From positions 248,001-312,000 of the forward strand of contig LODT01000022.1 in assembly GCA_001606155.1 (NCBI GenBank): a DNA stretch of 64,000 nucleotides, in the 5' to 3' direction. Positions 1 through 64,000 of the stretch are shown here, piece after piece; the stretch's first letter is position 1, and each line of letters starts with the position of its first letter. Both the position numbers and the translations under genes were made by a program. Origin of the DNA: Tieghemostelium lacteum. Its lineage: Eukaryota > Evosea > Eumycetozoa > Dictyosteliales > Raperosteliaceae. The notes under the pieces were generated by a model. The model ran no database searches. It was given only the letters and a program-made list of their open reading frames with translations, and had not been told where the DNA came from.

Positions 1-1299
1 GATATTCGAACTGTACCTGGATTCTATCCAATAACCTATGCATTACTACACGAACTAAAGACAAGAGACCAATGCTCACCACCACTGACTAAACCAACAC
101 CCAGTATGGAAGCACAGTTTACACTGATTCAGTGTTGTAAACAAGATGTCATTATAGACACTATGGTCAAGGTTATATTCTTGAAGACTTGTGTATTCGA
201 TTTGGCTGCTATTTCTAGTACTTTGGGTCTGGTGGAAGTGTGGTTGAAGGAATTTGGTGTGCTTCCAGAGACTTTTGATATACAATTCTTTTGTGAGGGT
301 ATAGAGTCAATCATAGCTGCTGATCATCACCAAGTACTGTTGAGAGCACTTCAAATGATTTATAACTGTTCTGACTGTTTCCAAGGTAATAACAGAAAGG
401 TTCTGTTCCAGGACTTGTTGTTGAATAAGTATTTTTACCATTTGTTCCTGCACTGGGACCAACCAATTAGAAATGCATATCATCATCTACTGCTATACAG
501 AATGGTGAGAATTAAGAGATCTATTCTCTATGAATCTGGTTTCTCAATTGGAGAATACAGTAAACTTACACATAACAATACAACACCAGTAACCAAACAT
601 ACTCTATCACCTACAAAGTTTATCGAAGGAAAAGGTTCTGATCACAGTTATTCTTCATCTTCACGTCTAACTACCTCCACTACATCCTCAATTAAACCAA
701 AGTCGCCTAGAGGACCTCCACCACCTTCTAATCCTCAACCCATAGCATCTAATAGTCAACACCAGCAACAACAGCTCTCAACATCACCCCCATCTTCAAA
801 TACAACTAAAAAAGTACCTCCACCACTTCCACCTAGAAACTTTTTAAATAGTAGTGGTGGTGCATCTCCAACTGAAAATGGAATTGATGGTCAAGATCAA
901 GAAATATCAGATATTACTGAGGATCTTAATACTACATCTTTAGATGATAAATCACATGAACAACAAACACAGAATAGTGTCAATAGACAAGAACAGACCA
1001 GATCCAAAGTTATTATTCCAGCATCTTTGGAGAAGTTTAGTAAAGATTTTCAGATTGATGTTGAATTGTTTTTAGAGATTGAAATTTACATTAAGAAGGT
1101 ATCAGATCAATTTAGACAACCTGAACTGAAACATCACGAATCTAGATTAAGCCATTATGTAGCATCTTCACTCAGTGAATTTAAGACGTATATTGCACAT
1201 AATAATCAAGTTGATGTAACTCCACCAAAAATCATTCCTCTAATGTTTGCAAATTCACCTCTGAATCTTGCAAATATAAATGCTAATTTTAGAGATTAA
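1..1299 (+). CDS. Large unknown protein, 3' part only (possible DUF1765 type)
   Basis: The frame is open from the first base of the window, so the true start lies upstream and only the last 432 residues are seen. The N-terminal third is helical and well ordered (the HWDQPIRNAYHHLLLYRM stretch at about residue 160 of the visible part). It recalls the DUF1765 region, known from fungi, mycetozoa and entamoebae; this is recollection, not a search. A low-complexity Ser/Thr/Pro/Gln linker follows, with SH3-ligand-like motifs such as PPPLPPRNF, then an acidic segment and a C-terminal block of about 90 residues that looks folded. The proline motifs suggest a scaffold or signalling protein, which is inference. 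No catalytic motif was recognised. The stop is TAA and the next 300 bases are noncoding. Confidence 0.75.
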   Translation, partial: DIRTVPGFYPITYALLHELKTRDQCSPPLTKPTPSMEAQFTLIQCCKQDVIIDTMVKVIFLKTCVFDLAAISSTLGLVEVWLKEFGVLPETFDIQFFCEGIESIIAADHHQVLLRALQMIYNCSDCFQGNNRKVLFQDLLLNKYFYHLFLHWDQPIRNAYHHLLLYRMVRIKRSILYESGFSIGEYSKLTHNNTTPVTKHTLSPTKFIEGKGSDHSYSSSSRLTTSTTSSIKPKSPRGPPPPSNPQPIASNSQHQQQQLSTSPPSSNTTKKVPPPLPPRNFLNSSGGASPTENGIDGQDQEISDITEDLNTTSLDDKSHEQQTQNSVNRQEQTRSKVIIPASLEKFSKDFQIDVELFLEIEIYIKKVSDQFRQPELKHHESRLSHYVASSLSEFKTYIAHNNQVDVTPPKIIPLMFANSPLNLANINANFRD

Positions 1300-1594
1300 T
1301 TTATATATTAAACATAAATCTATTCCCCCTCTCCTCATCCTCTTCTTTCAATTAACTAGTCAATAACCCACAACAATACAATATAAACATTTACCATTAC
1401 ATTAACTACCATTACAATATTAATAATAAACAACACAATTATAATTTGATGTACTTTTTAAAGTAAAACAATAAGATCTGATAAACATAACCCCAATTGA
1501 AAATAAATTTAAATTCATTTCTCTTTCTCTCCATATAATTGTCAACATGTTGAATATTTCTATGCGGTTTTATATTGTATTTTCATTTTTATTG
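1300..1594. other. Convergent intergenic region
   Basis: AT-rich sequence between the end of the upstream gene and the 3' end of the selenoprotein gene on the opposite strand. I see no open frame of note. It presumably holds both 3' ends; an AATAAA on the minus strand lies just past the SECIS element at about 1588-1593. Confidence 0.5.
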
Positions 1595-1667
1595 AGTGTA
1601 TAAGATATCAAGTGTATCAAGACATAATAAATCATGTTTAGTTGATATACTGTCATTACTATTCACT
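1595..1667 (-). promoter_or_regulatory. SECIS element of the SELENOF gene
   Basis: This lies on the minus strand in the 3' UTR, just past the stop codon. Read 5' to 3', helix I pairs AGTG (1667-1664) and following bases with the strand ending CACT at 1595. The 5' quartet ATGAC (1656-1652) faces TTGAT (1611-1607), giving the U.U, G.A, A.G and C.U non-Watson-Crick set typical of SECIS cores. Helix II has about ten pairs: AGT/ACT, one A.C mismatch, then TATCAA/TTGATA. The apical part carries an AAA run on its 5' side (1639-1637) and a mini-stem ACAT/ATGT, as in form II SECIS elements. The folding was done by hand. Confidence 0.85.
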
Positions 1668-1693
1668 TTATAAAAAGTAGGGTCTGTGCTTGT

Positions 1694-2304
1694 TTATAAA
1701 TTATTTTCCTTTAAGTATTCTTCAAGGTTTTCAGTTTTCCAACTATCAATACTTAAGGTTTCTTCTTTTCCTTCATTGTCTTTGAGAACGAGTTTAGGGT
1801 TGGATCCTGATTCATACTATATTAAATAAACATTCTCTACATGTTAATACTCTATAATTATCTATACTAATCAACTAAAATACAAACTCTAACAGATAAT
1901 TTCTTATAATCTCCAGATTTCTTATCAATAAACTCTTTAATGTGAGGAAAAGCACCTAAACGTCATTTGCAAATGACTAATTCAGCACCTATTAAAACCT
2001 TTTTACTGTTTTGTGACTCTTTAGAGCAACATCTTTTACATTCATCTATAAATTCTATTATATTTTAAAGCTGGTTAGTTGATGGATTTAAAAGTTAATA
2101 TACAATGAAAGTCATACCATTGTCACCAACAAATTCCTCAAAGTCAGCACATGTTGAACACAACAATGCCTCTGTATATCCTAAATCGTGGCATGATAAG
2201 GAGCTATCACCACTTTTTGGTGGCGCAACTCCTGTACATACCACTAAACTTATCAGTAGTATAATAAATGAAAAAGGAATTATCTTCCTTCTTTCACTTA
2301 TCAT
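1694..2304 (-). CDS. Selenoprotein F (15-kDa selenoprotein, Sep15), UGA-encoded selenocysteine
   Basis: An ER thioredoxin-like selenoprotein; in animals it binds the glycoprotein-folding sensor UGGT and works in disulfide quality control. Three exons, 2304-2118, 2054-1888 and 1816-1694, join in frame into 158 residues (human 165). Introns are 63 and 71 bp with GT-AG borders. Residues 1-25 form a signal peptide (MISERRK, then a hydrophobic core). The Cys-rich region reads SCHDLGYTEALLCSTC and later CKRCC. An in-frame TGA at 1963-1965 falls exactly where the family has selenocysteine: C-K-U-RLGAFP here, C-G-U-KLGRFP in human. The C-terminal half (YESGSNPKLVLKDNEG, then LSIDSWKTENLEEYL) aligns without gaps. 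A SECIS lies downstream. The longer upstream Met at 2409 would overlap the neighbouring gene, so the inner Met is preferred. Start codons of this gene and the bromodomain gene are 72 bp apart. Confidence 0.92.
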
Positions 2305-2376
2305 CTTTATTGACTCTGTGTGTGGTGTTTTCAAAAAATGAAATAAGAAAAAAAAAAAAAATTCTAAATTTAGAAG

Positions 2377-2733
2377 ATGAAGACACACAACCACTATAAA
2401 TGTCTTCAATTATTACAAAATTTGATGAAAAATAATCAATCATCTCCGTTTTTAGAACCTATTGATTATAAGGCTTTGGGAATTTTAGATTATCCAATTA
2501 TCATTCGTAAACCTATGGATTTAGGTACTGTATTGCAAATGTTAGGTGAAGGTTTATATCGTAAAAAGAAACAGTTTAGAGACGATGTAAAATTAGTTTT
2601 TAGGAATGCTAAAATGTACAACCCACCAAATACAGCAGTGTTTCAAATAGCAGATACATTAGAAACTTTATTCGATCAAATGTATATCGAAATGTTTCCA
2701 ATAATAATAAAAAAGGATGATGTGCAGGGTTAA
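2377..2733 (+). CDS. Single-bromodomain protein
   Basis: The 118 residues are almost entirely one bromodomain, the module that reads acetyl-lysine on histones. Visible landmarks are the ZA loop (SSPFLEP then DYPIIIRKPMDLGTV, residues 22-52) and the conserved Asn of MYNPPN (Asn82), which binds the acetyl group. Helix C with DDVKLVFRNAKMYN is typical of BET/GCN5-like domains. There is no second domain, extra-terminal region or catalytic part, which is unusual for bromodomain proteins. It may be a subunit of a chromatin complex; that is inference. The gene is divergent from SELENOF. Its stop codon overlaps that of the convergent MaoC gene within the shared bases TTAA. The ATG at 2377 follows an A-rich leader and no upstream exon is apparent. 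Confidence 0.88.
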   Translation: MKTHNHYKCLQLLQNLMKNNQSSPFLEPIDYKALGILDYPIIIRKPMDLGTVLQMLGEGLYRKKKQFRDDVKLVFRNAKMYNPPNTAVFQIADTLETLFDQMYIEMFPIIIKKDDVQG

Positions 2734-3221
2734 GAAATGATATCAGGATGATAAACAACAGCAGGTCCTTGAATTGCTATGGTCTCTTGACCTGCATTTT
2801 GTGTGTCGATATTGTAAATTGTGGTTTCTAATTGAATTTTCTTTCCTGTGATACCTAGGACTTTAATCTCAGCTCGAATGGGGTCACCTACATAGATTGG
2901 TTTTTGAAAGTTGTTTACTTGAGATATATAGATACTACCATGACCAGTTAATTGGTCTGCTATAATGGTAGAGAATAAAGATGCTGCTAGAGCACCGTGA
3001 ACTATATTTCTTTTGAATCTAGTTTTACTGGCATAGTCAGGGTCTAAATGAATGGGGTTATTATCACCTGTCAATTTTGCAAATATTTTAACATCATCTG
3101 CTGTGAATGTTCTCTTGAGACTTGATATCTCCCCAATTTTAATTTCTTTAGTTTCATTATTGTAATTATTTTTAATTTTAATTACATTACTTGAAAAATA
3201 TCTTCTAATAATGAAGTTCAT
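2730..3221 (-). CDS. MaoC-type (R)-specific enoyl/hydroxyacyl-thioester hydratase, mitochondrial
   Basis: A hot-dog-fold hydratase of the MaoC/HTD2 type, which removes water from (3R)-hydroxyacyl thioesters, likely in mitochondrial fatty acid synthesis. The hydratase signature runs from LTGDNNPIHLDPDYA (Asp and His as catalytic pair) to KRNIVHGALAASLFS. The C-terminal strands follow with VNNFQKPIYVGDPIRAEIKV. At 163 residues it fits human HTD2 (168). The N-terminus MNFIIRRYFSSNVIK is basic and hydroxylated, as in mitochondrial presequences. The assignment to HTD2 rather than a peroxisomal R-hydratase rests on length and presequence. Intronless; the 3' end overlaps the bromodomain gene by 4 bp. 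Confidence 0.9.
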   Translation of the reverse strand: MNFIIRRYFSSNVIKIKNNYNNETKEIKIGEISSLKRTFTADDVKIFAKLTGDNNPIHLDPDYASKTRFKRNIVHGALAASLFSTIIADQLTGHGSIYISQVNNFQKPIYVGDPIRAEIKVLGITGKKIQLETTIYNIDTQNAGQETIAIQGPAVVYHPDIIS

Positions 3222-3451
3222 GTCATCACACCAGATGTTAACACCAAAAAACGATTTGATTAACTTTTTTTAATTTTTCCAAACAGTTTAATTTTAGAAA
3301 TGTAGGAATTATTTCTAAAAACATTAATGATATCATGATCTTAACTTTGAAATAAAACTATCCGAATTCTGACTGGAAAAGTTATTGTAACCTAATATCA
3401 GATATTTATACAAAAATTTTAAATTTTTAAATTAGTTTTAAAACTTTAAAG

Positions 3452-5194
3452 ATGGTAGTGCCCAACTATGTAATAATTAATATTTTAGATTTAATAGTTA
3501 GTCAATTTAAAGAATTAGAATATATCCTTGAGTTTTTTAAAAAATTCACATTGATATCGAGTCAATGGAATAAAGAGATAATACCAAAATTAAATTTTGA
3601 TAGAATAGAATTTGGTGTGGATCAATCGAATGACTCTATTAAGAAATGGGTTCAATTTACAGAGAAATATCATATAGAGTATACAGTAGTTCTATCAACA
3701 GAGTTACAGAGTGAGCTCTTTGAAAAGGTAAAAAATCAGGTTGTAGAAGCTACCTTTTCTTCCATGCCTGTATATCAAAAGTTTAAACCATCTAAATTAT
3801 TAAAAGTTATAAACTTTACATTTAGCTCAACAAAGAATATATATTTTAATCCACTGGATAATGTCACTTTTAATTTATGTTTAGATGGTGACCTATTTGA
3901 TGATGGTGGGTTGGCAATACTTAATCAAGATAAACATCATGCTGTACTGGTACAAGACTATTTTACAACCCTTTCCTTAAAAAGTGTCGTAATCAATGAG
4001 AATATTTCAATACCTGTTAAACGTAATCTACAAGATCTCACTCTAAAGTCATCAAATCTCAGTGAACCAATATTAAAGAATCTCTTGGAAAACTCACCTA
4101 ATCTAAAGAGATTAAAGATTGATGGCTGTTCATTCTACCCAAAAATAGAATCATTTGATTGTGTACTAGAGGCTATTGTCAGAGCTAATTTGAGTTGGGA
4201 TACGCTGGAGATCATTTATCATTCACCAGTCAATATACAAGCTATCATTGACTTTATCAATCAGATTAAGGTTAGATCTCTAACTCTAATATTTTCTAAT
4301 ATTTCCTATACATCATCTCAACAACCTCAGACTTTTCTCATCACCAATACAAACATTCAATCATTTTATTTCCTACCTTTGGAGAGACTAAAGTTCCCTC
4401 ATGTCAAGCCCTTCCATCTCCTAGATAAATGGCAAGACAGATCCAATTTCAGGTCCATTCAAATCTTTAAATCTGTTGATTGTTCAAAGTATTTAAATGA
4501 AATGGTTCATTTAAAATCTTTAGAATCTAGAGAATCTAATAGCTCTAATATCGATCCAAAGCAACAAGAATACATCAACAATGTGATTATAGCCAATAAA
4601 CCATCGCTAAAAGAGATTACAATTGAATCTTTATGCTTCCAAGATGGTCCTAAAGTTAACTTTTTGAAAATTCAGTCAAGTGTACTCTTACAAAACTCCT
4701 ATATCAGAGTATTAAATATTACCTCTGCAACACTATCCAATTGTGTAGACTTGATAAACAGTAATCATCCATCCCTTACTCATCTAACTATTCGTAATCT
4801 CATTCAATCACCAAATATAGACATGCCATCACTAGTCACACCTATAGGACAAAATCACACTCTGCAATCGTTAGTAATCTCTAGTGGTTACTGTGATAAT
4901 ATAGACCATCGTAATAGTAAAAATGCAAATTATACTACCCTTCCATTTTACATTCAGATTCTGGAAGTGAATAAAACCATTTCCAAATTACAAATGCCTT
5001 GGGTATTAGATTCAGTTAATAAAGATGACAAAATAATATCAGATGGACTCACTCACGACCTAGATAAAGTACTCCTAAAGAACAATACAATTAAACAAAT
5101 CTACATTTCCAAATACATCACCAATCAATATCTAAAATCTAACATCAACAAAATCCTCAAAAAGTATTTTGTAAACAATATAAAGTTAAAGTAA
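3452..5194 (+). CDS. F-box-like/LRR family protein, copy 1
   Basis: First of ten intact members of one family in this window; 580 residues, one exon. The shared plan is an N-terminal block of about 45 residues of the form LPxxIxxxILxY...F...TLIS..WN..IIPKL, which reads like a divergent F-box. Next comes a short W..L..RY.I.Y.V segment (residues 65-85), then roughly 400 residues of irregular leucine-rich repeats with recurring phrases such as NSPNLKRLKIDG, NTNIQSFYF, WQDRSNFRSIQIF and NHPSLTHLTI. F-box/LRR proteins usually present substrates to SCF ubiquitin ligases, so an adaptor role is inferred. In this copy the N-terminal Trp is kept (SSQWNKEIIPKL). No signal peptide or membrane span is seen. 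Confidence 0.88.
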   Translation: MVVPNYVIINILDLIVSQFKELEYILEFFKKFTLISSQWNKEIIPKLNFDRIEFGVDQSNDSIKKWVQFTEKYHIEYTVVLSTELQSELFEKVKNQVVEATFSSMPVYQKFKPSKLLKVINFTFSSTKNIYFNPLDNVTFNLCLDGDLFDDGGLAILNQDKHHAVLVQDYFTTLSLKSVVINENISIPVKRNLQDLTLKSSNLSEPILKNLLENSPNLKRLKIDGCSFYPKIESFDCVLEAIVRANLSWDTLEIIYHSPVNIQAIIDFINQIKVRSLTLIFSNISYTSSQQPQTFLITNTNIQSFYFLPLERLKFPHVKPFHLLDKWQDRSNFRSIQIFKSVDCSKYLNEMVHLKSLESRESNSSNIDPKQQEYINNVIIANKPSLKEITIESLCFQDGPKVNFLKIQSSVLLQNSYIRVLNITSATLSNCVDLINSNHPSLTHLTIRNLIQSPNIDMPSLVTPIGQNHTLQSLVISSGYCDNIDHRNSKNANYTTLPFYIQILEVNKTISKLQMPWVLDSVNKDDKIISDGLTHDLDKVLLKNNTIKQIYISKYITNQYLKSNINKILKKYFVNNIKLK

Positions 5195-5349
5195 GATATG
5201 GTAGAGTGGTGTATATCATTTCAAATGAAATTGATCTTCCAATATTGGGTAAATGATGTTTTTATTGTCAAATTCATAAAATAAAAACATTATGTTTAAG
5301 TGACAGGTGAAATGACAGTCTTAGATAATGAATCCACCTTTGACAACAT
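5195..5349. other. 3' flank of F-box-like copy 1
   Basis: AT-rich sequence with a short inverted repeat (ATTTCAAATGAAAT near 5219). No coding signal was seen. Confidence 0.4.
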
Positions 5350-5523
5350 CTATAGATGGTAGTTAAGTAATATTAGTATTAATCTTTTTCTTCTTAATTC
5401 ATTAGAATACATACTGATATTGTCTACAATTGGATTGATTTTAATGTTGGAAGCAAAATTGATACCAGAGACATTGTTGATATTACCACCACCAATTTTC
5501 TTTACAGGGACTTTAATAACCAT
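5350..5523 (-). CDS. Possible small protein, 57 residues
   Basis: An ATG-started frame on the minus strand beginning MVIKVPVKKIGGGN and continuing with Asn/Ile/Ser-rich sequence (NNVSGINFASNIKINPIVDN), ending in a basic/Leu stretch. Base composition is clearly less AT-rich than the flanks, which supports coding. Dictyostelids have several families of very short Gly/Ser/Asn-rich proteins, and this could belong to such a family, but I do not recognise it. It has no signal peptide. It may also be the 3' exon or relic of a longer gene. Confidence 0.35.
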   Translation of the reverse strand: MVIKVPVKKIGGGNINNVSGINFASNIKINPIVDNISMYSNELRRKRLILILLNYHL

Positions 5524-6944
5524 TTTGAATTTATTATTTTTTTAATATTGAGACTATTTATGAATAAAAATAAATATTTTTAATTATTATATAGTTTAAA
5601 AGTCAGAAACTTTAAAATTTTATCACAGATTTTTATTCAAGATGACATGGCCTAAGATTTAGATATTTTTATGTTCTGAGTTCTTAACAAATACTCTTTT
5701 TTTATGATAAGATCCCTTCAATTCTGTTGAATTGTTGTTTCACATTTCACCTGATATCACTTTTAAAAATATTCGGGACAGTTGAATACAAGATATTTAT
5801 TCTTTGTTTGATGAAATTGATCCTTAAAGACTTACACCAATTTTTGATTCATTGAAATTGAATAAGTACGTACAATCACTTATTTTCATCCACTTTCAAA
5901 ATTTAAATTAAACAATAAATGTCTAATAGTTTTTATTTGAAAAGATATGAGTTTTTTTTCTAGTGAAGAATTATCAATTTAAGTATAATCATTCTAATTT
6001 AGAATTGTTGTGACAGGAATTTAAAGATTATACAGGGTAATTTGATAAAGAAAAATATGTGATATAATTGTTAATTTCAAATGGGAATGATATTAATCTA
6101 ATGGCAAAAAATACAATAATGCAAAATATGTAGAGTCTGTGAAATTAGAATCTTCTTTAGATCCTATAAATGAGAATAACTGAATCTATAGTAAAGTAAA
6201 TTTACTTTTTGATGGCCATCAAATCTTTATAGTGAATCTACTAGATAATTATAAATAATTTATTTTAATTTGTATTTCTTTTTTTTAGAATCTTACAAAT
6301 GCAATTTTCTGAATCTGCAATGATGAAACCAAAATCTCGGACATGATAAGGGTCTATTGGATTATTTGGGAGAGATTATAGGTTAAAGAGGATTTGTAGA
6401 GTCTAATGATAGTACAGGAAAAGTTGAACCTTATAGAGTCAATGATGAGTTAATATATTTAAAAAACTAATTAAATTTAATATGTTTTAAATTAAACATA
6501 TGAAACCCAAGGTGGAAACATATAGGGTATTTCAACCTATGTAACTGACAAACCTGGGTGTTACAAGTATTGTAATTTTAATTTTTAACACCCTATATTC
6601 TTCTCAAAAAAAATATTAATCTTATAAACATTAAAAAAAATAGCAACATGAAATTTTAAACCTAAAAAATAATCTGGCAGCATACACCAATAATACCCCA
6701 TTCAAATACAATAAAAATTATCATATTTAAATACACCATATCAAATTTCGAATATGAGATAGAATTTTTATCTTCAGATAATTTGCTATATACTATATAT
6801 TAGGAATAGTCTTTATTAATTCAAAGTTACTATGAATTTACAAACTATTTAACTAGAAAATTTAATATTTCAATTATATTCATATTTACATTATTAAAAT
6901 CATATTCTAATAATTAATTATATTTTAAATAATCTTTTATAAAA
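5524..6944. other. Long AT-rich gene-poor stretch with decayed remnants
   Basis: No frame longer than a few dozen codons. At 6180-6222 the sequence TGAATCTATA...AATTTACTTTTTGAT..CCAT closely resembles the 3' flank of the small secreted gene at 7169-7204, suggesting a decayed duplicate of that gene. A perfect inverted repeat, ATATGTTT with AAACATAT, lies at about 6480-6502. Nothing else could be assigned. Confidence 0.4.
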
Positions 6945-7166
6945 ATGAAATCTACTTTAATATTCCTATTAGTTTTAATTGCTTTAATAGGTTTCACAAA
7001 GGCTCAAAATGATGAAAATAACCCCTGTTATAAGGCTTACTATAAAAAAGTAGATGAAATTGAAAAGTTTTTTCAAAGTGAAGAATACCCCAAAGATCAT
7101 GAACAATACACTAATGATAGATATTTCGCTGCGCTGGATTTAGATGTTTGTTTGAGACAGAAATAA
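6945..7166 (+). CDS. Small secreted protein (type with two cysteines)
   Basis: 73 residues. A clear signal peptide (MKSTLIFLLVLIALIGFTKAQ) is followed by a charged mature part of about 52 residues with two Cys (NPCYKAYY and LDVCLRQK) that could form one disulfide. A related gene lies on the opposite strand at 19016-19258, with the same leader pattern (LVLIALITFTMAQ), a Cys near the mature N-terminus and a Cys near the end. Both have an ATAAAAATGAAATC-like start context. The function is unknown; small secreted peptides are common in dictyostelids as signals or defence products, but nothing here decides this. Confidence 0.75.
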   Translation: MKSTLIFLLVLIALIGFTKAQNDENNPCYKAYYKKVDEIEKFFQSEEYPKDHEQYTNDRYFAALDLDVCLRQK

Positions 7167-7746
7167 ATTGAATCTATAAATTTACATTTTGATAATGCCA
7201 TATAATAACAAATATTATTATTACTCTAACTCTTAACATTATTATATTGAGCTTACAAATACAAAAAAATTTAGAAAAACATAGATCATATCTATCTTCT
7301 TTTGGTGACATTCTTAGAAACAAAAATTTATCATTATTTTAATTTATTTTTTTTTTATTCTTCTCTTTCGTTGCTTAAATCATTTTATTTATTAATTTTA
7401 TTAGTTGATACACGCATGTTTTATAAATACATATTAATTTATAAATATTATTTAAAAATTTTTTAAAATGATTTAATAAATACTAATGGTAGATATAGGA
7501 TGTAGTCTAAGTTATATTTAGGATAGTATTATTAGTTCTATATTGTTATCTCTTGAACTATATGTCATACACAACAATAATAACCTATATAAATATTTAT
7601 TATATAAGATTATTAAGAGATTCAATATCTCTTAGAATACTTCTATAAGACTCTATTAGATATCGATTAGGAATTTAATCAGGAAATGATTAGGAATTTA
7701 ATCATTTCTAAAAATTTTTGAAAAATTTATCATTGAGACACCTTCA
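7167..7746. other. Intergenic region
   Basis: AT-rich with homopolymer T and A runs and direct repeats of TAGGAATTTAATCA just before the next gene (about 7668-7702). It presumably contains the 3' end of the secreted-protein gene and the promoter of the F-box-like gene. No coding signal was seen. Confidence 0.4.
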
Positions 7747-9459
7747 ATGTCAATTCCAAATTATTTTATACAATCAATATTAGAATACTCTATTAATCAA
7801 AATGTAAAATTAAACTATTTAATAGGATTTATAAGGAAATGGACTATGATATCTAAACAATGGAACAGAGAGATCATTCACAAATTAAGAATAAAGAAAC
7901 CAATTCATTTATCTAGATTCACTAAATCTGATAAAATATTGAAATGGATTGAGTTATCAAATAGATATCAGATTATATATCAAGTAGATTTAGGGGATAA
8001 AGTTAGTAGTACATGGTTATCAATGATTGCAGATAGAGTAACTGTAATTACAAATTTTGGTATAAAAGACGAAGATTATTTAAGACAGTTCTCGAATATA
8101 CAGTTAGTTACATTTAAAATGTCAAGTGAAACTCAGTTGAATACTTTGAAGTCTGGGTATAAAGGTAATGGAGTTGAATATCAATTTAGTTTTGCTACTT
8201 TGGACTATATATTCTCAAATTTGGTTATTGAGGATAACAATCTATTGGAGGCAATGTTCAACAAGAACAATTTCACTTCCATTTCATTGTACAAGTTCAC
8301 GATATTTCCAAAACAAAAGTTTAGCTATCAAGGCATGAGTTTATTAAACTCTTTGGATCTAAAGTTTATAGGAATCGAACAAAATATACTTGTTGAATTA
8401 GTTGAGAAATCCCCTAATCTCAAGAGACTGATTTTGGTAAATGTATCTATACATAGAAAATCATCTATTGAACCCATATTAGACTCTATAGCACTAAGTA
8501 ATCATAAATATTTGGAATATCTATTTATAAAAAGTGAGTTAATTTCACCATATAATAAGATATTACCAATCATCAATAGAACAACAGCTAAAGATGTATA
8601 TATAAACATTCCTCTATCTATTTCTCAGGTGTCTGATGTTACGACGTCAACCATCTCCAATACCAGTATACAATCATTTAGCTTCCGCAACAATCCAATG
8701 AAAACTGAAGATAAAACATTGGATGATTTCAGTTTGATTCAGGTGTGGAAAGATCTGTCATCATTAACATCAGTTACCATTCACAGTGATGTAGAATATA
8801 TACATTATATCAAACAAATGAAGAATCTAAAAACACTGAGAATTATTGATTCTGTGATAACAAAAACTCCAACCACAGATCTGTTACTTCAACTGGATAT
8901 TGGATCTCTAGTAGATTTAACTATTGTAAACAAAGAAATATTATCAATTTCCAAAGGTTTACAAGATAATCATCATCTAAGAGTTATTTCAATACATAAA
9001 GTTGAAATAGAAGATACCATTACAATTCTGAAAAGTAATCATCCAACACTCATTGATATCACCATCAAAGAATTGATTGCAATTGGTAGAGATCTAATTC
9101 TACTATTTTTACAAGCACTACAGAATAATCAAACTATCAGACATTGTAGGATACCTTTTATAGATTTTACTAAACTCAATATTTTAGACTTGTTAAACTA
9201 CAACTATTATTCATTTATAATTGATATTATAGGTGTGAACAGAACATTACTGTCATTGGAATTACCACACCACAAAAGCTCTACACCAATAACCCAACTT
9301 CAACTGAACAACTTTGAACAGTCACTCTCTAGCAATCCTGTATTTCAACAATTACATATACCAAAAACTTTGAAATCTGATCAAAAATCAATTTTAAAAA
9401 ATATATTAAACAAATTCTCAATTCAATATCTAAATAAATCAGAAATTTTAATTATGTGA
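7747..9459 (+). CDS. F-box-like/LRR family protein, copy 2 (subtype A)
   Basis: 570 residues, one exon. The F-box-like block is MSIPNYFIQSILEYSIN ... MISKQWNREIIHKL. The second segment reads WIELSNRYQIIYQVDL, closest in this window to copy 4 (WVELAERYQLEYQVDL), so these two are grouped here as subtype A. LRR landmarks are KSPNLKRLILVNVSI (about residue 220), NTSIQSFSFRNN, LIQVWKDLSSLTSVTIH and SNHPTLIDITIKELI. The gene is 130 bp upstream of copy 3 in the same orientation. The frame is intact, which argues for selection, but function is inferred only from the F-box-like N-terminus. Confidence 0.87.
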   Translation: MSIPNYFIQSILEYSINQNVKLNYLIGFIRKWTMISKQWNREIIHKLRIKKPIHLSRFTKSDKILKWIELSNRYQIIYQVDLGDKVSSTWLSMIADRVTVITNFGIKDEDYLRQFSNIQLVTFKMSSETQLNTLKSGYKGNGVEYQFSFATLDYIFSNLVIEDNNLLEAMFNKNNFTSISLYKFTIFPKQKFSYQGMSLLNSLDLKFIGIEQNILVELVEKSPNLKRLILVNVSIHRKSSIEPILDSIALSNHKYLEYLFIKSELISPYNKILPIINRTTAKDVYINIPLSISQVSDVTTSTISNTSIQSFSFRNNPMKTEDKTLDDFSLIQVWKDLSSLTSVTIHSDVEYIHYIKQMKNLKTLRIIDSVITKTPTTDLLLQLDIGSLVDLTIVNKEILSISKGLQDNHHLRVISIHKVEIEDTITILKSNHPTLIDITIKELIAIGRDLILLFLQALQNNQTIRHCRIPFIDFTKLNILDLLNYNYYSFIIDIIGVNRTLLSLELPHHKSSTPITQLQLNNFEQSLSSNPVFQQLHIPKTLKSDQKSILKNILNKFSIQYLNKSEILIM

Positions 9460-9589
9460 TGTCATTCATTTCAAGTTACAATAAATTTTATTCCTGATTT
9501 TATAAGATCAATAAAACTTATTCCTTTGTCCTTTCGTTTTTTTCATCTGTTTTAAAATTTTAAAATTTTTTTTATTCGATTTTTATATA

Positions 9590-11263
9590 ATGACACTTCC
9601 ACATCATATTATTAAAGAAATACTTGATTACCATTTAAATATTGAAACCAACGTTGATTATGTAATTAATTTTATTAAAAAATATACATTATTATCAAAA
9701 GAATGTAATAGTGGTGTGATTCCAAAATTAGTATTAGTAAAGGAAATTGAAAATATTCATTTTGATCAAGTCAAAGAATTGACAAAACTTTCAATTAAAT
9801 ATCATTGGTATAACTTTAGATTTAGATACAAGTATAATGGTGGTGATATAGATACTCACGTAAAAGACCGTATTAGTACACTGATAGTTGAACAGAGACT
9901 TCATGAATTCCCTATGGATTTCACTCATCAATTTAGAAATTTGAAGTCTATAGAATGTGAAATTAAAAAACAAGATTTAAGTCCAAATGGGTTTCCAAAG
10001 TGGGCTGAAAACCAATCTACTTCTATAACCTATCAACTAAAGACCATTCATACTTATAATGATGAAGAGACATTGTATGAACTGACTTCCAAATCTTTCA
10101 CTAGAAGTAACTTGAATAATAGGACACTGAATTTGTCTTGGGAATTAGCTAAATCAGTTTCCCATCAATTCAATAGATTAGAGTATATTTATATCTTTAA
10201 AGTTGCTATGGAGAAATGGATGTTTGATTTCATTATTGATCACTCTCCTTTATGCACTAGAATGGATTTACATTCTATTACTATAACACCACTGGATATC
10301 CATGACCATGTTCTAGAAAAGATTGCAAATTCATCAATGGTGTTTAAATGTCTGTCAATCAATGGAAAGAACAAATACACCTACCAATCAGTTGTAGAAT
10401 TCATAAATAAGATTAACTGTGATTATCTTATTCTTGATTTAGAAAATCTATTAAATAAGGAAATAAGTAAACCTATATATAATAACACAATCAAGAGAGT
10501 ATCATTTAACGATAATGTAAGTTGTTATCTCAGGGACTGGAAGTCTAAGGATTCAATTCATCTTCTTACTATGGTAACGGAATGTAATTATCAAGAGGCA
10601 ATCAAGGAATTTAAAAATTTAGAAAGAATGGATTTCTATAGTAACTATACATCTACAAATAGTAGATTTCAAGAGGTAATTGATTACACCTTGAATTTAA
10701 ATCTTCCAAAATTGAAAACTATGTCTTTTAGAAACCAAACACAAGCTAGAGAATCTCATAGCTTCAAGAGTTTGTATGCTAATAGATATATTCACACACT
10801 GCTTGTTCAGAATATCTTAGTAGATGAATTTTCAAGAATTATGGATTTAAATCATCCAACTCTAGAAAATTTCGAACTAAATATAGATAGAATTAAGAAT
10901 GTAAAAAAAATGACAAAATCAATTCAACAGAATAGAACCATCACCAATCTTATGATTCACAGTAGTTTCGCTGATAAAATAGGTAAAAAACCCTGCGAGA
11001 ATAAATATGACATCATTCAAATCTATATTGATGTATTGTCAGTCAACAGAACACTAGTGAATCTAAAAATACTCTATTTAACTCATATGAATTTCCTCAA
11101 CGAAAAGCAAATTGATACCTTTCAAAATATTTTGAAAAATAATTCGGTAATCATGGGTCTTGGTATTTTCTCTTATACACATCTTCATTATCAAATTTTA
11201 AATTTATATGAAAAACAACTCTTCAATTTACTTAATAATTACTCTATAAAAATAATAAAATAA
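9590..11263 (+). CDS. F-box-like/LRR family protein, copy 3 (subtype B)
   Basis: 557 residues, one exon. It differs from subtype A at the N-terminus: LPHHIIKEILDYHLN, shared with copy 5. The usual Trp of the SK.WN motif is replaced (SKECNSGVIPKL), so the F-box-like fold may be altered. In the first LRR block it has FIIDHSPLCTRMDL, where subtype A has xKSPNLKRL; copy 5 shares IIDHSPFVKSL. The C-terminal repeats are complete, ending NNYSIKIIK. Here subtype B alternates with subtype A (copies 2 to 5 are A-B-A-B), consistent with duplication of a two-gene unit. Confidence 0.87.
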   Translation: MTLPHHIIKEILDYHLNIETNVDYVINFIKKYTLLSKECNSGVIPKLVLVKEIENIHFDQVKELTKLSIKYHWYNFRFRYKYNGGDIDTHVKDRISTLIVEQRLHEFPMDFTHQFRNLKSIECEIKKQDLSPNGFPKWAENQSTSITYQLKTIHTYNDEETLYELTSKSFTRSNLNNRTLNLSWELAKSVSHQFNRLEYIYIFKVAMEKWMFDFIIDHSPLCTRMDLHSITITPLDIHDHVLEKIANSSMVFKCLSINGKNKYTYQSVVEFINKINCDYLILDLENLLNKEISKPIYNNTIKRVSFNDNVSCYLRDWKSKDSIHLLTMVTECNYQEAIKEFKNLERMDFYSNYTSTNSRFQEVIDYTLNLNLPKLKTMSFRNQTQARESHSFKSLYANRYIHTLLVQNILVDEFSRIMDLNHPTLENFELNIDRIKNVKKMTKSIQQNRTITNLMIHSSFADKIGKKPCENKYDIIQIYIDVLSVNRTLVNLKILYLTHMNFLNEKQIDTFQNILKNNSVIMGLGIFSYTHLHYQILNLYEKQLFNLLNNYSIKIIK

Positions 11264-11367
11264 ATAAATTAATCACATTTTTTTAAAATGTTACATAAGG
11301 TTTCAATTATCATTATTGTAGTGTCATAAAAAATTAGTATGAAGCAAATTCATTTTTTTAATTTCAA

Positions 11368-13071
11368 ATGACTCTCCCAAATTATATAACACAAAAAATA
11401 TTAGAACTAATAATTAATAAATCAAATGATGTATATTATCTAATTGGAATTATAAGAAAACTTACAAGTATTAGTAGTAGATGGAATAGAGAGATTATAC
11501 CAAAGTTGTGTATTCTTAGTTGTATAGAATTTAAATCTAATAATCATGTTTTTAGTGATTGGGTAGAGTTAGCAGAGAGATATCAGTTAGAGTATCAAGT
11601 AGATTTAACATTTATAGATTATGATATTTTACAATATGTAGATTCAATTAAAGATAGAGTAGAGTCATGTTCCATCAGGTATGAAAATGAAAGTAAGAAA
11701 ATAGATAAATTTAAAAACCTAAAAAGAGTGGAAGTTGAAAAATTCATTTCCAAAGGACTATATTTTGATTTAAAACCTATGGAAAATGTAAATTGTGAAT
11801 TGGATCTCATTGGTTTTGGAGAAAATTATAATAGTTACGTATCATTCCACATTGATAAAGATTCAATGGATTTAATATTCAATCAGAATATCTTTTCAGT
11901 TGTTAAAGTTAGCAATAATATAACAATTGATGATATGGTCTTCTCTATAGGAAATACAAAGTTAACTGATTTGGAATTTGAAAATATGTCCATTAGATAT
12001 GACACTTTTTATCATATCATTGAGAAATCCAAAAATTTAAAGAAAATCAGTTTGTCTAATATTTTCTTTAATGAATCTGATAGCCTTGACTGCGTACTAG
12101 ATAATATTGTGGGGTTAACTGAATTAAAGGATATTTCATTTAAAGATGGTAGAGTAACATACGTTAAATTAGTATCATTCATAAATGAAACTAAAGCTCA
12201 CAACCTCTATTTTGATTTTCGAATAGTAGAAGTGGAATCTTACCAAAATGTGATGGAATCTATTATCAGTAACAACTCAATTCAATCATTTTATTTTGAT
12301 AAAATTTTATTTCACCCTATCACTAAAGAACTAGAGGATTTTACTTTAAATGATATTTGGAAAACTAAATCTAGTCTATTGGAATTGTATATCGTCTATA
12401 GTATTGATATATCCACACATCTAAGAAAAATGGAACATGTTCAAAAGGTTACTTTTGTAAATCAAGAAGAGTACCTAGAAACAAAATCTATTGAAAATAG
12501 CTTTCAATTGAATCTTCCAACACTTAAACAATTTACGTTAGAAAATGAGATATGCAGTGGAGATATTTTCCCACTATTATTATCTAACAGTTTTATAACT
12601 ACACTTGATTTACAAAATGCATATTGCGATGACTTGATAATGATTCTTAATTGGAATCATCCAACTCTAACAAGTTTGGATATAAGATGTGTCTTGACCA
12701 ATGAAGATGTTTTTTTTAGTTTATTTGGGTTTACTTTAGTTGACAAAAATGAAAATCTCAAAGCGCTCTTTGAATCCATTGCAAATAACAAAACTGTACA
12801 TAAATTATCAATTTTAGAATTGAAATTATACTCTAACCAAATAGAAAATTATCCAGTCAAATATATCAACCAAGTTCTATTTCAAAACAATACTCTACTT
12901 TCATTAATCATGGGATCTTCGGATTATCAACTGGATCTTGATAATTTTGAATATGCCTTCACTAGTAACACTGTAATTCAATATCTAGGTTTATGTGTTG
13001 ATTTAGAATCATATCACAAAATATCTAAAATATGTACTTCTCACAATGTTATATTCTCTCTATTAATTTAG
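11368..13071 (+). CDS. F-box-like/LRR family protein, copy 4 (subtype A)
   Basis: 567 residues, one exon, 104 bp after copy 3. The N-terminus is LPNYITQKILELIIN with SSRWNREIIPKL. Shared features with copy 2 include YLIG(F/I)IRK in the F-box-like block and YQVDL in the second segment. LRR phrases include KSKNLKKISLSNI, NNSIQSFYFDKI, LNDIWKTKSSLLELYI and WNHPTLTSLDIRC. An extra phenylalanine-rich stretch (DVFFSLFGFTL) interrupts the C-terminal repeats and is not seen in the other copies. No break in the frame. Confidence 0.87.
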   Translation: MTLPNYITQKILELIINKSNDVYYLIGIIRKLTSISSRWNREIIPKLCILSCIEFKSNNHVFSDWVELAERYQLEYQVDLTFIDYDILQYVDSIKDRVESCSIRYENESKKIDKFKNLKRVEVEKFISKGLYFDLKPMENVNCELDLIGFGENYNSYVSFHIDKDSMDLIFNQNIFSVVKVSNNITIDDMVFSIGNTKLTDLEFENMSIRYDTFYHIIEKSKNLKKISLSNIFFNESDSLDCVLDNIVGLTELKDISFKDGRVTYVKLVSFINETKAHNLYFDFRIVEVESYQNVMESIISNNSIQSFYFDKILFHPITKELEDFTLNDIWKTKSSLLELYIVYSIDISTHLRKMEHVQKVTFVNQEEYLETKSIENSFQLNLPTLKQFTLENEICSGDIFPLLLSNSFITTLDLQNAYCDDLIMILNWNHPTLTSLDIRCVLTNEDVFFSLFGFTLVDKNENLKALFESIANNKTVHKLSILELKLYSNQIENYPVKYINQVLFQNNTLLSLIMGSSDYQLDLDNFEYAFTSNTVIQYLGLCVDLESYHKISKICTSHNVIFSLLI

Positions 13072-13175
13072 TAAATTAATAAAATTAGAGTTTTATTTGA
13101 AAATCAGACATTTTTCAGAAATTGGATTTTTAAATTGCTTATCCAAAAGATTTTCTATCATTATTACTATTACAA

Positions 13176-14708
13176 ATGTCCAAAGTAATTCCTCACCACT
13201 TTATTAAGGAAGTACTAGATTATCACTTGAACAGTAACAATCAATTTGATTTTATATTCACCTTTTTGAAAAAGTTTACTGTGGTATCAAAATCGTGGAA
13301 CCAAGCTATTATACCACATTTAAGTGTAAAACAGTACATAAAACCTACATCCTCCGACACGGAGTGGAATAGATTTAAAAAACTTGCAAAGAAATATAAT
13401 TTCTCACAATATAGAGTGTTTTTGCCAGAATATTGCCTAGAATACACAACAGAAAATGTAGTTTGTTGTGACATTAGAAATGTTGATAAAAATACACTTG
13501 ATAAACTTGAGAAATATAATCAACTAGAAAAAGTTAATATAATTCACAGTTCAACTGATAATACCATATTTGTAACTTTTAAAGATTGGTTAAATACTAT
13601 AAACAAATCAAGAAAACAACCTTTACATTATGGTTTAACTTATGTTTTAGACAGGGAGTATTCAGATGATTTTGTTGGTGATCTATCTCAAATTGAGTAT
13701 ATGTTAAACAGTATCGAATTCAAGGAGATAATTTTTAGTAAACTTACTATTTCAGGCATCACAAAACCTCTGATTCAACAAATTAATGGGTTGGTTGAAA
13801 TCTTTATGGATAAAGTTATTATTGATCAATGGATCTTAGATTCTATAATTGACCACTCACCATTTGTTAAAAGCCTTAGATTGGAAAATTTAGAAATACA
13901 AAATGAATCAAGTCTAGATAATACTCTCAAAAAACTATCAACTTCTCAAATGGACTTGGATTTTCTACGAATTGAATCAAAACAAAATACTAGTAATTTT
14001 ATGACAGTATTGGAATTTCTAAACTTGGTAAAATCAACAGAAGTGAGACTTTCTATGGATATTATATGTGATAATATAACAGAAATATTAAAGAATAGAC
14101 CTAGAATCAACAACCCTACTATAAAGATGTTTGAGTTTTCATCATTACCATTGATAACTTCATCAGGCTCAAGAGTTTTAAAAAACAGAATTGGTTTCAT
14201 TGGATATAATTTACTTGATTTCTGGGGCTCTAAAGACCAGTTACATGATATCCGAGTATTTTATGCCGATGCTATAACTCCGGAAATATCCAATTTAAGA
14301 ACCCTAACCTTCCTAGCAAACCATTCTCTTGAAAATGAAATTTCAGCACACTCAATAGTCAAAATGAATATGCCTACCCTTACTCATATTGATATGAGAG
14401 GTTTACCAAGTTTAGTATCTTCAAGTTTAATTCAAGCTAACAGAATTGTAAACAAGATGAATATCTATAAAATGGAATTTAATGAGTTTATTAAATTATT
14501 AGAATTTAATCATCCATCTCTGCAGTCGCTAATCATTGATAATGTTAAAGTTGAAGTCGATAAAGTAAAAGTCTTTGTCACTACCCTACAACAAAATAGA
14601 AACTTAATGGAATTGCTTCTGTACTACACTTTTATTCCGCGTGGAACTCAAGTAGTTCAAGAAATTCAAGAGATTAACAAAAATCTACAACATTTAATTA
14701 TAAATTAA
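13176..14708 (+). CDS. F-box-like/LRR family protein, copy 5 (subtype B, shortened C-terminus)
   Basis: 510 residues, one exon; the N-terminus is IPHHFIKEVLDYHLN with SKSWNQAIIPHL. It ends at EINKNLQHLIIN, where the other copies continue for about 50-60 residues with two more repeats (in copy 3 from VNRTLVNLKILYL onward). The stop lies exactly where the inverted copy 6 begins to end: the two stop codons overlap in TTAA at 14705-14708. This suggests that a rearrangement placing copy 6 in reverse orientation removed the 3' end of copy 5. Whether the shortened protein is functional cannot be told; the rest of the frame is open. Confidence 0.85.
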   Translation: MSKVIPHHFIKEVLDYHLNSNNQFDFIFTFLKKFTVVSKSWNQAIIPHLSVKQYIKPTSSDTEWNRFKKLAKKYNFSQYRVFLPEYCLEYTTENVVCCDIRNVDKNTLDKLEKYNQLEKVNIIHSSTDNTIFVTFKDWLNTINKSRKQPLHYGLTYVLDREYSDDFVGDLSQIEYMLNSIEFKEIIFSKLTISGITKPLIQQINGLVEIFMDKVIIDQWILDSIIDHSPFVKSLRLENLEIQNESSLDNTLKKLSTSQMDLDFLRIESKQNTSNFMTVLEFLNLVKSTEVRLSMDIICDNITEILKNRPRINNPTIKMFEFSSLPLITSSGSRVLKNRIGFIGYNLLDFWGSKDQLHDIRVFYADAITPEISNLRTLTFLANHSLENEISAHSIVKMNMPTLTHIDMRGLPSLVSSSLIQANRIVNKMNIYKMEFNEFIKLLEFNHPSLQSLIIDNVKVEVDKVKVFVTTLQQNRNLMELLLYYTFIPRGTQVVQEIQEINKNLQHLIIN

Positions 14709-16375
14709 TATTGATCAATTGTATATTTATTCAGGATTTTTATACAAGGTCTATCTAGTTGAGGATGGAGATTGAGTTTCTTAATCGTATGATTTTGAGA
14801 TAGGACTTGGTTTAATCGAATGCGTAGGTCATCTGTTACGATCATATCAATTGGAATGTATAGTCCTATCAATGTATGATTTTTTTCTAGAACTTGAATC
14901 ATAAAGTCCATTGGATGGTAAAGTGACATGATATTGGTTGGTATAAACACATACTGTACTGAAAATTCAATTAGTGTTTGATTCTTTTGAAGAAAGGGTA
15001 AAAGTTCAGAAAAATGTTTACCATTCTGCTCAAGAAAAACATTTGATAATATGATAGTAGTTAAAGTTGGGTGGTTGCATTCTACTAATACTAGGCACAA
15101 TGAAAAGTATATAAATTCGGAAACAAATGTGGTTAAATGGGTATTTTTCAAAAAAACCTCTTTTGGAATGTTGAGTGTAATTTCATCGCTAGTTGATGTT
15201 ACAATATTTAATTGAGTTAATGATGATATATTGCTTTCTAATAGTGCTAATATACTCTGTTGGGTGTTATAATGGCCAGCATCATTTCCACCATAGTTAA
15301 CAAATACTGTATTTAGATTGACCATTCTTTCAAGATACCCAACATAATCAGCATCTTTAAATACGGTTAGAATCTTTAGATGTGATAAATCTCTCCAAAA
15401 CTGAAGTAAGTTGACATGTGTTGGTTCATTAGATCCAGTTTTATGACTATGAACATGTAGCTCTTCTATTGAGGTATTGGTGATTTTTAATGATAAAAGT
15501 TGGTTATTTGGTACTAATAGTATTTGTTTGAACTTTAGAAATACTTTTTTAGCTTGAGTTGTGTTTAATAGTGAAATTAAAGAGGTGACATTTACTGGTT
15601 GTTTAATTTTTACTGTAATATCTCTCAATGTACTTTTACCTAAACTATCAAGAAGATCCTGGGTAGCATCATCTACAATATTTAAATCTATAAGACCAAT
15701 AGATTCTAATGAGTCTAGACTGTCAATGAGGGATTTTAATGTAACCGAATCAATGTATGTATCCATAAGTAAAAGATTTCTAATTTTGCTATTTACAATT
15801 GAAAATTGTTGAGGTGGTACCTCAATCCTATATATATCAACTGTTGTGAATAACCTCCTATTGAAAACAAATTCTACTATGGAACTATCCAATTGTGCAT
15901 TTAGATCAGAGTAGAGTATCATTTGATACTCTGTACTATCATTAACTACTAGGTTGTGTGGAATCTCTCGATGTAAATATGTAGCTTCGACACTAAAACA
16001 TAGTTTCTCTAAGTTTTTAAATGATTCAAGATATTCAGGATAGGGTAGTATTGAAAGATCTACAAATTCTTTTATATTTTTACCTATGTGTGTCAATTTA
16101 CGTATGTTTACTGCACTACGTAAATAAACAGTGCAATCTACTGGTACATTATATTTAATTATGAAATTTTTAAATGGTTCAAATTGTGATTGTATAGTAC
16201 TTGAAATGTTGATTCTATCTGATAGTCTTAACTTTTGTATTAACTTTTCATTCCATTCTTTTGATATCAGTGTGAATTTAGAAATAAAAGTATTAAAATA
16301 TTCAATAGTATTATTTCTATTTGCTATATATTCTAATATCCATTTTAGTATGTGGTCAGGTAGGGTGAATGTCAT
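14705..16375 (-). CDS. F-box-like/LRR family protein, copy 6
   Basis: 556 residues, one exon, convergent with copy 5 and overlapping it by 4 bp. N-terminus MTFTLPDHILKWILEYI with ISKEWNEKLIQKL. LRR landmarks are NTSIEELHVHS, LLQFWRDLSHLKILTVF, DYVGYLERMVNLNTVFV and CNHPTLTTIILSNV. It has the longest run of Asn-initiated repeats near the end (EKNHTLIGLYIP and SQNHTIKKLNLHP). Copies 6 and 7 lie head to tail on the minus strand, 53 bp apart. Confidence 0.87.
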   Translation of the reverse strand: MTFTLPDHILKWILEYIANRNNTIEYFNTFISKFTLISKEWNEKLIQKLRLSDRINISSTIQSQFEPFKNFIIKYNVPVDCTVYLRSAVNIRKLTHIGKNIKEFVDLSILPYPEYLESFKNLEKLCFSVEATYLHREIPHNLVVNDSTEYQMILYSDLNAQLDSSIVEFVFNRRLFTTVDIYRIEVPPQQFSIVNSKIRNLLLMDTYIDSVTLKSLIDSLDSLESIGLIDLNIVDDATQDLLDSLGKSTLRDITVKIKQPVNVTSLISLLNTTQAKKVFLKFKQILLVPNNQLLSLKITNTSIEELHVHSHKTGSNEPTHVNLLQFWRDLSHLKILTVFKDADYVGYLERMVNLNTVFVNYGGNDAGHYNTQQSILALLESNISSLTQLNIVTSTSDEITLNIPKEVFLKNTHLTTFVSEFIYFSLCLVLVECNHPTLTTIILSNVFLEQNGKHFSELLPFLQKNQTLIEFSVQYVFIPTNIMSLYHPMDFMIQVLEKNHTLIGLYIPIDMIVTDDLRIRLNQVLSQNHTIKKLNLHPQLDRPCIKILNKYTIDQY

Positions 16376-16428
16376 GGTATAAAAAAAATAAAATTAAAAA
16401 TTTTAATTTAATTACTCTATTTATTTAT

Positions 16429-18161
16429 TTAAGAATCATTAACCACAACAGAGTGGGATGCGCATAAATTAATTAGATCTCTTTTTAAAAGTATTGAACC
16501 TTGATAGCAGTTGAATAATCTCATATAGGTTATTGATTTGTTGTGTTTAAGTAGTTCACTGAACAGTCGAATGTAGATACTCTCCAATTTCCAAGATTGT
16601 GATACTGGTAATGTCAATCTAATGAGACTATTATTTACCATTAAAACATCATAATAGAGTTTAAGTGTATCCAAAGCTAAAGATTTAATGGAGTAAATAG
16701 TTAAATCTCGCAAATTGGTATTCTTTTGAATGGATTCTATTAGTGGGTGGATATCTTTTATATCACCATTTTGTGAAGCCTTGTCATCTAAAATAATCTC
16801 AGAAAAATACATGGTGACTATAGATATATGATTACAATTTAACATTGTAATAGCTTCATGAAATCTTACATATGATATTTGGATACGTTGAATGATAGAG
16901 TTGGACATTAAAATCTCTTTTGTGATATTTAAAGACATGTCTTTTAAATTTAGATAGATCAAGTTTGTCAACCTCTCCAAGTTCAATTTTATAATATTAC
17001 AGAAACAGTGTTGGTCATACACTTCGTTTGGTGAACCTGTAGAAATATATTCCAATTTCTCTATATTTGTCAACTGATCAATAGAAGTGTTGGTATCATA
17101 CAATGTTATCCTCTTTAGAGAGCTCTTATTTTTCCATATACTGAAAGGAAGTAAGTTTTTACCCAATAAATTGAACTCTGTATTGGATATATATTCATTA
17201 TTGATTGTAGCGTTATTCCAAATCTCCTTTGTCTTTTCTTCAACATCTTCAACAACATCTTCAAAACTATAACGTAGTTTTTTACATTTGATATTGTTGA
17301 AAAATGATATAATTGGTGCTAATGTTAATGGTTCATCTATATACAATATCAAAGTATTCAAATGTATTGGTGCGGAAGTTACTTTTTCCAATAGATATTC
17401 CTGACTATCACAACCTACTAAATGAATTCTCTGAATGTTAAGATATTTCACATTGTGACTATTATTTAACATTAAATCTAGAGTCTCCACATCCATTGAT
17501 ATATAATTCAATGAGATATTCTTTAGTTGATTTCCTATTGGGTTTGTAATGGATCTCTGTTGTAAACTTAATATAACTCCATCTATGTAAATACCTGATA
17601 AATATCTATTTTGAAAGATAAATTCAGTACTTTTCCAATCAATTTCTTTTATCCTTGGCAGGCCTGCTACTGCTAATCTTAACATGAACTTTATATTGGG
17701 TTGATAGTCCTGATGGATATTTTCATTTTTTTCATCAAGACATTGGTTATATACACCAATACCTGTTCAAAATAATTTTGAATAGTATTATAATTTCGTT
17801 CAACTATTGTGATCTCCAAACTCTCTAATCTTGGAAGATCTAAAGGATAATCAAATGTAAATCCCCCCATTTTTCTTAATCTTGAAAATATCCCAGTTTT
17901 CCTAAACCAATCATTCTTTATTTTAAAAGTTATTTTAAAGCTATATCTATCTATGATTTGAAAGAACTTTTCCAAATCATTTAGAATATGATATTTTGGA
18001 AGAATATCACCACTTGTCCTCATCTTTGGCATTATATATTGGTTTACATCTTTATTGAGTAATGTAAACTTTCTGATAAAAATATTTATATATTCAAATT
18101 CATTACTTATATGCAATATATACTCTAATATTTTTTGAATTATAACATTTGGTAATCGCAT
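16429..18161 (-). CDS. F-box-like/LRR family protein, copy 7, two exons
   Basis: Two open frames (18161-17691 and 17685-16429) look at first like a broken gene, but a 53-bp intron joins them: exon 1 18161-17763, GT at 17762-17761, AG at 17711-17710, exon 2 17709-16429. The product is 559 residues, normal for the family. The joined sequence NYFEQ|DYQPNIKFML aligns with copy 8 (RDWFNSRNSNIECNLL), which supports splicing. The N-terminus is LPNVIIQKILEYIL; the family Trp is missing (LNKDVNQYIMPKM). It is the only member here with an apparent intron. The segment skipped by the intron would encode VLVYITNVLMKK in frame, so the gene may have gained the intron recently or use it to bypass a small insertion. 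Confidence 0.75.
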
Positions 18162-18416
18162 TGTAAATTACCAAAAAATCTAATATATTTAAAAAATGAA
18201 AAAAAAAAAAGAGTTATTGTTTCGATCTCTTTTTTTCTTTGTTCATATTCCTCTTTTTATTTTCTTTTTATCTATAAAACTATTCTTGTGATCCCTTATG
18301 AGATGCTTTCACTAATTGAAGATTTATAGGTTCTGACATTACAGATTATCTTGTAAACACTAAAAATAAAAAAAAAAAAAAAAGGAATAACGTTAAAATT
18401 ATTTATTTATAAATAA
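18162..18416. other. Intergenic region with A/T homopolymers
   Basis: Poly-A and poly-T runs flank a slightly more complex core (about 18290-18360). No convincing RNA gene or coding frame was recognised in it. Confidence 0.35.
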
Positions 18417-18790
18417 TTAAACCAATTGTATTAGATTTATATTGAGTTGAAATTGTACGAGGAATATTATAAACAGCAATTGAATAATTGATTTAATACC
18501 TAAGAATATTAATTTTTGGAAATCATATACCCAGTTATCACCTTGATAGGTACTTGATAGTTGTGAATAGTGTAATTTTATAGTTGCACTATTATTATTG
18601 ATACTGAAATCTACCTGTATAATATAGAGACCACAGCTTTGTTTGATTATGATCAACTACAATTAAATAAGCATCTTCTTTAGTGATGGTGTAACCTGGT
18701 AATTTTTTAGGATCTACATTTATTTGATGTTCTATAGTTTGTTGAGTACTAAATTCTTTGGTGAGTGGGATAAGCCTTTTTTTAAAAAGT
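18417..18790 (-). pseudogene. Decayed protein-coding fragment, unknown family
   Basis: On the minus strand about 50 codons (KRLIPLTKEFSTQQTIEHQ ... GYTITKEDAYLIVVDHNQTK) are followed, after a frame change near 18610, by about 60 codons (VDFSINNNSATIKLHYSQL ... GDNWVYDFQKLIFLG). Both pieces have protein-like composition, unlike the surrounding A/T-rich DNA, and no start codon or 5' part is present. This looks like the remains of a host gene. A short intron could in principle replace the frame change, but no clean GT-AG pair was found. Family not recognised. Confidence 0.4.
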
Positions 18791-19015
18791 CGACTCCGGA
18801 TTCGATAAAAATGGATATTTTCCTAAAAACTTTCATGTATTTTTTTATTTATTATTAAATTTTATTTAAATTCTATATTTTTTTAATGATAAATAGAAAA
18901 TACGTATTTTCTTTTTAAAAACATTAAATTTTTATTATGATTTTCATGAAAAAAATTTATACTATTATTATTTGAATATTAAATAATAATATAAATGAAA
19001 AATCTTAGGATAATT

Positions 19016-19258
19016 TTATGCTTTATTATTTCTTTCTCTACGTACAGAAGTTAAACAACCTTCTAATTCTACATCAGCTTTTAAACGGTCAATTTTTGAT
19101 TGAGCTAGATTATAATGATTAAAATCATTATTTAATCTATAATTGATTTCTCTAATAGCTTCAGAATGCTTGTCAGAACAAACGTCTGTATCATATTGAG
19201 CCATTGTGAAAGTAATCAAAGCTATTAAGACTAATATGACAATTAATTTGGATTTCAT
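19016..19258 (-). CDS. Small secreted protein, paralog of the one at 6945
   Basis: From the inner Met the product is 80 residues (MKSKLIVILVLIALITFTMAQ as signal peptide); an in-frame Met three codons upstream is also possible. The mature part is charged, with Cys in TDVCSDKH and EGCLTSV, and lacks other recognisable motifs. Shared leader sequence and cysteine spacing relate it to the 6945 gene on the other strand 12 kb away. The mature parts have diverged strongly while the leader is conserved, a pattern seen in fast-evolving secreted peptides; that reading is inference from only two sequences. Confidence 0.7.
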   Translation of the reverse strand: MKSKLIVILVLIALITFTMAQYDTDVCSDKHSEAIREINYRLNNDFNHYNLAQSKIDRLKADVELEGCLTSVRRERNNKA

Positions 19259-19267
19259 TTTTATCAA

Positions 19268-19900
19268 AGATTTTCTAAAATATAAATAAATATTAGAATA
19301 TGATATTCAAATTCTATATATGCAATATTAATTTTACTTTAAGTTAAATTGTTTGTTTAATATTTGATTTAATATATTAAAAATGAATTTATTTTGCTTT
19401 AAATAGTATGAATTTACAACCTTTCTCTATAGAAACTTGATATTGGAGATACATAATAGATTATTACTAAAGAATACCAAAACAATATATCTGAAAATCT
19501 CCAAATGAGGTGTAAAATTTTAAGTGTTTTTTAATGGGGTACGTGTTTATAATAATATTAGTGTTATGTCAAGATACACCCATGTTAAAATTTTAATTTG
19601 TCTATTTATTTTTTAAAAATATTTTCTAAATAGTTTTTTTTCATTAAATTTTCTTTAGTATTATTGATTAGAGCAATACTTGTTTGAAATTTAATATTTA
19701 ATTTTTTAAACTTTTTTTCTACTTTTTACTGACTACTATGATCTTCAAGAAAACAAATCCAAATGGTCTACAACAAAACAATTCTCAGACAGGAAGTCCC
19801 ATTCTTACCATTTGATAATTTAAATATTTTATTATAGAATGAATTAAAAAACTCAACTACTACTTGATGCAAAATACTAAAAAATTTTTTTATTTTATTC
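19268..19900. other. AT-rich gene-poor stretch
   Basis: Promoter side of the small secreted gene, then A/T-rich sequence. A short less biased patch at about 19735-19800 has no lasting open frame. Nothing was assigned. Confidence 0.4.
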
Positions 19901-20199
19901 AAATGGTGTTATCACACCTTTTTGGACGAATTTTTAAAAACCTAAAAAGTTTTTTTTTGTATCTAGTCATCCATTTTGGCATTTGACTTTTTTTTTTGAA
20001 ACCTATTTGGATGAATTTAGAAACAAATTTGCAACAAACTAAATTATCCACAAATAACCTTTAATTATAATATAACAACAGATTTTATTAATTATGCTTG
20101 TTTCTAATAATAGTAAAAAGGCTGCAGACAAACAACCAAGAGGTTATAAAATCACGAAATAAAAGTAAAATCATAAACCCACAATTAGTTGCAAAAGCA

Positions 20200-20347
20200 A
20201 TGTCTTTATATAATTTTGGTAGCAGATTACATCACAATAGTGGTGGAGATGACAATAATAATAATAACAACTCTACTAATACAAAACTTAAATAAGATTA
20301 GAAAAACTGATAACATTACAAATATAAATAATACTACTAATAATAGA

Positions 20348-20400
<53 letters not shown>

Positions 20401-20788
20401 TTGTAATTCATACTATTCTCCTCCATCACCTCCTTCAACACCTACCAAAAAACACAAAGCTATACATTCAACAAGCTCAATCAACAAAAAAATCTCAACA
20501 ATTGCATCATCTCAACAGGATAATATCGATACCAATAAACCAAAATCAAAATCTCAACCAAAATTACATACTAGAGAAAATATAGGAAAAGATCCAGATA
20601 GCTATGATGAATCAGCTGGGCGAGAGGCTGACTTAATTAAAGAATTTAGATTTGAGGATGTGGAATTGGATCCTCTAGAAATGGATTTAGATTCAATTAA
20701 ACCTCTTTACCAAGTAGAAGATGAGGTAGAGGTTGACTGGCAAGAAAATTATGATGGTGATTTTAACAGTAAATATCTATTCTTTTAA
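20200..20788 (+). pseudogene. N-terminal part of the piggyBac-type element (poly-Asn, acidic)
   Basis: Two overlapping frames: an ATG at 20200 opens MSLYNFGSRLHHNSGGDD and stops at 20295, while the next frame continues through an AAT microsatellite (poly-Asn) into a Ser/Lys-rich and then acidic segment (DVELDPLEMDLDSIKPLYQ ... VEVDWQENYDGDF). Acidic N-termini are usual in piggyBac transposases. The frame change in the repeat-rich part suggests decay or repeat-length variation. An intron from GT at about 20773 to AG at about 20940 could join this part to the transposase frame (DFN|NMPPSTSPI), but this is only a possibility. Confidence 0.5.
20348..20397 (+). repeat. AAT trinucleotide microsatellite
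   Basis: A nearly pure AAT run encoding poly-Asn in the frame that continues into the acidic segment. It sits beside the frame change, so slippage here could move the element in or out of frame. Confidence 0.9.
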
Positions 20789-20905
20789 TATACAATTTTT
20801 AGTATTAACCTATATATTATTTAATAATGTTATCAAGTTGAATTTAATCATGTAAATGAAAGTTTAATAGAAAGTAAGTTCTATATAAACAACTTTCGAC
20901 ATTCT

Positions 20906-22711
20906 TTGGATGACTATTCAATTGATAATTTTGATAAAGATATGCCTCCTTCAACTTCTCCAATTCCAATAACCATTAAAAATAATGGACCTAGAAATGT
21001 ACCAAACAATTGTGAAGAGCCTATAGATTTTTACAATCTATATACAATTGATTTAATTAATGATTTGCTAGATTCCTTAAATGAATATCGATCGATAATG
21101 AAAATCAAATCTCCTTCTAGTTGGATTTCAAAATTGGGTATTGATTGCTTTGATAAGAGAGATATACAAAAATATCTTGCAATTTTCCTTTCTATGGGTG
21201 TTAATAGACACACAAATATAAATGACCACTGGAAAGACATCTATTGTAACAAATCATTAGATCATTTCATGTCTTTCTACAGATTCAAGTTGATCCACAG
21301 GTGTCTTCATATGCGTGGATTTGTTGGTGACAATAGACCAATAGCCTTAAAAGAAGAAGCTCCAGAGAAGTATAATTCTGTTATACTAACACATACCCAA
21401 GGAGCAGAAAACCACATTGATATGAATCACTTGGATGAAAAATATGGTACTTCTGGGAAAAAATCCAAATCAACAAATCTCAATTATTTAATAAATTTAA
21501 GTAATGCAATTAATAAGTTTTATTGGGTCCTCGGCTGAGTGTGTTCACTAGACGATGACTTATATAAATGGATGGGTGCTGGTGGTTTAAAAAAGTATAT
21601 AGCTGGAAAAGCAGATTGCATTGGAAACATCACTTGGAAATTATGTGATTCTCACAAGTATATCTATCATTTAGAGGTAGAATATTTAGTTAAGAAATCA
21701 CTCAAAACTGGAGAGATTTTAAACCAAGAGATTCTAAAAAGATTTGAATCCAATGTTCCAAAGGGTCCATATTGCTTTGTAATAGATGCTGGCATATTAG
21801 GTTCTGTTCCTAATTCATATTATCTCTGGAAGAAGGGTAGAAAGTTTATTATCTCTGTGGCATCAAATAGATTGGGAAAATCTATTGACCAAAAATTTAA
21901 AGATTCAATAGCTAATCTGAAATCAGGTAAAGCAGATTCAGCATTTCTCTATGGCATCCATTCCAGTGGAAATAAGTTATCCAAAAACCATAAGAAAAGA
22001 GTGGGATATAAGATTCAGGATGATCATTCAGATTCAATTTACTGTATATTCTGGAGGGCTAAGAAAATCAAAATTGTTAACTTTTTTTCTAATATACCCG
22101 CTCCAATATTTAAATCTAGTTCTGATCCAATTATTCCAAGAATAGCCAAGGTATACAACTACTCTCATAATTTTGTGGATGTATCTAAAATGATTGTCAA
22201 TAAGATTAGAAATGTTCATAGAGCTAGAACTTACTGGAGATCAATTTTTAATGATGTTTTTAATGTCCTGGTGTATAATTCATTCGTCCTCTATAGATCT
22301 CGAGAAAAAACAACGATCAAAAATATAACCTACAAGGAATATCTAGATAGTATCATAACCACAATCTTGAACCAAGAAACAACTACAGAATCGAATTTTA
22401 ATGGTGACCAAGAAATAGATCAACAAATCCTTCTGGTTCATCAACTACATAAAGTAAATAATAGAAAAGTTTGTGTCTATGAAGCTTGTCATCTTACCAG
22501 ACCCTCAAAAGAAAAGAGAACACAGACTTTTTGTATTTGTAAGAAATGTAAATCATCAACTAAATTGGTCTATTTACACCCTACCTGTTCTATTTTGTAT
22601 CACAACAAAAAACTTCCTCAATTAATTAAAACCATCAATGAAGAAGATGAATCCAATAACAATGATGAGGACTCCAATAATGAAAATAATCTTGTAGATG
22701 ATGAATGGTGA
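20906..22711 (+). pseudogene. piggyBac-type transposase with one internal UGA
   Basis: One frame of about 600 codons interrupted by TGA at 21536-21538. The N-terminal half has the DDE_Tnp_1_7-like start (RDIQKYLAIFLSMGVNRH, then HWKDI). After the stop come the catalytic regions: VCSLDDDLYKWMGAGG (first Asp, compare the family ISVDE...GRSS), FVIDAGILGSVPNSYYL (second Asp) and YNYSHNFVDVSKM (third Asp, family GGVD), then ARTYWRSIFNDVFNVLVYN. A C-terminal Cys/His cluster (VCVYEACHL, FCICKKCKS, HPTCSILYH) matches the piggyBac zinc-binding tail. All three acidic positions are kept and only one stop breaks the frame, so loss of activity is recent, or the codon is read through, or it is a sequence error. 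Confidence 0.82.
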
Positions 22712-23079
22712 ATTTTAATTTATAAAAATAAAAAAACAAAAACTATATTTCATAATCATATTTTGAGATAGATTTATTTAATTTTAATATCCTATGGTAA
22801 CTCTAAATTATTTATTTTAATACTCTAGAGGAGGTATATAATTCATATTTAAAATTTTATTTGTTTTAAATAAAAATTTGAATAATAATTTAATTGATGA
22901 TTACACAGCCTTAAAGGCTTTAAAAAAAGATTTTTAGGTATATGAATGGCAAAATGGATGAAAAAAAACCTAAAAGGACGATTTTTATTGAAAAAAATGT
23001 CACACTTTAGGGTTAATAAATTAATTCCATCGTTCAGATCAGATATTTTTTTTATTTCTTTTATTCGAAAATTTTTAAG
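22712..23079. other. Transposon right end and promoter of F-box-like copy 8
   Basis: A/T-rich spacer, then the inverted terminal motif and right end of the piggyBac-type element (to 23012), TTAA, and 63 bp up to the ATG of the next gene. The element therefore sits within the promoter of F-box-like copy 8. Confidence 0.55.
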
Positions 23080-24774
23080 ATGACATTACCACAACATGTA
23101 ATACAGACAATAATAGAATACTTATTAAATAGTTTATGTGATTTTGATCACATATATGTTTTTTTAAAAAAGTATACTTTGATTAGTAAAGAATGGAATC
23201 AATCAATGTTACCAAAGATCAGATTACTTTCTATGGTTGTAGTTAAACCAAGAGTTTGTAATTTACTTCAAGGGTTCAATCAGCTAGCACATAGATATAA
23301 GTTTCAGTATACGATAGATTTAGTAGAGATGATGGATGAAATTGAGTGTTGTGTAGATAAGGTCGTATCCTATACTACTTATACAATGGAACCAAATTTA
23401 GAACCCATAAATCAATTTAAAAATCTTCAGTTGGTAAACTTTGATATATCAGGTGCTGAGAATATAAATTGGAATATCTTTAGAGACTGGTTTAACAGTA
23501 GAAATAGTAATATTGAATGTAATTTACTATTTATAAATTTTGGTGAAACATTTATTGTCTTCACACCAGAGGATATACAAACAATGTTTCAAACCACCAT
23601 TTTTAGTACCATTAGATTAAACAGTTCTATTCAATTAGAATCCATTTCCAATTCACACTTTAATAGTGTACCTAATGTATTAACTGAAATACATTTATCA
23701 ACAATCACCATTCATGTTGATACTCTAAATATGATTTTGGAGAACTCACCAAAATTGAAAACCTTAGATATATATCATATAAAAATCTTACCTACTCCAA
23801 ACACCTTTGATAATGTGTTTGATATGGTACTGAAACCACACCTAGATTTAGAGAGTGTTAGTATAAACACCAAAGTGCAAGTTAGCTTCAACACTATAGT
23901 TTCATTTCTTAATGAAATTCAATCAAAAACCGTGTTCCTTGGATTAAAGTTAGTCGAATGTGAATCCAAGGAACATGCTCTCAGTTTATCTATTTATAAT
24001 CCAAAAATTCAGAATTATAAAATAAGCATTAAACTTCATGGAACTATGGACTTTAATATCAGTGATATATGGATATCTAAAAATAGCTTAACAAAATATG
24101 AAGCAGAGAACATCAATGTGTTGGATGATTGGAGTTCTTTGGAACACCTAGAATGCAGTATTGGATTAGATACAACTTCACTTGAAAATCTTCTAAAATT
24201 AAATCTACCAAATTTAATTGAAATCGATGTTAATATCCTTGACAAAACAATACCTATTAGTGTAAAATTTCTAGAATCAATCACCCAGAACAAGTATCTA
24301 AAGATCATAGACTTACATTTCATTGATGCAGAATTCCTTTGTAGTATACTATACTCCAATCATCCAACTATTGAAACACTGCATATTGGGTCTGCCAATA
24401 TTAAGAAACTTGAAGAATTGTATAGCTTCAAAAATTCTCTTAAACTCAATCGTACATTGACAAAGTTCTACCTCTATGACTCCAATATCAATTTTCATTG
24501 GAATGCAGAGTACAACAGATTCCAATTCTACCTTGATATTCTCAATTTCAATTCAACACTTAGATATCTATCACTACCCAAATCCACAAACAAATCATAT
24601 GAAAACATCGATATCACCCAAAAGGATCTAGATGATTTCCAACAACTTCTAAAAGTAAATCATAGCATTATCTTTTTAAAACTATTCTATATACTACCTG
24701 ACGAAACTACGCACCTTACCCAAAAACTAATTAATATGTTTGCAGAAAAAGGTATAAAAATTTATAAATATTAA
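23080..24774 (+). CDS. F-box-like/LRR family protein, copy 8
   Basis: 564 residues, one exon. N-terminus LPQHVIQTIIEYLLN with ISKEWNQSMLPKIRLL. The second segment reads LAHRYKFQYTIDLV. LRR phrases are NSPKLKTLDIYHIKI, NPKIQNYKISIKL, ISDIWISKNSLTKYE and SNHPTIETLHIGS. The WS(S)LEHLEC phrase replaces the usual DYSxYLxxM, so the central repeat differs from other copies. Its start is only 67 bp from the end of the piggyBac-type element; if the element arrived after the gene, upstream regulatory DNA may have been displaced. The downstream RING gene follows 115 bp later on the same strand. Confidence 0.87.
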   Translation: MTLPQHVIQTIIEYLLNSLCDFDHIYVFLKKYTLISKEWNQSMLPKIRLLSMVVVKPRVCNLLQGFNQLAHRYKFQYTIDLVEMMDEIECCVDKVVSYTTYTMEPNLEPINQFKNLQLVNFDISGAENINWNIFRDWFNSRNSNIECNLLFINFGETFIVFTPEDIQTMFQTTIFSTIRLNSSIQLESISNSHFNSVPNVLTEIHLSTITIHVDTLNMILENSPKLKTLDIYHIKILPTPNTFDNVFDMVLKPHLDLESVSINTKVQVSFNTIVSFLNEIQSKTVFLGLKLVECESKEHALSLSIYNPKIQNYKISIKLHGTMDFNISDIWISKNSLTKYEAENINVLDDWSSLEHLECSIGLDTTSLENLLKLNLPNLIEIDVNILDKTIPISVKFLESITQNKYLKIIDLHFIDAEFLCSILYSNHPTIETLHIGSANIKKLEELYSFKNSLKLNRTLTKFYLYDSNINFHWNAEYNRFQFYLDILNFNSTLRYLSLPKSTNKSYENIDITQKDLDDFQQLLKVNHSIIFLKLFYILPDETTHLTQKLINMFAEKGIKIYKY

Positions 24775-24889
24775 ATATTACGTGACATCTCTGATCATCA
24801 AAATTGATTTTGAAATATCAAGTCTAAAAAATTGGGTTTTTGATTTTTTATTTTTTTTATTTCTAAATATCTTTATCCACCTAATTATA

Positions 24890-25918
24890 ATGTTATTCAC
24901 ATACAAAGAAATAATAGAACCATTTGATATACTAGAAGAATTTGAATGTCAAATTTGTAAGGAATTTGTATCAAAAGATGTAGTATTAGAAAATCAATGT
25001 GGTAAATTATTTTGTAAGATGTGTATTCAAAAACATGTTCAATTAAACCAAGGGAAGTGTTTATGTTTAAAGAAAGCAGAAATTTTTGATAAAGTACCTT
25101 TATTCATTAGACAAATTATTGATGGTTTATTGGTATATTGTAATCAATGTGATAGTTTAAAACAAAATCCCTTTTTGAGAAATAACTATAATGATCACCA
25201 ACTGAACCATTGTAAAAGTAATAAATGTGTGAATGTTGATAGAGGTTGTAAAGAACTATTAATAAAATCAGAAATTCAATATCACCAATGTGACTATTCA
25301 CCAGTGGAATGTGGTGCTAAAAACAGTGGTAAATGTACTTGGGTCGGCATTCAAAATGAACTTGATCAACATCAAGAACAATGTAGTAATTTCAAATTAA
25401 GTATAGAGATTTCCAATCTACAGTTCCAGTTAAACAGTAAAAAAGAGAGAGCAACACTTTTACAGAATGAATTAAGTGGTATCAAAAGATCTATTGAAAT
25501 TCAATCAAAATCAGTTCAACAATTAAAAACTCAAGAAATTCAATTAACTGATAAATTAAAGAGTACTAAACAATCTAGAATACAAAGGGAATATTATATA
25601 TGTTCAGTTTGTAATGGTATTGTAAATCGATACTCTAAAGATATACATCAAAGTTCATGTGCTCAATATGCTAGACATGATCTCAAAATAAATAGAGATC
25701 CTCAATCAAAATGGAGTGATAACCTTTACATAGCAGAATGTTCAAATTGCCTTGAATATGTCAAGGAATATGGAGAGTGTGTAGCTTCTGAAAGATTTTA
25801 CAAGAGATATGAATATTGTAAAAGACAACATAAGTATGTGTCCCCTGATCCAACAAATCAAACCCAAATGAACCAAATACAACAATTCAAGACTAAAGAA
25901 ATTTTTAATTATAAATAA
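24890..25918 (+). CDS. RING/TRAF-type zinc-finger protein, copy 1
   Basis: 342 residues from the ATG at 24890; the frame is open further upstream but without an ATG, and that part codes a Phe-rich stretch unlike protein. An N-terminal RING (CQICKEFV ... CGKLFCKMCIQKH ... CLCLKKAE, residues 21-65) is somewhat degenerate in its last cysteine pair. TRAF-type zinc fingers follow (CNQCDSLKQ ... HQLNHCKS, GCKELL ... HQCDYSPVEC, CTWVG ... HQEQCSNF), then a coiled coil of about 65 residues and a C-terminal Cys-rich module (YYICSVCNGIVNRYS ... CSNCLEYV). There is no MATH domain. RING proteins are usually E3 ubiquitin ligases; dictyostelids have many TRAF-like ones. It forms a tandem pair with the next gene. 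Confidence 0.85.
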   Translation: MLFTYKEIIEPFDILEEFECQICKEFVSKDVVLENQCGKLFCKMCIQKHVQLNQGKCLCLKKAEIFDKVPLFIRQIIDGLLVYCNQCDSLKQNPFLRNNYNDHQLNHCKSNKCVNVDRGCKELLIKSEIQYHQCDYSPVECGAKNSGKCTWVGIQNELDQHQEQCSNFKLSIEISNLQFQLNSKKERATLLQNELSGIKRSIEIQSKSVQQLKTQEIQLTDKLKSTKQSRIQREYYICSVCNGIVNRYSKDIHQSSCAQYARHDLKINRDPQSKWSDNLYIAECSNCLEYVKEYGECVASERFYKRYEYCKRQHKYVSPDPTNQTQMNQIQQFKTKEIFNYK

Positions 25919-26017
25919 AATACCACATAAAATGCTATAATATCTCGAAATATCAAGTTTTTTTTTTATCAATTTTTAATTTGGATTTTTTTATTGTTGA
26001 CTTCAAGTTCCCACACA

Positions 26018-27103
26018 ATGGGGTTAAATAATTTAAATATCAATGAAGGGATAGAAGAAAAGGAAGAAGTAGAAATTAAAAATAATCTTAAGAAAGTAGA
26101 TGGTTTAAATAAGAGTTTGTTTACTTATGTTGAGCCAATTGAAATTGATAAAGAAATGGAGTGTATGATATGTTTCCAACCATTTTTGGATCCTGTGATT
26201 GAGCCAAATTGTAGACAAATGTTCTGTAAGGACTGTCTAGGAGATTCCTTACAAAAGAGTAATTGTTGTCCTTTTTGTAAAAAAGAATTCTCAATGGATC
26301 AAGCCACATTACCACCAAGATTTATCAGTAACCTATTGGATAATCTTAATGTACAATGTATGGTGTGTAATGATGGGTCTTTGAAAATCAAAAGAAAAGA
26401 CCATAAAAAGCATTTGGAGACCGATTGTAAATCTCCTTGTAAACAAGGTTGTGGTAGTCTATTAACATTTACACAAATTAATGAACATAGACTGATATGT
26501 TTTTGTAGAGATGTACCATGTCCTGGAAAAGATGTTCTGTGTAAATGGATTGGAAAGAAATCTGAATTGGAAGAACACCAACTTGAATGTGACTATTTGA
26601 AGTTAAAACCACTTTTTGTAGATCTTTTAGACCAGATTACTAAACAAGATATGAATATTCAAGGGTTATTAGATGACATTAAAAATAATCACCAAATTCA
26701 AAAGACACAAGATTTGGAGGTTAATCGACTAAAGCTAAATGTAGATAAACTTCAAAGTGAAATTCAAAGTGAAGTAAAAGGTGAAGAATACCTAATTGAA
26801 ATGCAGAAAAGAATTTCGAGTTTGGTTCAGTGTAAATATTGTTTTAGAGTTGCTACATTAAATTCAATATCAAATTCAAAGTACTATTGTGAAGCTAGAA
26901 AACATGTACTTTCACCTTCATCAAATGACAAGAAAATCATATGTTCACAATGTAATTATACCTATAATATAGACTGGAGCGAAACCATAGATGAAGCATA
27001 TAGAAAATTTGAAAAAATAGTATGTAAATATTGTGAATTTGCAAAAACTGATAAGGTTGATAATAAGTATTTTGATGATTTTGTAAAGCAATCTAAAGGG
27101 TAA
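26018..27103 (+). CDS. RING/TRAF-type zinc-finger protein, copy 2
   Basis: 361 residues from the ATG at 26018, 99 bp after its tandem relative. The RING (CMICFQPFLDPVI ... CRQMFCKDCL ... CCPFCKKEF, residues 47-90) is complete here, so this copy is the better candidate for an active E3 ligase. TRAF-type zinc fingers (CMVCNDGSLKIK ... HLETDC, GCGSLLTF ... HRLICF, CKWIGKKSELEEHQLEC), a coiled coil and a C-terminal Cys module (CKYCFRVATL ... CSQCNYTYN ... CKYCEFA) follow the same plan as copy 1. An acidic N-terminal extension of about 40 residues is unique to it. Confidence 0.87.
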   Translation: MGLNNLNINEGIEEKEEVEIKNNLKKVDGLNKSLFTYVEPIEIDKEMECMICFQPFLDPVIEPNCRQMFCKDCLGDSLQKSNCCPFCKKEFSMDQATLPPRFISNLLDNLNVQCMVCNDGSLKIKRKDHKKHLETDCKSPCKQGCGSLLTFTQINEHRLICFCRDVPCPGKDVLCKWIGKKSELEEHQLECDYLKLKPLFVDLLDQITKQDMNIQGLLDDIKNNHQIQKTQDLEVNRLKLNVDKLQSEIQSEVKGEEYLIEMQKRISSLVQCKYCFRVATLNSISNSKYYCEARKHVLSPSSNDKKIICSQCNYTYNIDWSETIDEAYRKFEKIVCKYCEFAKTDKVDNKYFDDFVKQSKG

Positions 27104-27172
27104 CTTTTGATAAAAATGATCATTCTTTTAATTTTTAATTTTTTTTTAAACACTAAACCCAAATAAAATGAA

Positions 27173-28406
27173 ATGAACTTTTTAAAATTATTGAATAAAT
27201 CAACAACATTATATAAGAGTTTTAAGAGTAATACTATTATTCAAAGATCGTTTTCAACAGGATTCAGAGTTGGTGTATCTAAAGATTCATTATTTAGTAG
27301 GATTAAAGATGAAAATAAACAGTTATTACATAATCTACAGAGTCAGAATACAATGTATTTGTCACGATTGATAACTTTAAGTAACTATATAATACTACCT
27401 GATTTTATTCATTAGTCAAATGAATATCATAGTAATAATCATTATGAAATTTGTATAACTTAAAATCACAGTTGAATCCAAGAGAGAAGATCATCAAGAA
27501 CAGAGTAGACTTATAATATCCTATCTATTACAAAAACAAAGAGAATCTAAAGATAGGTCATTTAGAATTGGAATTTCAGGACCACCAGGTGCTGGTAAAT
27601 CCACATTTATAGAATACTTTGGTAAATATCTGACAGGTAGTGAATGTAATCATAAAGTTGCTATATTGGCTATAGATCCCTCCTCTGTGAGATCTGGTGG
27701 CTCTATACTTGGTGATAAGACGAGAATGACTGAACTATCGGTGGATCCTAATGCATTTATTCGTCCGTCATCTAGCAGAGGTACATTAGGAGGCATTGCA
27801 AAAGGTACTGCTGATACAGTGGTTTTATGTGAGAGTGCTGGTTTTGATATAGTCTTAATTGAGACAGTAGGAGTAGGTCAATCTGAAGTCTCTATGGACG
27901 ACATGGTAGATATGTTCGTTCTCTTAGTCCCACCAGCTAACGGTGACGAACTTCAAGGTTTGAAAAAAGGTATTGTAGAGAGTTCTGATATAGTCGTAGT
28001 TAACAAGGCCGATGGTGAACTTATGCCAAAAGCTAGATTTACAGTCTCTGAGTATCAATCAGCATTCAAACTGCAGAGACCAAAGTTTGAAAATTGGATA
28101 CCCAAAGTCCTATCCGTCAGCAGCCAAGAGAAAAACGGTATAGAAAAAGTTTGGAAAACCATGTGCGATTTCAAACAAGAAATGATAAAATCTGGTGAAT
28201 TTCAAAAAAAGAGATCAAAACAAAATCATACCATCATGAGAAAGATTATTGAAGAAGAGATTGTGGAGAAACTCTTTGAGAGTGAAACTGTCGAACAAAT
28301 TCTCCCACAATATGAAGAACAAGTAAAAAGTGGAGAGATCTCTGCAAGTTATGCCTCTGATCAAATCATTAAAGCATTCTTATCCCAACCTTTTAAAGTC
28401 AAATAA
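27173..28406 (+). CDS. Methylmalonic aciduria type A protein homolog, mitochondrial G3E GTPase
   Basis: MMAA/MeaB loads and protects the adenosylcobalamin cofactor of methylmalonyl-CoA mutase in the mitochondrial matrix. Exon 1 is 27173-27380 and exon 2 27472-28406, with a 91-bp GT-AG intron; together they give 380 residues (human 418). The junction LSRLITL|IESKREDH falls in the conserved ARAITLVES motif, supporting the splice. The P-loop GPPGAGKST, the Walker B region AIDPSSVRSGGSILGDKTRM, ETVGVGQSE and VVNKADG are all present. The N-terminus (MNFLKLLNKSTTLYK ... RSFSTG) is a mitochondrial presequence. Five bases upstream lies another ATG that opens the two-codon frame ATGAAATGA, overlapping the real start. 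It implies B12-dependent propionate metabolism in this amoeba. Confidence 0.93.
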
Positions 28407-28433
28407 AAATGTTCTTTTGAGTTGTTTATTCGT

Positions 28434-30158
28434 TTATTTGTTTTCAAAGTACTTGGTAACTATAAAATATCTATTAAATAGTTCTAGTAGTTCCATAGTA
28501 TCAGTTTGATAAAAAAATGGAAAGTGTATTCTTTTAATGGTTCTATTGTTGAAAAGAATCTCTTTAAACTCTTGAATTACACTCATTTTAAACTTGCCAA
28601 GTTGTGGAAGTTTAATAGATTCCAAAGTTCTATTGACTTTTAAAATCTTTGTCAAAAAGTCAAATCTATCGTATTCATTAGGTATCAGGGGCATTGCAAA
28701 TATAAGCTCAAGGCTAGTTAAGGTGGTATTACTTTGAATGACAGGTATTAAATCAGTTATTAGAATATCATCTACCGTTATATGCAATGATAATGTAGTG
28801 ATTGTAGGATGTTTACAATCTAATATAGAAATGGCATTAGAAACTGACACTGAACACAATGATAGTGATGTTAGACTATGGTTTTGTAGGATATCCACTG
28901 GGTTATAGACGTTTGAATGGTAATGAATGGAATTTTTAATTAGAGATAACGATGTTATTTTAGATGCTGATTGAACTAATTTTGCAAAATAGTGATCCCT
29001 TGTTTCTATTGAATATTCATCAAATATAAGAGACTTTAGCGCAACCATGTCATCAAGATAATGGGTAATGTCGAACGTAGGTTTTCCAGATTTAAATGTT
29101 TCAATGTGGGATTTATCTTTCCAGATTTGAAGAAATTTGAAATGGTTCAATTCTTGGTGATATGGATGGAAATTTGCAGTGGTTACTTTTAGGTTTTTAA
29201 TACTAGTGTTAGTGATCTCTGACGAAAACACATGGTCTACTGATTCATAGAGTATTTTTATAAACTTTATAGTAATCTCACTGACTGTGATGGTATTTAA
29301 CATGGTGACAATAGACTGAAAGCTTACATAATTTTCATAACCAACTTCAATATAGAGGTTCTGTAATGATTTTAGTTTAGGTAATGATTCCAATACCATG
29401 TTGAAAGGTAATAGTGGGGTAAGAACAATATTATTCAGTAACAGTTTAGTTAGATTTGGTGAATTTTCAAATAGATGAAATAGAGTATCTGGATGGATTT
29501 CAACGTAATATAAGGTTACATTTCTGAGATTACTATTGATAGTGGTTGTGTTCCTAAGGATTGAACTTATAGTTACATGATTAACATTTAAATTTGTAAA
29601 TGTATTATTATTGAATAGTATATCTGATAATGACTCTTGTGTTGTAAATTTATTTGGGCTATCATCAGAATCATCAAAGTCTCCAACAACTCTTGTACTA
29701 TATAGTACATTGGTTCCTGTGAAATTCTTGAACTGTCCCACATGACCAAGTTTACACTCCATTTTTAGTTTTTTCAAATTGCTATATTTATTGATAATTT
29801 GAGGATTGTATTCATTTAAATCCTGAACTTTTGAGACTAAATGACTAGGTATTGCACTTAAATCTGAAAGCTCAAGTTCGCTAAGAAGGCGAAGTGCTAA
29901 TCCAAATATGATATTAAATCTCTCTGCAATTCCAATCCAATGCATTAGAGCTGACTGAGATGATTTATATTTAAAATCTATACTCTTGAGAATTCTAATT
30001 TTTGGTATGATCACTTGGTTACATTTCTTGGATATCAAAGTAAAACTTTTAAAAATACAAATTAAATATTCAATTTTGTATTCAACACGAATATTTACTA
30101 TAAACTCTAAAATATATTGAAATAAATAATTTGGTAATATAATGGTTTGATCCATCAT
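28434..30158 (-). CDS. F-box-like/LRR family protein, copy 9
   Basis: 574 residues, one exon, convergent with the MMAA gene (27 bp between coding ends). N-terminus ILPNYLFQYILEFIVN; ISKKCNQVIIPKI replaces the family Trp with Cys, as in copy 3. The second segment is WIGIAERFNIIFGLAL. LRR phrases are NSPNLTKLLLNNIVL, NTSIKNLKVTTAN, FLQIWKDKSHIETF, DITHYLDDMVALKSL and CKHPTITTLSLHI. Two Met codons open the frame (MMDQT); either could be used. Confidence 0.87.
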   Translation of the reverse strand: MMDQTIILPNYLFQYILEFIVNIRVEYKIEYLICIFKSFTLISKKCNQVIIPKIRILKSIDFKYKSSQSALMHWIGIAERFNIIFGLALRLLSELELSDLSAIPSHLVSKVQDLNEYNPQIINKYSNLKKLKMECKLGHVGQFKNFTGTNVLYSTRVVGDFDDSDDSPNKFTTQESLSDILFNNNTFTNLNVNHVTISSILRNTTTINSNLRNVTLYYVEIHPDTLFHLFENSPNLTKLLLNNIVLTPLLPFNMVLESLPKLKSLQNLYIEVGYENYVSFQSIVTMLNTITVSEITIKFIKILYESVDHVFSSEITNTSIKNLKVTTANFHPYHQELNHFKFLQIWKDKSHIETFKSGKPTFDITHYLDDMVALKSLIFDEYSIETRDHYFAKLVQSASKITSLSLIKNSIHYHSNVYNPVDILQNHSLTSLSLCSVSVSNAISILDCKHPTITTLSLHITVDDILITDLIPVIQSNTTLTSLELIFAMPLIPNEYDRFDFLTKILKVNRTLESIKLPQLGKFKMSVIQEFKEILFNNRTIKRIHFPFFYQTDTMELLELFNRYFIVTKYFENK

Positions 30159-30252
30159 TAAACTTGATCAATCCAAAAAATCAAATGAAAAAAAATAAAA
30201 AAAAGAAAATATTAATACATAAAATATAACTATATAACACATTGAGATTTAA

Positions 30253-31323
30253 TTATTTTCTTCTATAAGTAATTTGTGATGATTGTTGTCTTTGTGATGA
30301 TTGTGTTCTTTGTGTAATTGGTTGAGAAGCACGTGGTGGCTCCTCTTCTTCTGAGGACTCAGTTTCTTCTTCTGATGAAGAGGCATCTGGTTTATCTTCA
30401 ATAGATTTCATTAACATTGGATCAATCTCACCACTGATATTCTGTACAGATTCCAATATCTTCTTTTTAGAGGTCTCTAATAGTGTTCTAGCACCTATAG
30501 TATAGATTTTAATATTCTTTCCTTCTTTGGTATCTTTTTTTCTGTTTATGAAACCTTCTCTGACCATACGTTCCAACTCCTTTTCTAAATCCTGTCCGAA
30601 TACCGGATGATTCTTACCAGGTTCAAAACCAACTCTTTCCATCTTTTGCTCCAATTGTTCAGAATCCAAAATACCACCTTCAATTATAATGATACTTTGC
30701 ACTAAAAACAACAAACCCCTACGTTGAGTCTCTGTCTCTACATGTCTGTCATTTGGAGGATCAATTAAATCAATCTCATCTAATATCTGACGATCAATAG
30801 TATTCTTTAACATGTATTGAGGAATCACAGCCTTAACCTTTGCTTTCTTTCCAGTTACGCTCTTTCCGCTACCCTGAGGTGTATTGGTAGCCACCATTTC
30901 ATACCCAAATATATCTCGTAATTTCTCAATCCCCTCTTTGAAAATGGAATCTATGACTAGTTTTTTATCTTTAAATTGCATAGTAGGCAGTTTTGATGTT
31001 ATATCTGTTCTGGAAATTGGAGTTTTCTTTCGGTCTACAAATAGAATATATCTAACAAAATCATTTATACATTTTTCATGTTCCTCGTCTGTTATCTTTT
31101 TAGTTGCTTGTTGTGTTGCTTGTGATGCTGATTGAGAACTTGTAGTTGTAGTAGTACCTCTTCCTCGAGCCGCTGGTTTACCTCTCTTAACAGGTCTCTC
31201 TTCCTCTGACTCCTCTTCCTCGCTATAATCTGATTCCTCCTCTTCAGAAGGTTCTTCTTCTACCAAAGGCCTTTTCTTTGGTACCATTTTAGGACTTGGT
31301 CTTGGAGGTGGTCGTCTACTCAT
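30253..31323 (-). CDS. Nse3/MAGE-domain protein of the SMC5/6 complex
   Basis: 356 residues. Nse3 is the MAGE-family subunit that pairs with the Nse1 RING protein in the SMC5/6 complex for DNA repair. The MAGE homology domain spans about residues 80-285: FVRYILFVDRKKTPISRTD, EGIEKLRDIFGYEMV, then GLLFLVQSIIIIEGGILDS and a winged-helix end ELERMVREGFINRKKD. The N-terminus is Pro/Lys-rich and acidic (SEEEESDYSEEEESEEE), and the tail is acidic then Ser/Gln-rich. Dictyostelids, like fungi and plants, have a single MAGE gene, so Nse3 is the natural assignment. A CCCGCG hexamer stands out in the A/T promoter about 66 bp upstream. It is divergent from the RBBP6-like gene. Confidence 0.88.
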   Translation of the reverse strand: MSRRPPPRPSPKMVPKKRPLVEEEPSEEEESDYSEEEESEEERPVKRGKPAARGRGTTTTTSSQSASQATQQATKKITDEEHEKCINDFVRYILFVDRKKTPISRTDITSKLPTMQFKDKKLVIDSIFKEGIEKLRDIFGYEMVATNTPQGSGKSVTGKKAKVKAVIPQYMLKNTIDRQILDEIDLIDPPNDRHVETETQRRGLLFLVQSIIIIEGGILDSEQLEQKMERVGFEPGKNHPVFGQDLEKELERMVREGFINRKKDTKEGKNIKIYTIGARTLLETSKKKILESVQNISGEIDPMLMKSIEDKPDASSSEEETESSEEEEPPRASQPITQRTQSSQRQQSSQITYRRK

Positions 31324-31815
31324 CTTTTTATAATTTTAATTATAATCAGTTATAACTGTTTTCTTATTTTTTAAACATTTTTAAAAAAACCCGCGTTTTT
31401 TTTTAAAAATAAAATAAATATAATTATATTAATATTATTAAAGTAAAAAGAATCTAATTAAATAAACTAGTGAATAAAATTTTAAGGTAATCATAGTAGT
31501 AACGTTGAATATTTTTAATTTATTTTTTTTTTATTAAAATTTTTTTTTTAATTTTTTTTTATTACTTTTTTTCTCTTAGATTTTTTTTTCAAGTTTTTTT
31601 ATTATATAGGCGAAAAGAAATAGCAACAAAGTATTATTATAACAAAACATAAAAAAGTAGATCAACTGCCTGTCAAGTTAAAATAAATAAGAGATATAAA
31701 TTATAAATTTATAATTTCGACACTTTTTGTAATTTTTTTATCATATTATTATTGAAACTAGTTAATAGTTTTTCTTTAATATAAAAATAGGATTAAGCAC
31801 CTAGACTACCAAAAG
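31324..31815. other. Divergent promoter region of NSE3 and RBBP6-like genes
   Basis: 492 bp of A/T homopolymers between two start codons facing away from each other. The only GC-rich motif is CCCGCG at 31390-31395. No coding signal. Confidence 0.5.
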
Positions 31816-33692
31816 ATGTCTGTACATATAAAATTTAAAGCTGCCAAAGATTTTGATAGTATAGCTTTGGATGGTGAAAATATATCAGTCTTGGATCTAA
31901 AGAAACTGATAGTGGCAAAAAAGAAACTAGGTAAGAACTTTGGTGTAGATTATGACCTGATTATTACAAATTCCCTTACAAACGAAGGTAAGTAAACATA
32001 TCATAAACATCAACAATACAATGTGTTTAAATTCAAACAAACAAAAGAAAATAATAAAAACACAATGAGTTGAGATATTATAAGAAACTAGGTTCTAACA
32101 CACCCCACCTCCTCTTTTTATTACTTTTTTTTTTTATTTATAAATATATATTTTGTATATACAACTATTTAGATTATAGAGATGAATCTACATTGATACC
32201 AAAGAATACTTCTTTGGTAGTTGCAAGATTGCCAATATCTATTCACAGATCTATGTTACATAATGGTCCAAATAGTGGTGGAGTTACTCAATTGTCAACA
32301 CCTCCACCTCCTGCACCATTGATTATAAATACCGGTACTACAGGTGGCGATGACTCATCCAACGATCCATTAACCTCAGAACAAAACGAATCTGCCAAAA
32401 TCAATGCACTTATTCAACAAAGTCATGCAAGTGTACCTTCTAAATACGCACCAGGACCCATGGGTGGTGGATTCCATTTCAACAAGCATCATCATCATGG
32501 TGGAGGAGGGTACCACCAAAACATGTCGAATGGGAACCATTACCATCCATTACAACCAATCACCATCATGGCATCCACCAATAACAATCAACCTCAACAA
32601 CCAACTGAAATAAAAATACCACATGCCAATTACATCTGTTACCGATGTAATCAGCCTGGACACTTTATTCAACAGTGTCCTACCAATGGTGACCCTAAAT
32701 TTGATCATCACAAGATGAAAAAAGCCTCTGGTATACCAAAAACTTTTTTGAAACCTCTCAATGCTCAATTGAATAGCCAGAGCAATTCAACTACTGGTCC
32801 TAGTACTGTACTTTTACCTCACGGCGGTGTAGCTGTTGTCATGCAGAATGAAACTGAATTTACACGTCTTGCTAAAGCCATCTCCTTAGAAGAAGAGTAC
32901 AAGAAAAAACAACTTTCAAAAGACGGTGATACCATATCACCACCTCTAAAGAGTTCAAGTCCAACTAGGGCACCATTGAATGGTAATACTGATCTAAAGA
33001 ATACTGAACAATTTTTAAATGAATCTACAACTACAACAACCTCAACAACCACATCGGATAATAGTAATGGAAATTCAACAACACCATCAAAGAAGAGATC
33101 TCTTGATGATGCAAATTCACCAATTATAACAGGTGATGGAAGAGATAGATCATCTTCACCTAGTAATGATACCGATTATAATAATAAATATAATAGAAAT
33201 AGTAATAATAATAACAGTAGTGATATAAATAAAAGATTAAAATATACAGAGCCTTCTTCACATTCTGGTGCTGATGGTAATAGACAGAATAAAGAAAGAG
33301 AATCACGACAACAATATTCTGATTTTAATGATAGTAGAGATAATAGAGAGAATTCTAGAGATAGTAGTAAGGATTCTTATAGTGGTAATAATAGGGATTC
33401 TAGAGATAACTATAATAGAGATTATCCAAGAGATTCTTATAGAGATAATAGAGATCATAATAGAGATTCTAGAGATAACAGGGATTATAGAGATTCTAGG
33501 GATAGTAGTAGAGATTCAAGAGATAACTATAATAGGGACTATAGAGACTCTAGGGATAATAGAGATTCAAGAGACTACCATAGACGTGATAGTAGAGATA
33601 GTCACCGTGAAAGAGATACCAATAAATACGATTCAAGATATTCTTCATCTTCTTCTTCCTCTTCCTATAGAGGTGGAAAAGATAGAAGATAA
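31816..33692 (+). CDS. RBBP6/Mpe1-like protein: DWNN domain, CCHC zinc knuckle, RD-rich tail, no RING
   Basis: RBBP6/Mpe1 proteins belong to the mRNA 3'-end cleavage and polyadenylation machinery. Exon 1 (31816-31987) and exon 2 (32173-33692) are separated by a 185-bp intron with GTAAGT; the product is 563 residues. Residues 1-80 are a ubiquitin-like DWNN domain (VHIKFKAAKDFDSIALDG ... DYRDESTLIPKNTSLVV). The zinc knuckle is YICYRCNQPGHFIQQCPTNGD, followed by the family motif KASGIPKTFL. The RING finger that normally follows in human RBBP6, plant and yeast homologs is not visible; instead there is low-complexity sequence and a tail of repeated DSRD/DNRD/DYRD units resembling SR proteins. A separate frame-start within the intron is a shadow. 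Confidence 0.9.
33340..33612 (+). repeat. Imperfect RDS/RDN coding repeat
   Basis: Repeated units close to AGAGATTCTAGAGAT encode alternating Arg-Asp with Ser, Asn or Tyr in the tail of the RBBP6-like protein. Units vary in synonymous and non-synonymous positions, so this is an old or diverging tandem repeat. Confidence 0.75.
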
Positions 33693-33801
33693 AAACCATT
33701 CTATTATAGGCTTTTCTAAAATTATTAAATAAACATTAATTGATTTCTATTAATCAACTATCATCTATTTTCAATATAATCTCTGTGTGTTCTATCTATA
33801 T

Positions 33802-34296
33802 TTATTTAGTGTTTACTTTCTTTTGGACATTGTCGAGGAATTGATTAATTCTTGGTTCTGGAATTGCACCAATAAATTGATCAATAATCTCTCCTTTATG
33901 GAATGCAAATACATGTGGAATACTCATTACATTGTATTTCTCAGCTATAGATGGTGATTCATCAAAATCTAATTTATATAATATCATTGAACCATTCTTA
34001 CTGTCAACTGCTTTTGCGAGTGGTCCTGCAATCATTCTACATGGTCCACACCAACTATTTGAATTTTTCATTCAATATGTAAGTATGAATGTGTTCCTCT
34101 ACTTCCTTCTCCTCCAATCTAACGAATCCTCTGCTACCTACTCTGCATAAACATCTAAAATAACTGGTTTATCTGATTTAAGTACCAACTTTTCAAAATC
34201 ATTGGCTGTAACTTTAGTTGTATAAAATCTGTTGAGTGTTTGATTTGTAAAGGTAATTTTACTTGTTGAGTTTATTAATTTAGTTACTTTTAACAT
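33802..34296 (-). CDS. Thioredoxin, mitochondrial type
   Basis: Two exons: 34296-34142 and 34054-33802, with an 87-bp GT-AG intron, giving 135 residues. The intron falls inside the active-site region: DVYA then the split codon for Asp, then WCGPCR. This restores the family motif with WCGPC as redox site. Other thioredoxin landmarks are KLDFDESPSIAEKYNVMSIPHVFAFHKGE (with the conserved cis-Pro of SIPH) and FIGAIPEPRINQFL. The N-terminus MLKVTKLINSTSKITF ... NRFYTTK is a likely mitochondrial presequence. It is convergent with the RBBP6-like gene, with about 110 bp between coding ends. Confidence 0.92.
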
Positions 34297-34705
34297 TTTA
34301 TAAAGTTGTAAATTTGAAATAAAAAAAAAATTTTAGAAAGAAGTTAACTTCAAATAGAAAAGAATATTATTCTAGAAATTAATGATTAAAAAATTTTTAT
34401 ATTTATTTGAAGATCCGATATTTACTATTTTTAGGTGTGGGTAAATAGTATTTAATTAATCAATGAAGTTGTTTAAAAGGAATAAAAACAACATTGAAAA
34501 ATGAGTAATGAGTTTTTATAATAATAATATAATAAATGCTGTTTTTTTATAAAAGATTTTATATATATTTAAATATACATAAAGTGTGTTTTTGCTGTTA
34601 TTAGACTTTTTATATGTGAAATAAAGTCATTATTTGAATGGAAAGTAAATTTAAAAGAAAATTAAAAATTGTGTGTGTATATATTAATAGTATTCAGAAT
34701 GGTGA
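34297..34705. other. Intergenic region between thioredoxin and PRPP synthetase genes
   Basis: Promoter of the thioredoxin gene and 3' end of the PRPP synthetase gene, both on the minus strand. A/T-rich; no other feature seen. Confidence 0.45.
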
Positions 34706-35665
34706 CTATTTTGAGCTATTATCAGCAAATAAAGATGAAATTGATTCACCATGATGAGTTCTTCTGATTGCCTCAGCGAGGGTGTGTGCAATGTTAATAG
34801 TTTTAATTTTTGGACAAGAGGCAGCTTTATCGGCATGTGGAATAGTATTGGTAATAATGAGCTCTGTCAATGAAGATTCATTGAGTTTCTTAATGGCATC
34901 ACCTGACAAGACACCATGTGTAACCAGTGCATAGACTTTAGTAGCACCTTTAGCAAAGAGTAAATCTGAAGCAGATGCCAAAGTTCCACAAGTATCTGCC
35001 ATATCATCGACAATCAATGCAACTTTATCTTTAACATCACCAACCAGGATCATACTGGAGACTTCGTTTGCCTTCTTTCTCTCCTTGTGAATGATAGCTA
35101 GATCCGAGTCCATTTTATCAGAGATGCTCTTTGCTCTCTTTACACCACCTGCATCGGGACTGACAATAACCTTCTCACCTGGAATACACTTTCTAATGTA
35201 CTTGATAATCTGTGGTTCTGCATAGAGATTGTCTACTGGGATATTAAAGAAACCTTGAATCTGACTGGCATGGAGATCCATAGTAATAACACGATCTATA
35301 CCAGCACATTCAATCAAATTAGCAACTAGTTTACCTGTGATTGGTGCTCTGCTCTTATCTTTCTTGTCTTGACGTGCGTATCCAAAACATGGAATCACAG
35401 CAGTGATTCTGTATGCAGATGCTCTTCTCACTGCGTCTGCCATAATAAGCAACTCCATTAGATTGTCATTTACATTAGGGTTGCAGGTAGACTGAATGAT
35501 ATAGACATCCATGTCACGAATAGATTCGGAAATCATTACACTAGTTTCACCATTACTAAATTTACCAACTTGTGCTTTACCCAATTGTAAATTCAAATCC
35601 TGTGCAATTTCATTTGCCAAATCTCTATGTGAATTACCTGCTAAAATTTTAATTCTATCACCCAT
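34706..35665 (-). CDS. Ribose-phosphate pyrophosphokinase (PRPP synthetase)
   Basis: Makes phosphoribosyl pyrophosphate from ribose 5-phosphate and ATP for purine, pyrimidine and NAD synthesis. At 319 residues it matches class I enzymes (human PRPS1 318). The sequence starts [15 protein letters not shown] and has the flexible-loop region [16 protein letters not shown], the divalent-metal site [25 protein letters not shown], and the PRPP-binding loop [13 protein letters not shown]. The C-terminus keeps [11 protein letters not shown]-like sequence ([18 protein letters not shown]), including the regulatory region. Cytosolic; no targeting sequence. One exon, with base composition much less AT-biased than neighbours, as expected for a highly expressed conserved gene. 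Confidence 0.97.
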
Positions 35666-36409
35666 TTTCTTATAATTCCTATGTTTGTGTGTATCTCTTT
35701 GTCACAAGTGGAAACTTCCAAATCGAAAAATTAAATTAAATTAAAAAAAAAAAAAAAAAAAAAACTAATGTATATTCAAAGAAATGAATTAACATTTAAA
35801 TTTATATATATATAATCTGATTTATATGTATATACTAACATTTTGATTACTCGTTTATCGACAATAATGATTAAAAAAAAAAAAATATGTTTTCATCATT
35901 CCGATTCGGCTTATACTAATGAAATTTCAAAAAAAAAACCGAAAGACTATTTGTCATTCCCAGTCTAATGCACATCACTTAAATTAAAATACAATTAATC
36001 TATATTCTATTAAATTCAAAATTAAAAAAGTCTTCACATAAATCACATTATTTAGCTTCATTTATAATAAGTTATTAGTATAAATTTATATTCCCTAATC
36101 AGATTGATTAATGAAAGAAATTAAAATTTAAACAATGGAATTGATGATTTTATGTTTATTTTTTTTAGTTTTATGTTTTATATCCTAATCTCTTGTAAAG
36201 GAGATAAATATTTTTCAGAATCAAATAAAGTAAAAACACATTTTTGAAAAAAGAAAATTAAAACAAAAAAATTTTTTTTATTTTTATTTTTTTTTGAAAT
36301 CATTCTATCATTCAAACCAAAATATTTTATTTTTTTTTTAAATTAATTTGAACTTCCAAATTTAATTAAAAAAAATAAAAATCACCCCACGTGTGTGGGT
36401 TTAAAAAAA
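35666..36409. other. Divergent promoter region with long A/T homopolymers
   Basis: Between the PRPP synthetase start and the INTS1 start. It contains a poly-A tract at 35743-35764 and many shorter A or T runs. The only complex motifs are at 35895-35960, with no open frame, and the G-box-like inverted repeat at its right end. Confidence 0.5.
36383..36399 (+). promoter_or_regulatory. G-box-like inverted repeat before the INTS1 start
   Basis: CCCAC (36386-36390) and GTGGG (36395-36399) form an inverted repeat around GTGT, inside CACCCCACGTGTGTGGG. It stands out in otherwise pure A/T sequence, 10 bp before the ATG. CA/GT-rich boxes are bound by the Dictyostelium factor GBF; whether this is such a site is inference. 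The central CACGTG is also an E-box. Confidence 0.4.
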
Positions 36410-39400
36410 ATGTCAAATCTAAAAAAAAGAAAAAGTATAGATCTGTTCTATTTTTAACAAAATTTTTTAATAATTTTAATCATATCAAGATATTAATATT
36501 GCTTTTAAAATTAATTAAAAAGATGAAATACCACCACCTGAGGATTTGGTAGCTTTAGGAGGAGGAAATAATAGGATCAGAAAACAACCAATTTCCAATA
36601 TAGATCAAGATACACCATCATCACTTACCAATGGAGGAAATGATCATTTATTAAAAAAAATGAAATTGGATCATCAAACTGTACAACAGCAACAACAACA
36701 AAAGATACAACAACAACAACAGCAACAACAACAACAACAGCAACAACAACAACAATATCAACACCAGCATCACTCAAACAACAACAGTAATAACAACAAC
36801 AACAGTCAACTCTATGATGTAAATATATTAGTTGACATGGTTCAATCTGAAATTGAATTGGATAAAAAGATTAAGATTATAAAGACAATTGTACAGACAA
36901 TGAGATTATATGCGAATCAGAATGAACCTGATAAGAATGCTTATAGTAGTTTATTGGTATTGGCAAAGAGGTCACCTGACCTATTTTCTAGTGGAGAATT
37001 ACTCGAGCCCTTGTTGTCACTATTGAGAAAAGATCCTATTCATGTACAGCCAAAAAAGAATAATCTTCTCTCATTGTTGGCATGTAATCTTTTGATGTCT
37101 GGGTATGAGAATGTATCCGATTGGCCATTACCTTTCATGCAAGTGTATATTGAAGATGCAATTGCTGATAGACAATGGGTAGACGACCCAAACTGCAAAT
37201 ACTTTGTATCTAATATCATAACATCATTACCTAGTAACAAACATCTATTTCAACAACAACCTTCATTACAATCTACCAACATCACTTCAAATTCACTTTT
37301 AGTATCATCACCACCTTCAACAACTACAACCACAACAACAACAACTGTAAATAGCCCAACCAATGGAAATAAACAAACCCCAACAACAGTTTCAGCACCA
37401 ATGCTTAATAAACAACTACCTGTACAACCTCAACAATCACTTGTTAAACCACCCCCAATTCAACAACCTACACCTCAACAGTCTTCAATGGACGAGGAAA
37501 CAATTGAAGAAGAGACAATGGTTGGTAAGGTTAACTCTGCAACTCAGATTTCCACATTTAAGATTAAATCTAGATTTACATCGATCCAATCAGATATAGT
37601 TAGATATATAGTAGTTTTGATTAAATCTTTTAGCAGTAGTAATAATCCAAGAGGTTTATTAAGATTATTGAATTTGACGGTAGGATACAAGGAATCGAGA
37701 TTAGAAGGATCCATGATCATTGACCAGTTACTAAACAATACCAGTATGTTCAGACTCTCTAAAGACTATCTGCAGATTCTCATTGCAAATTGTACAGACA
37801 GCACACCCGATGATTTAAAAGTTGCTCAGAATCTTCTACGTATACAACACAACATTGATGTCTTATCCACACTCTTACACAATAATCCTATATATCCAGT
37901 GATTGCATTAAGACAGGCTGTGGAAAGTGAGTTGGAGATGACAAGCACTTCATCCAGTAGCTCTGGAACTCATAATAAGATGTTGTCAGGCCAGAAATCA
38001 AAGCTTACCACCATCTATAAATACCTTAGTGCCAATAGGGCTGAAGAGGAACTCGCTTCCATTTTTAAGGAATATGCATTAAAGGACGATACCCAGAGAC
38101 CAAGTCTCAAGATCTTGGTTAGAAAGATACTAAAGTCACTCCCTAACTTGAATATTGCCATTTTCTGTGAACATATTCTATCGATAAGTCAGAAAGATGA
38201 GTATATATTCCCTCAGTCCACTGTAGAGTCACGTGAGAAATGGGCAGTGAATCTACTGAACATGGTCTGCCATATACTCTTTATGATACCATCCATGCTT
38301 TCTCTAGACTCCAAAGACGCAATGAATAACATGAGATTAATGATATCACAAATTGAAGCTACAGCTGTACATTGGTGTCAAAATCTTCAACCTACTTTCA
38401 TAACCTCTATCAACACTGTAGTTGACCTCATTCAAAAGGTACTGTATTTTGAGCCTATAAACTCATATTTTCAACAACCTAGCACTGGTGGAGGTAGTAG
38501 TTCAATGTCACAAAGTTCAGTATCAGTACAACAGATTCTAGAAACTGATAGAACAGCCTACAGAATACTTTCCAATGAAATTCCAGTCCAGGAATCAACC
38601 ATACAGATTCTCTTACAAATTGCATCTGATCACACATCTCTAAAGAAAGAGATACTCGATTTGGTTGATGGATTAATTAAAAGAGCTATTATTATCAGTA
38701 CTAAACTGGGATTGCATTCAGTTATCAATAAACCAGTTTTTGGTGAACAGATTCTCATGTTGTCTAAAATCGATAGTACCAATGACTCTGGATCTACCCT
38801 CACACTCTCATATACCAATCTATTCTGGCAATCTACCATCTTAGTTTGCCTCCTCATTTGTCTCTCTCCGACCAACATTGGCACATTCTTTTGGGCTAAT
38901 GTTCCAACTATTCGTCTACTCATTGAAATGATTATTACAAAAAATTGGAAGTTTCCACCATACCTTCCAAAACATCTCCAACTCACTCACCAATTCCATT
39001 TCTTTCAACAAAATGAATCAATTCAAAAATCAAAAGAATTAGAAATTATTTCAAGTAAGTACTAAATATTTATATCATTTAAATCAAATTAAATACTAAT
39101 TTATTATATTTTTTTATAGAACTAAATTTAAATTTTGAAATTATGATTTTGGATTTGAAAGGTGTTGCTAGACAACCACCTGAAGATGCAATTGATAAAC
39201 TTCAAAAATTAGATAGTGACTTTCATTTAGGATTTCTGCTGTGTAGTTGTAGGCAACCAGATTATTTATTGGAGATTATGTCAAATCAAGATTCAAAACA
39301 GTCCATGCAATGGCTGAATCCTATCATTTATAATGATTTAAGAACTCTTGATATAATGCCACCTATTTGTATTTGTGAAATTCTGTTATCACTTGACAGT

Positions 39401-42400
39401 TACTCTATACCACAACAACAACAGCAACAACAACAACCAATTGCCAGTTCAACATCTCAATTACTAAGTAGAATAATGCCTAGATTATCCATGTTTTTTA
39501 GTTCACTTTCACCTTTGCCAACATTAGAAATTTTGAATTTCTTTTTTACACTATTGTGCTCACCTAATGCTCAATCTAGAATGCTTTCTAAAAAGGCATT
39601 GGATAGGTTACCTATAGGTTCTGGAGGTCAATCGAATGCAATGTCAGTGGATCTCACTCACAGTGATTTTGATGAGTTTCCATGGTTACTGAGACTATGT
39701 GAATTAAATTGGTTCGAAGATTCACATGATATTGTCATAGGGTCTCTGAAACAAGCTCTATTGATCGAAACTGATATTAAAACTATTAGAGCCTATCTTC
39801 AATACCTCTACAAGAACTATGACCCTACTAAAGACTCTTCCATGATTATTGAGCTTTCTCAATTGGTACTTTCAAGACAAATCATTTCCAAGTATCTGTC
39901 AAGTAGTCACTGTGACATATCCTTGACTATTCTGAATATCTATCTATCTACACTGAAATCGTCACCACCTCCTCCAACCTATTCCAAGTCATCCAGTTCA
40001 CTTAAATGGTTGACTATTAAATTCCAAAATAGCTCAACTTCGACAACACCAATTCAAATACCAAGAGTAATGTTAGATTCTATTATATTCATTCTCAGTA
40101 TGTTACCAGTCGACTTAAAGACCGACACTCTTGTAAATGTAGTAAAACAAATCAATGAAATTCTATTTTTACAATTGGAGACAACACAGTTTATTCATAC
40201 TGACAGTGGTAGTATTGACAAGGATATTCTAACTGATGACCAATGTAAACTAGTTCTATCTTCTAATCATGCACCTACCCTTATATCATTGGCTCTTAAT
40301 AGACTCTTACTAGTAGATGTAGTTACTAAACATCTGTTCTCTTTTCAATCATCATCCATGACTAGAGATTTGATTTTACAACTACTCAATAGACAATCTG
40401 CATCTGACCCTACTGAATTACTAGTCATAATGGAACCTATATTTCAAGATTCATTCAAAATCTCAACAATCAAAACACTCCTTAGTAATAACAACAATAA
40501 TAGCAATAACTATAACAATTTATCAAATTTTATAAATTTACATTATAAAATATCATCAAAATTAATAACAGCACAAATCTTTAATTATAATAATAATAGT
40601 AATAATTTATTAAATCAATTTATTAAAAGTACTACAACACCTAATTTAAGTAATAGTACAACAATATCAACAAAAATGGAAATTGATAGTAAAGAACCAC
40701 CTGTAAAGATAATGAAAAAACAACAACTAGATAACAGTAGTAAAATTACAAAATTACTGAATAGTGATAATGTAAAATCTGTTCTACAAGATATGGAATC
40801 AATTTTGATGGAATATATTGAAAAAGATAATAGTAAGGATCTTGAAGAGTTTATGGGTAAATTAATGTCTGTTGTATATTCTAGTAAGATAATGGATGAT
40901 AGTGATAATGCACAACTGCAAGTTAGACTGTTCAATTCACTTGTGAAGGTGGTGCATCAAGTTGAATGTAAAAACACTACTCCATCATCTTCATACTATG
41001 GTCTGATACTTGACTGGATTGTGGTACTAGTTAGACAATTCTCTTTGGATCCTAAAGGTAACAGTGGTGTATTAATAAGTGATATCTATCAGTTAATCTA
41101 TGGAAAACATTCAAAGAACATACAATTCCAAACACTGCTACTGTCACATTTTATTCATAATTCTACATGGAAGAATTTAAGTTTTATGGTCACTTGGCTA
41201 CTGTCTGACGAAAACCAGTCATTTATACAAAAGAATCTAGATTGTAAGTTGATATTGACGTTTATCAATGCATATATTCAACATCCTAGATCAAGTACAC
41301 CATTCTATAACAGTACCAACAGTAACAATAGTACTGCTGTAATTAGATCTGGTAATGCATTGTCATTGTCACAAAACGGATCTGCAACTATGCGATTTAT
41401 AACACCAACAACCATAAGATATCTAGCTGATTTTATAATGTTAGAAATGGACAGTTCGAGTGGTTCTCTAGTACTTGAGAGTAGAATGCCTTTGCTTACT
41501 ACCTCATGTATGACTGGAAATTTAAAGAATCTAGAGTCTCTGGTACTGTATCTCTCTAATCTCCCAACAAACAACACTAAATCACCAAGCACCATTCTTC
41601 AACATCTCTACTACCAGTTTCCAGCATTCATCAAATGCATCATTAGTGACTATCAACCATCTATACAGATGGATATCACACCTCCATCCACACAACTCGA
41701 TGTCATTCTACACCGTGTCATTTTGAAATTTGGTGAATTCAATCAAGGTGGAAATCAAGTGAGTTTTATAATTATTCGTAAACTTGCACTTATTCATCCA
41801 GAGTTGATTTGTCTGCATTTACCATCACTGTACAGTTTGACAGCTGGAAGATCTACAATACCACTTGAACAATTCATGCAGAGGATGTATCATCATATAT
41901 TTTATCAACTCTTAGAACTCTTTGATATACTTAGACCATTCTTATTCAAGTGTCCTATCCTCCCCCAAATTGTAAATGAATATTTCCAGTTTTTTAATAA
42001 TTTTATTGCACATGTAAATAATAACCTTTTACAACCATCACAACCATCACAACAATCAACAACTCATCACTCTCAACAACAGCAACAACAACAACAACAA
42101 ACTACACAAAATCTACTGAATGATTTGTTACCTTTGACTAGTAAATTTATAGATTTTATAGTGTTAAAGGAGAACCAATGCTACCAACACCAAAATAACT
42201 ATCAATTATTTAAAGATATCTCAATTCTCTATCCATCTCTTTTACCACTGATAAAGAAACATTCTCTTTCATCACTATCCACTCTGTCATCAGTTGATAA
42301 TCTCTTGTCTATTGATTACACCAATAGTAGATCAAAAATCAGTGGTATAAAAACTCCAAAACAACAACAACATCACCATCACCATCACCATCATCATCAC

Positions 42401-42871
42401 CATCATCACCATCATCACCATCAAAATCAACAATTACAAGCTATATCGTTGAGTAAGGATATGAATAACGAACAGATTATAAAGATACTTGAAACTATTG
42501 ATAAAAGTACTTGTAATGATCCCTCTCTACTCTACTCGATAAAGAGTCAACTACTGGATTTTATTCAATCCAATTATCAAGCTATAAGATCGATAAGCTA
42601 TCATCTCATACAACGATACCTTTACTATTATCCCAAAGAATGTAATGAGTTTATTGGTCGCTACATTGAATGTTTTCACAATCCAAATCAAGAAGTTGTA
42701 AAAGATGCCATTGACCACTCATCTGACTTTTTTTATTATTCCACTACCAATAATAATTCGAATGACATCATCAAACTGGTTTTGCATTATGGTTCAAAAA
42801 GCTCTGTAAACGAACTAAAGAAAATAATCAGTCCCTTCACAAAGATATTTGGTAATTTCCCTCCAGCTTAA
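36410..42871 (+). CDS. Integrator complex subunit 1 homolog
   Basis: INTS1 is the largest Integrator scaffold, a complex that cleaves snRNA and paused mRNA transcripts on RNA polymerase II. Three exons join in frame: 36410-36434, 36523-39054 and 39120-42871 (introns 88 and 65 bp), giving 2102 residues; human INTS1 has about 2190. The first exon is only 25 bp and codes MSNLKKRK, a basic start. The diagnostic region, about residues 195-240, reads YENVSDWPLPFMQVYIEDAI then ADRQWVDDPNCKYFVSNI, matching the DUF3677 block of INTS1. The rest is a long helical-repeat protein with inserted Gln, Asn, Thr and His runs. The splice from exon 2 to 3 gives LEIISK|LNLNFEIMILD. It implies a full Integrator in this amoeba. 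Confidence 0.88.
36683..36755 (+). repeat. CAA/CAG repeat (poly-Gln) in INTS1
   Basis: An interrupted CAA/CAG run encoding about 24 Gln near the N-terminus. Mixed codons suggest it is not purely the product of recent slippage. Confidence 0.9.
42370..42422 (+). repeat. CAT/CAC repeat (poly-His) in INTS1
   Basis: A run of about 17 His codons in mixed CAT/CAC near the C-terminus, flanked by Gln runs. Confidence 0.9.
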
Positions 42872-43151
42872 ACAACAACAAATTCACAGTGAATTCCATT
42901 GATACCAAAATAAAATTCAATAGGAGATCGGCGATAGATTTATTGTTATTTGATATATACATATATCAGTATTTCAGTTATGAATTCATTTATTTTGTGG
43001 TAAGTGTGTGGTGAATATAATATAAAATTGTGGGGTGTTCATATAATTAAAAAAAGATTACAACTAATTTTTATTTACTCCATTCACACATTATTTAATT
43101 TAATTTATTTGATTCATTTTGTTATGTTTATCGAATAATTATCAATCAATA

Positions 43152-43850
43152 ATGCTATCCAATATAGATTTTACAAAAAAACCATTGGTTATTAATAGTA
43201 ACAGTTCAAAAAATAATCTAAAACAAGATTTAATGTTACTTAATGGTTTAATATGCCATCTGGTTGAGGAAATTGATTTACTAAAATCTCAGTTAGAATA
43301 TAGAACTCAGGAACTAAATGAAATATTTAAAGTTGATGTTAAATACACTGAACTAAAAAACAGATACAGAAAATCAAAGTTACAATATTCACAAGAGTTA
43401 TTGGATATGCATAATGAAATTATTGAATTAAATAAAGCTTTAATTAAAAAAGATGAAGAGATGGAAACACAAATTGAGAATTTTAAAGAAGAACTCTCAA
43501 AGTACAATAGTTTAGTTATAAATTATCAAACTGAAGTGAAAACACTTCAACACATTAAAAGTTCCTATGTGGATGAAAATGAATATAAAAATCAACTTTC
43601 TAAAAATGGACAGTTGAAAAAGGAGGTTGAAGAAGTAAGAAAAAAATTAAAGAATAGAGATCAAACAATAGAGGAACTGAATACAAAGTTTAAAGATTTA
43701 ATTAAACTTCCTAGCTCTACAATGGTACCTGGTTCAGTCAACCAAATAGAGTTGTGTTATGATTGGAAATCATCATGGGTATCATTTGCATTAATTGTCT
43801 TTTTGGGTTTGGTATTTGGTCATTTCTTTAATGAAATTTTAAAATATTGA
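43152..43850 (+). CDS. Tail-anchored coiled-coil protein
   Basis: 232 residues from the ATG at 43152 (the frame is open upstream but has no earlier ATG). Residues 40-200 are predicted by eye as almost continuous coiled coil, rich in Glu, Lys, Leu and Asn, with heptad-like spacing. A single C-terminal membrane span (SWVSFALIVFLGLVFGHFF) is followed by only six residues, the layout of a tail-anchored protein inserted after translation. Such proteins act as membrane tethers or golgins. No family was recognised. One exon. Confidence 0.7.
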   Translation: MLSNIDFTKKPLVINSNSSKNNLKQDLMLLNGLICHLVEEIDLLKSQLEYRTQELNEIFKVDVKYTELKNRYRKSKLQYSQELLDMHNEIIELNKALIKKDEEMETQIENFKEELSKYNSLVINYQTEVKTLQHIKSSYVDENEYKNQLSKNGQLKKEVEEVRKKLKNRDQTIEELNTKFKDLIKLPSSTMVPGSVNQIELCYDWKSSWVSFALIVFLGLVFGHFFNEILKY

Positions 43851-44090
43851 CAATAACAACAACGTTGTTCAATAACAACTGTAAATAAAAAAAAAACATC
43901 AATCTTTAAAAGTTATCTTTATAGTAAATCTATATTGAAAATTGAATTTATTATTTTATATAAATATATATTTATCTTGTATAAATAGATTGGTGTATTT
44001 AAATTATTAAAAATGAAATGGTTTCTGTTTTGCTTTTCGATTGGTTGGGTTTGGTTATATATGGAATAAGTAAGTATATTATTATTAATA

Positions 44091-46154
44091 TTATTTTGAT
44101 TTAAGTAAATTTAGACATCCAGTACAATTATGGTTGGATAGGTCTATGGACTGAGGGGGTACTTGTAGGGGTTGATCTTTGGGATTCAATATACTATGTA
44201 GACAAGGGTGAATTGATTTAATTGAACATCTTATATGACTGTCTAATGATGTTGATAGTGAACCCTGATGAGTGACAACCATTATATTACAATCATTATG
44301 TGGACATTTAGAATATTGTGTTTGTTGATTTGAATGGTTACTGTTTAGGTGATGGTGTGTTTGTTGTTGAGTTTGTTGATTATATATATCTGTTGATGAC
44401 TGTGATATCTTGTGTAACTGTATAAGTTGATATTGTAATTGTTGTTGTGGATCAAGAATGTTTTTAAATGGTAGTGGGGGAGGTGTGAAATTGTCTTCTG
44501 GAGGATTATACCCTATATCTGGTGTTGTACCCTCCGATGGCTCATTTATACCCACATGAAAGCCATTAGTATTAATGTGATTATATGTATCATCATCATC
44601 ATCATCATCATCATCGTCATCGTCATTATATTTCATTTCATCTTCTTCCTCTTGTTGTACTTGTAGTTGTTGTTGTTCTTGTTGTTGTTGTTGTTGTTGT
44701 TGTTGTTGATATTCATATTGATCCTGTTCAAAATATAGTTCCTGATTATTATTGTATTCCTGTTCATATTCTTGTTGTTGTTGTTGTTGTTGTTGTAGTT
44801 CAGCCGATTGATTTTGAATCATTTGTAGTTTTTCGATCTCCATTTGAAGTATTTCCTGTTGTTTTTGTAAAATTTCATTATATTTCTGCTCTTGTTCTTC
44901 CGGTGATAAGTTCTCTATAGATTTTTTAATTTCTATTGGGTGGTCTTCCTGTTGCTCCGGCAAAGGTTGGTCGGTGTTAGCTTGTGGCGCCTGAGGTGCT
45001 TGTGCAGATATAGCAGGTGACTGAACATCATACTCATCATCATCATCGTCAGTGTCCATTGGAGTATCATCCTTTTCATCATCAGATGAGGCGTTGGTAG
45101 CAGTGGTTGGTTGTTGAGTAAACTGTTGTTTTTTCAGTTTACTCATACGCTTACGGTTTGCCAAGTGTCTGGAATCACGTCTGGCTTTAGAAGAGTTGCA
45201 TTCTCCACAATCGGATTCACAAACGGTGTGTCTGGTCATGTGTTTTCTAGCAGAGTTGTAGTTTGTGTATTCTTTGGTGCAGTTGGTATGTTTGCATGCA
45301 TACAGTCCGTTACTTAGGAGATAAGTGTCGCTGTAGTTCTTTTTCTTACTGTTGTGGGAATAGATCGAGTTGGGTACTCTAGGTGAAGATGGTCCTTTAC
45401 TTGATGTTTTGGGGACAGATGAAGAAGGGCTTGTGAAAGTTGTGATACTAGATGGTTTAGTAGATGACGCAAGTGATATTTTAGTTGTTGATTGAGTTGG
45501 TGTTGAAATGGATCTTGGTCTGGGTGTAGGAAGAGGTGAAACCGATGGTACGCAGTTTAGACTGGTGGTGCTAATACTAAGACTGTTACTAGTAGGAGAG
45601 GAAATTGGTGATGGAATAGTTGGTATATTTATAGCAGGAGTGGTAATATATGGTATGGCATTGGTTGTATATATATTTGTATAAGCACGTTGTGGGTATG
45701 GTTGAATCAGTGCATGAGGTATAGAAATGGGACTTGTCTGGTAATATAAAGTAGGAGAAGATGTAGATGAAGATGGTGTAGAAGAAGAAGAAGAGATATT
45801 AGGTACCAATTGAGGTTGTGAGATGCTTACAGGAGATAAAGGCTGTTGATTTGTTGAATTTATATAAAGAGGTGTGTGGTGTGGAAAATTTGATGGATTC
45901 GTAATTAAATATTTAAATTGATTATTTGTTGGATATATGATATATTGAGGTGTTGTAGTTGAAGTTGTATGTGAAATTTCATTAATCTCCTGTTGTTGTG
46001 GTTGTTGTAGTGGTTGTGATAAATGTAAAGTTGGTATATATTGTATTGGATGATAAGTTTGCCAATTATTATTTTGTACAACAACAGGAGATGAAGTAAG
46101 AGAAAGAGGTGAAGGGAGATGAGGAGATGAAGAATGATTATTATTACTATACAT
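44091..46154 (-). CDS. C2H2-like zinc-finger protein with poly-Gln and acidic regions
   Basis: 687 residues from the ATG at 46154, chosen because the 19 codons upstream in frame (MCVCNITCIIFF...) look like leader sequence. A Ser/Pro/Thr/Gln-rich N-terminal half leads to a zinc-binding module: YACKHTNCTKEYTNYNSARKH then RHTVCESDCGECNSSKARRD, a C2H2-like finger followed by a CxxxCxxC cluster and a basic patch (RHLANRKRMSKLKK). Then come acidic stretches, a Gln-rich coiled coil, and a second Cys/His cluster at the end (KCPHNDCNIMVV, RCSIKSIHPCLHS, HNCTGCLNLLKSK). This layout fits a DNA- or RNA-binding regulator; the family was not recognised. Confidence 0.75.
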   Translation of the reverse strand: MYSNNNHSSSPHLPSPLSLTSSPVVVQNNNWQTYHPIQYIPTLHLSQPLQQPQQQEINEISHTTSTTTPQYIIYPTNNQFKYLITNPSNFPHHTPLYINSTNQQPLSPVSISQPQLVPNISSSSSTPSSSTSSPTLYYQTSPISIPHALIQPYPQRAYTNIYTTNAIPYITTPAINIPTIPSPISSPTSNSLSISTTSLNCVPSVSPLPTPRPRSISTPTQSTTKISLASSTKPSSITTFTSPSSSVPKTSSKGPSSPRVPNSIYSHNSKKKNYSDTYLLSNGLYACKHTNCTKEYTNYNSARKHMTRHTVCESDCGECNSSKARRDSRHLANRKRMSKLKKQQFTQQPTTATNASSDDEKDDTPMDTDDDDDEYDVQSPAISAQAPQAPQANTDQPLPEQQEDHPIEIKKSIENLSPEEQEQKYNEILQKQQEILQMEIEKLQMIQNQSAELQQQQQQQQEYEQEYNNNQELYFEQDQYEYQQQQQQQQQQEQQQLQVQQEEEDEMKYNDDDDDDDDDDDDTYNHINTNGFHVGINEPSEGTTPDIGYNPPEDNFTPPPLPFKNILDPQQQLQYQLIQLHKISQSSTDIYNQQTQQQTHHHLNSNHSNQQTQYSKCPHNDCNIMVVTHQGSLSTSLDSHIRCSIKSIHPCLHSILNPKDQPLQVPPQSIDLSNHNCTGCLNLLKSK
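44589..44627 (+). repeat. ATC/ATG microsatellite (poly-Asp in the zinc-finger protein)
   Basis: Runs of CAT on the plus strand encode poly-Asp on the minus strand within the zinc-finger gene. Confidence 0.9.
44671..44798 (+). repeat. TTG microsatellites (poly-Gln in the zinc-finger protein)
   Basis: Two TTG runs (44671-44708 and 44771-44798) encode poly-Gln on the minus strand, separated by a Glu/Tyr/Gln-rich segment. Confidence 0.9.
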
Positions 46155-47400
46155 AATATTATATGTTGATAAAGTGAAAAAAATTATACATGTAATGTTA
46201 CACACACACAAACAAATTTATTTGTTTTTACTGCTTCTACTATTACTACTACTTCTTCTCAAATAACATAACATAAAAAAACTCTTAAATCTAAATGAAC
46301 TTTAGTGTTTTCATCATTAAGAAACAAAATTTTTGTATTGGTGAGGCCTATCCAGTGTTTTTTCTTTAGATTTTTTCTCCCACAACAAAGCCAAAATTCG
46401 TCTTTTGGAACTTAGACTCTCCAAAAATAAAAAATTAAGGGGGAAGAATAGAGTCCACAATTCAAAAATATCAAAATATCTGATCAGGGTAAATTTATTT
46501 ATATGCAAAAAACGCGTCAGTGATGAAGGATATTTTTTTTTTTTAAAGGATTTTTAAAAGATTGTTATCATGTTGTTGTGATTCTAATAGATATCTAAAG
46601 ATTTATTAGGGTATCCATATAACTCCAATTTTACAATAAAAAAATTAATTGTAAAATATACTATTAATATCATAGAATCAGTACCTCTCCTGGTTTCATT
46701 GATTTAAAGTACTTAAAACTAACCTAAACTTGAATACAATTCAAAGTACTTGTAGTGATTTTAACAGAAAAATCAAAAGATCTTTTTTTTTAAAAAGTTT
46801 TTTTTAAATTGACAAGTATTTGTGCAATTCAGATACCAATTTCCAGTAGAGGAGTGTAGTGGGCCTTGAAGACTTACGGGGGCTAAATGTTTAAAACATG
46901 TTATATAATTTTTAAATTCCATCTATAAAACACACCAATTGAAAAATAGTTGTTCAAGGGAGTTAAAAAAACAATTCGATTGATTAACAGATCAAACTTT
47001 AATTCTTTAAGAATTTACGTCTGAAAGATAAATATTCAGAAATCGATATGTTGTTGTTTGAAAGAATAAAAGGTTTTACATGAGGATTAATTTACTAGAT
47101 CATCTTTTCACTTGTTCAATCAATCGACTTATTATCTATCAATGAATAATTTAACAAGGCTATTAAATAGATCCAACACTACTCGTTTAAATACGCAAAA
47201 CTATCAAATTCAAAAAACCACTTGATCAAATTTTATTGAGATTAATCTCGATTTCTTAAAAATTTATCCAAGTGTATTTATTTTCGCACCTGAAGGTAAA
47301 AATATATTTTTAACTAATATCAAACAATATAGCACTTATATATTTAGACTATTTTATTTTAATATAAAATTTTTTCTAAAGTTTAATATATTACTGAGTA
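46155..47400. other. Gene-poor stretch upstream of the zinc-finger gene
   Basis: A/T-rich with poly-T runs. An MCB-like hexamer ACGCGT occurs at 46512-46517. Short mixed-composition patches at 46820-46880 and 47100-47300 have no lasting frame. Nothing firm was assigned. Confidence 0.4.
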
Positions 47401-47409
47401 ATTTCTGAA

Positions 47410-47960
47410 TCTTTGTAATTATAAGTGTTCTTGACTGCAGTCAAATGGTATCAATGTGACTGCAAATCAGACAGTGTTTAATAGTGGTGTTTCTATATAT
47501 ACCACCTCTAGATACTGAAGGTATCACCTTTCAATCTGACGGTTTTCTTTTACAGTTGGTCAAAATATATGATAGCACTGGCTAGCCAATCAACACCTCG
47601 AGGTGATCACCTCCCTCTCAATACTTATGGAATTGAGTTTTCAACAGCAGGTTTCAAACTGGCACCAAATCACCGGGTACTCAAAAATGACAATACCTCG
47701 GTGTCACATTTAGTCATACCTGAATTGCAATGGCTGCTGATCAAAGTATATCAGGATCGATGGTGTATATACAAATGAAGTAACAACAATCTATTGTCAC
47801 CTAGTGTTGTCACCAATAAAGTTGTCCCTCCTATTATGAAATTGTGGTAATCCCATTCAAATTATTCAGATAAAGATCACCTGAGACATATCCAACTCTC
47901 ACTATTACAAGAATTGGTAATGTTTGTGCATGGATATTCCTCAAATCAGTTACTATTATC
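47410..47960 (+). pseudogene. Decayed coding remnant, unknown family
   Basis: Base composition here is distinctly less A/T-rich than the flanks, as in coding DNA, but every frame is broken within about 70 codons. Protein-like fragments include NGINVTANQTVFNSGVSIYTT (about 47449-47505, plus strand) and, further on, IRIDGVYTNEVTT. They recall extracellular beta-sandwich (TIG/Ig-like) repeats, but that is a weak impression. Probably the remains of a surface-protein gene. The 69-codon frame at 47569 is likely one piece of it. Confidence 0.35.
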
Positions 47961-48215
47961 TCACTTGATCTAAATTTGGATATGGTGCAAATTACACATC
48001 AACTACTGATAGTATGGCAGTTTTTTTATAGATCTATAATATATAACAATAACATATAAAATCATTTATAATATATCAACAAAATTGGGTTTAGAGAATT
48101 TGAAATAAAACTTTTTTTTTTTTTAAAATTTTTTTTGTAACACTATTATTGATTGTATCTTTTTTAAATATCTATATTGTTAAGAGTATAGATATTTTTT
48201 TTTTGTATATATAAA
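47961..48215. other. Promoter region of the Abi gene
   Basis: A/T-rich with long T runs just before the start codon; no coding signal. Confidence 0.4.
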
Positions 48216-49177
48216 ATGTCAGAGACACCTCAACAACCATTAGATATGAATAATCTCTCTGAGATTACTATTCCCAACGCATTAAATGAATTGATGGAAA
48301 ATCATAGCAAAATGAAGCAGATTTCAACCTATTGTAAAACAGCTTATGTATCAGGTGCTGATACAGCCCAAATCTATGAACAAACTCAAAGTTATGCAAA
48401 AAATGCACTTTTAAATGTAGCATACCACATTCAAAATATTGGAAGTCACATTTCAACACTATTGGATTTACAATCACAAGAGATCAAAAAGATCACCAGT
48501 GAAATTCAATCCCTAACTCAAGTAGGTAATCAATAGATCTTTTAGAATTTAATATAGGATTGCTAATTATTATGTGTGTAATATAGAAATCAGCAATGAT
48601 TCATGATATTTCAGGTACCAATCTATTTCAGGCACCAGATGCTGCTAAATCCTATAAGAGTGCATTAAAAGAGAGAAAGATTGAGGGATCAGATTCGGCA
48701 AAATTGCCAACTAAATTTGTTAGAAAACAGGTAAATTATGCTATGGGTACAGAGATGCAATTGAATCATAGTAGTTCAAGTGCAAGTCTTTCAGGTAGTT
48801 CTAATATACCTCCACCACCAAGTTCATCTCAGTCACTGAGTGGAAGTGTGAACAGTAATAGTTCAACACCAACTTATCAGTCACCAACTTACTCACCACA
48901 ACCTCAACCATCAATGGCTAAAGGTAAACCACCTCCCCCTTCATTATCTGTACCACCAACTATTCCTCGTCCACCTTCAACTGCATTTGATTTACCACCT
49001 CCTTTAAGTACCAATGGTCTACCACCTCCACCAGTATCTAATCTTCCACCTCCACCATCTGTTTCTCATCTTCCACCTCCACCAAGTACTTATGATCTTC
49101 CACCTCCACCAATGAGACCCATCTCTCACTATGGTTACGATCTATCTGATTTACCACCTCCACCTCCCCCTCAATAA
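48216..49177 (+). CDS. Abl-interactor (Abi) homolog, SCAR/WAVE complex subunit
   Basis: Abi is one of five subunits of the SCAR/WAVE complex, which activates Arp2/3 for actin-driven protrusion. Exon 1 is 48216-48521 and exon 2 48587-49177, with a 65-bp intron (GTAGGT...TAG), giving 298 residues. The first 100 residues are the helical Abi core: NALNELMENHSKMKQISTYC, then YEQTQSYAKNALLNVAYHIQ and STLLDLQSQEIKKI, which aligns with human ABI1. The junction SLTQ|KSAMIHDISG stays in the helix. The conserved block TKFVRKQVNYAMG follows, then a proline-rich tail of repeated LPPPP and DLPPPP units. There is no SH3 domain, as in D. discoideum AbiA. The proline units could bind profilin or SH3 proteins. 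Confidence 0.92.
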
Positions 49178-49375
49178 ACCCCACCATCCCTACTATAATA
49201 GGACAACAAACAACCAACCCTTGTAACACTTTTAATATAATAACAATAAACAAAAAAGATATATTCGATAAATTTCCAGATATTATCATGATCAACTTTA
49301 TTTTCCCAGTTGATTCTCAAAAATTTTTTTTAAATTCTTCATCTACCAACACATGTGACATTTACTGATTTAATT
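49178..49375. other. Abi-sirtuin intergenic region
   Basis: 3' end of the Abi gene and promoter of the sirtuin gene. If the sirtuin has a further 5' exon it would lie here; none could be supported. Confidence 0.4.
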
Positions 49376-50654
49376 ATGTGTTTAGATAAACTTTCAACTA
49401 TTAACTATACCCTTATAGATTTAACTCTATATGATAACCCTAATGGTAATTTTATGAACAACTCAAATTTGAGAATTAGTAAAAAGGAAATTTACTAATA
49501 TATTAAAATAATTAGTTTCATTAACTAAATGTAAGGATTGTGAAATTTTACAAACATTAAATGATAGTATTATATGCTTATGTTGTGGATATATGGCATG
49601 TAAGAACCATATAAAAAATCATTTTATGGAAGATGGTGTAACTTGTTCATTTACAGGAGATTTAGTAACCTCTGAGAGTACTACTAGATTCAATTGTTTG
49701 AAATGCACCAAACCATTACCCATTTCAAATCCAATTCTACAAGATATATCTGATTTATTTGATGCTTTTGTTATGCTTTATAAAGGATGCAATCAAATCA
49801 AGACTGATGAATTTGTACCAAAACTAAAAGGTAACACATTGGAGGGTATTTCAGAGTATATTTTAAGTGGTAAATGTAAAAATATAATTTTACTCACTGG
49901 TGCTGGAATTAGTGTTGCATCTGGTATACCTGATTTCAGGTCACCAAAAACAGGACTGTACAATAACATTGCTCATTTTAATCTTCCATACCATGAAGCT
50001 ATATTTGATATTGATTATCTTAAAGTTCATCCAGAACCATTCTTTTCACTATCAAAATTACTGTATCCTAACAATGCCTTTATTCCTACACCTGTCCATC
50101 AATTTATTAAGTTACTTTCTGATCATGGTTTACTTTTACGAAATTACACTCAGAATATTGATACCCTTGAAAGAATTGCTCAAGTACCTTTGGAGAAGTT
50201 AGTAGAGGCACATGGGTCACTGTGTACCGATGGATGGTGTCTAAAATGCACTAAAAAGTATACACCATCATTCATACAATCTGCTGTGGAAAAAGGTGAG
50301 GTACCTCGATGTGAAGTTTGTCAAGGCATCGTTAAACCTGATATTGTATTTTGGGGTGACCCTTTACCAAGTACTTTTAATCATCACATGATTCAAGATT
50401 TTCCAAAATGTGATTTATTGATTGTGATAGGAACTTCACTTAAAGTCAATCCAATTGCCTCAGTTATCAATATCCTACCTCCAAACACTCCAAGACTACT
50501 AATCAACCTGCATTCTGTAGGTACTGTGGCTGAAGACTCTTTCACAGGTCTCAACGGATTCCAATTCACATCAGACTCTAATGATGTATACTGGTTAGGT
50601 GATTGTCAATTAGGCGTAAAAGAACTATGCAAATTATTATCATGGAAATTATAA
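49376..50654 (+). CDS. Sir2-family NAD-dependent deacylase with N-terminal UBP-type zinc finger
   Basis: Exon 2 (49516-50654) is certain; exon 1 (49376-49445, MCLDKLSTINYTLID) is a best guess that joins in phase over a 70-bp intron. The total is 402 residues. A zinc-finger of the UBP (ubiquitin-binding) type precedes the enzyme: TKCKDCEILQ, ICLCCGYMACKNHIKNHF. Its first Cys/His pair is not visible, so a further upstream exon or a partial finger is possible. The sirtuin core has GAGISVASGIPDFRSPKTG, TQNIDTLE, the catalytic His in EAHGSL, zinc Cys pairs CLKC and CEVC, VFWGDPLP and GTSLKVNP, all intact. D. discoideum has UBP-finger sirtuins too. It resembles the SIRT2/SIRT3 class. Confidence 0.88.
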
Positions 50655-50927
50655 CCTCTATACTAAGAGGTGTAAATGCCCTCTAACTGAAATAATTTTA
50701 TAAATTACCATACACCAATTTATAAAATATCAATAAAGGCTTTAAATGTTTAATAATTTTTCTTGAAAATTTATGCACACCCCTCCAGGTTGTTTTACAC
50801 AGTTTCGGTTTGTTTTTTTTTTGGATTCCTTAAAGATTTTTCAAAATCGATGGAGGAAATCTAGATTGGAGAATTTGGTTGGTTAAAAAAATATTGTTCA
50901 CATCATTTTTATCATATTTTAAATAAA

Positions 50928-53900
50928 ATGACATCGATGTTGTACTATTTATTTATTTGTATTTTATTTATAGCTGGTATTACAAAAGGTGTTAAAGAAC
51001 AGAGTTCCTATAACTCACATTACTACGAATACACCACATCAACAACGCCATATAACTCAGCTGTAACTAGTTGTATTAATAAAGTATTTAATAATAAACC
51101 AGGGTCAGTATAACATAAAAATAAATATATTTCTAAATCAATGTTTGATTGTTTTTATAGTGTTGGTGGGTCAGACGAAAAAAAAATTTAAAAATTGGTG
51201 ATAAAAACATGTGTGGAATCTAATGTAAATATTGATATGTTGATATTTTAGATATTTAGCTACTATTACTAGTAGAGATGAATGGGATTGGTTATTTCAA
51301 AAATATGGTTCTTCACAAAACTATTGGACTTCTGGTAGCGATATAGCAGAAACTGGAGTTTGGGTATTTAATTCAGGTCCTGAAAATGGACAACCTATGT
51401 ATAACCTCTACCATGATAAATCATATACATTTACAGGTTTCTCAGGTACCGAACCAAATTTATTGGCAAATGAAAATTATATAAATGCAAAAGCAACAGG
51501 AACAGGTGAACCAATTTTCAATAACATTACACCAACAAGCTCCTATGGTGTATTGTGTGAATGGGATTTTGAATTTTATATAACTTCAACTGGTACCCAA
51601 GGTGGAGATGTGATCATTTCTCAATTGGGTTCATTTGACCATGGTACTCTTGTTGTATCATTTAAATCACTTTCTGATAATTCAGTTACAAATTATACTC
51701 AATTTACAGAGATTTCTTCAACATCAATGGGATTTCATGTTCAAGGTGGCTCTGGTAAATATATTGTAACTGTTAGTGATGGACTTGGAACTACACCTCA
51801 AACTCAACCATGGATATACAATATTCCATCCATATCCACTATTTATCCAAACTTTAACAGTGGAGAGACCATCACCGTCGTTGGAGATAACTTTGGAAAT
51901 GATGCATCTTTATTAACAGTAACTCTATCTACTGACAATATAGCATGTCAAAATCCAGTTTTTATTATTCCACATAAAGCATTTTCATGTGTACTTGCAT
52001 CAACTCTTGCACAACCATTAATACCCATAACAGTATCAGCTGCTGGTAACATTTACAAATCATTTAAAACAGCTTTATGTAAGTTCTACACACACCACTT
52101 TAAAACTCAAAAGTTTTCCAGAATACTAAAACAGTCTATTCATATGTAATAATAGTTAAAGATTATTTCCTATACTCATCATTTCAAACTAGTGTAGCTT
52201 ATGCAAATACACAAAGCTATTCTAATCTTTTAAAAATTGATGGTCTTGATGGTTATCTATCTGTCATTGATACTCAAGAAAAATATAATTTTATAAAGGC
52301 ATCTATTCCAACTGGTAGTTGGAAAGTTTGGCAAGCAATAGTATTTGATTCAAATCTACCTGGTACATCTAAATTTAGAAATCTTGTAGGTCCAAATCAA
52401 GGACAACAAACTCAAGTGTACAGCTCATCAGCTCTTCCAACTGGTGATGCAAATGATAGATTTGCAATAACTATGAGTACTGGTGTTCTATCTACATATA
52501 CCAGTGGATCTGATTCTGCAGCTGTCACTCAATTTGGAGGTTATGTACCAACATTTATCCAACCAAATCAAAATTACCCAATTCCTACTCAAGGTCAAAC
52601 CTTGTTGGTAAAATTAAAAAATTATGGTGTGACTTTGAGTACCTATGAAGTGACTTTGAATTCGCAGGTTATACCATCCACTCAATATCAGATTGATTAT
52701 ATTGCTGGTGGTGTATATGTACAGGTTCCTACATCGGCAATAGAGTTGAATGGTCAGGAGATGGTCATTGGTGTGACTGTTGATGGTGTTGCTGTTTCTG
52801 GTGGTCAGACTTACAGTCAAGCTCAACCCACTTTGACATCGGTAACCAGTGCTCCTACTACTGGTGGAAAAATTACATTAACAGGTACTAACTTGTACAA
52901 TGATGCAACTAAACTAGATTTAAGTTTTGGTACTAAACCATGCACAAATATCACATATATAGTACCACATTTCCAATTAACTTGTGATATCCCAGCTGGC
53001 ACTGGTAAGTTGTACCCTGTAATTGCACAAGTTGGTACATTAGCATCCGCTCCAACACCAGGCAATACATATTACTACAAGAAACCTACTGTTAACACCA
53101 CCACAAGTGCCTCTACAACTGGTGGCACTATATACATTGATGGTGACAATTTTGGTACTGATGCAACTGTAATCTCAGTTACAGTCGGTGGAGAAGATTG
53201 TGAGAATATTACCATTGTCATCGCGGAATCTAGAATTTCATGTGTAATTCAACCAGGTCAAGGTGTGAAGCCTCTTGTTGTAACTGTTAACACACAAGTC
53301 ATGACAAGTTCAGTATCTTTCAGTTACGATATACCAAAGATCACTAATGTCACTCAAAATAACGATCAGGTAACTATCGTAGGAGAGAACTTTGGGGATA
53401 ACTTTGTTAGTGGAACTGTTATTAAAGTTGGAAACAGTGATATTACATCACAATGTACTGGTAACAATACTGTTATTATATGCACTCAAATACCTTTAGG
53501 TGGTCAATTGACCATTAGTAATGGTGGTGACTTTTCTAATGTTACTCTATTCTATTCCTCACCTTTTATTAGTTCACTTTCCAATAGTGGATGTCATAAG
53601 GCTGGTCAAAGTCTACAAATCAGTGGTGGATACTTTGAGAATATCGATCCTTCAACTGGAACCTACCAAGCACTGATAGGTCAAAAACCATTCAATATCA
53701 CCAAAGTAACTAATATATTACTGACACTAGTAGTACCTATTGGAACTGGTGCTTCTAATACTCTATCCATACAATTTGATGACAGAGTATCTCAACCTGT
53801 TTCATTTGCATACTGTGCACCTGAAGTCACATTAATCACTCAAATTGAAAAGAATCTAAATGTGAAAGGAAGTGGTTTTGGTGATGATCCAAGTAAAGTT

Positions 53901-55616
53901 ACCGTTCAGTTTGGTAATTCATCATCTCCTATACAACCAACTCAAGTTCAAGACACTGAAATCGGGTTTATAATCCCAGATAATTCTTTAAATTCACTAA
54001 TGAAGGTGACAGTTGATGGTCAAATTTCAAATTTTGAACAATTCAATATCATTCCAGTTATAAACTCTGTTACACCACCTCTTATGAATGGGTCAAGACT
54101 TACTATTTCCGGTAGCTATTTATCACCTGTTGATGCAAATGGCACTCTGATTACTAGAACCTATCACTACGATTCCACAGAGTATGGCGACTGTCAATAC
54201 CTATCTTCAGTCGCTCCATACACTATTGTATGCACCCAACCACCTGGAACTGGTATCTTTACCCTAAAGATTAAAGATGAAGGTCAAAATGATATCGTAA
54301 CAAAATTGGTATCATATCAAGCTCCAATAGTCTACAGATCTACAAACTCAGTATACAAACGTCCTACTAATCTCACCATTTCTGTGATTTCATTTGTACC
54401 TACTGATGTTAGTGTATATATCGAAGATCAACTCTGTCAAAATCCTATTGTTGTAAATTCCGAAACTATTCAATGTGAATTTGATTCATCAGTTCCACCA
54501 AAATCCAATGGACAGGCTTTGACAGTTACCGTCAATTCAGGAGGTGTAAATGGGTCTGCACCAGTTTTACTTTATATCCTAGATTACGATTGTCTCAATA
54601 ACTGTTCTGGAAATGGAGTTTGTAATAGAAAATCAGGGTTTTGTAGATGTGATAAAGAGTGGACTGATACTGACTGTTCTTTGAATATTGCTGATTTGGT
54701 TCCTTTACCTCCTCCAACTGTTGATGTTGAACAAGTTGTCAGTCAATTCCCTGGTATTAAACTGGATTTCAATGTGTCTATTACCCATCTTCGTGAACTT
54801 ACTCATCTTGGAAAGACTGTAAAAATTCTGAGAGTTCGTGATATTCAATGGGTTGAAAGACAAGATCTATCTGATGGAAAATACTACTTTAAAGGTGCAT
54901 TCAAGAATGACCCAGCTACACTTGAGTTCCATATATCTACATTCAACGAATCTGGTGGATCTGTGGTATTTGCAGAAGAGGAAATACCAATGCAAGGTAA
55001 CTCCATGAAATATCTAATTACTGTTAAAAACTGGAATTTCACATCCCAACTAAATTCTCTACAGGTTATATACACTTCCAAGACCCAAAAAGAATCTGTA
55101 ATCGATTGTGAGAATGCCAACACTACTACTATAAAACCAGAAGGTGAGACACTAACATGGTTCAAGATTAAGTCTGGAGCTGTATCCTTTAATGCCAGAT
55201 TCTCTAATCGAGCCATCATTGATAGTAAACTCTACCAAATTTCAGTATCATCACTCAACGAAACTGATGAACTCTACCTAGACTACCAAACTTGGATCTC
55301 GATAGGATCTTCAGATGACCTAGATGAAAACGACCAATCTTCAGATGAAGAATACTATTATCAACTCACAGCACTTCAAGCACCACACTTTAAAGAATCA
55401 CTCCAACTAGATCCCAATTTTGGAGCACTATTGAAATCTGATAACAGTGATGATTGTAATCCATCTTTTGCCAAATGGAAGATAGCTCTCATTGTTGTAT
55501 TTGGTGCTGTTGCAGCTGCCATTCCAGCTGGTGTTATATTCTACAGTAGATATCGATATCAAATCAACTACAAGGTTGACACTTTTACAAAAAAACTTAG
55601 AAGTTTAAGATCATAA
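50928..55616 (+). CDS. Large surface protein: C-type lectin domains, TIG/IPT repeats, EGF, one membrane span
   Basis: Three exons: 50928-51103, 51252-52078 and 52156-55616 (introns 148 and 77 bp), giving 1487 residues. The frame joins PG|YLATITSRDEW and ALF|KDYFLYSS are in phase. A signal peptide (residues 1-21) leads to a C-type lectin-like domain (about 40-165: YLATITSRDEWDWLF ... YWTSGSD ... GVLCEWDFEF). A TIG/IPT domain follows (SGETITVVGDNFG), then a second lectin-like domain (about 335-430: GYLSVIDTQEKYNFI). About seven further TIG/IPT repeats follow, with a recurring TITGxNFG-type core. The EGF-like module is at about 1147-1175 (CSGNGVCNRKSGFCRC), then a beta-rich region and a membrane span at about 1442-1466. 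The tail is short and basic. The build resembles dictyostelid Tgr/ComC-type adhesion and recognition proteins. Confidence 0.87.
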
Positions 55617-55743
55617 ACTTTCTAAATCTATAATCCTCAATTATATTTTACTCTCTCATTACAATAACCGACTGTATTTATTTGAAAATAAAAGATATTT
55701 TTTATCTTAAGAAATATAAAAATTAACACTTTGTTTATTTCCT

Positions 55744-56406
55744 TCAAATAAATTTGACAAATGGGTCTATAACATGAGGTAATCTAACTGAATTTTGAAT
55801 ATCTTCTGATTTTTCAGTATAGAAACATTCAGAAGGAATTTGGAAATCACTATAGGTTGGAGTATAATCGAAATTATAGTAGTTTGTTATTGAATAACCT
55901 GGATTGGTGATATCAGTATTTTCAGTGGTTATAGACACAATAGCACATTTAACATCATCATAGAGAAGTAAACTCTTAGTTCCAGGTGAAATAAAATCAG
56001 TAAATTCCAAACCAATAGTATCAAATTTACCTAATTTGATTATGCCAACAAAGGACTCGTTCTTTGGTAAACTAACTGGAATTTCAAAGTTTAGATCCAA
56101 TTGTGAGCATTCACCATTTACCACTATATATACTGTTTTGTTTTCATTAAAGGCATACATTTGACCTGAGAATTGATTAACACCTTCAGTTATAAAATAG
56201 GATGAATATAATCTAACTCCTTTATAATCAATAGTTATATTACTGAACTCAACGTAGGTAGATGGACCATTTTGTCCTATATCATATCCATTTACACTAA
56301 ATATTCCAACATTTGATGTAAAACCTTTAGTTTCCCTTTCACAAAACAATGCATTTCCTATTGATATAAATACAACTGTAATTACAAATAAACTCTTATA
56401 TAACAT
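55744..56406 (-). CDS. Secreted protein, possibly ependymin-like
   Basis: 220 residues from the ATG at 56406 (an upstream in-frame Met at 56433 would precede the signal peptide). A signal peptide (MLYKSLFVITVVFISIGNA) is followed by a beta-rich mature part with Cys at CERE, GECSQLDL, DVKCAIV and SECFYTE, and N-glycosylation sites (NIT, NKT, NES). The length, four cysteines and alternating beta pattern recall ependymin-related secreted proteins, which dictyostelids possess; this is recollection, not a match. It has no membrane span. The gene is convergent with the lectin/TIG gene, 127 bp apart. Confidence 0.65.
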   Translation of the reverse strand: MLYKSLFVITVVFISIGNALFCERETKGFTSNVGIFSVNGYDIGQNGPSTYVEFSNITIDYKGVRLYSSYFITEGVNQFSGQMYAFNENKTVYIVVNGECSQLDLNFEIPVSLPKNESFVGIIKLGKFDTIGLEFTDFISPGTKSLLLYDDVKCAIVSITTENTDITNPGYSITNYYNFDYTPTYSDFQIPSECFYTEKSEDIQNSVRLPHVIDPFVKFI

Positions 56407-56433
56407 TTTTTTAATAATACTACTATAGATCAA

Positions 56434-56732
56434 ATATTTAAATAAATCAAGAACCTACAAGATTCTTTTTAAGATATCATGATTTTTAAAGAATTTTTTT
56501 AAGAACGATTCATTAGCAATGTTTCTTTGAAAAAGATGTTTTCATCTTAATTAAGATGTTTTTAATTTTTCAATAGAAATTTATGTGGAAGGTTTAAGAA
56601 TATTGTCAATATTTGTAAAACCTTGATTATTAATTTATTATATAATTTAAAATATATATAAAATGATAAATAAAGGTTTTTTAATTAAAAAAAAAAAAGA
56701 GATTACATTCATTTCATAAAAACGTTGGGAGA
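56434..56732. other. Divergent promoter region
   Basis: Between the secreted-protein gene and F-box-like copy 10. A/T-rich, with an inverted ATCTTAATTAAGAT palindrome at about 56544-56557. No coding signal. Confidence 0.45.
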
Positions 56733-58433
56733 ATGAATACTCTACCAAATTTAATTGTACAATATATATTAGAGCATTTGTTAAAAAAGAGTGATAAGTT
56801 AATATATTATGTAGATTTTATTAGATATTATACATTGATTTCAAAACAGTGGAATAGAGAGATAATACCAAAGTTAAGACTAGGTAATATTACAATTCAT
56901 ACTGGAAACCGAATACCAATCATTAAAAAATGGGCTCACTTAGTAAATAGATTTGATATACAACATACTATTAGTATATACTATTTCGAAAAACTGAGAG
57001 AATGGACTGATATGATCAAAGAGAATATTACCTCAATAGCTCAATACCCAAAATCCAATTTCTCATTGGATGATCACAACTATTTTAAAAACATTAATAC
57101 TGTGAAATTGGCAATCAACTTAAACTACGAAACATTTAAATCTGATTTATTTGTACCTATTGATAATGTAGAGTATGAATGCACATTGATAGGTCACGAA
57201 ACTCAGCTTGATGACTTAAAGCATGATCAAGATCTACCTGTGGTTATGTTCAATCAGAATTTTTTTAAGTCAATAAACTTGTATGATGTGACACTAAAAC
57301 ATAGGATGCCACTAGGTAAACCACCCATTTTGAATACCAAACTACTACATTTAAAAATTAATGATGGCGCCATTCATCATAATATAATCAATAGCATATT
57401 TGAAAATTGTGGGAATTTGGAAACATTACATTTAACAAATGTAGTGGTTGTCGAATCACCAGTACCTGATGTCGACTGTTTATGTCAGGTTGTACAAAAT
57501 GCTAGATTTTCATCATTAAAACAATTGGTATTGCGTATTGTTAATCCAATTCATTTCACAACTATAGTATCACTTCTTAATAATATCAGTGTCAGTCAGG
57601 CCACTTTAGATTTCAGAGATATTCTATATGATTCAATTGAACAGGTTCTAACATCACAAATTACCAATACAACCATTAGAAAAATGGAATTTGTCAAAAA
57701 TACATTCAAACCTAATGTAAAAGAATTGGAATACTTTAGTTTTGCTGATATATGGACTGACAAATCTCACCTAACTAAAATTAGAATTCACAAGTGTTTT
57801 GATTATAGTGGTTATCTATCAGAAATGGTTAGATTAAAGAGTATTGAAATTCATGAGAATAACACCAAAGTTAATCAAACTGCTCAAGATACACTGGAAG
57901 CTGCTATTAAGTTAAATATCCCACCTTTAAAATCCATTCGAATTGTCAGTATAAATTATACTACTAGTAGATTGCAAATAAGTTCAAAGATATTGAAGTT
58001 TAACAATCACATTACTTCTGTGGTTCTAAACGGTATATCTCTTCAGGATTGTTATGATATTATCAATTCTGATCATCCAAGTCTAACCAAATTATGTGTC
58101 TATTATTTAGTATTTAGTGATTCATCCTGTCGAGATTTTAACAAACTACTTATTCCAATTCAATCCAATCGCAATATGAAGTATCTAGCATTACACGGTA
58201 CTGAATGGGGTAATTTTAATTATAATATTTTTGATTTTCTTATCTCCATCTTAAAATTAAATTCCAATTACATTCAATTAATAGTACCTGAAAAAGGAGG
58301 CTATCAAGATCAACATCTTTTATCATTTAAACAGATTCTAAAAAGCAATACCACAATTAAGCAACTAGGAACATTTGATAAACTACCAGAGAAATTATCT
58401 ACACTCTTCCATATACATTCCATTAAATACTAG
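56733..58433 (+). CDS. F-box-like/LRR family protein, copy 10
   Basis: 566 residues, one exon. N-terminus LPNLIVQYILEHLLK with ISKQWNREIIPKLRLG, one of the best-preserved F-box-like blocks here. The second segment is WAHLVNRFDIQHTISI. LRR landmarks are NCGNLETLHLTNVVV, NTTIRKMEFVKN, FADIWTDKSHLTKIRIH, DYSGYLSEMVRLKSIEIH and SDHPSLTKLCVYYL. It lies 35 kb from the main array yet keeps every family landmark, so dispersal as well as tandem duplication has spread the family. Confidence 0.87.
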   Translation: MNTLPNLIVQYILEHLLKKSDKLIYYVDFIRYYTLISKQWNREIIPKLRLGNITIHTGNRIPIIKKWAHLVNRFDIQHTISIYYFEKLREWTDMIKENITSIAQYPKSNFSLDDHNYFKNINTVKLAINLNYETFKSDLFVPIDNVEYECTLIGHETQLDDLKHDQDLPVVMFNQNFFKSINLYDVTLKHRMPLGKPPILNTKLLHLKINDGAIHHNIINSIFENCGNLETLHLTNVVVVESPVPDVDCLCQVVQNARFSSLKQLVLRIVNPIHFTTIVSLLNNISVSQATLDFRDILYDSIEQVLTSQITNTTIRKMEFVKNTFKPNVKELEYFSFADIWTDKSHLTKIRIHKCFDYSGYLSEMVRLKSIEIHENNTKVNQTAQDTLEAAIKLNIPPLKSIRIVSINYTTSRLQISSKILKFNNHITSVVLNGISLQDCYDIINSDHPSLTKLCVYYLVFSDSSCRDFNKLLIPIQSNRNMKYLALHGTEWGNFNYNIFDFLISILKLNSNYIQLIVPEKGGYQDQHLLSFKQILKSNTTIKQLGTFDKLPEKLSTLFHIHSIKY

Positions 58434-58560
58434 TGATTATCAATCAACAACTAGTAGAACTTAATTTATTAATAGTGATTTTGAGCAAATTTACATTGAT
58501 TTGTAAACATGAAATAAACATTTGATAACAAACAGAACTGACCCCAAATAGGTGATGTTC

Positions 58561-59832
58561 TTATTTATTTTTATTTACTAATTCTCGCAGCTTTAATGTC
58601 TTTTTTAGCTTTTCTTTAGATTTATCCTTTTTGACATCAACCACCTTTTTGATTGGGATTTGTACTTCTTGAATTGGTTTTTTTCTCAGTTTAAATCCTT
58701 TAATGATTTTTGAGAGATCAGCAATACCAGAATAGTTCTTTGACGACAGTGAAAGTATTGGTAGATTTGAACGATTATATTGATTTACAATATCACTTGT
58801 TACAATTTGTATTCGTTTGGCAAGATCAACCTGAGTAATAAGATCACATTTTGTCAAGACAACTTGAGATTTAATATTATTCTTTTCAAAGATTCCTAAA
58901 AGTTCTCTATCTGATTCTTTAAGACCGTGTCTAGAATCCAACAGTACAAAAACACATTTTAATGTTTTTCTACTCAACATGTACTCTCTAGTCAGTTGAG
59001 ACCAATGATCCACCTTTTCGGATTTTGCAAATGCAAATCCATAGCCAGGTAAATCCACCAAATACAATGTACTACCCAACTCAAACCAATTTATAGATTG
59101 AGTGTGACCTGGTTTATCTGAAGTCTTTGCAAGTCCTCTTTGTGTAAGTGCATTGATCAACGATGATTTGCCAACATTACTTCTACCTATAAATGCAACC
59201 TCTGGTAGTGACTCTGGTATAAATGAACTCTTACTTTTAGCACCACCTATAAATTTAAATCTACTACCAAAGAATCTTTCAATGTCCCCAATTACATTCT
59301 TTCTAATGGCATCTAATTTTGTTGTACCTTTTTTCTCTTTTTGTTGTCTGAATCTTCCCAACTGTTTTTCTTTTAGTTTTTCTAATAGTTTTTCATTTAC
59401 TTTTAGGGTTTTAAAATCTCTGTTTCTACCACTACTATTACCACTATCTATACTTGTCTTATTGTTGTTGGTGGTGTTCTGTTGGAATCTTTGATGCCAA
59501 TTAGATCTTACTGATTCTTTAATGATTGCTGACGTTTTGTTACCTACTAAAAGGTCCAATTTCTCTGTAATTTTATCAAATGACAAATTTGATTTTGGAA
59601 TCTCTTTTAGATTCATGGAATCCTTCAATTCTTGTCTTTTTTTCTTTTTCTCTTTAACTAACTTTAAACGAGATCTGATTGCTTCTTTTTGATTCTTTAC
59701 AGAATAATATCTATTAAAATTATCATTATTTCCATTATTTATTAGTGCAAATGTAGAAATATTACAATTATTGCAATAGCTTTTGTTGAAACTATATATT
59801 GACGATTTTAGAGTGTTTAGACATTTCAACAT
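58561..59832 (-). CDS. EngB/YihA-type GTPase, mitochondrial
   Basis: 423 residues from the ATG at 59832; the frame extends to a Met at 59919, but MLKCLNTLKSSIYSFNK is the better mitochondrial presequence. EngB GTPases (GTPBP8 in animals) assist assembly of the large ribosomal subunit. After a long basic Lys-rich N-terminal region comes the GTPase domain (about 190-390): G1 GRSNVGKSSLINALT, G2 KTSDKPGHTQSINW, G3 LVDLPGYGFA, G4 LTKCDL and G5 LSLSSKN. A Lys-rich tail of about 60 residues follows. The extended basic ends are longer than in bacterial EngB (about 200 residues), and may bind mitochondrial rRNA; that is inference. One exon. Confidence 0.92.
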   Translation of the reverse strand: MLKCLNTLKSSIYSFNKSYCNNCNISTFALINNGNNDNFNRYYSVKNQKEAIRSRLKLVKEKKKKRQELKDSMNLKEIPKSNLSFDKITEKLDLLVGNKTSAIIKESVRSNWHQRFQQNTTNNNKTSIDSGNSSGRNRDFKTLKVNEKLLEKLKEKQLGRFRQQKEKKGTTKLDAIRKNVIGDIERFFGSRFKFIGGAKSKSSFIPESLPEVAFIGRSNVGKSSLINALTQRGLAKTSDKPGHTQSINWFELGSTLYLVDLPGYGFAFAKSEKVDHWSQLTREYMLSRKTLKCVFVLLDSRHGLKESDRELLGIFEKNNIKSQVVLTKCDLITQVDLAKRIQIVTSDIVNQYNRSNLPILSLSSKNYSGIADLSKIIKGFKLRKKPIQEVQIPIKKVVDVKKDKSKEKLKKTLKLRELVNKNK

Positions 59833-59956
59833 AATTAACCAGAAAACTGAAAAAAGTTTTTCACCAAAAACACAGACTTTTTCCACACTTATTAAACAAA
59901 TATTAATGTCCACTCCCAAAAAAAAACAATAAATCCTGTTGCCATTTCAATTAATG

Positions 59957-60460
59957 TCAATAATCTTTAATATTAGTGAACACTTTAATATACCATAATA
60001 AGGCATTTAATATTCTAAACAAAGGTACTAAAGCATATGTTAGATTGTAGGCATACTCTTCCATTGTATTTCTAGATACACTCAACTCTTGAAATTGAGC
60101 TCTCTGAGCGTCACTAAGAGTCTGAAGGATGGACAACAAAGGTTGGTTCAGTGGAATTCTATGAAATCCAGGAAGCTTATTAAACAATTTGTAAATATCT
60201 ACCATTTTACCATCTAAAGAGAATCCATCTTCTATACACACAGCTTTTGAACTAGTTGGCATATCACCTCTCTATGTTCCCGAATCACCAGCAGTGGTAG
60301 TGGATCTGTTTGATCTGGTAACACCAAATTGCATGTCATTATATATAAAGTGAATTAAAGAGTTCATTTCTGCTTCCAAAAAAGTTACCATGGATTTGTC
60401 TGATCTTGAGGGAAAGCATAGTAGGCATAATGGGTTATTTGTCTTGGATTGGGAGGAACA
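59957..60460 (-). pseudogene. Broken gene fragment, unknown family
   Basis: A 101-codon frame from Met at 60262 (MPTSSKAVCIEDGFSLDG ... ALVPLFRILNALLWYIKVF) has a hydrophobic C-terminal stretch that could span a membrane. Directly upstream in the same frame another protein-like piece (MNSLIHFIYNDMQFGVTRS ... TTTAGDSGT) ends in a stop seven bases before it, and further up is YVPPNPRQITHYAYYAF in a different frame. This pattern suggests a decayed gene, though the last 101 codons could still be expressed alone. Not recognised. Confidence 0.4.
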
Positions 60461-60513
60461 TAATAATTTTTTTTAAATTAATTTTTTGGATTTAAATTAA
60501 ATTAAATAAAAAA

Positions 60514-60954
60514 ATGGGTGGTATAGGAGATCCAAATGTTGATGAAATGTTCTATAGATTTGGTTATATTTTTCCTTTGCTTGAAGATTTTGATGAGGAT
60601 CAAAGGGATTGTGCAGTCAAGAAGTTAAATAATCTGAGAACATATATAGACAATCATGTTTTCTTTTACCAATCTTTGAAATTTGATAGTGAATATAATG
60701 GTGATATTTCATTCATACGGTTATTTAATTATATTGATGGGACTTCTTCATTACCAAGAGATGATTCAGAAAACATAGAAAAATATATCATCTTCAAAAA
60801 AATTGGTGATGAGTTAATCCTAAATGATGATGCAACTGTAGAGCAGTATAACAGAATCTGTAACTGTAAATTAACAATTTTCCTAGGTGGCGGTGAGAAA
60901 CGAGTTGTAACAGTTAAAAAAAGAGAGACAGGAGAGGTGAAAGAAGAGAAATAA
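60514..60954 (+). CDS. Unknown protein, 146 residues
   Basis: One exon starting MGGIGDPNVDEMFYRFGYIF. The protein is acidic in the first two thirds (LLEDFDEDQRD, FDSEYNGDIS) and basic at the end (GGGEKRVVTVKKRETGEVK). A start of Met-Gly could be myristoylated. The frame shows coding-like composition and is flanked by A/T-rich DNA. No family was recognised and no membrane span or signal peptide is present. Confidence 0.55.
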   Translation: MGGIGDPNVDEMFYRFGYIFPLLEDFDEDQRDCAVKKLNNLRTYIDNHVFFYQSLKFDSEYNGDISFIRLFNYIDGTSSLPRDDSENIEKYIIFKKIGDELILNDDATVEQYNRICNCKLTIFLGGGEKRVVTVKKRETGEVKEEK

Positions 60955-61014
60955 AATATGTACAGAGTTTTCCCTATTTGGTTATTTTTTGTAACCCACC
61001 CATAGTCGTTGTTA

Positions 61015-61470
61015 TTATTTCTTTTTGGTTTGGTCTTTTTGCTTTCTGGTGGTGTATAATCTTTCATCAAATGACAAAGTCTCTGATAGTTCTCTAAAAT
61101 CTTGATTGAGTTTGGAGACCACTTCTGTTACAGAGCCTCTACGATAGAATTTAGTTGGGTGTACAATATTATTACGTTCCTCATTGAGCTTGAGCATTGA
61201 AATGAGATCCACTTTGTGCACTATATGTGGTCTCTTTTACCTCACTGACTGCAGTTTCCAGAGTGGTGACCTCTCTTTGAGTGCAGTGTTATATATTGTA
61301 ATTACCAATCTGTTTAATCTCTTTTCTGAGTTTACTATTTTCGCCTCTGACCTCTTTAATCCTCTGATGTTGTTTGTCAATATTGCCACTTGAGCTGTAG
61401 TTGTTTGTTACTAGAATCTAGGTCTTTGTAAGATTTCTTTAGTTTATCGATAGTTTAATCTTGTTTGTCG
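61015..61470 (-). pseudogene. Decayed coiled-coil protein fragment
   Basis: Minus-strand pieces in changing frames read like coiled coil: KLKKSYKDLDSSNKQLQL (about 61440-61390), QHQRIKEVRGENSKLRKEI (about 61380-61320), then REVTTLETAVSEVKET, and a last 68-codon frame at 61221-61015 (SVTEVVSKLNQDFRELSETL ... TRKQKDQTKKK). At least two frame changes or stops separate them and no start is evident. Likely the tail of a former long coiled-coil gene. It is convergent with the 146-residue gene. Confidence 0.5.
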
Positions 61471-61820
61471 ATTCACAAAAAACTTGTCAAATACCCACCA
61501 GCAATTTATTCCCTCCATCTACTTCAAATTTATAAAATATGTTTTAGAAGTTTGTCGTAGGTATGTTAAGTTGAAGATTATAATTTTTTAAACCTTAGAT
61601 CAAGTTTAACTTACCAGAAAAAGGTGCGGTTTTAACAAAATATTCAAAAACTACAAACTTCAAATATTATAATAAATTCAACTGTTACCTATTTGTAAGA
61701 TCTAATAATGTAATTCAATGAAATATCATGTAATAAATCTATTTTATTTCTCATAGACCAAATAATTAAAAACCATTTTTTTATAAAATATTAAAAGCTG
61801 ATTTTATTTTTTTTTATGAA
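61471..61820. other. Intergenic region, promoter of F-box-like copy 11
   Basis: A/T-rich, no frame of note. The last bases contain ATGAAATGA, a two-codon upstream frame that overlaps the start codon of the next gene. Confidence 0.45.
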
Positions 61821-63563
61821 ATGATTTTACCTAATCACATAGTTCAAGCTATACTAGAATATTTGTTGAATCATTCAGAGGATTTAAAGTATTTAGTTAG
61901 TTTTATTAAAAGATATACACTGATTTCAAAACAATGGAATAGAGAAATTATTTCAAAGTTAAGAATCAAAAGGAGTATTGTGATAGATACTACAAGTAAT
62001 GAAATGATAAATACATGGATATATTTATCTGATAGATATGGTGTGAATTATAATGTAATATATAAGAAACAGGATAGAAATTGGAATGGGTCATTTAGAG
62101 ATAAAGTAATTGCTATTATATTGGATGATGTTTCAAGTGGAGATAATGAATTATTTTCTACCTATAGTAATCTGAAAAAGGTTACCTACAGGGTAAAATC
62201 CATTGACATAAAGTACATGTCACTGAAACTATTGGAGCCTCAAAACGATAAATATAGTTATAATATACATGCCTATGGTAATTATATATATACCGGTGAC
62301 TCGTCATCGGACAATATACAGACTTCGAATCCATCTATAACAGATATCCTATTTGGTAAAAATATATTTGAAAAAATTGGTATCATGTATTGTAACATTA
62401 AATTCAATCTACCTACAACATTTAATAACTGTCAATTCAGTAGACTTAATGATCTAAGTTTAAATGGACTAATGATTTCTAAACTGATTTTAAGTACAGT
62501 TTTAGAGCATTCATTTCAACTTAAATATTTGTATTTAGAGAGTATCACCATAACTCCAGAGGACACTTTTGATTGGGTTCTTGAGAAACTAATTCCTCTA
62601 GAAAACTTGATAAATATAAGAATTAATGTGAATATCAAAACCAATTTTGAAAACATTATTTCATTTCTCAACCACACTAAATGTGTAGAGATTAGCATTC
62701 AATTTGGTAATATCCAGTATCAATCAGTTTCACAGGTGCTCATTGCACATGTAGACAACCATAGAATTGAACAATTCAATTTTCAAGTGATTGATGGGTT
62801 CACACCAATGAATGACTCACTTAGAGGCTATACCCTTTTACCTCGGTGGAAGAATAAAAGTAATTTAAAAGAAATTACAATTTATAAACCCGACATTTCC
62901 ATTTCACAGTCTCTTACAGGAATGGTAAATCTACAAAGTATCTATATTCACTTTAATCACACCAGTACTCAAGAATCATTAAATAATATTTTCGAATTGA
63001 ATTTACCAAGTCTAGAGTATTTTAATATAGTGTCATTAGATGCACAAATTCCCTATGTTAGAACTGAGAGTCTAATGATGAATAGGTACTTGACAGCTCT
63101 ATATATATCCAATGTGAATTATATAGAGTGTATAACGATTCTGGGCTGTAATCACCCTACGATTATAGATATTACATTTCATTATCTTCTATTTACAAAA
63201 GGTGATGATACTCAAGAACTTTTAAATGTATTAAAATGTCACCAATCACTCCGACATTTACAAATTTATAGTTCAAATATTCGTAGAATTGAGAATGACG
63301 ATCCCATCACTCAATATAATTCAATACATTTCACCATTGAAATATTAAGAGAAAATAGAAATTATATAACATTGTCACTACCACCATTTAGTAAGATTAA
63401 CAAATCACACATCAGTTCACTAGAAACTGTTCTCTCTGAAAATCATACAATTCAATGTATCTCTTTACCATTTGATCTTACCTTAGATAGTATCTCTCAA
63501 AAACAAAAAAAATACCATACTGATATAATTGCAATCTTTAATAAATATTCAATTCTCTTTTAA
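61821..63563 (+). CDS. F-box-like/LRR family protein, copy 11
   Basis: 580 residues, one exon (the number 11 counts this as the last intact copy seen from left to right; no copy was given to a relic). N-terminus MILPNHIVQAILEYLLN with ISKQWNREIISKLRIK, nearly the family consensus. The second segment is WIYLSDRYGVNYNVIY. LRR landmarks are HSFQLKYLYLESITI, NHRIEQFNFQVI, LLPRWKNKSNLKEITIY, ISQSLTGMVNLQSIYIH and CNHPTIIDITFHYLL. An ATG five bases upstream opens the tiny frame Met-Lys-stop overlapping the start, as in the MMAA gene. Numbering note: intact copies in this list are 1-10 and this one with copy 7 spliced, ten intact unspliced-or-spliced genes besides copy 5, which is shortened. Confidence 0.87.
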   Translation: MILPNHIVQAILEYLLNHSEDLKYLVSFIKRYTLISKQWNREIISKLRIKRSIVIDTTSNEMINTWIYLSDRYGVNYNVIYKKQDRNWNGSFRDKVIAIILDDVSSGDNELFSTYSNLKKVTYRVKSIDIKYMSLKLLEPQNDKYSYNIHAYGNYIYTGDSSSDNIQTSNPSITDILFGKNIFEKIGIMYCNIKFNLPTTFNNCQFSRLNDLSLNGLMISKLILSTVLEHSFQLKYLYLESITITPEDTFDWVLEKLIPLENLINIRINVNIKTNFENIISFLNHTKCVEISIQFGNIQYQSVSQVLIAHVDNHRIEQFNFQVIDGFTPMNDSLRGYTLLPRWKNKSNLKEITIYKPDISISQSLTGMVNLQSIYIHFNHTSTQESLNNIFELNLPSLEYFNIVSLDAQIPYVRTESLMMNRYLTALYISNVNYIECITILGCNHPTIIDITFHYLLFTKGDDTQELLNVLKCHQSLRHLQIYSSNIRRIENDDPITQYNSIHFTIEILRENRNYITLSLPPFSKINKSHISSLETVLSENHTIQCISLPFDLTLDSISQKQKKYHTDIIAIFNKYSILF

Positions 63564-63622
63564 AATTTTATAATAAGTTTAACATGTTGTAGTTTTGGGA
63601 ATTTTAGTGAATTCATTGGTTT

Positions 63623-63730
63623 CAAGAAGCTGCATATAATTGGATTGAAATTACAAAGAAGTATAACTTAGATTACCAAACTGATGTAAAGGAACCATGG
63701 TATGGGGTAGATCAATTTAAAAAGAATTAA
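63623..63730 (+). pseudogene. Relic of an F-box-like/LRR family gene
   Basis: About 35 codons, QEAAYNWIEITKKYNLDYQ then TDVKEPWYGVDQFKKN, match the second segment of the family (compare WVQFTEKYHIEYTVVL in copy 1 and WIELSNRYQIIYQVDL in copy 2). There is no F-box-like block before it and no LRR after it, and the frame ends in TAA. It lies 60 bp past copy 11, so it is probably the remains of a further tandem copy. Confidence 0.6.
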
Positions 63731-63746
63731 ATATTAGTAATTTTAA

Positions 63747-64000
63747 TTATTTTAATATCAATAACCCAAACAATAAATCCACAACCCAAGCCAGACATTT
63801 TGAAGCCAAAATCCTTGTGCATCTATCAAGATCACCTTTGAATTTCTTTTTTAGTTTGGTTTCTTTTGGTGTAAGTAGCTTTTTGTCGTCATCAACCAAT
63901 GAAGAGGTACGTTAAAGCATCCAGTCACCATTTTACCTCTCCTGATTTCTACAAAAACATGATGTTAGATACCTTCAATATTCATGTTCAGAACACTCAT
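63747..64000 (-). CDS. Possible 3' end of a gene running off the right edge
   Basis: A minus-strand frame of about 54 codons (SSLVDDDKKLLTPKETKLKKK ... CTRILASKCLAWVVDLLFGLLILK) ends in TAA at 63747-63749. It begins with charged sequence and ends hydrophobic. Frames further toward the edge are interrupted, so either introns or decay must be assumed. Coding status is uncertain and no family was recognised. Confidence 0.3.

Follow-up and report, generated by a model that had tools for sequence, protein, structure and literature searches.

A Sep15/SELENOF selenoprotein gene with an in-frame TGA and a SECIS element in the dictyostelid Tieghemostelium lacteum

The stretch of DNA analysed here (64 kb, hereafter called the window) carries on its minus strand a gene that, with a probability of about 96%, is functional and encodes a selenoprotein of the Sep15/SELENOF family. 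The gene structure, the in-frame TGA codon, the SECIS element, the genes of the selenocysteine (Sec) machinery and six N-terminal cysteines can all be read from the DNA itself. Sep15 with Sec is not new as a kind, since it was published for Dictyostelium discoideum in 2007 (PMC2375036). The finding corrects a gene model that a simple ORF caller shortens, and a Sec glutathione peroxidase (GPx) gene encountered elsewhere in the genome is the more novel by-product.

Results

Gene structure

The Sep15/SELENOF coding sequence comprises 477 nt in three exons (minus strand, 2304-1694) and encodes 158 residues followed by a TAA stop codon (Table 1). In translation both splice joins are in frame, and the exons as well as the two GT..AG introns lie where the first-pass annotation had placed them, so that its three-exon model of 158 residues holds. 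For the acceptor of intron 1 an in-frame alternative exists 9 nt downstream, which would replace GDN-EFIDECK by GDN-DECK. The same annotation had stated that an ORF caller detects only the first exon; indeed, the sole entry for this gene in the ORF list is a 69-aa ORF (2304-2095). The exon 2 TGA, found in the context VICK-U-RLGAFP, aligns to the Sec/Cys site of the family, as had been proposed. Neighbouring frames in the window encode a 118-aa protein consisting mostly of a bromodomain (2377-2733, plus), a MaoC-like protein (3221-2730, minus) and a DUF1765 protein (106-1299, plus), the frame of the latter extending beyond the window start.

Table 1. Features of the Sep15/SELENOF gene (positions in the window)
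Feature	Position	Strand	Description	Evidence
Exon 1	2118..2304	-	hydrophobic N-terminus (signal-peptide-like), start of Cys-rich domain	translation, splice join
Intron 1	2055..2117	-	63 nt, GTATGA...TAATAG (GT..AG)	
Exon 2	1888..2054	-	end of six-Cys domain, start of Sep15_SelM redox domain	
In-frame TGA as selenocysteine	1963..1965	-	residue 93, C-K-U	
Intron 2	1817..1887	-	71 nt, GTTTGT...ATATAG (GT..AG)	
Exon 3	1694..1816	-	remaining redox domain, stop TAA 1696-1694	
SECIS	1607..1656	-	apical AAA and mini-stem, 3' UTR	SECIS scan, covariance model, pair counts
AATAAA	1588..1593	-	likely polyadenylation signal directly past the SECIS	function suggested by the sequence

Family membership and redox motif

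With the TGA taken as Sec, the product matches the Pfam family Sep15_SelM (PF08806) over residues 88-155 with E 1.9e-20 and 73.1 bits (cut-off 26); the 92-residue form ending at the TGA shows no Pfam family match up to E 1. A PDB search up to E 1 returned a single match, the Sep15 entry 2a4h (E 1.5e-9, query residues 82-154). Hereby the alignment spans the TGA, and the second active-site Cys of a CTC motif falls on the TGA codon; because of this motif we take 2a4h to be fly Sep15. The genome-wide PF08806 search recovered exon 3 with 33.1 bits, above the cut-off of 26, and exon 2, with one TGA inside, below it (21 bits). No second Sep15 gene was found above the cut-off in this exon-by-exon search of the genome. 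A Sep15-like match on another contig (C4; 15.8 bits, E 0.29) was rejected, as the frames there show no family likeness by eye. A pattern search for viral relatives of Sep15 matched 31 stretches, of which none was confirmed.

The N-terminus is hydrophobic, with a Kyte-Doolittle mean over 15 residues of up to 2.85. The N-terminal domain holds six cysteines (C38, C49, C52, C68, C71 and C72), which fit the six invariant cysteines described for the UGGT-binding domain (PMC7687155), and an additional cysteine at position 23 lies inside the hydrophobic stretch. The redox motif is C91-K92-U93 and shows the spacing given for Sep15/SELENOF, namely CxU or CxC with one residue in between, as opposed to CxxU in SelM (PMC9304195). 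With regard to the middle residue, the first-pass annotation, which saw Lys where animals have Gly, was overstated: the comparison stands for human SELENOF (CGU, -256.3 mV) but not for fly Sep15 (CTC, -225 mV) (PMC9304195). The middle residue therefore varies among animals, and Lys in CKU by itself shows no function.

SECIS element

The hairpin that had been noticed after the stop codon does carry the features of a SECIS. It reads ATGA-C-AGTATATCAA-CTAAACATGATTTATTATGTC-TTGATACACT-TGAT, with an ATGA/TGAT core preceded by AGUA, a helix II with 9 of 10 pairs (the tenth being an A-C mismatch), an apical AAA and a mini-stem of 6 pairs. The core ATGA at 1656 is located 38 nt past the stop and, in the spliced mRNA, about 235 nt past the UGA. 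A loose SECIS scan yielded two places in the window (this element and 8126-8178, plus), compared to 1, 0, 1, 1, 1 and 4 places in six Markov sequences of window length; the hairpin alone is therefore not significant in 64 kb of such AT-rich DNA. Plain folding of the hairpin is likewise weak (z -1.50), with 16 of 200 shuffles folding equally well. The weight of the Sep15 SECIS comes instead from its placement, 38 nt beyond the correct stop codon, and from its score with a covariance model. This model was trained on three other SECIS elements of the genome (those of SelK, SPS2 and the deiodinase-like gene), the Sep15 SECIS being excluded. The SelK SECIS used in this training set had been missed by the loose scan and was chosen by eye.

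Of the refuting results named by the first-pass annotation, the lack of a SECIS score at this place did not occur: in the window, the model ranks the Sep15 SECIS first with 33.0 bits (rough E 0.00037) over 1663-1601, followed by 17.9 bits for the next match. Two further elements outside the training set reach 55.9 bits (MSP-like gene) and 44.1 bits (GPx), and apparent noise at loci selected by pattern goes up to 23.4 bits (L041, E 0.047). The Sep15 SECIS has the lowest score among the six SECIS elements of the genome, which we count against it. When the six are aligned on the model, 88.0% of 83 cells pair and 13 of 14 pairs are changed on both sides; none of 500 shuffles reaches any of five measures, and sliding the partners by 1-3 columns lowers pairing to 31-53%. 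Because the structure itself guided this alignment and the six genes come from different families, the pair counts show a common fold, not descent. All six elements have GTA ahead of the ATGA core, a feature that is partly built in, as the GPx and MSP-like elements were found via patterns requiring GTAATGA.

Rfam, which includes a SECIS family, gave no SECIS in the window at the curated threshold. Up to E 10 it likewise returned no SECIS in the window, with five other matches all far under their thresholds. At the five loci with the other SECIS elements of the genome, Rfam searched at E up to 10 was equally blank (5 of 5), and it is therefore uninformative as a SECIS test here.

Pattern searches of the whole genome were used to collect further elements. 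One SECIS pattern gave 82 matches (control 36), all of which were scored. Nine of ten helix II pairs are present in four of them, i.e. the elements of Sep15, SPS2, the deiodinase-like gene and contig C23, and eight of ten in two, the MSP-like SECIS and 37216-37269 (minus) of the window. The latter lies antisense to an 801-aa ORF and was taken as chance. Another pattern with 154 matches (control 66) was followed by a covariance-model scan of 25 of 30 loci among the matches listed, the five left out overlapping others; hereby the MSP-like SECIS scored 55.9 bits, ahead of L041. A further pattern gave 98 matches (control 70), scored as 73 plus 25, with 7 pairs as the best of the 25. Its top five are the SECIS elements of the deiodinase-like gene, GPx, Sep15, the MSP-like gene and SelK (8 or 9 pairs), the next score being 7.4. 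SECIS elements that differ in shape, or in the letter following the core, would escape these patterns.

Sec machinery in the genome

The genome search covered 23.33 Mb in 43 contigs, and all six Sec factors sought (tRNA-Sec, SPS2, SepSecS, PSTK, eEFSec and SBP2) were found. The Sec machinery that the first-pass annotation had asked to look for, i.e. SPS2, EFSec and tRNA-Sec, is accordingly present, and that annotation's interpretation of the locus, SELENOF with a Sec codon plus a SECIS, is supported. The tRNA-Sec scores 65.6 bits (cut-off 47) with anticodon tca, and SPS2 185.6 bits (cut-off 125), the latter having its own TGA in KGUGCKIP and its own SECIS. In 14 control genomes the tRNA-Sec and selD searches matched throughout (14 of 14), with only 5 and 2, respectively, above the cut-off. 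SepSecS was found with 601.7 bits and a PSTK-like gene with 72.6 bits (79.8 for the whole ORF), below the NCBIfam cut-off of 382.35. The eEFSec candidate, with 216.9 bits below the NCBIfam selB cut-off of 242.25, has eEFSec 5izk as its best PDB match (E 1.6e-124). A different locus considered for this factor (L008) was rejected, as it reads as EF-Tu with an N-terminal extension, mitochondrial by eye. SBP2 was located via its L7Ae domain among 6 matches and has SBP2 7zjw as best PDB match (E 8.4e-19). The SBP2 homolog (locus L023, 508-2256, plus) has 582 aa and is shorter than the 854-residue PDB chain; slime moulds are described as having an SBP2 that lacks the N-terminal extension of mammals (PMC2746813).

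Candidate companion selenoprotein genes

For D. discoideum five selenoproteins have been described: Sep15, SPS2, SelK, a deiodinase-like protein and MSP (Lobanov et al. 2007, PMC2375036). In the present genome, SPS2, SelK and a deiodinase-like gene were found at loci L005, L015 and L016 (minus), each with an in-frame TGA and a SECIS. For SelK the Pfam match (32.6 bits, above the cut-off) falls on an upstream exon; GS-TGA-AK and the SECIS are carried by a stretch further on that was joined to it by eye. The match of the deiodinase-like gene (90.8 bits) contains a single TGA, read as SFT-U-PPF. An MSP-like gene (locus L029, 452-1260, plus, contig C2) was found through its SECIS (1501-1549). Its codon 20, in exon 1, is a TGA; another one arises only when the two exons are joined at a GTATGT donor (intron 718-794). 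The product shows no Pfam family match up to E 0.01. D. discoideum MSP has two Sec residues (PMC2375036), and for this membrane-protein-like gene the name MSP is inferred. Judged from sequence, the SPS2, Sep15, SelK, deiodinase-like and MSP-like candidates would equal the five selenoproteins of D. discoideum, and these families together with the Sec machinery would now be shown in a second genome.

A candidate Sec glutathione peroxidase

The sixth candidate is a GPX1/3-type GPx gene (locus L084, minus, 4895-4161, contig C23) with two exons and 216 residues, a TGA at codon 69 and a SECIS at 4079-4032, which has 9 of 10 helix II pairs besides its covariance-model score of 44.1 bits. The N-terminus is hydrophobic and signal-like by eye. 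The Pfam family GSHPx is matched with E 8.8e-33. In the PDB, GPX1, 2, 3 and 6 and an epididymal secretory GPx score 151.5-160 bits, and the remaining 35 of 41 matches, GPX4 types included, at most 108.6 bits. The TGA aligns with residue X of 1gp1, which we read as the Sec residue of bovine GPX1; in 2f8a a G stands at this place. No prokaryote relative was confirmed among 16 stretches matched by a pattern whose query detects close relatives only.

The selenoprotein table of the 2007 paper on D. discoideum contains no GPx (PMC2375036), and the account of Acanthamoeba consulted here gives only Hyr1-type GPx with no UGA (PMC8038987). The literature searched, with most subscription journals outside its scope, listed no title dealing with a dictyostelid Sec GPx.

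Discussion

Two other readings of the Sep15 locus have to be weighed. The TGA could be a true stop, in which case the gene would yield only 92 residues, as a small secreted protein with six cysteines, the remainder staying untranslated or decaying. Standard translation does end at the TGA, and all six cysteines precede it. Beyond the TGA, however, the frame remains open across an intron and holds 62 residues of the redox-domain match (94-155), and the SECIS follows the downstream stop. Moreover, SECIS elements of this kind also follow five further genes with in-frame TGA codons in the genome, and four of those five are in Sec-carrying families, GPx by alignment. The SPS2, SelK and deiodinase families carry Sec. 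We therefore regard a true stop as very improbable. No more credible is decay of the locus, as a pseudogene of a selenoprotein or as a copy that degenerated recently, for which the lowest SECIS score of the six in the genome would speak. Such decay is at odds with a gene that has no frameshift, clean GT..AG introns and all six N-terminal cysteines kept, and the exon-by-exon search of the genome gave no second Sep15 gene above the cut-off, the lone C4 match lacking a supporting frame.

A functional Sep15 gene would, by analogy with the family, work as follows. After removal of the two short introns from the pre-mRNA, the ribosome would meet the UGA at codon 93. Selenocysteine would be inserted there in place of a stop, directed by the 3' UTR SECIS, to which SBP2 would bind together with eEFSec and Sec-tRNA. 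The N-terminal signal would direct the product to the ER, with UGGT as the probable docking partner of the six-Cys domain, and the C-K-U site may reduce wrong disulfides of misfolded glycoproteins. Sec insertion, ER location, UGGT binding and the reductase role are thus assigned here from what is described for the Sep15 family.

Taken together, it is probable that this genome encodes a larger selenoproteome than the one published for D. discoideum, comprising the same five selenoproteins and in addition a secreted Sec GPx of the GPX1/3 type, which would be either ancestral and lost in D. discoideum or acquired elsewhere, with the second Sec codon of the MSP-like gene assembled across an exon junction. 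With the Sec GPx, other dictyostelid genomes could tell whether social amoebae gained or lost an animal-type peroxidase.

Compared to known systems, the protein shares with human SELENOF the six-Cys N-terminal domain and the CxU redox motif (PMC9304195, PMC7687155), but has Lys where the human protein has Gly between Cys and Sec. A KDEL-like C-terminus is absent, as is reported for Sep15 in the same two sources (PMC9304195, PMC7687155). The redox domain is alignable to that of the Sep15 structure 2a4h, from which it differs in that the latter has CTC and is without Sec. Relative to the D. discoideum form described in PMC2375036, the SECIS has AGUA instead of UGUA ahead of the core and, beyond it, an A-C instead of a U-U mismatch. 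Among the closest known systems is D. discoideum Sep15, which contains Sec, was reported in 2007 as what 75Se labelling indicated to be apparently one of the major selenoproteins, and occurs with the same set of companion selenoproteins as the candidates here (PMC2375036).
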